DNA of 32,196 nt from a virus: the IMG/VR virus record IMGVR_UViG_3300020401_000055, positions 1 to 32,196 of that record; one strand, given 5' to 3'. Position numbers and translations under genes: made by a program. Positions 1-32,196 of the stretch are shown piece by piece. The notes beneath the pieces were generated by a model. That model was not told the DNA's origin and searched no databases. It saw only the letters and a program-made list of their open reading frames with translations. Each line of letters begins with the position of its first letter. The stretch's first letter is position 1.

Positions 1-2
1 AC

Positions 3-833
3 AGAGATGAGGAGTGGGCAAAGACAGAAGTAGGACGTATTGGTGAAGAAAGATTTAGACGTGAGTATGGTTGTGAATTCTTAGTCTATGATGAAACATT
101 AATCAATAGTATTAAGTTATCAAGTTTAGAAGGTGTTGATCCTGTTATGAACATGGGACAAACACGTTGGTACGGTAAACCTAACGGCACTAACACTTAT
201 GTTGTTGCACTTGATCCTGCTATGGGAACAGGAGGCGACTATGCCGCGATACAAGTATTTGAATTACCGTCATACAAACAAATAGCAGAGTGGCGACATA
301 ACACTACACCAATACCTGCACAAATAAGAATACTTAAAGACATTTGTAATTACATAAAGGAATGTTGTTCTAATGAGGGACAGAACATATACTGGTCAGT
401 AGAAAACAACAGCATCGGTGAAGGTGCTCTAATCGTTATTAGAGATATGGGAGAAGAGAATATACCAGGTATGTGTGTATCAGAACCTATTAGAAAAGGC
501 CATGTACGTAAGTTTAGAAAAGGATTTAATACAACTCACAGTACTAAAATTAGTGCTTGTACTAGATTAAAGAACATGGTTGAAAATGACAAGCTACAAG
601 TAAACAGCAAAGTACTAATAAGTGAGCTTAAGGCCTTTGTTGCTAGTGGTAGCAGTTTTAAAGCTAAACCAGGTGAAACAGATGATTTAGTAAGTGCTTG
701 TTTACTGAGTATGCGTATTATGGCAGTACTAAAAGATTGGGATCCTAGAGTGTATGAAACCTTCAATCAAGCAGATACAGGTGAGGATACTACACCGCCA
801 ATGCCGATATTTGTTTCAACAAACATAAGATAA
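3..833 (+). CDS. 17: Terminase large subunit gp17, 3' part (5' end outside window)
   Basis: The reading frame is open from base 3, so the first ATG at 147 is internal and the gene begins outside the window. What remains is the C-terminal RuvC/RNase H-like nuclease domain of the packaging motor, which cuts concatemeric DNA during head filling. Three acidic positions expected of the nuclease are visible: the Asp in ALDPAMGTGGDYAA, the Glu in WSVENNSIGEGAL and the Asp pair in TDDLVSACLL. The ATPase domain lies upstream. The stop codon TAA (831-833) is inside a late-promoter-like GATAAATA box that serves the next gene. Family assignment is from recognised T4-type gp17 motifs; confidence is high. 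Confidence 0.93.
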   Translation, partial: RDEEWAKTEVGRIGEERFRREYGCEFLVYDETLINSIKLSSLEGVDPVMNMGQTRWYGKPNGTNTYVVALDPAMGTGGDYAAIQVFELPSYKQIAEWRHNTTPIPAQIRILKDICNYIKECCSNEGQNIYWSVENNSIGEGALIVIRDMGEENIPGMCVSEPIRKGHVRKFRKGFNTTHSTKISACTRLKNMVENDKLQVNSKVLISELKAFVASGSSFKAKPGETDDLVSACLLSMRIMAVLKDWDPRVYETFNQADTGEDTTPPMPIFVSTNIR

Positions 834-836
834 ATA
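829..836 (+). promoter_or_regulatory. Putative T4-type late promoter GATAAATA
   Basis: GATAAATA matches the T4 late -10 element TATAAATA at 7 of 8 positions and ends 5 bases before the ATG at 842. T4 late boxes normally occupy about -13 to -6, so the predicted start of transcription is the A of that ATG. No Shine-Dalgarno sequence lies upstream. The same arrangement occurs at 25301. Confidence 0.6.
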
Positions 837-841
837 GTTAT

Positions 842-3268
842 ATGAGCAATATGGACAATATATCAGAACAGCTATTTGCTAAAATTAGAGGCAGATTTCC
901 GTCAGTTACAATAGGCGACGAGAACGGTGTTGTAACAGATGAGCCTAAATTAGCACGTTATTTTGACTTTGACTACAAAGTAGGAGAAGATTCATTAGGC
1001 AAAGTAAGTGTGTCACTAAATGAGAAAGAAGTTGCTGTAACATACAATAATACATTTGTTGCAGAACAGCCAGATAGCATCAAAGGACAATGGTACGATT
1101 TTTTAAAAGAACTAAGAGTATTTTCAAAGAGAAATATGCTTAACTTTGATACACGTGATATAACAAAAAGTAATCTAGATAAAAGAGATTACCAACACTT
1201 AACTAAAACTGCCGGAGATAAAACAATGAGTGAAAGTAAAATGTACGGCACTAGTAGAACAAGTTACGAAGATGTAGACAAAGCTAGGCTAGTACTAAAA
1301 CATACACAACCAGTGAACATGGAAGTTCCTGGAGCAAGAACACAACACGTACACAGCATTTACATTGAAAGTGAAAATGGTGAAAGATTTAAATATCCAT
1401 TTAGACACTTAAATGGTGCAAGAGCTTTAGCTAGACACGTAAGCGAAGGCGGAAATTTATACGATGACTTTGGTAAACATATCGTTTCACTCAGCGAAGA
1501 ATTATCAAAGCTAAGACAGTTTAAAACTTACATGAACCGTTCAGCTGTAATGGCAGAAGGCTTGAAAGGTTACATGGACCTAGTTAATGAAAGACTTGAT
1601 ACAATTAAAACTGAAGTAATGAAATTACAACGTGCAGGTCATTACGCAGAAGCTATCAAAGATTTCAGTCCAGTTGTAATGGAAGAAGTTCCAGAAGAAT
1701 TACAAAACAGTTGGATTGATGAATTAACTATTAGAACTTTTAACGAAGAACTAAAAAGTGTATTTCCATACATAAACAAATTAGTAAGTGAAAAGAATAA
1801 AATCCAAGAAGTAGGTCCAAGTGATATGGGCATGAACAAATATGGTTTGTCAGCTGTACACAAAGACGGAAAATTTTATTCTTACAGAAATGGTAAACAA
1901 ACAGGTGGACCATTTGATTCAATGGAAGAACTTGCTAAACATCAAGAAGAATTAATACAAGACGAAGCTATGGGACATGAAGGTGGTTCAGAAGCACACG
2001 CACATAGAATTTACATTGATGGCGACTACGATGAGGATAGAGGCATTTCAGAAAAAGATTGTGAAGAAATGGAATATGCTTGTAGTAAGGCTGGTATCAA
2101 ATGTAAGTGTGAGCCAGACGAAATGAGACAGGGTGGAGTTATTGTACACACAATGGCACCACGTGATGAAGTGATTGATGCTTTGGATAAAGAAGGTTAT
2201 GCAGTAGAAGAAGCATATAATCCAGAAGCAGAATTCGAAAACGAATTATCCATGATAGTGGGAGAAACAGAAGATGCTTTAATTAACGGCGAAGGCAAAG
2301 ACCAAGAAGCCGCGATTAAAAAACTTAATGGCTTAATGGCAACAGAATTTCAAGCCGGAGTTAACGGTAACAATGCTGTTATGAGTTTAAAGGGTGTCAT
2401 AGACGACCCGATGCTTTTAGATATGTTCAAACAGGTAGGACAAAAGGAATCAACAACAGACGTAAGACCATTAGTAGTGAAGTATGTAAAAGCAAAAGCA
2501 CCAAGCATTATCAATAAAATTGATACAGGTGATTTGGAGCAACAACCTACAGAAGAAATTAAAGACAAAGAAGATTATGAGGCTAAAAGAAAAGCCTTAC
2601 AAGATATCCAAATGGATCCAAATACGCACAAAGACGAAAAACTTAAAAAAGAGTTGATGAAGAAAAAACATGAACTTTCAAAACAAGCTATAGAAAAAGG
2701 ATTCAAAGAAGGCGAGCAAGGAAGAAAATTTGACAAGTATGGTGCTATGGTAAGTATGCCAAACCCAGATGATAAAATGGCAGAACTTAATGATGCAATG
2801 AATCAAATTAAATTAGCTGATCATCTTGCCAAAGCGGCAAACGTGAACAGAGAAAATGTATATTTTGATGATGCAGATTTAGTTTGGGGAAGTAAAACAG
2901 TCATTGACGGTTGTTTAGTTGACAAAGAATGTACATTTGCAGATGCAGTAGATGAATTAAAATCATTTGCAGATGCTAATCCAAAAGCAGAATCAGATGA
3001 TACAATCGATGTTAAAATGAACCCAGACGGTAGCATTGAAAAAGATAAACAAGACGATAGATCACCTGGAGAAAAATTAGAAGAACTAGTCAAATCACAT
3101 TATGACTATACTACTAACAGTTTTCCAAAAGGTGAAACCGCTATCATAACTGCTTGTGAAAAAGAGTTTGGAGATAGAGCAATACCATTTGCAGAGAAGA
3201 TGATCGAAAGACTTAAGGCAGGAAAAGATCGCGAGATGGAAAGAATTAAACACCTAGCAGGTGTTTAG
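842..3268 (+). CDS. Large conserved phage protein of unknown function (808 aa)
   Basis: I do not recognise a named domain. The protein is long, hydrophilic and rich in Glu, Lys and Asp, with no signal peptide or membrane segment. Residues about 130-330 form a distinct region beginning near MSESKMYGTSRTSYEDVDKA and including FKYPFRHLNGARALARHV, followed by helix-rich sequence. A second region near residues 330-375 contains KFYSYRNGKQTGGPF. The stretch around AMGHEGGSEAHAHRIYIDGD is His-rich. The C-terminal half is strongly charged and likely helical. It follows the terminase and has a late-promoter-like box directly at its start, so a virion or head-related protein is plausible. From memory similar sequences occur in other marine T4-like phages, but I cannot name a function. 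Confidence 0.85.
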   Translation: MSNMDNISEQLFAKIRGRFPSVTIGDENGVVTDEPKLARYFDFDYKVGEDSLGKVSVSLNEKEVAVTYNNTFVAEQPDSIKGQWYDFLKELRVFSKRNMLNFDTRDITKSNLDKRDYQHLTKTAGDKTMSESKMYGTSRTSYEDVDKARLVLKHTQPVNMEVPGARTQHVHSIYIESENGERFKYPFRHLNGARALARHVSEGGNLYDDFGKHIVSLSEELSKLRQFKTYMNRSAVMAEGLKGYMDLVNERLDTIKTEVMKLQRAGHYAEAIKDFSPVVMEEVPEELQNSWIDELTIRTFNEELKSVFPYINKLVSEKNKIQEVGPSDMGMNKYGLSAVHKDGKFYSYRNGKQTGGPFDSMEELAKHQEELIQDEAMGHEGGSEAHAHRIYIDGDYDEDRGISEKDCEEMEYACSKAGIKCKCEPDEMRQGGVIVHTMAPRDEVIDALDKEGYAVEEAYNPEAEFENELSMIVGETEDALINGEGKDQEAAIKKLNGLMATEFQAGVNGNNAVMSLKGVIDDPMLLDMFKQVGQKESTTDVRPLVVKYVKAKAPSIINKIDTGDLEQQPTEEIKDKEDYEAKRKALQDIQMDPNTHKDEKLKKELMKKKHELSKQAIEKGFKEGEQGRKFDKYGAMVSMPNPDDKMAELNDAMNQIKLADHLAKAANVNRENVYFDDADLVWGSKTVIDGCLVDKECTFADAVDELKSFADANPKAESDDTIDVKMNPDGSIEKDKQDDRSPGEKLEELVKSHYDYTTNSFPKGETAIITACEKEFGDRAIPFAEKMIERLKAGKDREMERIKHLAGV

Positions 3269-3300
3269 TACATAAAGTCACTTTTTTGGCAAACAAAGAC

Positions 3301-3329
3301 TTGACTTTATAAGTATATTAGTGTAGTAT
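3301..3329 (+). promoter_or_regulatory. Putative sigma70-type promoter for gene 32
   Basis: TTGACT (3301-3306) is followed after exactly 17 bases by TAGTAT (3324-3329), a 4-of-6 match to TATAAT. The -35 box and spacing equal those of the stronger promoters at 12679, 26097 and 29937. The predicted start near 3336 would give a leader of about 62 bases with a real Shine-Dalgarno site, unlike the leaderless members of the set. Confidence 0.5.
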
Positions 3330-3348
3330 ATAAAACTGTGCTACACTA
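3319..3348 (+). promoter_or_regulatory. 8-bp inverted repeat overlapping the gene 32 promoter
   Basis: TAGTGTAG (3319-3326) and CTACACTA (3341-3348) are perfect inverted repeats separated by 14 bases. They overlap the candidate -10 box and the predicted transcription start, so a DNA operator is the simplest reading. In transcripts entering from upstream the same bases could form an RNA hairpin. Confidence 0.45.
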
Positions 3349-3397
3349 TTAAGGCACAAAGCAACGAAGGCTTAACAAATTATAGGAGGCTTATATT

Positions 3398-4372
3398 ATG
3401 GCTACATTAGCAGAAATTCGTGCAAAACTAAAAGAACAGGAAACCCGCTCATCGGGAACTTCCACAGGCGGCGACAACGCCATTTACCCATTTTGGAACT
3501 TAAAGGAAGGCGAGACATCAACTGTCCGTTTCTTACCTGACGGTGACGAAAATAATACATTTTTCTGGCAAGAACGTTTGATGATCAAACTTCCATTTGC
3601 TGGAATCAAAGGTGAGACAGACTCTCGCCCTGTACAGGTACAAGTACCTTGTATGGAAATGTATGGGGAAACTTGCCCAGTACTTTCAGAAGTAAGGGGT
3701 TGGTTTAAAGACAAAAACTTAGAAGACATGGGACGTAAGTATTGGAAAAAACGTTCATATGTATTCCAAGGCTTTGTTACAGATAATCCTTTAAAAGAGG
3801 ATTCAACTCCAGCAAATCCAATTCGTAGATTTATTATTGGTCCACAAATTTTCCAAATCATTAAAGGAGCATTGATGGATCCAGATATGAACGAGTTGCC
3901 TACAGATTATACCGCAGGTGTAGACTTTAGGATTGCTAAAACATCAAAAGGTGGTTATGCAGACTACTCAACATCAAACTGGGCTCGTAGAGAGAGACCA
4001 TTAGATGAGTCAGAGTACAAAGCTATTGAAGACCATGGCTTATTTAACTTGAGCGATTACTTACCTAAGAAACCTTCAGAGGTTGAAGTAGGAGTAATTA
4101 AAAAGATGTTTGAAGCATCGGTTGACGGTGAAGCATACGATATGGAACAGTTTGGTCAATACTTTAGACCAGCTGGTGTAAGTGCAAGAACAGGTGATCC
4201 TGTAAAGGCAACTACTCCAACTCCAAGTGCTCCAGCGGCTGAAACGGCTCCAGCAGTAGAAAAAACTGCGGAACCAGTAGCACCAGCACCAACTACTGAG
4301 TCAACAACTGCTCCAGCAGATAACAATAAAGCGGAAGACATTCTTGCAATGATCCGCAATAGACAACAGTAA
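3398..4372 (+). CDS. 32: Single-stranded DNA-binding protein gp32
   Basis: This is the T4-type helix-stabilising protein that coats ssDNA and recruits replication and recombination proteins. The N-terminal basic segment (ATLAEIRAKLKEQETR) corresponds to the self-association region; the core (about 30-215) has the gp32 pattern FWNLKEGET, RFLPDGDENNTFFW and IIGPQIFQIIKGALMDPD. In the zinc-subdomain position only two Cys are seen (C85 and C93, in CMEMYGETC), not the His-Cys3 set of T4. A Pro/Ala/Thr-rich linker (about 270-310) leads to a short tail, KAEDILAMIRNRQQ, that is less acidic than in T4. The start is set by AGGAGG at 3384-3389, 8 bases before ATG. It is followed by a hairpin and uvsX. 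Confidence 0.93.
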   Translation: MATLAEIRAKLKEQETRSSGTSTGGDNAIYPFWNLKEGETSTVRFLPDGDENNTFFWQERLMIKLPFAGIKGETDSRPVQVQVPCMEMYGETCPVLSEVRGWFKDKNLEDMGRKYWKKRSYVFQGFVTDNPLKEDSTPANPIRRFIIGPQIFQIIKGALMDPDMNELPTDYTAGVDFRIAKTSKGGYADYSTSNWARRERPLDESEYKAIEDHGLFNLSDYLPKKPSEVEVGVIKKMFEASVDGEAYDMEQFGQYFRPAGVSARTGDPVKATTPTPSAPAAETAPAVEKTAEPVAPAPTTESTTAPADNNKAEDILAMIRNRQQ

Positions 4373-4379
4373 TATTATA

Positions 4380-4402
4380 GGGGTGTGTGTAATGCACACC
4401 CC
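4380..4402 (+). terminator. Strong hairpin between gene 32 and uvsX (attenuator or mRNA 3' end)
   Basis: GGGGTGTG (4380-4387) pairs perfectly with CACACCCC (4395-4402), extendable by a G-U pair, with a loop of about 5 bases. It lies 8 bases after the gene 32 stop codon. The downstream bases ATATATTGG are not a clean T tract, so it may act as a partial terminator or as a 3' stabiliser/processing site for the abundant gp32 message. Confidence 0.5.
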
Positions 4403-4425
4403 ATATATTGGATTAAGGAGATACA

Positions 4426-5490
4426 ATGGCTAACAGAGCATTTGACGTTTCTAAGTTTCGAAAAAACTTAACGAAATCTATTACAGGTATGAGTGCAGGA
4501 TTTAATGATCCTACTGATTGGGTTTCGACAGGTAACTATGCACTCAATTATCTTATTAGTGGCGACTTTAACAAAGGTGTGCCAATGGGTAAGGTAACAG
4601 TATTTGCAGGCGAATCTGGTGCAGGTAAATCATATATTTGTGCAGGTAACATTGTAAAACACGCACAGGATCAAGGTATCTTTGTTGTTCTTATTGACTC
4701 AGAGAATGCACTTGATGAAAGTTGGTTACACGCATTAGACGTAGATACATCAGAAGAAAAACTACTTAAACTTAATATGTCAATGATTGATGACGTTGCT
4801 AAAACTATTAGTACGTTTATGTCAGACTATAAGGCAATGCCAGAAGAAGAAAGACCTAAGGTGTTGTTTGTTATTGATAGTTTAGGTATGTTACTAACTC
4901 CTACAGATGTAGATCAATTTAACAAAGGTGATATGAAGGGTGATATGGGTAGAAAACCTAAGGCACTTACATCACTTGTTAGAAACACAGTTAACATGAT
5001 TGGTTCGCACAACGTAGGACTAGTATGTACAAACCATACTTATGCTTCGCAAGATATGTTTGATCCAGATGATAAAATCAGTGGTGGTCAAGGATTTATC
5101 TATGCAAGTTCAATAGTTGTAGCTATGAAAAAGCTAAAGCTAAAAGAAGATGAAGATGGTAAGAAAGTAACAGATGTACGTGGTATTAGAGCGGGTTGTA
5201 AAGTTATGAAAACTAGATATGCAAAACCGTTTGAAGGCGTACAGGTGAAAATTCCTTATGAAACAGGCATGAATCCTTACAGTGGATTAGTTGACTTGTT
5301 TGAGAAAAAAGGACTGTTAACTCAACAAGGTAATAGACTTAAATACGTGGACAGTACTGGTAAAGAAAACTTGGAATATCGAAAAGACTGGGATGGTGAG
5401 AAGTTAGAGATAATTATGAATGACTTCGATAAGTTATCCACAGAGGAACCGGATACTGTTGAAGAGGAAACTATTAACCCTGAGGAGTAA
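4426..5490 (+). CDS. uvsX: UvsX RecA-like recombinase
   Basis: This is the phage strand-exchange ATPase that works with gp32 and UvsY in recombination-dependent replication and repair. The P-loop AGESGAGKS is at 61-69 and the Walker B segment KVLFVIDSLGML at about 145-156. The loop region contains KISGGQGFIYASS, and CKVMKTRYAKPFE matches the UvsX core. At 354 aa the length is close to that of T4 UvsX (about 390). The C terminus is acidic. AAGGAG lies 6 bases before the ATG. Its position directly after gene 32 supports co-expression of the recombination proteins. Confidence 0.95.
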   Translation: MANRAFDVSKFRKNLTKSITGMSAGFNDPTDWVSTGNYALNYLISGDFNKGVPMGKVTVFAGESGAGKSYICAGNIVKHAQDQGIFVVLIDSENALDESWLHALDVDTSEEKLLKLNMSMIDDVAKTISTFMSDYKAMPEEERPKVLFVIDSLGMLLTPTDVDQFNKGDMKGDMGRKPKALTSLVRNTVNMIGSHNVGLVCTNHTYASQDMFDPDDKISGGQGFIYASSIVVAMKKLKLKEDEDGKKVTDVRGIRAGCKVMKTRYAKPFEGVQVKIPYETGMNPYSGLVDLFEKKGLLTQQGNRLKYVDSTGKENLEYRKDWDGEKLEIIMNDFDKLSTEEPDTVEEETINPEE

Positions 5491-5496
5491 ACTGTT

Positions 5497-5736
5497 ATGG
5501 ACGGTACACAGATAGTAGAGACTTGGCAAGTATTTAAAGAGTATTTGGACAAAAAGCATATTGATACTGTAGCAGAAAAGTTTGTAGATTTATGTGCAGA
5601 CTTTGGTACAGAAGATGAAGCATTTAGAGATGCTTTAGGTTCAGATCATGATTTAGATAAAGCCATAGGTTATTATTTGGAAGAAGATGTAGATGACTTA
5701 GATGACAACTACAATGATATTGACGAGGATTATTAA
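5497..5736 (+). CDS. Small acidic conserved phage protein (79 aa)
   Basis: A 79-aa protein with no domain that I recognise. Residues 1-55 look helical and the tail from about 60 onward is extremely acidic (LEEDVDDLDDNYNDIDEDY). The tail could mimic DNA or bind a basic partner, but that is inference. It starts 6 bases after uvsX with GAGGAG upstream, and its stop overlaps the start of the next gene by one base (TAATG), so it is translationally coupled between UvsX and a UvsY-like candidate. Confidence 0.85.
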   Translation: MDGTQIVETWQVFKEYLDKKHIDTVAEKFVDLCADFGTEDEAFRDALGSDHDLDKAIGYYLEEDVDDLDDNYNDIDEDY

Positions 5737-6191
5737 TGGGTTGGTATTCTGATATTGCAAAAGATATTAACAATATCCCAAAGGCAATACAATATTTTGA
5801 AGACGAATTGATTGAAGCAAAAAGTCAAATTCGTATTAAAGGTAATGTAGAAAAGGCCGCGGCAGAGATGCCTGGTATTGTTGAGCAACGTTTTAATCAG
5901 TTGCAGGAACTTGAAGCGATATTAGAATATCTCAATATTGAACTTCGTAGATTACGTAGTAGTTTTTTTAAGAAGTATTTAGAGAATTATGCACGAGCAT
6001 TATCTAGCAGAGACGTTGAAAAGTATGTTGACGGAGAAGCTGACGTTGTTGATTATGAAAAAATAATTAACGAATTTGCATTAATGCGTAATAAATGGTT
6101 AGGCGTAACAAAGGCACTAGATCAAAAACAATGGCAACTTACTAACATAGTTAAGTTACGAGTTGCAGGAATGGAAGACGCAAGTCTGTAA
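5736..6191 (+). CDS. Helical protein, candidate UvsY-like recombination mediator (151 aa)
   Basis: The sequence is almost entirely helical: a long segment from QRFNQLQELEAILEYLNIEL through RRLRSSFFKKYLENYARALS, then a connector, then KIINEFALMRNKWLGVTKAL and the end QLTNIVKLRVAGMEDASL. T4 UvsY (137 aa, from memory) has the same order: basic helix with a KARLDYYSG-like turn, a long helix, and a C-terminal helix ending FAIKHIQDMRAFEAGK. The length, the basic middle, the C-terminal similarity and the position two genes after uvsX support a recombination mediator that loads UvsX on gp32-coated DNA. The match is by eye only; it could be an unrelated coiled-coil protein. Confidence 0.45.
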   Translation: MGWYSDIAKDINNIPKAIQYFEDELIEAKSQIRIKGNVEKAAAEMPGIVEQRFNQLQELEAILEYLNIELRRLRSSFFKKYLENYARALSSRDVEKYVDGEADVVDYEKIINEFALMRNKWLGVTKALDQKQWQLTNIVKLRVAGMEDASL

Positions 6192-6225
6192 ATTCAGATT
6201 AACATAATTAAGGAAATAAAACTTT

Positions 6226-6849
6226 ATGAAAATGAGTGAAACTCAACCCACTAATATTGCCAAACAATATGGCGGTAATGTTAGAGAAACTATTAACCAT
6301 GCGGAAAGAACTGACCTACCAGGTTCTAGACAAAAAATTCAGAAGTGGGATATGATTCCCAATGCAGACTTTGTTCAAAGAATTGCTGGAGAGTTTGTAA
6401 AAATTATGTCACATGATCTTTTCAAAGGTAAAAAAATTGTTCTGTTTAGTTTACCAGGTGCATTTACACCTACGTGTTCAGAAAAACAGTTACCTGCATA
6501 CGAAGAAATGTATGATAGATTTAAGGCGGCTGGAATAGATGAAGTTTACTGTGTATCAGTCAATGATGGCTTTGTAATGAATGCTTGGGCTAAAGACCTT
6601 GGTATTGAAAAAGTAAAACTATTAGCTGACGGTAATGCAGACTTTACTGACTCAATGGGTATGCTTTGTACTAAAAGAGCTAAAGGATTTGCTAATAGAA
6701 GTTGGAGATATTCGTTGTATGCAGATAACGGAATCGTACAAGAAGCATTTGTTGAACCTGGATTTAATCACAAAGATGAGGACGATGATCCTTATACTTG
6801 TACTGATCCGGAAACAATGATCCAATTCGTAGAAGCATCAGCTAGATAA
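6226..6849 (+). CDS. Peroxiredoxin, Prx5/AhpE-type redoxin
   Basis: A thiol peroxidase that would reduce peroxides in the infected cell. The peroxidatic motif PGAFTPTCS places the reactive Cys at C84; other Cys are C109, C148 and C192. The family arginine region is FANRSWRYSLYADNG (about 155-169). The first 45 residues (MKMSETQPTNIAKQYGGNVR onward) are an extension not needed for the fold. At 207 aa it is longer than typical Prx5 (about 160). AAGGA lies upstream of the start. It stands between the recombination block and the glycan island and is an auxiliary metabolic gene. Family is clear; physiological role is inferred. Confidence 0.88.
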   Translation: MKMSETQPTNIAKQYGGNVRETINHAERTDLPGSRQKIQKWDMIPNADFVQRIAGEFVKIMSHDLFKGKKIVLFSLPGAFTPTCSEKQLPAYEEMYDRFKAAGIDEVYCVSVNDGFVMNAWAKDLGIEKVKLLADGNADFTDSMGMLCTKRAKGFANRSWRYSLYADNGIVQEAFVEPGFNHKDEDDDPYTCTDPETMIQFVEASAR

Positions 6850-6864
6850 GTTTTAAATACAACT

Positions 6865-7629
6865 ATGAAAGTTGTATTAGTTACTGGTGGCTTCGATCCA
6901 CTACATTCAGGACACATTTCTTATTTCAAAGAAGCAAAAAAGCTCGGCGACAAATTAGTCGTCGGGCTTAATAGTGACGAATGGCTTACACGTAAGAAAG
7001 GAAAACCTTTCATGCCAATCAAAGAACGTGTAGAAATAATCCGTAATTTAAAAATGGTAGATGACGTTCTGACGTGGGAAGACGATGACGATACTGCCTC
7101 TGGTGCAATATTCAAACTAATGGCTACATCAGGATATAACTGCGAAATAATATTTGCTAATGGTGGAGATCGAACACCAGAAAATATTCCTGAAATGAAA
7201 CTTTGGTCTGATAAAGTAAAATTTGTTTTTGGCATAGGTGGAGAAGATAAAAAGAATTCTAGCAGTTGGATTTTACAAGAGTATAAATACCCTAAAACAA
7301 ACAGACAATGGGGGTACTACAGAGTGCTACACGAAGACGGCCCTACTACTAAAGTCAAGGAATTGACAGTTGATCCTGGTAAGAGACTATCAATGCAACG
7401 TCATCAAAAACGTTCAGAGTATTGGCTAGTAACTGAAGGTACTGCAACTGTTTATACAATAAATGTATCATCAGATGTCGAACTACACGGTGTTTATAAA
7501 AAACATCAATCATTAAGGATTGATGAAGGACAATGGCATCAATTAGCCAACGAAACAGATAAGCCTGTAAAGATTGTAGAAATACAATATGGTGAAAACT
7601 GCGTTGAAGAAGATATAGAAAGAAGTTAA
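6865..7629 (+). CDS. Fusion: cytidylyltransferase-like domain plus cupin (PMI type II-like)
   Basis: Two enzymes appear fused. Residues 1-130 are a nucleotidylyltransferase of the glycerol-3-phosphate cytidylyltransferase/RfaE type: TGGFDPLHSGHISYF carries the HxGH motif (14-17) and NGGDRTPE (99-106) is the second nucleotide-binding loop. Residues 155-245 are a cupin like the C-terminal domain of type II mannose-6-phosphate isomerases (SMQRHQKRSEYWLVTEGTA, with H180, E185 and H225 as possible metal ligands). The product probably activates and isomerises a sugar or polyol phosphate at the head of the glycan island. The exact substrate cannot be read from the sequence. Confidence 0.85.
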   Translation: MKVVLVTGGFDPLHSGHISYFKEAKKLGDKLVVGLNSDEWLTRKKGKPFMPIKERVEIIRNLKMVDDVLTWEDDDDTASGAIFKLMATSGYNCEIIFANGGDRTPENIPEMKLWSDKVKFVFGIGGEDKKNSSSWILQEYKYPKTNRQWGYYRVLHEDGPTTKVKELTVDPGKRLSMQRHQKRSEYWLVTEGTATVYTINVSSDVELHGVYKKHQSLRIDEGQWHQLANETDKPVKIVEIQYGENCVEEDIERS

Positions 7630-7754
7630 TGACAACTTGGTTTTTACTTGGGATATTAATAGGATTGTGTATAAGATGTATAGTGAGGCCACACAAATCA
7701 GTTGAAGACAAGTTTAAGGATCCATGGAACTGGACAGGATTCGGAGGCGGATAA
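7629..7754 (+). CDS. Small single-span membrane protein (41 aa)
   Basis: The ATG at 7629 overlaps the previous stop by one base (TAATG), and its own TAA (7752-7754) overlaps the next ATG at 7754. The product starts MTTWFLLGILIGLCIRCIVR, one membrane helix, followed by a polar tail ending DPWNWTGFGGG. The tight coupling on both sides supports translation. No function is recognised; a membrane anchor or partner for the neighbouring sugar enzymes is a guess. Confidence 0.65.
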   Translation: MTTWFLLGILIGLCIRCIVRPHKSVEDKFKDPWNWTGFGGG

Positions 7755-8446
7755 TGGAATTTAGTTTATTTAAAAATCCTACACAGGAAGTTAAAGACGC
7801 GGTTTTAAAATCTGCAGACTATAGTATGACTAGTGGTAGACGTTTAGCACACACATACGTAACTGTGCAAGAGCTAGATGCCAATAACATAGAAGGTGAT
7901 ATAGTAGAGTGCGGTGTATGGAAGGGTGGACAAATTATTAGTGCCTACCTAGCCAACACACAAACAAAAAGAAAGTTTTGGTTGTTTGATACATTTGAAG
8001 GAATGACAGAGCCAACCGAACACGATTTTAGATTACAAGCTGATGGCGTTACTAGAGGTTATGCTAGAGACAGTGGTAAAGCAAAACGTGGTTTCGATCA
8101 ATGGTGTAGATCAGAAATACAAGAAGTACAAGCTAACTTACAAAAATTTAATATGCCTATGGATCAAACTAAATTTATTAAAGGTGATATTGTGCAAACA
8201 CTAAACGAACCATCTAACATACCAGAAAAAATTGCGTTATTAAGATTAGATACAGATTGGTATGAATCAACATTAAAAGAATTACAAGTACTTTGGCCTA
8301 AATTGGTTGTTGGAGGATACATGGTTTTGGACGATTATGGAAGTTGGCAAGGTAGTAAAAAAGCCTTTCATGAGGTGTTTGGCGATACTTTAACGATATA
8401 TAATATTGACGGTAAAGCAGTTTATATCAAGAAAGAAGCACAATGA
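7754..8446 (+). CDS. TylF/macrocin O-methyltransferase-family methyltransferase
   Basis: A SAM-dependent O-methyltransferase of the TylF type. SAM motif I is VECGVWKGG (51-59), followed by FDTFEGM (78-84), LRLDTDWYESTL (163-174) and VLDDYGSW (191-198), all characteristic of the family. I chose ATG 7754 because it couples to the small gene upstream by TAATG; an in-frame ATG at 7724 would add ten residues inside that gene. The likely role is methylation of a sugar in the glycan made by this island, by analogy with TylF acting on macrocin sugar. It overlaps the next gene by ATGA. Confidence 0.88.
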   Translation: MEFSLFKNPTQEVKDAVLKSADYSMTSGRRLAHTYVTVQELDANNIEGDIVECGVWKGGQIISAYLANTQTKRKFWLFDTFEGMTEPTEHDFRLQADGVTRGYARDSGKAKRGFDQWCRSEIQEVQANLQKFNMPMDQTKFIKGDIVQTLNEPSNIPEKIALLRLDTDWYESTLKELQVLWPKLVVGGYMVLDDYGSWQGSKKAFHEVFGDTLTIYNIDGKAVYIKKEAQ

Positions 8447-9129
8447 GTAATAAAGTATTTGTCGGATACGACACAAGAGAAGATATAGCATACCAAGTTT
8501 GCGAACACAGTATCTTACAACATAATCCAAACACAAAAGTTATTCCTTTAGTACAAAAGGACATGAGAAATGATAAGTTATATTGGAGAGGTGAGGATAA
8601 ACTTGCAAGTACAGAGTTTACGTTTACACGTTTTCTTATTCCACATCTAATGAATTATGAAGGCTGGGCTTTGTTTATCGACAGCGATATAATTTTCTTA
8701 GAAGACGTAGATAATTTATTTGCATTAGCAGACGAAAGTAAAGCTGTTATGTGTGTACATCATGACTACACACCTAAACCAGGCACAAAGATGGACGGGC
8801 AAGTACAAACACAATATCCTAGAAAGAACTGGTCAAGTGTAGTATTATGGAACTGCGGACATCCTAGCAATCAAAAAATTACAGTTGACATGGTTAACAA
8901 TCCTAACTACGATGGAAAGTATTTTCATAGATTTAGTTGGTTAGATGATAGTGAGATTGGTGAATTACCTAAGGACTGGAACTATCTAGTTGGTTGGTAC
9001 ACAGACGGCACACCAAGAGCATTACACTATACAGAAGGCGGACCATGGTTTAAAAATTATAGAAATTGCGACTACCATCAAGAATGGAAGAACGTTCTTT
9101 CTAGCATGATGGAGAACAAGAATGAGTGA
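8443..9129 (+). CDS. GT-A-fold glycosyltransferase (228 aa)
   Basis: The N terminus KVFVGYDTREDIAYQVCEHS and the metal/nucleotide-sugar motif FIDSDIIF (DSD at 80-82) identify a GT-A glycosyltransferase resembling GT8-type enzymes. Later features include WNCGHPSNQ and a C-terminal ALHYTEGGPWF that matches the substrate side of such enzymes. There is no signal or membrane segment, so it acts in the cytoplasm. It starts by ATGA overlap with the methyltransferase and overlaps the next gene by 8 bases. Donor and acceptor are unknown. Confidence 0.85.
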   Translation: MSNKVFVGYDTREDIAYQVCEHSILQHNPNTKVIPLVQKDMRNDKLYWRGEDKLASTEFTFTRFLIPHLMNYEGWALFIDSDIIFLEDVDNLFALADESKAVMCVHHDYTPKPGTKMDGQVQTQYPRKNWSSVVLWNCGHPSNQKITVDMVNNPNYDGKYFHRFSWLDDSEIGELPKDWNYLVGWYTDGTPRALHYTEGGPWFKNYRNCDYHQEWKNVLSSMMENKNE

Positions 9130-10123
9130 AACTCATGGCGAGTGGGATCCTAGGAACTTAACACCAGAGATGAAAGAACTAATAGATTCAATATTGTATG
9201 GAGTAGCGATAGGCAGTAATAGACACGCCATTCATGCCATACAAAAAGTATTTGAAGATGTAAAAAATCCTAAACTTATTTGTATTGATAGCGGTATTAA
9301 GAAAGTAGAAAAGAAAGTTAAAGGTACGTTTGGTATTGTTGATTCCTTTGTTATGGGAATGGCATTAGGTAGTGGCGGAAAATATATTAGAGCAGATGAT
9401 GTAAATGATTATTGGGATCACCCTGCACCTTTCCTTGTACGTGGGTTAGGTAAACAAAAAATAATTAAAGAATGTATTAGACGTGGTAAAGATTTTTATT
9501 TTATGGACACAGGTTACTTAGGTAACAATCCAAGTCCACGTAACCCAAACGGTAAAAAAACGTATCATAGAATTGTAAAGAATGCACTACAAAATCTTCA
9601 TATGCCAGATAGAGATCAAAATCCAAATGCGTTTGGCGGAGAACGTTGGAAACAACTAGGCATACAGTTTAAAGATCCAGTACCAGGTAGAAAAGTTTTA
9701 ATTGTTCCGCCAAGTGAAAAGGTAATGAAATATTTTAATGAAGACTTGGATCAATGGATACAAAATACAATACTAGAAATTAAAAAACATACTAGTAGAG
9801 CTATTGAAGTTCGTAAGAAGCCAAGTAGAGAAGCTCGTGTAAGTGTTAACACAATGGAACAAGCATTGGAAGATGATGTGTATTGTATGGTAACATACAA
9901 CAGTATAGCGGCACTTGAGGCAATGGTATATGGTAAACCTGCCATTGTATTAGGTCCAAACTGTGCCCAAGACATAGCAGAAACAAGTTTACATAGAATA
10001 GAATTTTTACAACACCCCGGAAGAAAACCGTTGACGTTCCTTTGTAGATACCTAAGTAATAATCAATTTACATATGAAGAGATGTTAAATGGGTATGCTT
10101 GGAGGACTTTGACGTGCGAGTAA
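9122..10123 (+). CDS. GT-B-like capsule-type glycosyltransferase, degenerate active-site motif
   Basis: The C-terminal half matches capsule polysaccharide transferases of the KpsS/CDP-glycerol-transferase type: VTYNSIAALEAMVYGKPAIV (about 257-276) is the nucleotide-sugar-binding segment also present in the two related genes at 10114 and 11851. In those genes a RPHP motif precedes this segment; here the equivalent position reads RKKP (231-234), so the usual His is missing. The N-terminal half (about 1-180) is longer than in the other two. It could be an altered-specificity enzyme or a non-catalytic partner. Confidence 0.75.
   Translation: MSETHGEWDPRNLTPEMKELIDSILYGVAIGSNRHAIHAIQKVFEDVKNPKLICIDSGIKKVEKKVKGTFGIVDSFVMGMALGSGGKYIRADDVNDYWDHPAPFLVRGLGKQKIIKECIRRGKDFYFMDTGYLGNNPSPRNPNGKKTYHRIVKNALQNLHMPDRDQNPNAFGGERWKQLGIQFKDPVPGRKVLIVPPSEKVMKYFNEDLDQWIQNTILEIKKHTSRAIEVRKKPSREARVSVNTMEQALEDDVYCMVTYNSIAALEAMVYGKPAIVLGPNCAQDIAETSLHRIEFLQHPGRKPLTFLCRYLSNNQFTYEEMLNGYAWRTLTCE
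10101..10116 (+). promoter_or_regulatory. Shine-Dalgarno GGAGG fixing a GTG start
   Basis: GGAGG at 10101-10105 is followed 8 bases later by GTG at 10114-10116. This is optimal spacing and favours GTG 10114 over the in-frame TTG at 10099 for the next gene. The site lies inside the end of the upstream coding region. Confidence 0.7.
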
Positions 10124-11046
10124 TAGGATACACAAAAGTAATACCGCCAGGAAAGGCACTAAAGCCTAACAAGGAAAATCACAAACTTGATATTATAAAA
10201 AATTTTATTGAGGGTGTGCGTATGGCAGGTGATAATGGTTTAGTATACAACGGCTTTGAAATGATGGATTGTGATGTTGCAATTATGCAAGGCTTTTTAC
10301 ACGACAATAGTGCTCACGTTCCACATATTAATTTGCGTAGAAACATTACAATGAATACACGTAACAAAGCATTCATTACAGCAGACAGTAATCTTTTTTT
10401 ATATAAAGCAAAACAAAATGCACCCTTTCATTATTTAAGATACAGTATTAATGGTGTGTTTAATAATACAGGAACATACTGTAACGATAATCCAGGTGAT
10501 GAACAATGGAAAAAGATTTCACGTGACTTAAACGTTACTGTAAAGCAATGGACAATCAATGAACGTGAACACGTACTATTATGTTTACAACGTAATGGTG
10601 GTTGGAGTATGAAAGGTAAAGATGTTGTAGCTTGGGCTAATCACAAGATTGCTGAGATTAGACAATACACAACTAGACCAATTATTGTAAGACCACACCC
10701 TGGAGATAAGAAAGCACCAGAGTATATCAAAGGTATCACAGGACCAGATGTGCGTGTTAGTTTTGAACCAATGATAGAACATGACCTTGCAAAAAGTTGC
10801 GTAACTATTGGATTTAATAGTAGTCCTTTGGTTGCAAGTGTTATTGAAGGTGTACCAATTATTTGTGAAGACTATCAAGCTAGTCAAGTAGAAGAAGTTT
10901 GTCATAAAGAAATAAGCGACATAGCAAGACTAAAAACGTTTGATAGAGACTTATGGATCAAAAAGATTGCACAATGCCATTGGAGTTTTTCAGACTTACG
11001 TGAAGGTATTGCTTGGCAACATATGAAGAAGTATTTAAAGATATGA
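10114..11046 (+). CDS. GT-B-like capsule-type glycosyltransferase (310 aa, GTG start)
   Basis: With the GTG start the protein begins MRVIGYTKVIPPGKALKPN. The C-terminal domain has IIVRPHPGDKK (RPHP at 193-196) and TIGFNSSPLVASVIEGVPII, the paired motifs of KpsS-like/CDP-glycerol-type transferases. The N-terminal domain contains DVAIMQGFLHDNSAHVPH, the first Rossmann half. It overlaps the upstream gene by 10 bases and the next by ATGA (11043-11046). Role: transfer of a sugar or sugar-phosphate in the glycan pathway; substrate unknown. Confidence 0.78.
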   Translation: MRVIGYTKVIPPGKALKPNKENHKLDIIKNFIEGVRMAGDNGLVYNGFEMMDCDVAIMQGFLHDNSAHVPHINLRRNITMNTRNKAFITADSNLFLYKAKQNAPFHYLRYSINGVFNNTGTYCNDNPGDEQWKKISRDLNVTVKQWTINEREHVLLCLQRNGGWSMKGKDVVAWANHKIAEIRQYTTRPIIVRPHPGDKKAPEYIKGITGPDVRVSFEPMIEHDLAKSCVTIGFNSSPLVASVIEGVPIICEDYQASQVEEVCHKEISDIARLKTFDRDLWIKKIAQCHWSFSDLREGIAWQHMKKYLKI

Positions 11047-11861
11047 GAATAACTGTAGTAACAACATTTCATCAGCCTGGACTAGAACAGTACGGACAAC
11101 GTTTTATTGATAGTTTTTCAGAGAAGGTTGATCCTAAAATTAAATTAGTTGTGTATGCAGAAAAATGTATTCCTGTTGTGCCACAAGGTGATAATAGAAT
11201 ACAAATATTAGATGCTGACGCAACACTACCTGACCTACAAAAATTTAAAAGTATATGGGGACAAGTTCCTAAAGCTAATGGTAAATGTCCTTGGCCTGAA
11301 AGAAGACCAAGAGATAATCATAAAGAATTTAAATGGGACGCTGTAAGATTTGCTAATAAAGTTTATGCTGTATTTCACGAAGCAAAGAAAGATGATACAG
11401 ATATATTAGTATGGATGGACGCAGATACTTATGTGCATAGTCCTATTACATATGGAGAATTTAGATTATTAGTACCACCACAAGCATGGCTACACTACTT
11501 AGGTAGAAATAAAAAATGGCCAGAGTGCGGATTCTACGGATTAACTTTACGTAGCCCAGGTGCTGATGCTTTTCTAAAAGAGTTTCAACGTGTATACGAT
11601 GAAGCTGAACAAGGCATCTTCTTGATGGAAGAATGGCATGATAGTTATGTATTCTGGGAAGTACTAAAGAAAATACAAGTACAATATCCTAACGTAAAAG
11701 ACTTTAGTGGACATTTAGTTAATGGCGAAGGTCACCCTTTAATAAACTGTGAGCTTGGTAAATACTTTGACCACTTGAAGGGAGTTAGAAAGACAGAAGG
11801 TCGTAGTAGGAAAAGAGATTTACTACAACCACGTAACGAAACTTATTGGAATGAAATTTAG
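11043..11861 (+). CDS. GT-A-fold glycosyltransferase (272 aa)
   Basis: The product starts MRITVVTTFHQPGLEQYGQR and carries the donor-binding motif LVWMDADTYVHS (DAD at 126-128). Downstream, PECGFYGLTLRSPGADAF and the EEWHDSYVFWEVL segment fit a GT-A transferase. I chose ATG 11043, which gives an ATGA overlap, over the in-frame TTG at 11013. It overlaps the next gene by 11 bases. It is the second GT-A enzyme of the island; no close paralogy to the one at 8443 is obvious beyond the fold. Confidence 0.8.
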   Translation: MRITVVTTFHQPGLEQYGQRFIDSFSEKVDPKIKLVVYAEKCIPVVPQGDNRIQILDADATLPDLQKFKSIWGQVPKANGKCPWPERRPRDNHKEFKWDAVRFANKVYAVFHEAKKDDTDILVWMDADTYVHSPITYGEFRLLVPPQAWLHYLGRNKKWPECGFYGLTLRSPGADAFLKEFQRVYDEAEQGIFLMEEWHDSYVFWEVLKKIQVQYPNVKDFSGHLVNGEGHPLINCELGKYFDHLKGVRKTEGRSRKRDLLQPRNETYWNEI

Positions 11862-12696
11862 TTTATTCAGGGAGCATGGTGCACAAAATAGTAAACCCGT
11901 TTTTGACGCTTTTGCAAATAGTCTTACTGGTGCTGGCCATACCGTTGTTGATAATGACTATAATAGTGATGTTGCTGTTATTTGGTCTGTCCTTTGGAAT
12001 GGCAGAATGGCTGGAAACGAAAAAGTCTGGCTAGACTTCCACGCACATAATAAAAAAGTTATAGTACTAGAAGTAGGTGGCCTTAAAAGAGGCACGACCT
12101 GGAAAGTAGCTATCAATGGTATCAACAGAGATGCAGAGTTTGGTCCTATGGGCAATGGACCTGAACGTGCTAACGAACTAGGACTAAAACTAAAGCCTTG
12201 GTCATTAGGTGGTAACAAAATTATTATTTGCGGTCAACATGACAAAAGCAATCAATGGAAAGATATGCCTAGTATGTCAACCTGGTTGCTGAACACAATA
12301 GATACAATTAGAAAAAGAACTGACATGGACATTGTGTGGCGACCACACCCACGTTGTCCTGTAGTAGGCATAGAACACGAGTTTACAAACGTTAAACGTG
12401 AACAACCTAACCAAATAAAAGACACATATGATGACTTTGACTTTGATTGCACTGGTGCGTATGCAGTAGTCAACTGGTCAAGCAATCCTGCTACCGAGGC
12501 AGTAATGAACGGTGTACCTGTATTTGTTGGTCCTAGCAGTTTAGCATATGACGTAGGCAACGAAGATCTCAACACAATAGGTATGCCAAAACGTCCTGAC
12601 AGAACACAATGGCTCAATGATATTGCATATACTGAGTGGACATTGGAAGAAATTGCACAAGGAAAACCACTAAATCGCTTGACTTCTTACCTATAA
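11851..12696 (+). CDS. GT-B-like capsule-type glycosyltransferase (281 aa)
   Basis: Third member of the GT-B-like group in this island. It has DIVWRPHPRCP (RPHP at 164-167) and VVNWSSNPATEAVMNGVPVF (about 207-226), in the same order as the gene at 10114. The N-terminal half contains DVAVIWSVLWNGRM, a Rossmann segment. It ends the glycan island: the next gene has its own promoter, which overlaps this gene's last codons. Substrate unknown. Confidence 0.78.
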   Translation: MKFSLFREHGAQNSKPVFDAFANSLTGAGHTVVDNDYNSDVAVIWSVLWNGRMAGNEKVWLDFHAHNKKVIVLEVGGLKRGTTWKVAINGINRDAEFGPMGNGPERANELGLKLKPWSLGGNKIIICGQHDKSNQWKDMPSMSTWLLNTIDTIRKRTDMDIVWRPHPRCPVVGIEHEFTNVKREQPNQIKDTYDDFDFDCTGAYAVVNWSSNPATEAVMNGVPVFVGPSSLAYDVGNEDLNTIGMPKRPDRTQWLNDIAYTEWTLEEIAQGKPLNRLTSYL

Positions 12697-12707
12697 TATC
12701 GTATAAT
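12679..12707 (+). promoter_or_regulatory. Consensus sigma70-type promoter, leaderless arrangement
   Basis: TTGACT (12679-12684), a 17-base spacer and TATAAT (12702-12707) form a near-perfect promoter. The ATG at 12714 begins after six bases (AATACG), exactly where transcription should start, and no Shine-Dalgarno site is present. It overlaps the end of the preceding glycosyltransferase gene. Confidence 0.8.
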
Positions 12708-12713
12708 AATACG

Positions 12714-14000
12714 ATGCACACTAGACCCATATCTAAAAAAGCACTAAACACAGAAGACTGCCTAGAAATAGTTGCTGGTATCAGCGAACTAAAGTATAGT
12801 AGTGTTAAAGAGCTGTCCAAAATACAGAACTTTACATTACATGAAGACAATGCTAATATTATGTTTAGTATTGCTAAACAAGTCTTTAGAGGCACGGCTC
12901 TTACTGCAAAACAATATGCTCTAGTAAAAAAACTGTTAGTAGAATACTATACAGATCAATTTGACGCACACGAAATAGATTTAAAAGAAGCAGTAGAAAA
13001 ATTAAGATTTCCTTTACGTAAAATAGACAGTAGCCATTGGATCAAGTTTGTTGAATACAAAGGCGAAAAAATGATTGCTATTAGATTTCCTTTTAACAAA
13101 AAAGTAATCAAGCATTTAGATGAATTAAAAAATGCAAGTGATAAAGAATACTTTTACGACAAGCACACACATTACTTTCCACAAAAAGAAAAGTATATAT
13201 GGAAACTTGTAAACCTAAGCAAAAAATTTACAGATGCAAAGTTTGAAATACAAGATGAGATATTAGAATTGTACAAGCAGTTAGAAGTGTTTGAACAAAA
13301 TCCACAAGACTACATACCAGGCATATACAATTTTAAATTTAAAAATTTACCTACTAAGGCAGTAGACAATATGTTTGAAGACTTAGGTGAACCTAATTAT
13401 AATAACTTGTATAAATTTTATGACAGAAGATATTATTACGGATTAAATTACTTTGACGATAGTGCATTAGTACAAAGTATGGCTGACAGAGAAACTTTAA
13501 CTAAAGCAATTATAAATCGTAAAACCAGTCTTATTTGTGTAGATAAAAAGAAATGGGATATGGCAACAGTACTCAAATCTCTTGATGAATTAGAAAGATA
13601 TCCTCTTTTAATTCTTATTGATGCCAAACAAGGTTACAGTGAAGTTACTTTGTATCATAACTTGCTTAGAAACTACATACCAAAGGAACAAATGTCCGTT
13701 ATGTTTAGATTGGATAGCAAGTTAGGAAATGAAGCTATGCAATTTAACCAATATGTCAAGGCCCAGGGATTAAATAATATAGTTGACAAAAACACAAAAA
13801 TAGTGTATATTAGTAATAATAAGATTCCTAAACCCTTAATGAAGTCGGGCTTTAGACCAAAAGGCATTCTCACAATAGGCAGTAAAAAAGTTGCTAATAA
13901 CATTGAAAGTTATGTGAGTAGTCATGATCTTATTATACAATATGATGAAGATGCAAGTCCTCATTATAGTTATGGATATATGAAGGCAGATATAATATAA
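12714..14000 (+). CDS. Probable helicase-related protein preceding UvsW (428 aa)
   Basis: I do not recognise a complete family. The first third resembles the N-terminal part of phage superfamily 2 helicases: FRGTALTAKQYALVKKLLVE (about 63-82), then LRFPLRKID, MIAIRFPFNKKVIKHL and a YFYDKHTHYFPQKEKYIWKL segment, a HARP-like DNA-recognition pattern. The last third alternates strands and helices (KTSLICVDKKKW, YPLLILIDAKQGYSE, TKIVYISNNKIPK) like a RecA-fold domain, but there is no clear P-loop or DEAD box. I chose ATG 12714 over an upstream in-frame GTG at 12636 because the promoter predicts transcription starting at 12714. It abuts uvsW (TAATG), suggesting a joint role in fork or recombination processing. 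Confidence 0.75.
   Translation: MHTRPISKKALNTEDCLEIVAGISELKYSSVKELSKIQNFTLHEDNANIMFSIAKQVFRGTALTAKQYALVKKLLVEYYTDQFDAHEIDLKEAVEKLRFPLRKIDSSHWIKFVEYKGEKMIAIRFPFNKKVIKHLDELKNASDKEYFYDKHTHYFPQKEKYIWKLVNLSKKFTDAKFEIQDEILELYKQLEVFEQNPQDYIPGIYNFKFKNLPTKAVDNMFEDLGEPNYNNLYKFYDRRYYYGLNYFDDSALVQSMADRETLTKAIINRKTSLICVDKKKWDMATVLKSLDELERYPLLILIDAKQGYSEVTLYHNLLRNYIPKEQMSVMFRLDSKLGNEAMQFNQYVKAQGLNNIVDKNTKIVYISNNKIPKPLMKSGFRPKGILTIGSKKVANNIESYVSSHDLIIQYDEDASPHYSYGYMKADII
13783..13811 (+). promoter_or_regulatory. Possible internal promoter upstream of uvsW
   Basis: TTGACA (13783-13788), a 17-base spacer and TATATT (13806-13811) lie inside the 428-aa gene, about 190 bases before uvsW. The -35 box is perfect and the -10 box has one mismatch. 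It is not followed closely by a start codon, so it may be chance in AT-rich sequence or a separate start for uvsW transcripts. Confidence 0.3.
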
Positions 14001-15457
14001 TGGTAAGTTGTAGAATAATAATACAAGATGAAGTTAACGTCAAGGTAGAAAATTTACCTGTTGAATACAGACGTAAGATAGCTAACAAGCTAAAGTTCCA
14101 GGTGCCCTATGCACGTTACCTTCCTCAATATAAACTAGGGAGATGGGATGGAACTGTGGCTTTTTTCGGAATTGGTGGTAGTGGTTACGTTAATCATCTT
14201 GATATCATTGTAAACACACTTGTTGACGCAGGTGTTGAAATTGCAGAGATAGAAGATAAAAGAGAGAAACATGATCTTACATTTGACATCATAGACGAAA
14301 ATTATTGGGCAGGTAAAACTTGGCCTAAAGGTCACCCAGCAGAAGGTGAACCAATAGTGTTGCGTGATTATCAAGTTGAAACTATTAATAAATTTATTGA
14401 TAATCCACAATGTTTACAAGAGGTTGCCACTGGTGCAGGTAAAACAATTATTACTGCTACACTATCGCACTTATGCGAAAAGATAGGTAGAACACTTGTT
14501 ATTGTACCAAACAAATCACTTGTAACACAAACAGAAGAAGATTATGTAAACGTCGGATTAGATGTCGGCGTATACTTTGGAGACAGAAAAGAACTAGGCA
14601 AAACACATACAATTTGTACTTGGCAAAGTTTAAACATACTTGACAAGAAAACAAAAGACGGAGAGGCAAAACTAACACTAGCTGAATTTTTAGATGGTGT
14701 GCAAACAATAATAATAGATGAAGTACACCAAGCAAAGGCAGATGTATTAAAAAAATTACTAACACAAAATTTAAAAAACGCACCCATACGTTGGGGCTTA
14801 ACAGGAACTATACCTAAAGAACAGTTTGAATTTCAAAGCATACTTGCAAGTATAGGTCCTGTCATTAATCAAATCAGTGCAAAAGAATTACAAGACAAAG
14901 GCGTACTGTCTAAGTGTCATGTTAACGTTGTACAACTGCTTGATACAAATGTATACAACTCTTATCAAGAAGAGCTCAAATATCTTGTAACAAACAAGGA
15001 AAGAGTTAAATACTTGGCCAAGATGTGTAACGGCATTAAGGATAGTGGCAACACCCTAATACTTGTAGATAGAATTAGTGCAGGAGAACAACTCCGCGAA
15101 GCAATACCTGATTCTGTTTTTATTAAAGGTGATGTTAAATTAAAAGATCGTAAAGAGCAATATGATGAAATTAAAGAAGCCGATAACAAAGTTCTTATCG
15201 CAACATATGGAGTCGCTAGTGTGGGGATCAATATTCCTCGCATTTTCAATCTCGTACTTATCGAGCCTGGCAAGAGTTTTGTAAGAGTAATACAATCAAT
15301 AGGTAGAGGCATAAGAAAAGCCGAAGACAAGGACTTCGTACAAATATGGGACTTAACTAGTTCGTGCAAATATGCGAAGAGGCACCTCACAGCTCGTAAA
15401 AAGTTTTACAAAGAAGCAGAGTATCCTTTCACCTTAGAAAAGGTTGACTGGTCATGA
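14000..15457 (+). CDS. uvsW: UvsW-type superfamily 2 DNA helicase
   Basis: This ATP-dependent helicase unwinds branched DNA and R-loops and shifts replication from origin- to recombination-dependent mode in T4. The N-terminal domain holds VPYARYLPQYKLGRWDG (35-51). The Q-motif-like LRDYQVETI precedes the P-loop ATGAGKT (143-149), the DEVH box is at 240-243, motif III is GLTGTIPKE (about 268-276), and the C-terminal RecA domain includes IATYGVASVGINI and QSIGRGIRK. At 485 aa it is close to T4 UvsW (about 500). The start overlaps the previous stop by one base. Confidence 0.94.
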   Translation: MVSCRIIIQDEVNVKVENLPVEYRRKIANKLKFQVPYARYLPQYKLGRWDGTVAFFGIGGSGYVNHLDIIVNTLVDAGVEIAEIEDKREKHDLTFDIIDENYWAGKTWPKGHPAEGEPIVLRDYQVETINKFIDNPQCLQEVATGAGKTIITATLSHLCEKIGRTLVIVPNKSLVTQTEEDYVNVGLDVGVYFGDRKELGKTHTICTWQSLNILDKKTKDGEAKLTLAEFLDGVQTIIIDEVHQAKADVLKKLLTQNLKNAPIRWGLTGTIPKEQFEFQSILASIGPVINQISAKELQDKGVLSKCHVNVVQLLDTNVYNSYQEELKYLVTNKERVKYLAKMCNGIKDSGNTLILVDRISAGEQLREAIPDSVFIKGDVKLKDRKEQYDEIKEADNKVLIATYGVASVGINIPRIFNLVLIEPGKSFVRVIQSIGRGIRKAEDKDFVQIWDLTSSCKYAKRHLTARKKFYKEAEYPFTLEKVDWS

Positions 15458-15678
15458 AAAAATTTACAGTAGAAATAAATGTCGGCGATGAAGTACAAGT
15501 AGGACGTTTTAGAAATGTAAGTGCTAAGATCAAAGACATACAGATAGATGCAAAAGGTCAACCCGTTATAGTAACAAGTAAAGGGCCTAAGAATTTGTTT
15601 AGTTGTAGACTAGCAAAACTTGATCCCGATACAGGCAAACTTACGCCTAAACAAATAATGGATAAAAAACGCAAATGA
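15454..15678 (+). CDS. Small basic conserved protein (74 aa)
   Basis: The product begins MKKFTVEINVGDEVQVGRFR and looks like a small beta-barrel (a GDEVxxG start followed by AKIKDIQIDAKGQPVIV), ending in a basic tail LTPKQIMDKKRK. An SH3-like or KOW-like nucleic-acid-binding fold is possible but unproven. It overlaps uvsW by ATGA and the next gene by ATGA, so it is translationally coupled to the helicase. Confidence 0.8.
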   Translation: MKKFTVEINVGDEVQVGRFRNVSAKIKDIQIDAKGQPVIVTSKGPKNLFSCRLAKLDPDTGKLTPKQIMDKKRK

Positions 15679-16181
15679 GAATATTAACCTTAGATAACGA
15701 AACGTTTCATCTGAATAACTTGCCAGAGGAACTAACAGAAGACGTCCGCTTTAGTGTGCTAGACAATAGCAATCCTAAAGAGCCAGACTTTTATTTTATG
15801 CCTTTAATTTTCCTAGAAAGTTTTAATGCACCCGCAATGGTATTAGAAATAAACGGCAAAGAAATTACAATGCCTGTAGATTGGAATCTAGCAGTAGGCG
15901 ATAGTGAAGGTGGAGGAGATATTGAAGTGCTACCTTTAACTAGTTTGAATGACAGAGGCTTTGAAGCATTTCTTTTCAATCCCTTATCAAGCTACACTAT
16001 GAATTGGGGAGAAGTAAAGATTACTAATTTTTATAATGATATGAAATGGTACTTCCCAAAAACTAAAAACGGACAACTACTTGGTGTGCCAATTACTGAC
16101 GGTAAAGAACCACAATGTGCTTGGTTTATAAAAGATATTAGTAGACAAAGTGAAACAATAGATTATGGATTACTCATCTGA
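15675..16181 (+). CDS. Conserved hypothetical protein (168 aa)
   Basis: No named domain is recognised. The sequence is beta-rich and soluble: MRILTLDNETFHLNNLPEEL, then an Asp/Pro-rich segment with PDFYFMPLIFLESFNAPAMV, an ITMPVDWNLAVGDSEGGGD loop, and near the C terminus DGKEPQCAWFIKD. The ATGA overlap with the preceding gene suggests one transcript with uvsW. It overlaps the next gene by 17 bases. Confidence 0.8.
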   Translation: MRILTLDNETFHLNNLPEELTEDVRFSVLDNSNPKEPDFYFMPLIFLESFNAPAMVLEINGKEITMPVDWNLAVGDSEGGGDIEVLPLTSLNDRGFEAFLFNPLSSYTMNWGEVKITNFYNDMKWYFPKTKNGQLLGVPITDGKEPQCAWFIKDISRQSETIDYGLLI

Positions 16182-16893
16182 TAAAATAATATTAGAAGTT
16201 TATACTAACCAACAATACGTAATGGATCAGTGTCAACCTACGTTGGCAAGAAACTTTATTCCTGAATGGTGGAAAAGTTTACCACCTAGTAGGACAGAAA
16301 CAAATTTATACACTCACGGTAGTCCTGTACCAATTAGTAGCATGAAACAATGTCCTGCTATTAATGATATATTAAGAGAAGGTGTTATCTTTCCTAGCTG
16401 GTGTGAACTGCATTTAGATTGTGACCAATATGGTAAATTGGATCAAAGAGTGTTTCCAGAACATACTGCATTACTACCACATGATAAACAAGATTGGGAT
16501 TTTCATAAACCAAATTATGCACACGTTAAGGTAGGTAGTCCTTGGCTAATAAAAGAATCCACAGGTGTTAAATGGGTGTGGATAAAACCGGAATGGCACC
16601 AAAAAGATCCACTTGCATATTGGGGTGTACCGGGTGTCATAGAATATAAACACCAACACGCAGTACTTAACAACATAATGATTAAGTATGGTACAAGTTG
16701 TAAAATCAATACAGGCGATCCTTGGTTGCAATTAATTCCAATGTCAGACAAACCAATCGAAGTTAAATGCCAGCTCGTGAGTGATGCAGAAATGAATAGA
16801 TTAAATACAACTAACATATCTGCCGTTGGTAGTTATGGCAAGTCGATTAGAAATAAAAAACGTCAGGAAGGTAGATTGAATGAAAACGATTAG
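16165..16893 (+). CDS. DUF6065-like protein, copy 1 (242 aa)
   Basis: The architecture matches the second copy at 22604: a PEWWKSLPPSR segment (about 34-44), a CPAINDILREG motif followed by PSWCELHLD, a central PWL segment, and a C-terminal DPWLQLIPMSDKP. In the second copy the corresponding segments are PEWFKKQ, CPGILDVLNQG with PLWSDYKVV, NPWYVKTP and CQVIPFKRED. I assign both to the DUF6065-like phage/bacterial family from memory; its biochemical function is unknown to me. A metal- or sugar-binding enzyme role next to methyltransferases and an oxygenase is only context. Confidence 0.65.
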   Translation: MDYSSDKIILEVYTNQQYVMDQCQPTLARNFIPEWWKSLPPSRTETNLYTHGSPVPISSMKQCPAINDILREGVIFPSWCELHLDCDQYGKLDQRVFPEHTALLPHDKQDWDFHKPNYAHVKVGSPWLIKESTGVKWVWIKPEWHQKDPLAYWGVPGVIEYKHQHAVLNNIMIKYGTSCKINTGDPWLQLIPMSDKPIEVKCQLVSDAEMNRLNTTNISAVGSYGKSIRNKKRQEGRLNEND

Positions 16894-17443
16894 TGAAGAA
16901 TACGTTCATCAGTTGTCGCAGTTACACGATGAAAAAGCATCTTTTGGAGATGCAAAAGGACTAAAGGCAATTGAAAAATGGTTAAAAGAATTTAAGCCTC
17001 AATCAATATTTGATTATGGTTGTGGTAAGGGCGGAGTGGTACAAGCACTCAAAGAAAATTACAAAGATATTAATGCAGTAGGGTGGGATCCAGGACATCC
17101 TGCATTTCAAGAAAGACAGCCTGGACCATTTGATATGCTTATTAGTACTGACGTTTTAGAACATATCGAACCTGTCTTTCTTGACAACGTATTAAAAGAT
17201 ATCTACGAAACATTTAGTAAAAACGCATTTCTAATTATTGCTACAAGTCCAGCTAAAAAGTTTTTACCGGACGGACGTAATGCACACTTGATTGTTGAAA
17301 CACCTGGTTGGTGGAAGGATAAGATTGAAAAGAATATGCCTGGCATAAAGTTTGTTCATCATGAATTTGTAGAAAAAACAAGAACTGATAAAAGAGGAAA
17401 AGTTCACCCTAACAACAAGTATATTGTTGTATTGGAGAAGTAG
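16880..17443 (+). CDS. Class I SAM-dependent methyltransferase (187 aa)
   Basis: SAM motif I is SIFDYGCGKGG (42-52), followed by AVGWDPGHPAF and the post-I segment MLISTDVLEHIEPVF, typical of small class I methyltransferases. The length fits a single catalytic domain. It overlaps the upstream gene by 14 bases, and its stop is followed immediately by the next ATG. The substrate is unknown; a small molecule or sugar is more likely than DNA because no target-recognition domain is present. Confidence 0.85.
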   Translation: MKTISEEYVHQLSQLHDEKASFGDAKGLKAIEKWLKEFKPQSIFDYGCGKGGVVQALKENYKDINAVGWDPGHPAFQERQPGPFDMLISTDVLEHIEPVFLDNVLKDIYETFSKNAFLIIATSPAKKFLPDGRNAHLIVETPGWWKDKIEKNMPGIKFVHHEFVEKTRTDKRGKVHPNNKYIVVLEK

Positions 17444-18169
17444 ATGTCTTTTACTAATCTCATTACAACTGCTATTGATACTGTGGTAGATGATCTAAGA
17501 GCCAAAGGCGAACCTACTGTTTGTGAACTTGGTAACCAACGTATTAAGAACAATAAGTCTAGAGCTACTATGTTCAATAGACTAAACATACACAATCAAA
17601 CTATTACATCTACAAAAGATTTTTTCCTTGCATTAGGATTTAAAGAATATGTTGCTATTGATGTTAACACAGAAAAAGATGCAATAGCAATGGATCTAAA
17701 CACTGACATCAGCAAACAATACAATTATACTAAACAGTTTGATCTTGTTACTAACAATGGTACAGGAGAACACGTATTCAATCAATATACAGTATATAAA
17801 AATATGCACGACTTAACAAAGGTAGGCGGATATATGATTCACGTACTTCCTTTTTATCGTTGGGTTGATCATGGCTTCTTTAATACACAGCCTAACTTAT
17901 ATCCTTGTCTAGCTAATCAAAATGATTACAATTTGTTAGCACTATGGATAGGAACAAGTGACGGACAAAGAATAGAGAAGTGCAAAGTAACTGCATTAAG
18001 AAGATATAAAGGTTATAGGAACGACTTCCAATTAGATACTTGGGAACGTGATCCTATGGTAGTTGCTATTATGAAGAAAAATAATAACAACGAATTTCAG
18101 ATCCCACAACAAGAATTGTATGCGGGAGATAACATCACCAGCGATGAGATAAGTGAAAGATATAAATGA
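17444..18169 (+). CDS. Methyltransferase-like protein (241 aa)
   Basis: The fold resembles a class I methyltransferase with weakened motifs: TVCELGNQRIK in the motif I place, EYVAIDVNTEKDAIAMDLN for the second strand with its acidic residue, FDLVTNNGTGEHVFNQYTVY and then VGGYMIHVLPFYRWVDHGFF. Motif I lacks the usual GxGxG, so SAM binding may be altered. The C-terminal 60 residues are polar and unassigned. It overlaps the next gene by ATGA. It probably acts with the preceding methyltransferase; substrate unknown. Confidence 0.65.
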   Translation: MSFTNLITTAIDTVVDDLRAKGEPTVCELGNQRIKNNKSRATMFNRLNIHNQTITSTKDFFLALGFKEYVAIDVNTEKDAIAMDLNTDISKQYNYTKQFDLVTNNGTGEHVFNQYTVYKNMHDLTKVGGYMIHVLPFYRWVDHGFFNTQPNLYPCLANQNDYNLLALWIGTSDGQRIEKCKVTALRRYKGYRNDFQLDTWERDPMVVAIMKKNNNNEFQIPQQELYAGDNITSDEISERYK

Positions 18170-18936
18170 ACAACCAATTAAGTGTATTACAAAATTTCAA
18201 ACCTTCTATGTTGAAGACGAATCCGTTTCCGTACATATACATTCCAGAGGTATTACCCTGGGACTTATATGAAAGGCTAGAAGCAGAATATCCAGAGCAA
18301 CATTGTACTAAAGGACAAACACATGGCTTTGGCACAATGAGATATATGCAACATGAGTTTGATTACGAGAACGTAGTAACTCCATTATGGCGTGACTTTG
18401 CCGCATATCATACAAGCAAAGAATATAAAGATGAGCTTATTCGTGCATTTAGAGTACCAATGACTGACTTATATCCTAAAGGTAGATTTGCAGAAGACCT
18501 ATACACAAAGTATATACGGTCGGACGTTAGTCCTAGGAGAGCTCCTGTAGGATCTACAGTAAGAATGGAATTACAATTTGTTATGAATGCAATTGATCAC
18601 AAACACATACGTACACCACACGTAGATCAATCAAAAGAATTATTTGCTTGTTTGTTTTATTTTAAGAAGCCAGAAGACAAAGGTGAAGACGGTGGACTAA
18701 ACATTTATAGAAACACAGCAGGCAAACAATGGCGTAGAGTAACAGGACGTGAAGCAGTACCAGAAGATATTAAAGCTGTTGATCACATACCTTATAAACG
18801 CAACACTATGGTTTGCTTTTTAAATTCAGTAGATAGCTTACATGGTGTAACACCAAGAAACAATCCCTCACATATAAGACGTTATGTAAACATTGACGGA
18901 CATATTGTTGAGAAGTTATTTGCATTTCAAGATTAG
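18166..18936 (+). CDS. 2-oxoglutarate/Fe(II)-dependent oxygenase (256 aa)
   Basis: The facial-triad signature is visible: TPHVDQSKELFACLFYFKKP gives H152 and D154, DSLHGVTPR gives the distal H226, and HIRRYVNID provides the Arg for 2-oxoglutarate. The double-stranded beta-helix spans about 130-245. The N-terminal segment NPFPYIYIPEVLPWDLYERL is common in phage and capsule-associated members of this superfamily. The enzyme would hydroxylate an unknown small molecule, sugar or peptide using O2. It is coupled by ATGA to the methyltransferase-like gene and followed by a cupin gene. Confidence 0.87.
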   Translation: MNNQLSVLQNFKPSMLKTNPFPYIYIPEVLPWDLYERLEAEYPEQHCTKGQTHGFGTMRYMQHEFDYENVVTPLWRDFAAYHTSKEYKDELIRAFRVPMTDLYPKGRFAEDLYTKYIRSDVSPRRAPVGSTVRMELQFVMNAIDHKHIRTPHVDQSKELFACLFYFKKPEDKGEDGGLNIYRNTAGKQWRRVTGREAVPEDIKAVDHIPYKRNTMVCFLNSVDSLHGVTPRNNPSHIRRYVNIDGHIVEKLFAFQD

Positions 18937-18944
18937 GAGTAATT

Positions 18945-19295
18945 ATGAAAGCAGGAAAAATTTGGGGTGAAACAAAACTTATCCATGCAAATGGTGTTTT
19001 AGAATTTCATCGTATACAATATAAAAAAGGATTCAAATGTTCAGAGCATGAACATAAATTTAAATGGAATGGATTTTTTGTTGAATCGGGCAAGATGCTT
19101 GTTCGTGTTTGGCAAGAAGACCAAGGATTAGTTGACGAAACTATTCTTGGCCCTGGTGACTTTACTCAGGTTAAGCCTGGTAAGGTTCATCAGTTCGAAG
19201 GTATCGAAGACGGTGTTGCCTTTGAATTGTACTGGGCAGAGTTTAACCATGATGACATAGTTAGACGCACAGCCGGTACGAAAGTACAACAATAA
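18945..19295 (+). CDS. Single-domain cupin protein (116 aa)
   Basis: A one-domain cupin. The first motif CSEHEHKFKWNGFFVESGK supplies H35, H37 and E47 as possible metal ligands, and the second motif PGDFTQVKPGKVHQFEG supplies H82. The length fits a minimal cupin barrel. AGGAG lies just upstream of the ATG. Its neighbours are an oxygenase and a purine permease, but no specific reaction can be read from the sequence; sugar-phosphate isomerase, dioxygenase or binding roles are all possible. Confidence 0.82.
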   Translation: MKAGKIWGETKLIHANGVLEFHRIQYKKGFKCSEHEHKFKWNGFFVESGKMLVRVWQEDQGLVDETILGPGDFTQVKPGKVHQFEGIEDGVAFELYWAEFNHDDIVRRTAGTKVQQ

Positions 19296-19297
19296 AA

Positions 19298-19304
19298 GAG
19301 GAGG
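19298..19304 (+). promoter_or_regulatory. Very strong Shine-Dalgarno for the permease
   Basis: GAGGAGG is located 6 bases before the ATG at 19311. It is among the best ribosome-binding sites in the window and implies efficient translation of the permease. Confidence 0.75.
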
Positions 19305-19310
19305 AACAGG

Positions 19311-20621
19311 ATGTTCAAATCACTTTCAGAAAGTGTTGGTAACTTTTTTAGTTTACCTAAAGGCAGTTCAGTCAGAACGGAAGTTATGGCAGGATTGGCT
19401 ACCTTTCTAACTATGGCATATATCACGGTTGTAAACCCTGCTATATTGTCAACAGAAGGTACCGGTATGGAGTTCGGTGCCGTATTTACTGCAACCATTA
19501 TTGCGGCTGTGGTAGGTACACTAATTATGGGACTTTGGGCCAAATGGCCTGTAGCACTAGCACCAGGAATGGGACTAAATGCCTTTTTTGCATTTGGTGT
19601 TGTCTTTGGAATGGGCTACACTTATCAACAGGCACTAGCGGCTGTATTCATTGCAGGTTTAGTGTTCATTGGTTTAAGTGTAACACCTGCTAGGAAATAC
19701 ATCATCAATAGTATTCCCAAGTCAATGAAACTCGGTGTAGGAGCAGGTATAGGTTTGTTCCTTGCTATCATTGGTTTGAAGAATGCTGGGGTTGTTGTAG
19801 ATAACCCGGCGACATTAGTTGGACTTGGAGATATTTCAAGCTGGCCAGTATTATTAGCAGGACTTGGTTTTGCTATTATGGCCATTGCAGATAAACGTGG
19901 TATCCCAGGTGCAATTATTATAGGTATATTAGCAACAAGTATCATTGCATGGATTTTTGGTATTTCAGAAATCGGCGGTGTTGTTGGTAGCATTCCTAAC
20001 CCAAGTCACGCATTTAGCATGGACTTTAGTTTAATAGCGACAGCTGGTTTCATTGGAACTGCATTTGCATTTTTATTTGTAGACTTCTTTGATACGGCAG
20101 GAACACTTACAAGTGTTGCTAACTTAACAGGTAAGGTTGATAAGAATGGCGAAGTCGAAGGAATCGACAGAGCTTTATTGGCTGACTCTGTTGCTACATC
20201 AGTTGGAGCATTAGCAGGTACTTCAAATACTACATCATACATTGAGTCTGGTGCTGGTATTAAAGAAGGTGGTAAGACAGGACTAACGGCAGTAACAGTT
20301 GCCGTATTGTTTGCACTATGTTTATTCTTTGCACCATTGGCGCAGAGCATTCCAGCATTTGCAACGGCTCCTGCTTTAGTATTCATCGCAACATATTTCT
20401 TACGTAATCTTAAAGATATCGAATGGGAAGATGTAAGTGAATACGCACCAGCAGTACTGGCGGCAATCATTATGCCGTTAACTTTTAGTATTGCATATGG
20501 TATAGCACTTGGCTTTATTGCATACGTTATCATTAAAGCAGTAAGTGGCAAACACGCAGATTTAAATGGCGGTTCATTAGCAATCGCGGCTGTTAGTGTT
20601 TTATACTTTGCAGTAGCATAA
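19311..20621 (+). CDS. AzgA-type purine (adenine/guanine/hypoxanthine) permease, NCS2 superfamily
   Basis: A full-length polytopic inner-membrane transporter (436 aa, about 12 hydrophobic segments) importing purine bases with protons. AzgA-family signatures are present: MAYITVVNPAIL (about 35-46), ALAPGMGLNAFFAFG (about 82-96), FVDFFDTAGTLTSVAN (about 256-271) and TSNTTSYIESGAGIKEGGKT (about 304-323). The gene is visibly richer in G+C than its neighbours: by hand count 30/60 in 19501-19560 and 27/60 in 20341-20400, versus 17/60 in 17641-17700, although Gly/Ala-rich membrane protein composition contributes. It has its own strong ribosome site and is followed by a terminator. Recent acquisition from a bacterium is likely. 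Substrate choice between adenine, guanine and hypoxanthine is not resolved. Confidence 0.92.
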   Translation: MFKSLSESVGNFFSLPKGSSVRTEVMAGLATFLTMAYITVVNPAILSTEGTGMEFGAVFTATIIAAVVGTLIMGLWAKWPVALAPGMGLNAFFAFGVVFGMGYTYQQALAAVFIAGLVFIGLSVTPARKYIINSIPKSMKLGVGAGIGLFLAIIGLKNAGVVVDNPATLVGLGDISSWPVLLAGLGFAIMAIADKRGIPGAIIIGILATSIIAWIFGISEIGGVVGSIPNPSHAFSMDFSLIATAGFIGTAFAFLFVDFFDTAGTLTSVANLTGKVDKNGEVEGIDRALLADSVATSVGALAGTSNTTSYIESGAGIKEGGKTGLTAVTVAVLFALCLFFAPLAQSIPAFATAPALVFIATYFLRNLKDIEWEDVSEYAPAVLAAIIMPLTFSIAYGIALGFIAYVIIKAVSGKHADLNGGSLAIAAVSVLYFAVA

Positions 20622-20630
20622 TAATTAACT

Positions 20631-20660
20631 ACAAAGGCCCTACGGGGCCTTTGTTAACTT
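20631..20660 (+). terminator. Rho-independent terminator after the permease
   Basis: ACAAAGGCCC (20631-20640) pairs perfectly with GGGCCTTTGT (20645-20654) around a TACG loop, giving a 10-bp GC-centred stem followed by TAACTT. It lies 10 bases after the permease stop codon and separates the accessory block from the replication block. The T tract is short. Confidence 0.8.
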
Positions 20661-20672
20661 AAAGGATTTACA

Positions 20673-20942
20673 ATGGGCAATCTAATACCAGGGGCAAAAT
20701 TAATTTACGAAAGAGTTGACGATACTGTTTATGCAAGATACAGAGATCCACCACATAATAAAATACCAAGATGGGAAGTAGGAGGTTCACCAAAACAAAT
20801 GGAACTTTTTGACCATTGGGAATTTGAAGAAATGATGAAAGCATCAAAAGACTATCCTACACTCAAAAAATCACTTGACAAATTGTTTACAATATGGTAT
20901 ACTATAAAAGATGAAGCCGAAAAGAAAATTACCGCTGAATGA
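20673..20942 (+). CDS. Small conserved phage protein (89 aa)
   Basis: The product begins MGNLIPGAKLIYERVDDTVY and contains a YRDPPHNKIPRWEVGG loop, with helices from about 42 onward (MELFDHWEFEEMMKASKDYP). No named domain is recognised. AAGGA precedes the ATG. Its last third contains the promoter for the next gene, and its stop lies 32 bases inside that gene. Confidence 0.8.
   Translation: MGNLIPGAKLIYERVDDTVYARYRDPPHNKIPRWEVGGSPKQMELFDHWEFEEMMKASKDYPTLKKSLDKLFTIWYTIKDEAEKKITAE
20875..20903 (+). promoter_or_regulatory. Sigma70-type promoter, leaderless arrangement (gp62 candidate)
   Basis: TTGACA (20875-20880), a 17-base spacer and TATACT (20898-20903) are followed after seven bases (ATAAAAG) by ATG 20911, with no Shine-Dalgarno site. 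The predicted start of transcription falls within a base of the ATG. The whole promoter is embedded in the preceding coding region. Confidence 0.7.
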
Positions 20943-21378
20943 GATCTTTATGGCCATGGATATGAATGGCAAAGGTGCATTTGATGAGTGGACAGAAGAA
21001 GAACGGAAAGAACTTAACTTTTGGTTATTGAATCGTTATGCTAGTTCTGTTGCAGGTACAAGAGAAGCAAAAGAATTGGCTGTATTACTAACTAATGAAA
21101 ACTATAACAAGAATTGGAACATACTAGGAACAAGACATCCTAAACTACAATGGCAGTTGCTATGCACACTACACAATGCAAAAAGTTCTAGCAAACAACA
21201 CGTTTGGCAAGGACTAAAACAAAAGAGTGGTGATGCAAAGATCATAAAGTTTTTAAAAGATATGTTTCCTAACATGAAAGAAGATGAGGTAGACTTACTT
21301 GCTAAATTATCTACAACAAAAGAACTTAAACAATACGCCGAAGACCTCGGGATGGATAAAAAAGATGTCAAGCTCTAA
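20911..21378 (+). CDS. 62: Probable clamp-loader small subunit gp62 (155 aa)
   Basis: The sequence resembles T4-type gp62, the small subunit that works with gp44 to load the sliding clamp. The order of features agrees with cyanophage gp62 from memory: an N-terminal LNEIFMAMDMNGKG helix, FWLLNRYASSVAGTREAKEL with the conserved Asn-Arg, HPKLQWQLLCTLHNAKSSSK, KIIKFLKDMFPNMKEDEVDL and a final short helix. The identity is low and was judged by eye. ATG 20911 is preferred over ATG 20950 because the promoter predicts a leaderless message beginning there. It overlaps the zinc-finger gene by 14 bases. Confidence 0.55.
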   Translation: MKPKRKLPLNEIFMAMDMNGKGAFDEWTEEERKELNFWLLNRYASSVAGTREAKELAVLLTNENYNKNWNILGTRHPKLQWQLLCTLHNAKSSSKQHVWQGLKQKSGDAKIIKFLKDMFPNMKEDEVDLLAKLSTTKELKQYAEDLGMDKKDVKL

Positions 21379-22051
21379 ACCATTTACTTGTCCTTATTGT
21401 GGTGCAAGTTTTACTAGAGAAAAAACTCTTGCAGTTCATATGTGTGAAAAGAAACGTAGACACTTTCAAAAAGATGAGAAACGTGTACAGCTTGGCTATT
21501 TGACTTTCAATAGATTTTATAAGCTATGTCAGAAAGCAAAAGAGAATAAAACGTATGAACAGTTTTGTGATAGTCCATACTACAACGCATTTGTAAAGTT
21601 TGGATCATTTGTAAACAATGTGCGTCCACTATATCCAGAGAAGTATGTAGACTATGTTGTAACAAGCGGAGTAAGATTAGATCATTGGTGCAGAGAAGAA
21701 ATGTATGAACGTTATGCACTAGACTTGATATTAAAGGAAAGTGTTGAAACTGCACTTGAACGTAGTGTAAAAACAATGATGGATTGGGGTGAAGATAAAG
21801 AAGCTAGATGGCAAGACTACTTCAACTATTGTAGTTTGAATAGAGCAACACAAGATATCAAAGATGGAAAAGTAAGTCCATGGTTAATATTAAATTGTAA
21901 AAGTGGAAAAGAGATGTTAGGTAAATTTAATGATGAGCAACTACAGATTGTATATCATGTAATGAATCCTAATCATTGGGCTATGCGTTTTAAAAGAGGC
22001 GTAGCAGATGTTGAATTAGTAAAAGAGATTGTTAAAGAAGCAGGATTATAA
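21365..22051 (+). CDS. Conserved phage protein with N-terminal C2H2 zinc finger (228 aa)
   Basis: Residues 9-33 form a zinc finger: C9-x2-C12-x12-H25, with C27 or H33 as the fourth ligand (FTCPYCGASFTREKTLAVHM). The remaining 190 residues are conserved-looking and partly helical, with NAFVKFGSFVNNVRPLYPEK, SGVRLDHWCREEMYERYALD and KVSPWLILNCKSGKEML. From memory this protein is conserved in marine T4-like phages without an assigned function. The start at 21365 is chosen because the finger follows directly; an upstream in-frame start would lie deep in the gp62 gene. It is coupled by TAATG to the DnaE-like gene, so a replisome or DNA-repair role is a reasonable inference. Confidence 0.8.
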   Translation: MSSSKPFTCPYCGASFTREKTLAVHMCEKKRRHFQKDEKRVQLGYLTFNRFYKLCQKAKENKTYEQFCDSPYYNAFVKFGSFVNNVRPLYPEKYVDYVVTSGVRLDHWCREEMYERYALDLILKESVETALERSVKTMMDWGEDKEARWQDYFNYCSLNRATQDIKDGKVSPWLILNCKSGKEMLGKFNDEQLQIVYHVMNPNHWAMRFKRGVADVELVKEIVKEAGL

Positions 22052-22617
22052 TGCCAGATATAGATATAGACTTTGCAGATAGAGATGTTATACTTAACAA
22101 GTTAAAGCATCGTGTGGCAAGGTTAGATACAAAAAAGAAACATAACACAGGAGTATATGTAACGGAAGTTCCGCACAATCCTGTTGATATGTTATCTACT
22201 TTAGATCATAAGACGGCAGAAGACAGGGGATACTTTAAACTAGACTTTCTTAATGTTAGTCTGTATAAAGATATAAAAGATGAAGAGCATCTTACTAAAC
22301 TTATGACAAAGGAACCATTATGGGATTTACTCACAGAAGCAGAATTCACAAGCAAATTATTTCACGTAGGAGAACACAGCTCCCTACTAAAAAAACTGAA
22401 ACCGAAAACGATATTGGAACTAGCGGCGACACTGGCGATAATAAGACCCGCAAAGAGATATCTGCAAGACAGCTCTTGGGAGGACATACACAAGGAAGTT
22501 TGGACAAAGCCAAGTAGTGGTGAATACTTCTTTAAGAAAGCACACGCAGTCGCATACGCACACGCAATAGTGGTGCAGATGAATCTAATATGTGAACAAC
22601 TATATGAAAACAACTAA
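22051..22617 (+). CDS. Miniature DNA polymerase III alpha (DnaE)-like protein (188 aa)
   Basis: Four short motifs of bacterial DnaE occur in the DnaE order inside 188 residues: MPDIDIDFADRDVI (1-14; palm Asp motif, normally PDxDxDF), GYFKLDFLNVSLYKDI (60-75; DnaE KxDFLGLxxLxxI, with the third palm Asp at D65), TLAIIRPAKRYLQ (127-139; DnaE ALYRPGP-like) and YFFKKAHAVAYAHAIVVQMN (159-178; DnaE FNKSHAxAYA). DnaE is about 1100 aa; PHP, thumb, most of the fingers and the OB and tau-binding domains are absent here. It may be a non-polymerising derivative, a structural part of the phage replisome or a decoy for the host clamp or clamp loader. It overlaps the zinc-finger gene by TAATG. Confidence 0.65.
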   Translation: MPDIDIDFADRDVILNKLKHRVARLDTKKKHNTGVYVTEVPHNPVDMLSTLDHKTAEDRGYFKLDFLNVSLYKDIKDEEHLTKLMTKEPLWDLLTEAEFTSKLFHVGEHSSLLKKLKPKTILELAATLAIIRPAKRYLQDSSWEDIHKEVWTKPSSGEYFFKKAHAVAYAHAIVVQMNLICEQLYENN

Positions 22618-23341
22618 AGTTACATTTTTTACACACTTTGAAGAACTTAAAGAAAGTTTGCCACCTGTACCAGCAAGTAAGTTTTGGCCTGAATGGTTTA
22701 AGAAACAAAAGACTCCTGAAGTACAAATGTCGCAGGAACTTATTGATAGAGGTGGACCTAAGACTGTAAAAAGTTGTCCAGGTATACTAGATGTTCTTAA
22801 TCAAGGCTACATTATTCCTTTATGGAGTGACTACAAAGTAGTACGTGTACCAGGCACACAAGAACAGCCACAAGGTATCAGATGGAGAATGCCAGGCGGA
22901 CAACAAAGTATGTTTGGTGCTAGTACACACCCTATGGAACAGATGGATGCTTATCCGTTTGGTCCTGATACATTTAATGGTAGTTTTAAGTTTATGAATC
23001 CCTGGTATGTGAAAACACCTCCAGGATATAGTTGTATGTTTGTTGCACCTTATTATAACAAGCACAAAAATTTAGAAATAATGAATGGTATAATAGATAC
23101 AGATTTATATCATGAAGCACACATTAATAGTTTCTTTACTGCACCTATGGGTGAAGAAATAACATTTGAATACGGTATGCCTATATGTCAAGTGATCCCT
23201 TTCAAGAGAGAAGATTATGAAATGGAAGTGTTGGTAGGCGACCATCGATCAATGCACAACAAAGTGACTCAGTTTATTCACAACAGCTTATTCAAAGCAC
23301 AACACTATAGACCCAAGTTAAGTCCGAAGAGGTACAAATGA
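22604..23341 (+). CDS. DUF6065-like protein, copy 2 (245 aa)
   Basis: Shares its motif order with the gene at 16165: PEWFKKQKTPEVQM, SCPGILDVLNQGYIIPLWSD, FKFMNPWYVKTPPGYSCMFV, FFTAPMGEEITFEYGMPICQ and VIPFKRED. Membership of the DUF6065-like family is assigned from memory; function unknown. I used ATG 22604; an in-frame GTG at 22592 would add four residues. It overlaps the DnaE-like gene by 14 bases and the next gene by ATGA. The second copy is more regular than the first around NPW...GYS, suggesting long divergence rather than a recent duplication. Confidence 0.65.
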   Translation: MKTTKVTFFTHFEELKESLPPVPASKFWPEWFKKQKTPEVQMSQELIDRGGPKTVKSCPGILDVLNQGYIIPLWSDYKVVRVPGTQEQPQGIRWRMPGGQQSMFGASTHPMEQMDAYPFGPDTFNGSFKFMNPWYVKTPPGYSCMFVAPYYNKHKNLEIMNGIIDTDLYHEAHINSFFTAPMGEEITFEYGMPICQVIPFKREDYEMEVLVGDHRSMHNKVTQFIHNSLFKAQHYRPKLSPKRYK

Positions 23342-23628
23342 TATTCTGGATAGGATTCACCGTGATGGTGTTGAATGAAGGTTTCGTCATAATGCGACAC
23401 GTACACCCTTGGTTCGCTAACAAAAGAGATCATCTTATTGCAACGTATGGTACGAAGTGGAAGAAGTTCCACGCAACACTTGACTACGTATGGATAGGTG
23501 GTGTCAGTTTAGGAATACTGTTAGATTTTTCTAATTGGAAATTATATGCAACAGTATTAGGAATCTTTTGGGGTATGGTTGCAGTATGCGTTTACTTACC
23601 ACTGCTAGTTAAAAAACTACGTAAGTAA
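23338..23628 (+). CDS. Small membrane protein (96 aa, three helices)
   Basis: Three hydrophobic segments are visible: FWIGFTVMVLNEGFVIM near the N terminus, VWIGGVSLGILLDF around residues 51-64, and LYATVLGIFWGMVAVCVYLP at 69-88, with a basic end KKLRK. The product would span the inner membrane. No family is recognised. It starts by ATGA overlap with copy 2 of the DUF6065-like gene, and its stop directly abuts the stop of the convergent SGNH gene with no intergenic base. Confidence 0.82.
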   Translation: MIFWIGFTVMVLNEGFVIMRHVHPWFANKRDHLIATYGTKWKKFHATLDYVWIGGVSLGILLDFSNWKLYATVLGIFWGMVAVCVYLPLLVKKLRK

Positions 23629-24321
23629 TTATTTCCAACCTAATTCTCTAATATGTGTATTAAGTTTTCTTGCAAGGTTATAATGACCTTTGTCATTTAG
23701 ATGACTTGAATCATCTTCTTCGTAATAATGTGCTTCATTAAATAAATCTTCATCTGCTTCTTTGTAAGAATTAAATTCATGGTCCTGATCTAATTCAAAG
23801 AATGGATTTATTCGACTACGTAAGAAGACAGTCTTTATCTTCTTGTCACGTAACATAGACATAAACATTGTATGGTGTGCTGTAAATTGTTGCTTACTGA
23901 ATTCTTCTGACACGTGTCTTTCTTCATATTGTTTTACAAACTTACCTTCCTTAGGATAAGGTTTGTTCAACCAAGTATGTGCTTTCATTTTATATCTAAT
24001 GATACTACCATCTTCTGGACCTTCTTCACGTAAAGGTCTACGTTTCTTGCCATTAATAACTATAGGTCTGTCTGGTGAATATTGAGACCAAAACTCTTGT
24101 CTTTCAGTATTAGTATATTGCACGATTAATATATCATTAACGTCTAGTGTACTATTGTATACCATGTTTCCAACTGTACGCCATATACGCCAATTGGATC
24201 CTGAGCCGGCGCCCTCATGTACATACTTCCTACCTAAGAACGCGGCTAACTGTTCTCCGTATGTATAACTATTTTTTTCCATGTAGTCTGAAAAGCTACA
24301 ACCTGCTACAACTAGTTTCAT
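23629..24321 (-). CDS. SGNH/GDSL-like hydrolase (230 aa)
   Basis: Block I is VVAGCSFSDY (4-13), with a Ser in the place of the nucleophile (GxSxS/GDS type), and the C-terminal block V is DSSHLNDKGHYNLA, giving the DxxH pair D204 and H207. These are the SGNH esterase/lipase-like signatures, a superfamily that deacetylates or acetylates sugars and lipids. The middle is polar, with ILIVQYTNTERQEFW as a block III-like strand. It ends the only minus-strand operon of the window and overlaps the alternative oxidase gene by ATGA. A second SGNH-like protein is encoded at 31752. Substrate unknown; a glycan ester is a guess. Confidence 0.75.
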   Translation of the reverse strand: MKLVVAGCSFSDYMEKNSYTYGEQLAAFLGRKYVHEGAGSGSNWRIWRTVGNMVYNSTLDVNDILIVQYTNTERQEFWSQYSPDRPIVINGKKRRPLREEGPEDGSIIRYKMKAHTWLNKPYPKEGKFVKQYEERHVSEEFSKQQFTAHHTMFMSMLRDKKIKTVFLRSRINPFFELDQDHEFNSYKEADEDLFNEAHYYEEDDSSHLNDKGHYNLARKLNTHIRELGWK

Positions 24322-24923
24322 TTCTCTTCCTTTAATATGTCTGCCATCTTATGATTCTCTTGTGCATGGCCTCTTTCATCTTCTCTCACCGCAATAACTA
24401 CATCACGTAACTTTGCATCTTCTTTTAATCCGTAATAATTTTTTGCAATCTCTGGTGCGTCTATGTTTTCTATCTTTCCAAGTTCAATAGCTTTTAAATA
24501 ACTTGTATAACTTATTACTGCTTGTTCCTCAAAATAGCCTACCATTCTATGTGCAACTGTTGGAAAGAAAATGTACAAGAACATATAGAAGTGCCAGAAT
24601 AAAAATTGTGCAGTAATGATCATCCAACGTTCAAACCAATTAGGTTTTGCAATCTCAATGAATATCATTAAGTGCATACGTTCATTTTCTGCTTCTGCTA
24701 ATAGTGTTTTAATCCAACCTCTATCATCTGGTTTCATTTTTCTTAAGCTACGCAAATGATTCCACATACCTGCAACCATGCCAGGAACTCCAGCTACAGT
24801 TTCTAATACTACTGCTCTATGTCCATAACGTTTAGCAAAAAAAGTATCTGCTATCCAACGCAAACGCATTGTAAAAAATAACGCACATCTATCTCCGAAT
24901 CCCTCGGGTCTTTTGTGTTTCAT
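24318..24923 (-). CDS. Alternative oxidase (AOX), diiron quinol oxidase
   Basis: The AOX signatures are intact: VLETVAGVPGMVAGMWNHL (39-57, ligand E41), AENERMHLMIFIE (78-90, E81 and H84), YFEEQAVISYT (130-140, E132/E133) and REDERGHAQENH (180-191, E183 and H186). All six diiron ligands are therefore present. Two hydrophobic stretches (about 86-91 and 101-122) fit interfacial membrane association. The enzyme passes electrons from quinol to O2 without pumping protons. At 201 aa it is compact, with no organelle targeting extension. It sits between a conserved unknown gene and an SGNH gene, overlapping both by ATGA. It is closer to bacterial/mitochondrial AOX (NERMHL) than to a plastid oxidase by eye. 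Confidence 0.92.
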   Translation of the reverse strand: MKHKRPEGFGDRCALFFTMRLRWIADTFFAKRYGHRAVVLETVAGVPGMVAGMWNHLRSLRKMKPDDRGWIKTLLAEAENERMHLMIFIEIAKPNWFERWMIITAQFLFWHFYMFLYIFFPTVAHRMVGYFEEQAVISYTSYLKAIELGKIENIDAPEIAKNYYGLKEDAKLRDVVIAVREDERGHAQENHKMADILKEEK

Positions 24924-25294
24924 TTCTCCTTGGGCTTTCTCATCAATTGTACACTCTTACGTTTAATACGTTTAATTGACAAGTTACCTATGTTTACTAC
25001 AGGACCAGTTGTAACCTTAACGTCCTTGCTGTTCATAGTAACTAGACAATGTCTAAACAGGTCAAACTCTTTAGGAAGGAATATGCTAATAGGTATTGTA
25101 CGATTGCTTTCAAACCACCATACTTCGCCCATGTCTATGAAGTGTTTCTTCTCCTCATCTGTACGTAGCATAGTGTATACGTACATACTTGTAACGAAGT
25201 TATCCTGGTTGTTTATAATACCAACATACTCGTTGCCACCGTACTGTACGATGCTTAAAAAGGGGAAATTTGTTTCTATATCTTTTAGTAACAT
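24920..25294 (-). CDS. Conserved hypothetical phage protein (124 aa)
   Basis: I chose the Met at 25294 (MLLKDIETNFPFLSIVQYGG), because an upstream in-frame Met at 25381 would overlap the divergent plus-strand gene by 68 bases. The protein contains EYVGIINNQDNFVTSMYVYT, an acidic helix TDEEKKHFIDMGEVWWFESN and a basic end KRIKRKSVQLMRKPKEK. From memory a protein of this kind is common in marine T4-like phages; its function is unknown. It is first in the minus-strand operon and overlaps the oxidase gene by ATGA. I see no convincing promoter upstream on the minus strand. Confidence 0.8.
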   Translation of the reverse strand: MLLKDIETNFPFLSIVQYGGNEYVGIINNQDNFVTSMYVYTMLRTDEEKKHFIDMGEVWWFESNRTIPISIFLPKEFDLFRHCLVTMNSKDVKVTTGPVVNIGNLSIKRIKRKSVQLMRKPKEK

Positions 25295-25300
25295 GATCTC

Positions 25301-25308
25301 GATAAATA
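25301..25308 (+). promoter_or_regulatory. Putative T4-type late promoter GATAAATA
   Basis: The box is identical to the one at 829 and again ends 5 bases before an ATG (25314). Transcription should begin at that ATG. An earlier in-frame ATG at 25308 overlaps the box and so is unlikely to be used. Confidence 0.6.
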
Positions 25309-25313
25309 TGTGT

Positions 25314-26096
25314 ATGCAGTTAACATATCGATATTTAGCAACCAATAAGTCAGTACTGATAGCAGATCTGACTAATAACATAACGGAGTATAGACCAGTG
25401 TACCAGAGAACAATGAAAGTCTACAGAGGTATAGATAATGTCTTAACCTTTGAGATTAAGAACCCAGACCAGAAGCCTGTAAGCATACTTAACACTTACA
25501 CGCCTAAGTTTGTTATGTTCGACGCAAACAATAAGATGATCGTTGAACGTGACGGAACTATTAAAGAAACATCAACACCAAGTTATAAAGGACAGTTCAC
25601 AGTAACAGTAACTGAGAATGATCTTTTAAACGTACAAGGACAATTTTGTAGCTACAATGTTTACATGGTTGCAACTAGTGGAGACAAAACCTTGACGTAT
25701 GCAGATAGTCAATATGGTGCACAAGGTACAATTAAAGTTGAAGGTGATGCTTTTCCTGGTCCAGCAGACACATACAACATCAAAACGTTCACTGAAACAG
25801 GCGTAGGTACAGACGTTTATGTAAGTGAAACAATCACAGCCGAGCCGGCTAAAAATGGTAACGAAGCATTACATACCGCGGCAGTTTATTCAACTGACTT
25901 CAGTGGCGATGTTTTGATACAAGCAACATTGGACAACACAGTATCAGGAAGTACATATTGGGGAACTATTGGAACATTATCTTTATCCAATCCTAGCACT
26001 CCAAAGTATATAAACTTCAACGGTGTGTATAATCATTTACGTGTCCAATATAAAAAAACAAACGGCACAATAGATAAAGTTCTGGTAAGAAACTAG
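25314..26096 (+). CDS. Probable virion structural protein (260 aa)
   Basis: With the start at 25314 the product begins MQLTYRYLATNKSVLIADLT. It is beta-rich, with repeated Thr/Ser/Asn-containing strands such as NVLTFEIKNPDQKPVSILNT, FTVTVTENDLLNVQGQFCSY and GTIGTLSLSNPSTPKYINF, and it has no catalytic motif. This composition and the late-promoter-like box suggest a baseplate, tail or decoration protein; the exact structure is unknown. The open frame continues upstream to 24915, but that extension is antisense to the conserved minus-strand gene and is not part of it. Confidence 0.75.
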   Translation: MQLTYRYLATNKSVLIADLTNNITEYRPVYQRTMKVYRGIDNVLTFEIKNPDQKPVSILNTYTPKFVMFDANNKMIVERDGTIKETSTPSYKGQFTVTVTENDLLNVQGQFCSYNVYMVATSGDKTLTYADSQYGAQGTIKVEGDAFPGPADTYNIKTFTETGVGTDVYVSETITAEPAKNGNEALHTAAVYSTDFSGDVLIQATLDNTVSGSTYWGTIGTLSLSNPSTPKYINFNGVYNHLRVQYKKTNGTIDKVLVRN

Positions 26097-26125
26097 TTGA
26101 CTTTGTAGACATTTTATACTATAAT
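26097..26125 (+). promoter_or_regulatory. Consensus sigma70-type promoter, leaderless arrangement (primase)
   Basis: TTGACT (26097-26102), a 17-base spacer and TATAAT (26120-26125) are followed by AATAGT and ATG 26132. The spacing is identical to the promoter at 12679. The -35 box starts on the base after the upstream stop codon. No Shine-Dalgarno site is present. Confidence 0.82.
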
Positions 26126-26131
26126 AATAGT

Positions 26132-27160
26132 ATGAGTAGTCTAGTTTATGATACGATAATTGCCCACCTTCCCAGTAAACGGAAAACAACTCCATCTGGT
26201 TGGACTTCGTTCAATGCTCCATGCTGTCATCACAATGGGACTACTCAAGACCAAAGACAACGTGGAGGATTAATTAAGAACCAAACCCAAGACGGAGTAA
26301 GCTATCATTGTTTTAACTGTGGATTCAAAGCTTCTTGGCAGACAGGCCGTAAGCTATCTGGCAAGATGAAATTATTGTTGCAATGGCTAGGTGCTTCAGA
26401 CGAAACAATTACTAAATTGGCTTTGGCAGTTTTACAGTTCAATGAGACAAAAGGTTTCAAAGAAACTATTGTAGAACTTCCAAAGTTCGTCGACAAAGAC
26501 TTGCCCGAAGGTGCAAGACCAATTAACCAATGGGATGATTGGCAGGCACTAGAACCAACTGGTGTTGATGAAAATTTAATTAAAGTTTTAGAATATATGA
26601 AGTCTAGACAAATATATTTAGACGACTATAACTTTCATTGGACACCTAAGATTGGTTACAAGGACAGACTCATAGTTCCATTTTATCATAGAGATTTTGA
26701 TAACAACAAACGTAGGATTGTAGGTTGGACCGCACGTAAAGTTAATGATGGAAGTCCAAAGTATATGAGTGAACAACAACCAGGCTATGTGTTTAATTTA
26801 GATGCACAGAATTATAAAAGAATCTTTTGTATTGTAGTAGAAGGACCGTTTGATGCTATTGGTGTTGACGGTGTTGCACTACTAGGTAGCGAAGTCAAAG
26901 ATCAACAGGCCTTGGCCATAAATGCGTTAAATAAGAAAGTAATACTAGTTCCGGATCGTGATGATAACGGAAATAAATTAATGGAACAAGCAATTGAATT
27001 AGGTTGGTCAGTAAGTATGCCAGATTGGAGTGATGACGTTAAAGATGTTAATGACGCAGTAATCAAGTATGGCAGAATGTACACACTACACACAATAGTT
27101 TCTAGTACAGAAGATTCAGAATTAAAAATTAAATTAAGGAGCAAGAAATGGTTTGGTTAA
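26132..27160 (+). CDS. 61: DNA primase gp61
   Basis: This is the T4-type primase that makes RNA primers together with the gp41 helicase. The N-terminal zinc-binding domain carries C31/C32, H33/H34, C60 and C63 (FNAPCCHHNG and YHCFNCGFK). The TOPRIM domain has VVEGPFDAIG (E237 region), LVPDRDDNG (273-280) and KDVNDAV (304-310). At 342 aa its length equals that of T4 gp61. It is transcribed from its own leaderless promoter and overlaps a small gene at its 3' end. Confidence 0.94.
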   Translation: MSSLVYDTIIAHLPSKRKTTPSGWTSFNAPCCHHNGTTQDQRQRGGLIKNQTQDGVSYHCFNCGFKASWQTGRKLSGKMKLLLQWLGASDETITKLALAVLQFNETKGFKETIVELPKFVDKDLPEGARPINQWDDWQALEPTGVDENLIKVLEYMKSRQIYLDDYNFHWTPKIGYKDRLIVPFYHRDFDNNKRRIVGWTARKVNDGSPKYMSEQQPGYVFNLDAQNYKRIFCIVVEGPFDAIGVDGVALLGSEVKDQQALAINALNKKVILVPDRDDNGNKLMEQAIELGWSVSMPDWSDDVKDVNDAVIKYGRMYTLHTIVSSTEDSELKIKLRSKKWFG

Positions 27161-27270
27161 AAAACTTATGGGCCAAAATCAAAGGCTACTTTGAAAATTG
27201 GAAGGAACGTAGAAAGTTCAAGAAGAGAATCAAAGAGTTACAGAAAAAGGACCCATTCATATACAAGTAG
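27148..27270 (+). CDS. Small basic protein (40 aa)
   Basis: ATG 27148 is preceded by AGGAG and opens a 40-codon frame that overlaps the end of the primase gene. The product begins MVWLKNLWAKIKGYFENWKE, an amphipathic aromatic/basic helix, and ends LQKKDPFIYK. Highly basic, no membrane span. From memory similar short proteins follow the primase in marine T4-like phages. Function unknown. Confidence 0.65.
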   Translation: MVWLKNLWAKIKGYFENWKERRKFKKRIKELQKKDPFIYK

Positions 27271-27279
27271 GATAAAAAT

Positions 27280-27513
27280 ATGACACAAGATAGAACAGAA
27301 GAAGCATATAGAATTATTGAGTCTAAAGTTAACGAAATGTTATCTGACAAAGATACTCTTTATGATCCATTAGAAATTGCAGGTGTAATGTGTGCTCAGG
27401 CAATAAAAATTTATAAGACAGCACTAAACCCAGAAGACTACGAAGACATCATGGAGGCTATATTTTTAGGTCGCGGTGATGTACAGGAGATGAAAGGACC
27501 TACGAAACACTAA
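27280..27513 (+). CDS. Small conserved phage protein (77 aa)
   Basis: A helical 77-aa protein, MTQDRTEEAYRIIESKVNEM and then DPLEIAGVMCAQAIKIYKTA with a C-terminal EDIMEAIFLGRGDVQEM. No named domain is recognised. It follows the 40-aa gene by 9 bases, with a weak AGGA upstream, and its stop overlaps the start of the next gene by one base (TAATG). It lies in the primase transcript. Confidence 0.82.
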   Translation: MTQDRTEEAYRIIESKVNEMLSDKDTLYDPLEIAGVMCAQAIKIYKTALNPEDYEDIMEAIFLGRGDVQEMKGPTKH

Positions 27514-28139
27514 TGTCTGAGTTTATAAGGCCATTTGGTCCAACTATATATCATGGCAAGTTAACTGCTTTAGAAGTAATGTATCTTCAAGAAGTAGCTG
27601 ATAAGACTTACGAAGCCAGACAAAATGTTGGATCTGATCTAGCAGGAAACATAAAAGATCAACTTGGCATTATAGCTGAACAAGAAGAATTTATGACACT
27701 TGTAGAACCGCACATTAGAAAATATTTAAAATTTGAAAACGAAAGATTTAGAAGTCATTTGATTAATGACAATATGCCAGAGGAAGAATTTGATAATAAA
27801 CATTTTAATTTAGGAACAGGCCCTTGGATTAACTTTCAAACTGCAAATGAATTTAATCCAATACATAGCCATAGTGGTATGATTAGTAGTGTAGTTTATA
27901 TTAATGTACCAGAAGAAATTGAAAACGAAGAATATACAAAAGACACAAATATGAATTGTCCAGGCCAAATTGAATTTGTATATGGCCCAGACGTAACAGG
28001 CGTAAATGGAACACATAAAATTATACCTAAGACAGGAGACTTTTTATTATTCCATGCAGGCCTAAAACACACAGTATATCCTTTTAAGAGTGACGTGACT
28101 CGTGTTAGCATGAGCTTTAATGTCATGGGTATGTATTAG
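27513..28139 (+). CDS. 2OG-Fe(II) oxygenase-family protein, HxH variant (208 aa)
   Basis: The barrel is recognised by NPIHSHSGMISSVVYINVP (115-133) and GDFLLFHAGLKHTVYPF (175-191), then TRVSMSFNV (196-204). This matches the phage/bacterial 2OG-FeII_Oxy_5-like group (family name from memory), in which HxH precedes a LSGVYYL-like strand. H118, H120, H186 and R197 are candidate metal and cosubstrate ligands; the standard HxD aspartate is not at the expected place. It probably hydroxylates an unknown substrate, or it may have lost activity. It is unrelated at sequence level to the oxygenase at 18166. Confidence 0.8.
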   Translation: MSEFIRPFGPTIYHGKLTALEVMYLQEVADKTYEARQNVGSDLAGNIKDQLGIIAEQEEFMTLVEPHIRKYLKFENERFRSHLINDNMPEEEFDNKHFNLGTGPWINFQTANEFNPIHSHSGMISSVVYINVPEEIENEEYTKDTNMNCPGQIEFVYGPDVTGVNGTHKIIPKTGDFLLFHAGLKHTVYPFKSDVTRVSMSFNVMGMY

Positions 28140-28154
28140 GAAAGGAGGAAGGCA

Positions 28155-28391
28155 ATGACTGAATTTAGTGAAGGAATATTTAACGTAGCAAAGAAGCTAG
28201 GTAACTCTTCTCTAAGTCTTGCTGTCATCTATACAATGGGTCATATCATAATTGCTATGACTGTCGTTAGTGTAATGACTGGTGCAAGTTTATGGGAAGC
28301 AGGTGCAGTTGCGTTAGTTGAACCAGCTATTAATGGTGTTTGGTTTTATACGTTACATAAAATTTATACAATTATAAAGGAGAAACAATAG
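28155..28391 (+). CDS. DUF2061-like membrane protein (78 aa)
   Basis: Two membrane segments are visible: SLAVIYTMGHIIIAMTVVSV and an Ala-rich AVALVEPAINGVWFYTLHKI. The arrangement, with a mid-protein Glu/Pro and a final FYTLHKIY, fits the DUF2061 family (known from bacteria and phages, function unknown). AAAGGAGG lies 6 bases before the ATG, a very strong ribosome site. It stands directly before clpP, whose start codon follows its stop codon immediately. Confidence 0.78.
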   Translation: MTEFSEGIFNVAKKLGNSSLSLAVIYTMGHIIIAMTVVSVMTGASLWEAGAVALVEPAINGVWFYTLHKIYTIIKEKQ

Positions 28392-28982
28392 ATGTCAAAT
28401 CTTATACCTATGGTAGTCGAGTCTACCAACAAAGGAGAAAGAGCATACGACATTTACAGCCGTCTATTAAAAGATAGGATTGTTATGTTGAATGGTCCTG
28501 TAGAAGACCATAGTGCAAATATTGTAGTTGCACAAATGCTTTTTTTAGAAAGTGAAAGTCCTGAAAAGGATATTAATTTTTATATTAATAGCCCAGGTGG
28601 AGTTATTACAAGTGGCATGAGCATTTACGATACAATGCAATTTGTTAAGTGTGATGTTAGTACAATAGTATTAGGACAGGCTTGTTCAATGGGATCATTC
28701 CTAGCCCAAGCAGGTGCTCCTGGTAAACGTATCCTGTTACCAAATGCACGTACAATGATTCATCAACCAAGTGGTGGTGCAAAAGGTATGGCAAGTGATA
28801 TTGAAATACGTTATAAGGAAATACAATACTTAAAAGAAAACTTAACCAAGCTATATGTTAAACACAACACAGCAGGTAAAACATATGATGACTTTATGCG
28901 TGATATGGATAGAGATTATTTTATGAGTGCTGAAGAAACAGTAGCATACGGATTAGCAGATAAGATCAAGGAGACAAGATAA
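28392..28982 (+). CDS. clpP: ClpP-like serine protease subunit
   Basis: This is the proteolytic subunit of the Clp system. The sequence has [18 protein letters not shown] (65-82), the nucleophile motif [14 protein letters not shown] (S99), [11 protein letters not shown] (H124) and [12 protein letters not shown] containing the catalytic Asp (171-182). At 196 aa the length is normal, with a complete triad. AAGGAG lies 9 bases before the ATG. It would assemble with host or phage Clp ATPase to degrade proteins, or process virion proteins as in some phages; the latter is inference. The end overlaps the next ATG (TAATG). Confidence 0.95.
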
Positions 28983-29974
28983 TGATTACTTGGGGAATGG
29001 TAGGAAACAGTCATGATGCTTCATTGGCAGTATTCATAGATGACAAACCTGTATGGGCTTGTATGTCTAAAGACTTTTCTGACGTTCCTAATGATCCAGA
29101 CTTTAGTTGGACACAGATAGAAGCCGCAAGGCAAAGCTATGGTCCACCTGACAGAGTTGTTTGGTATGAAAAACCTTTCTTGAAAACTTTAAGACAATGG
29201 AGAGCAGGACAAGGTTGGCTATACAAAGAAAATAATATCAAAGAGTATCTTAAGAAGTGGGGCATAACTTGTCCTATAGTGTATGCTAAACATCATAAGT
29301 CACACGCCGCATACGGATTCTTTACTAGTGGATTACCTAATGCAACTATTATGTGTTTAGATTCAATAGGTGAGTTTGAAACGTTTACTATATGGACGGG
29401 TGATTCATATGTACCTGGTGCAGGACTCAAGCAAGTGTATTCAGGAAAGTATCCACATAGTGTTGGATTGTTTTATAGTGCAATGACACAACGTTGTGGA
29501 TTCGAACCTAACGCAGAAGAATATAAAGTTGCACCCGCAGGTCACGATATAAACACACAGGAAAATTTACATCTCGTTAATGATGTTATTGGTACGTTTA
29601 TTGACAGTCCATTAGATGGATCAAAGCCAGGCGTAAAGTTCAAGCATAATCTACATAAAGGTTGTAGTTGGTACAAACCAGATCTTACAACTGAAAGCGA
29701 CATGAAAAGATTAGCAAATGCTACTCAATTTGTTTTTGAACTTATACTAAAAAGCAATAGCAAATGGTGTTTGGAAAACTTACCAAGTCGTAATTTAATA
29801 CTAACAGGAGGCTGTGCTTTAAATAGTGTAGCAGTAAATCAAATTAAAAAGAATTGGAATAACATATATGTTCCAAAGAATCCAGGTGATCCTGGAAGTT
29901 GCATTGGTGCAGTTTTGGCAATGGACGAAAAACACATTGACTTTAATGATAAAATATGGTATAATACAAAGTGA
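28982..29974 (+). CDS. NodU/CmcH-type carbamoyltransferase, N-terminal domain only (330 aa)
   Basis: Carries the carbamoyltransferase N-terminal signatures: MVGNSHDASLAVF (6-18), AKHHKSHAAYGF (102-113, metal/substrate His), CLDSIGEFETFTIW (125-138), YPHSVGLFYSAMTQRCGF and LTGGCALNSVAV near the C terminus. Typical NodU/CmcH enzymes have about 550-600 residues with a C-terminal YrdC-related carbamoyl-phosphate domain; that domain is absent here, so the protein is either a shortened functional type or needs a partner. O-carbamoylation of a sugar would fit the glycan genes of this phage. The end of the gene contains the promoter and start of gene 41. Confidence 0.85.
   Translation: MITWGMVGNSHDASLAVFIDDKPVWACMSKDFSDVPNDPDFSWTQIEAARQSYGPPDRVVWYEKPFLKTLRQWRAGQGWLYKENNIKEYLKKWGITCPIVYAKHHKSHAAYGFFTSGLPNATIMCLDSIGEFETFTIWTGDSYVPGAGLKQVYSGKYPHSVGLFYSAMTQRCGFEPNAEEYKVAPAGHDINTQENLHLVNDVIGTFIDSPLDGSKPGVKFKHNLHKGCSWYKPDLTTESDMKRLANATQFVFELILKSNSKWCLENLPSRNLILTGGCALNSVAVNQIKKNWNNIYVPKNPGDPGSCIGAVLAMDEKHIDFNDKIWYNTK
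29937..29965 (+). promoter_or_regulatory. Consensus sigma70-type promoter, leaderless arrangement (gp41)
   Basis: TTGACT (29937-29942), a 17-base spacer and TATAAT (29960-29965) are followed by GTG at 29971 after 5 bases and ATG at 29974 after 8 bases. There is no Shine-Dalgarno site. The promoter is embedded in the carbamoyltransferase gene. Confidence 0.8.
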
Positions 29975-31410
29975 TGAAACAAAATACTGACTATGGATTT
30001 GATATCCAAAAAACATATTTGGAGATAATGTTAAGTGATGCACAGACTTATGTGCGTTGCCAAGCTGTCTTTGATCCACAGAATTTTGATAGAAGATTAC
30101 AACAGTCAGCAGAATTTATAAAAGGCTTTGTTGAAGAACACAACACACTTCCTACAGAAAAAATTGTTAATAGTGCTTGTACGCAAGTTAAACTAGAAGT
30201 TCCTAAAGGACTTAATGAACAACACTATGATTGGTTGCTTACAGACTTTGAAACATTTAGTAGACATAAAGCATTAGAACGTGCAATATTAGAAAGTGCA
30301 GACTTACTTGAAAAGGGTGAGTATGGTCCAGTTGAAACTAAAATTAAAGATGCAGTACAGATAGGTTTACAGAAAGACCTAGGTATAGATTACTTTGCAG
30401 ACCCTAAAGGTAGACTTATGGGATTGAAAGATAACAATGGACAAGTAAGCACAGGTTGGGAAAGTTTAGATAAGAAACTGTTTGGTGGATTCAACAAAGG
30501 TGAGTTGAATATATTTGCAGGTGGTAGTGGTGCAGGTAAATCTTTGTTCCTTGCAAACTTAGGTTGTAACTGGGCATTGAATGGAATGAACGTTGTATAT
30601 CTAACATTAGAATTAAGTGAAGCCTTAGTTGCTATGCGTATTGATAGTATGATGACAGATATTCCAAGCAGAGAAATATTTAGAGATCTTGATACTGTTG
30701 AAATGAAAGTTAAGATGGTAGGCAAGAAGTCAGGTAGTATGCAGATCAAATATATGCCAAGTGGTAAGACTGCAAATGATATTAGAAGTTTTGTAAAAGA
30801 ATATGAAGTTAAGAACAATAGAAAGATTGATGTATTATTAATTGACTACTTAGACTTGTTAATGCCAATGAGTAAGAAAGTAAGTCCAAGTGATTTATTT
30901 GTTAAAGATAAATTTGTATCTGAAGAACTTAGAAACTTGGCAATGGAACTACAATGTATCTTTGTTACTGCATCGCAGTTAAACAGAGCTAGTGTTGAAG
31001 AAATTGAATTTGATCATTCGCATATTGCAGGTGGTTTAAGTAAGATACAAACTGCTGATAATGTTATAGGTATCTTTACAAGTAGAGCTATGCGTGAACG
31101 TGGTAGATATCAAATACAGTTAATGAAAACTAGAAGTAGTTCAGGTGTAGGTGCAAAGATAGATTTAGAATTTGATATTGACTGTTTACGTATTAGAGAC
31201 TTGGCGGAAGATGAAGACTATCAAGAATTTAATAAACGTAAGAGTACAATTTATGAAGGACTTAAACGTTCAAGTGTAACAACAGACAAAGAGCCTGACA
31301 CACCCAAAGAACCAACACAAGGTGAAATAGTAAAACCAATTAAAGCTGAGACTGACAGCACAAAGTTAAGATCATTCTTAGCTAACTTAGGCAACGACGA
31401 AGAGGAGTAA
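29974..31410 (+). CDS. 41: Replicative DNA helicase gp41 (DnaB-like)
   Basis: A DnaB-family hexameric helicase that unwinds the fork and, with gp61, forms the primosome. The N-terminal domain spans about 1-140. The P-loop is AGGSGAGKS (182-190), Walker B is DVLLIDYLDLLMP (about 286-298), and VTASQLNRAS with SHIAGGLSKIQTADNV gives the later DnaB motifs. At 478 aa the length equals T4 gp41 (475). I chose ATG 29974, although GTG 29971 would be equally compatible with the promoter (one added residue). The tail (about 425-478) is acidic and polar. Confidence 0.94.
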   Translation: MKQNTDYGFDIQKTYLEIMLSDAQTYVRCQAVFDPQNFDRRLQQSAEFIKGFVEEHNTLPTEKIVNSACTQVKLEVPKGLNEQHYDWLLTDFETFSRHKALERAILESADLLEKGEYGPVETKIKDAVQIGLQKDLGIDYFADPKGRLMGLKDNNGQVSTGWESLDKKLFGGFNKGELNIFAGGSGAGKSLFLANLGCNWALNGMNVVYLTLELSEALVAMRIDSMMTDIPSREIFRDLDTVEMKVKMVGKKSGSMQIKYMPSGKTANDIRSFVKEYEVKNNRKIDVLLIDYLDLLMPMSKKVSPSDLFVKDKFVSEELRNLAMELQCIFVTASQLNRASVEEIEFDHSHIAGGLSKIQTADNVIGIFTSRAMRERGRYQIQLMKTRSSSGVGAKIDLEFDIDCLRIRDLAEDEDYQEFNKRKSTIYEGLKRSSVTTDKEPDTPKEPTQGEIVKPIKAETDSTKLRSFLANLGNDEEE

Positions 31411-31413
31411 TAC

Positions 31414-31623
31414 ATGAGCGGACAAAGACGTTTTCTAAAAACGTGGGCTCGAACAGTTGGTATGCCGATCGGTATCAATGATGAAGACAAACCAGAGTTT
31501 CTACCAATATCAATGAAGGACGTAAAGAAAGCATTAGCGGCCAGAACGTTTTGGATCGTACTACACATACTAACGTGTGTTATGATTATATTGGGAAATG
31601 CAAAAGCAATAGGATGGTGGTAA
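31414..31623 (+). CDS. Small membrane protein (69 aa)
   Basis: A basic N-terminal part (MSGQRRFLKTWARTVGMPIG) and a conserved-looking PEFLPISMKDVKKALAART precede one membrane helix, FWIVLHILTCVMIILGNA, near the C terminus. GAGGAG lies upstream of the ATG, 3 bases after the gp41 stop. The stop overlaps the next ATG (TAATG). No family is recognised; the context with gp41 suggests a role near the replisome or the membrane, but this is unproven. Confidence 0.8.
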   Translation: MSGQRRFLKTWARTVGMPIGINDEDKPEFLPISMKDVKKALAARTFWIVLHILTCVMIILGNAKAIGWW

Positions 31624-31751
31624 TGAAAAATAAATTTATAGACCCGAAGAATAGTCACACAGTAGGAACAAGTTGGTTGAATCTTGGCAATCATGTATTA
31701 GTTGTAGGATTCATTGCTTGTATATTGTTTGTGATATATGCGAGTTACTAA
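31623..31751 (+). CDS. Small single-span membrane protein (42 aa)
   Basis: ATG 31623 gives a TAATG overlap; an in-frame start at 31551 would lie inside the previous gene in another frame and is rejected. The product has a short polar head MKNKFIDPKNSHTVGTSWLN and one membrane helix HVLVVGFIACILFVIYASY. The stop is immediately followed by the next ATG. No function recognised. Confidence 0.72.
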   Translation: MKNKFIDPKNSHTVGTSWLNLGNHVLVVGFIACILFVIYASY

Positions 31752-32196
31752 ATGAGGACACTATACATATTCGGAGATTCATTCACAGTAGATTATAAAA
31801 CAGACTGGACTTGGACAAGACAGTTAGCAAGTAAGCTACGAGTAGATGCTATGCTTAATGATAGTATCATCGGTTGTAGCAACGAATGGATCATGCACAA
31901 GGTCAAAGAACAACGTGATAAGATTACTAAAGATGATATAGTTGTAGTTGTATTAACAAGTCCATATAGGTATTGGTTCTTCAAAGACAAACCAGAACTT
32001 TCTAATTATCGTATTGCAAACTGGGATAACTTCGCCTCAGAGAACGAAAAAGGTCACGTAGATGCTGTTATGGGTTACGTGAATTACTTGCAAAGAGACG
32101 AACTAGACTCATTTAGAGTAGAGCAACAGGTAGCTTGGATCAAAGAACTTAAACGTAATATAGGATTTACACTACTGCTTATACCAGGCTTTACAG
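31752..32196 (+). CDS. SGNH/GDSL-like hydrolase, 5' part (cut by window end)
   Basis: The reading frame runs to the end of the window. The product begins MRTLYIFGDSFTVDYKTDW; GDSFT (8-12) is the block I nucleophile motif, and DSIIGCSNEWIMHKV around 42-56 fits block II with its Gly. IVVVVLTSPYRYWF (about 62-75) fits the strand before block III. The C-terminal DxxH is outside the window. It is probably related at superfamily level to the minus-strand gene at 23629, though the sequences are far apart. Substrate unknown. Confidence 0.75.
   Translation, partial: MRTLYIFGDSFTVDYKTDWTWTRQLASKLRVDAMLNDSIIGCSNEWIMHKVKEQRDKITKDDIVVVVLTSPYRYWFFKDKPELSNYRIANWDNFASENEKGHVDAVMGYVNYLQRDELDSFRVEQQVAWIKELKRNIGFTLLLIPGFT

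Follow-up and report, generated by a model that had tools for sequence, protein, structure and literature searches.

The 32,196-nucleotide stretch of viral DNA analysed here (hereafter the window) contains a gene for a protein of only 188 residues that displays motifs characteristic of the bacterial DNA polymerase III alpha subunit (DnaE), raising the question of what so short a relative of a family C polymerase might do in a phage. An earlier note, made from the sequence alone, had regarded it as a remnant that might act as a regulator, a decoy or a self-contained repurposed palm domain. We predict instead, with an estimated probability of about 0.72, that it is the C-terminal half (C-half) of a two-gene minimal family C polymerase core, the N-terminal half (N-half) of which is encoded by a separate gene in related phages.

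A split minimal Pol III alpha has previously been predicted (Iyer et al. 2021, PMC7824862, section 3.4.1, Fig. 3b) for jumbo phages of group 2.2; there, phages that have a T4-type family B polymerase encode a C-terminal protein for Mg2+ and template binding separately from an N-terminal one that binds NTP. The assembly of the halves and DNA polymerisation by them are predictions in that study too, and its authors use the split enzyme in an argument on early polymerase evolution. As the arrangement is already described there, the window protein represents a marine member of the reported kind. What is new here is the exact split point, the co-inheritance of the halves, a conserved zinc-finger neighbour and the presence of an unsplit DnaE in close relatives. 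We found no experimental work on the C-half protein in the literature.

The short DnaE-like gene and its neighborhood

The open reading frame is a real, strongly conserved gene, and its product carries the DnaE motifs in order, with all four lying where the earlier note had placed them (Table 1). It begins with an ATG that overlaps the TAA stop of the preceding gene by one base (TAATG). A scan of IMG/VR recovered at least 550 relatives, and the 80 best loci among these were retained. Homologues that share its start and length number in the hundreds, and the initial MPDIDIDF is constant in all 80 of the closest marine loci. The dN/dS values against the three closest relatives are 0.05, 0.08 and 0.13. 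Moreover, D3, D5, D7, H31, G34, K63, D65, R132, P133, K135, H165 and Y169 are identical in every one of 169 homologues, and the retention of three catalytic-type aspartates (D3, D5 and D65) noticed in the single sequence extends to all of these homologues.

Profile searches recovered DnaE with a strength that depended on the database. The C-half matches PHROG 11778 (~197 residues, annotated 'DNA polymerase') with an e-value of 4e-61 and, weakly, PHROG 405, the full DnaE (E=3e-7); with the Pfam finger model the e-value is 0.0087, which falls short of the Pfam cut-off. A profile of 88 homologues run against all PDB sequences matched almost only DnaE chains, again weakly (best E=0.009), and a PDB search with the single C-half sequence was uninformative. 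Together with the structural alignment described below, these matches bear out the proposed DnaE ancestry. Phage records yielded 63 relatives, nearly all from jumbo phages, for example RaK2, GAP32, 121Q, PA5oct and Atu_ph07.

The suggestion that the gene belongs to a replication neighborhood also holds, with genes for UvsX, UvsW, gp61 and gp41 lying near it. The closest matches to the window UvsX and gp41 come from Vibrio 2.275, Atu_ph07, Phosso and PA5oct, and this proximity to group 2.2 makes it most likely that the window is a piece of the genome of a marine phage belonging there. Taken with its relatives, the C-half shares with the published group 2.2 system the separate C- and N-proteins alongside a family B polymerase, with homologues in RaK2, PA5oct, Atu_ph07 and GAP32, and differs from it in that the window clade is marine and metagenomic, the zinc-finger neighbour is conserved and some relatives have an added unsplit DnaE. 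Stenotrophomonas phage RAS14 is the sole isolate in which the C-half occurs without detected zinc-finger, 155-residue, gp61 or gp41 neighbours.

Table 1. Positions of the C-half, its motifs, its conserved neighbours and the unsplit DnaE of a close relative
Feature	Position	Strand	Remarks
C-half, predicted to bind Mg2+ and template in a split minimal DNA polymerase III alpha	22051..22617	+	188 aa, PHROG 11778
PDIDIDF palm strand, residues 2-8	22054..22074	+	D3 and D5 correspond to the two DxD catalytic Asp of DnaE; 169/169
KLDFLNV strand, residues 63-69	22237..22257	+	K63 and D65 (third catalytic Asp); 169/169
IRPAKRYL, residues 131-138	22441..22464	+	Counterpart of the RPGP motif in the DnaE fingers; R132, P133, K135 invariant
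FKKAHAVAYA (KKAHAVAYA is residues 162-170)	22531..22560	+	Counterpart of DnaE FNKSHxxAYA; H165, Y169 invariant
C2H2 zinc-finger protein, PHROG 11058	21365..22051	+	Directly 5' of the C-half; homologue upstream in 149/151 loci with room
155-aa protein, PHROG 11758, function unassigned	20911..21378	+	Neighbour in 145/147 loci with room
DNA primase, T4 gp61-like	26132..27160	+	Downstream in 55/56 loci with room; name from synteny with annotated phages
Replicative helicase, T4 gp41/DnaB-like	29971..31410	+	Closest to PA5oct-group jumbo phages; follows in 49/56 loci
Unsplit PHP-less DnaE, ~547 aa, in the closest relative	L185 13065-14705 (G013:C1:19064-20704)		Motifs TRGS, PDVDIDF, LKVDIL, RPVA, RAHAVN

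Several other genes of the window deserve mention. Two paralogues of PHROG 7084, function unassigned, lie at 16165-16893 and 22604-23341 (both +), the second of which has a match to Pfam DUF6065 as well; another copy is found near 225 kb in the collinear contig G113 discussed below. A peroxiredoxin-like protein (6226-6849, +; Redoxin, E=2e-26), a xanthine/uracil permease family protein (19311-20621, +; PF00860, E=9e-52), which as a membrane transporter is unusual for a phage, and a ClpP protease (28392-28982, +; E=1e-76) are also encoded, as is, on the opposite strand, an alternative oxidase (24318-24923, -; PF01786, E=6e-78), here within a marine jumbo phage genome.

The complementary half and the mapping of both halves on DnaE

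In DnaE the GRGS motif, which in the Pol beta-like nucleotidyltransferase fold binds the nucleotide about to be added by its triphosphate, lies about 40 residues N-terminal of the PDxDxDF strand. The C-half chain begins at that very strand, with MPDIDIDF, and thus lacks the GRGS-type dNTP-binding motif. The motif was likewise absent from the upstream zinc-finger gene and from all other open reading frames of the window, which contains no N-half. Nor did we detect genes in which the C-half is fused to the N-half or to the zinc finger, the in-frame stretch upstream not exceeding 47 codons in any of 160 loci.

A search with PF07733 of the genomes of eight isolate jumbo phages revealed in each of them a separate, small, GRGS-bearing protein. 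This N-half, ~175 residues in length, ends ~29 residues past the GRGS, at ..EFLK or ..EFLN, which corresponds to the DnaE position directly before PDxDxDF. The end point is alike, within a few residues, in 80 IMG/VR loci; the GRGS is invariant among the N-halves, and no N-half continuing into PDIDIDF was seen among these loci. The split point can hence be written as FL(N/K/R) | (M)PDIDIDF. The N-half of locus L135 matches PHROG 11127 (E=1e-48). Both PHROG 11127 and PHROG 11778 are annotated just as 'DNA polymerase', names that are silent on their apparently being parts of one enzyme.

We then compared both halves with cellular DnaE structures. An AlphaFold2 model of the C-half monomer, built on the 88-sequence alignment (pLDDT 88.9, pTM 0.75), aligns along the entire chain with the palm and fingers of DnaE. 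VIA-align matches its residues 1-186 to E. coli DnaE ~400-781 (Z 8.7, rmsd 4.0, 177 aligned) and gives Z of 8.5-9.0 with the M. tuberculosis and Thermus enzymes, a Z of 9 being moderate. DnaE/PolC chains occupy the top 14 rows of this comparison, and Foldseek matches of the models are weak (E above 1e-3). The N-half profile matches E. coli DnaE 322-392 and its model (pLDDT 87.8) aligns to 278-394, with Z of 10-12.5 over the DnaE chains. On DnaE the ranges of the two halves thus lie end to end, ~5 residues apart and with zero overlap. Residues 1 to ~85 of the N-halves (loci L105-L184) do not align to DnaE and contain no recognised Pfam domain.

In the predicted structure the C-half comprises those strands of the palm that bear the three catalytic aspartates, together with the initial portion of the fingers, which contacts the template. 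Its ~180 residues are spread over ~380 DnaE positions, which implies that the chain lacks what we take to be the thumb and much of the fingers; nothing of DnaE outside 400-781 is covered, and the PHP, thumb, clamp-binding and OB regions are absent. In comparison with the cellular enzymes of E. coli, T. aquaticus and M. tuberculosis, the pair has the same motif order, catalytic aspartates and RPxx and KxxHxxxY motifs, and a like palm fold with the first part of the fingers, but differs in consisting of two chains and in lacking the PHP, thumb, later fingers, clamp-binding and OB parts. The earlier claim that most polymerase domains are gone is therefore true of the C-half gene itself and fails for the dNTP-binding part of the palm, which relatives encode in another gene.

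Distribution of the halves, the family B polymerase and unsplit DnaE

All eight isolate jumbo phages tested have both halves. Among longer metagenomic contigs, the C-half is present in seven of eight N-half contigs of at least 200 kb, and both the N-half and a family B polymerase (PolB) occur in each of six C-half contigs of at least 220 kb from a broad set of relatives (G082-G087). Within the clade of the window the picture is fragmentary: the contigs of its nearest relatives, which are incomplete and reach 144 kb, have no N-half, neither N-half nor PolB is found in G001 (167 kb), G002 (262 kb) and G003 (101 kb), and the window fragment itself has no family B polymerase. That the clade might lack both genes was considered and rejected when a probe made from the end gene of G002 led to contigs G113, G110 and G084, which have both; no N-half lay within a few kb of this end gene in 80 fetched flanks. 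Of these contigs G113 (267,783 bp) is collinear with the window throughout: 34 window genes recur in it in unchanged order, with identities of 49-89%. The C-halves of G113, G110 and G084 are 70%, 64% and 63% identical to that of the window, and each of these contigs additionally carries the N-half and PolB (PF00136), the latter being found in other contigs of the clade as well. The lack of both genes in G001 and G002 is most simply explained by the incompleteness of these contigs, and by inference from the collinear G113 the window phage itself would possess an N-half. The supposition that the locus adds a second type of polymerase to a family B enzyme is borne out by the C-half relatives, G113 included. 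None of the ten records tested contained a family A polymerase.

The halves lie far apart in the linear contigs (61 versus 183 kb in G084, 18 versus 230 kb in G113 and 20 versus 251 kb in G110). Their distance matrices are correlated across 27 genomes (Mantel r=0.70, p=0.0002), which is compatible with joint inheritance, shared descent giving such a correlation as well as interaction would.

An additional family C polymerase emerged in the closest relative of the window, G013 (92.5% identity in the zinc finger, 93% in ClpP and 88% in gp41): an unsplit DnaE (Table 1), the C-terminus of which reads as OB-like from its sequence. Among phage records its best match has an identity of only 35%. The unsplit form is common, with 80 loci kept, and is also found in G005, G007, G021, G094, G100 and G120-G131. 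In G013 one gene separates it from the gene at which the window ends; from this arrangement the window phage probably encodes an unsplit DnaE ~1 kb beyond the window. In many marine phages it lies on the same strand as the C-half, 4-10 kb downstream of it; among the 80 unsplit-DnaE loci, 26 have the C-half within the fetched flank, 4-9 kb upstream and on the same strand in every case. No contig was seen to contain the N-half and the unsplit DnaE together, the contigs with the latter being fragments of at most 144 kb.

A proposed split polymerase and the alternatives to it

The two genes are complementary in sequence and fold, co-occur in collinear relatives and preserve their catalytic-type residues without exception. 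As the relatives encode the dNTP-binding part of the palm in a conserved gene of its own, the pair reads as a single split enzyme, and the presence of this other half argues against the remnant, the regulator, the decoy and the self-contained palm of the earlier note. A decaying fragment or a chance similarity, as the short length and the weak Pfam match (E=0.0087) might have suggested, is refuted by the hundreds of homologues of the same start and length, the dN/dS of 0.05-0.13 and the PHROG family of its own. It is also very improbable that the C-half acts alone as a decoy or inhibitor of host DNA polymerase III components or of the clamp: its DnaE ancestry would suit such a role, but the invariance is concentrated on the catalytic face rather than the outer surface, the other half is available as a partner gene, and the parts of DnaE considered to bind the clamp, tau and epsilon are absent.

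The pair could be a structural or regulatory module that binds dNTPs, primer ends or host replication factors and uses the aspartates only for metal; the loss of the thumb, much of the fingers and the PHP, clamp-binding and OB parts, and the family B replicase of the relatives, would be in keeping with this. We nevertheless hold it to be unlikely, because non-catalytic reuse normally relaxes at least one catalytic-type residue, whereas D3, D5, D65, K63, R132 and H165 are invariant in 169 homologues and the GRGS is invariant in the N-halves. In the subclade of the window the C-half might alternatively work with, or be in the course of displacement by, the unsplit ~545-residue DnaE rather than the N-half. 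Their proximity on one strand in 26 of 80 loci, the unsplit gene just past the position of the window end in G013 and its failure to share any contig with the N-half favor this. However, the unsplit enzyme has all of its own motifs and so does not need an extra half, the C-half is at least as well conserved in phages with the unsplit enzyme, and the missing N-half shows little on contigs of at most 144 kb; we judge this partnership quite improbable. A related proposal, that a phage of this subclade combines up to three DNA polymerase systems, namely the family B enzyme, the split Pol III alpha and the unsplit DnaE, so that the C-half could serve as an exchangeable catalytic subunit with the unsplit enzyme, is in our opinion an unlikely one.

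Under the favored reading of a split minimal Pol III alpha, the two halves would dock to rebuild one nucleotidyltransferase site, in which the N-half would hold the triphosphate, and the C-half two Mg2+ ions, the primer end and the template; such a pair would add nucleotides. Since it has no thumb, PHP, clamp-binding or OB parts, it is more likely to act in short-patch, gap-filling or recombination-linked synthesis than as a second processive replicase, with bulk replication presumably left to the family B enzyme. The conserved zinc-finger neighbour might put the polymerase on DNA, a guess that stems from synteny. That a very small enzyme can work is illustrated by the ASFV-type family X polymerases, which have a Pol beta-like nucleotidyltransferase site in ~175-190 residues; these resemble each of the halves in size but are single chains of a different family, and may be compared to them as functional analogs only.

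If the halves assemble, they would constitute a family C polymerase of extremely small size whose active site is naturally split, and would help in asking which parts of Pol III alpha catalysis needs and for what reason a bacterial-type enzyme is retained by a phage that has a family B replicase. With the split point mapped, the invariance across 169 sequences established and the conserved neighbours identified, two small proteins suffice to put the idea to a direct test.
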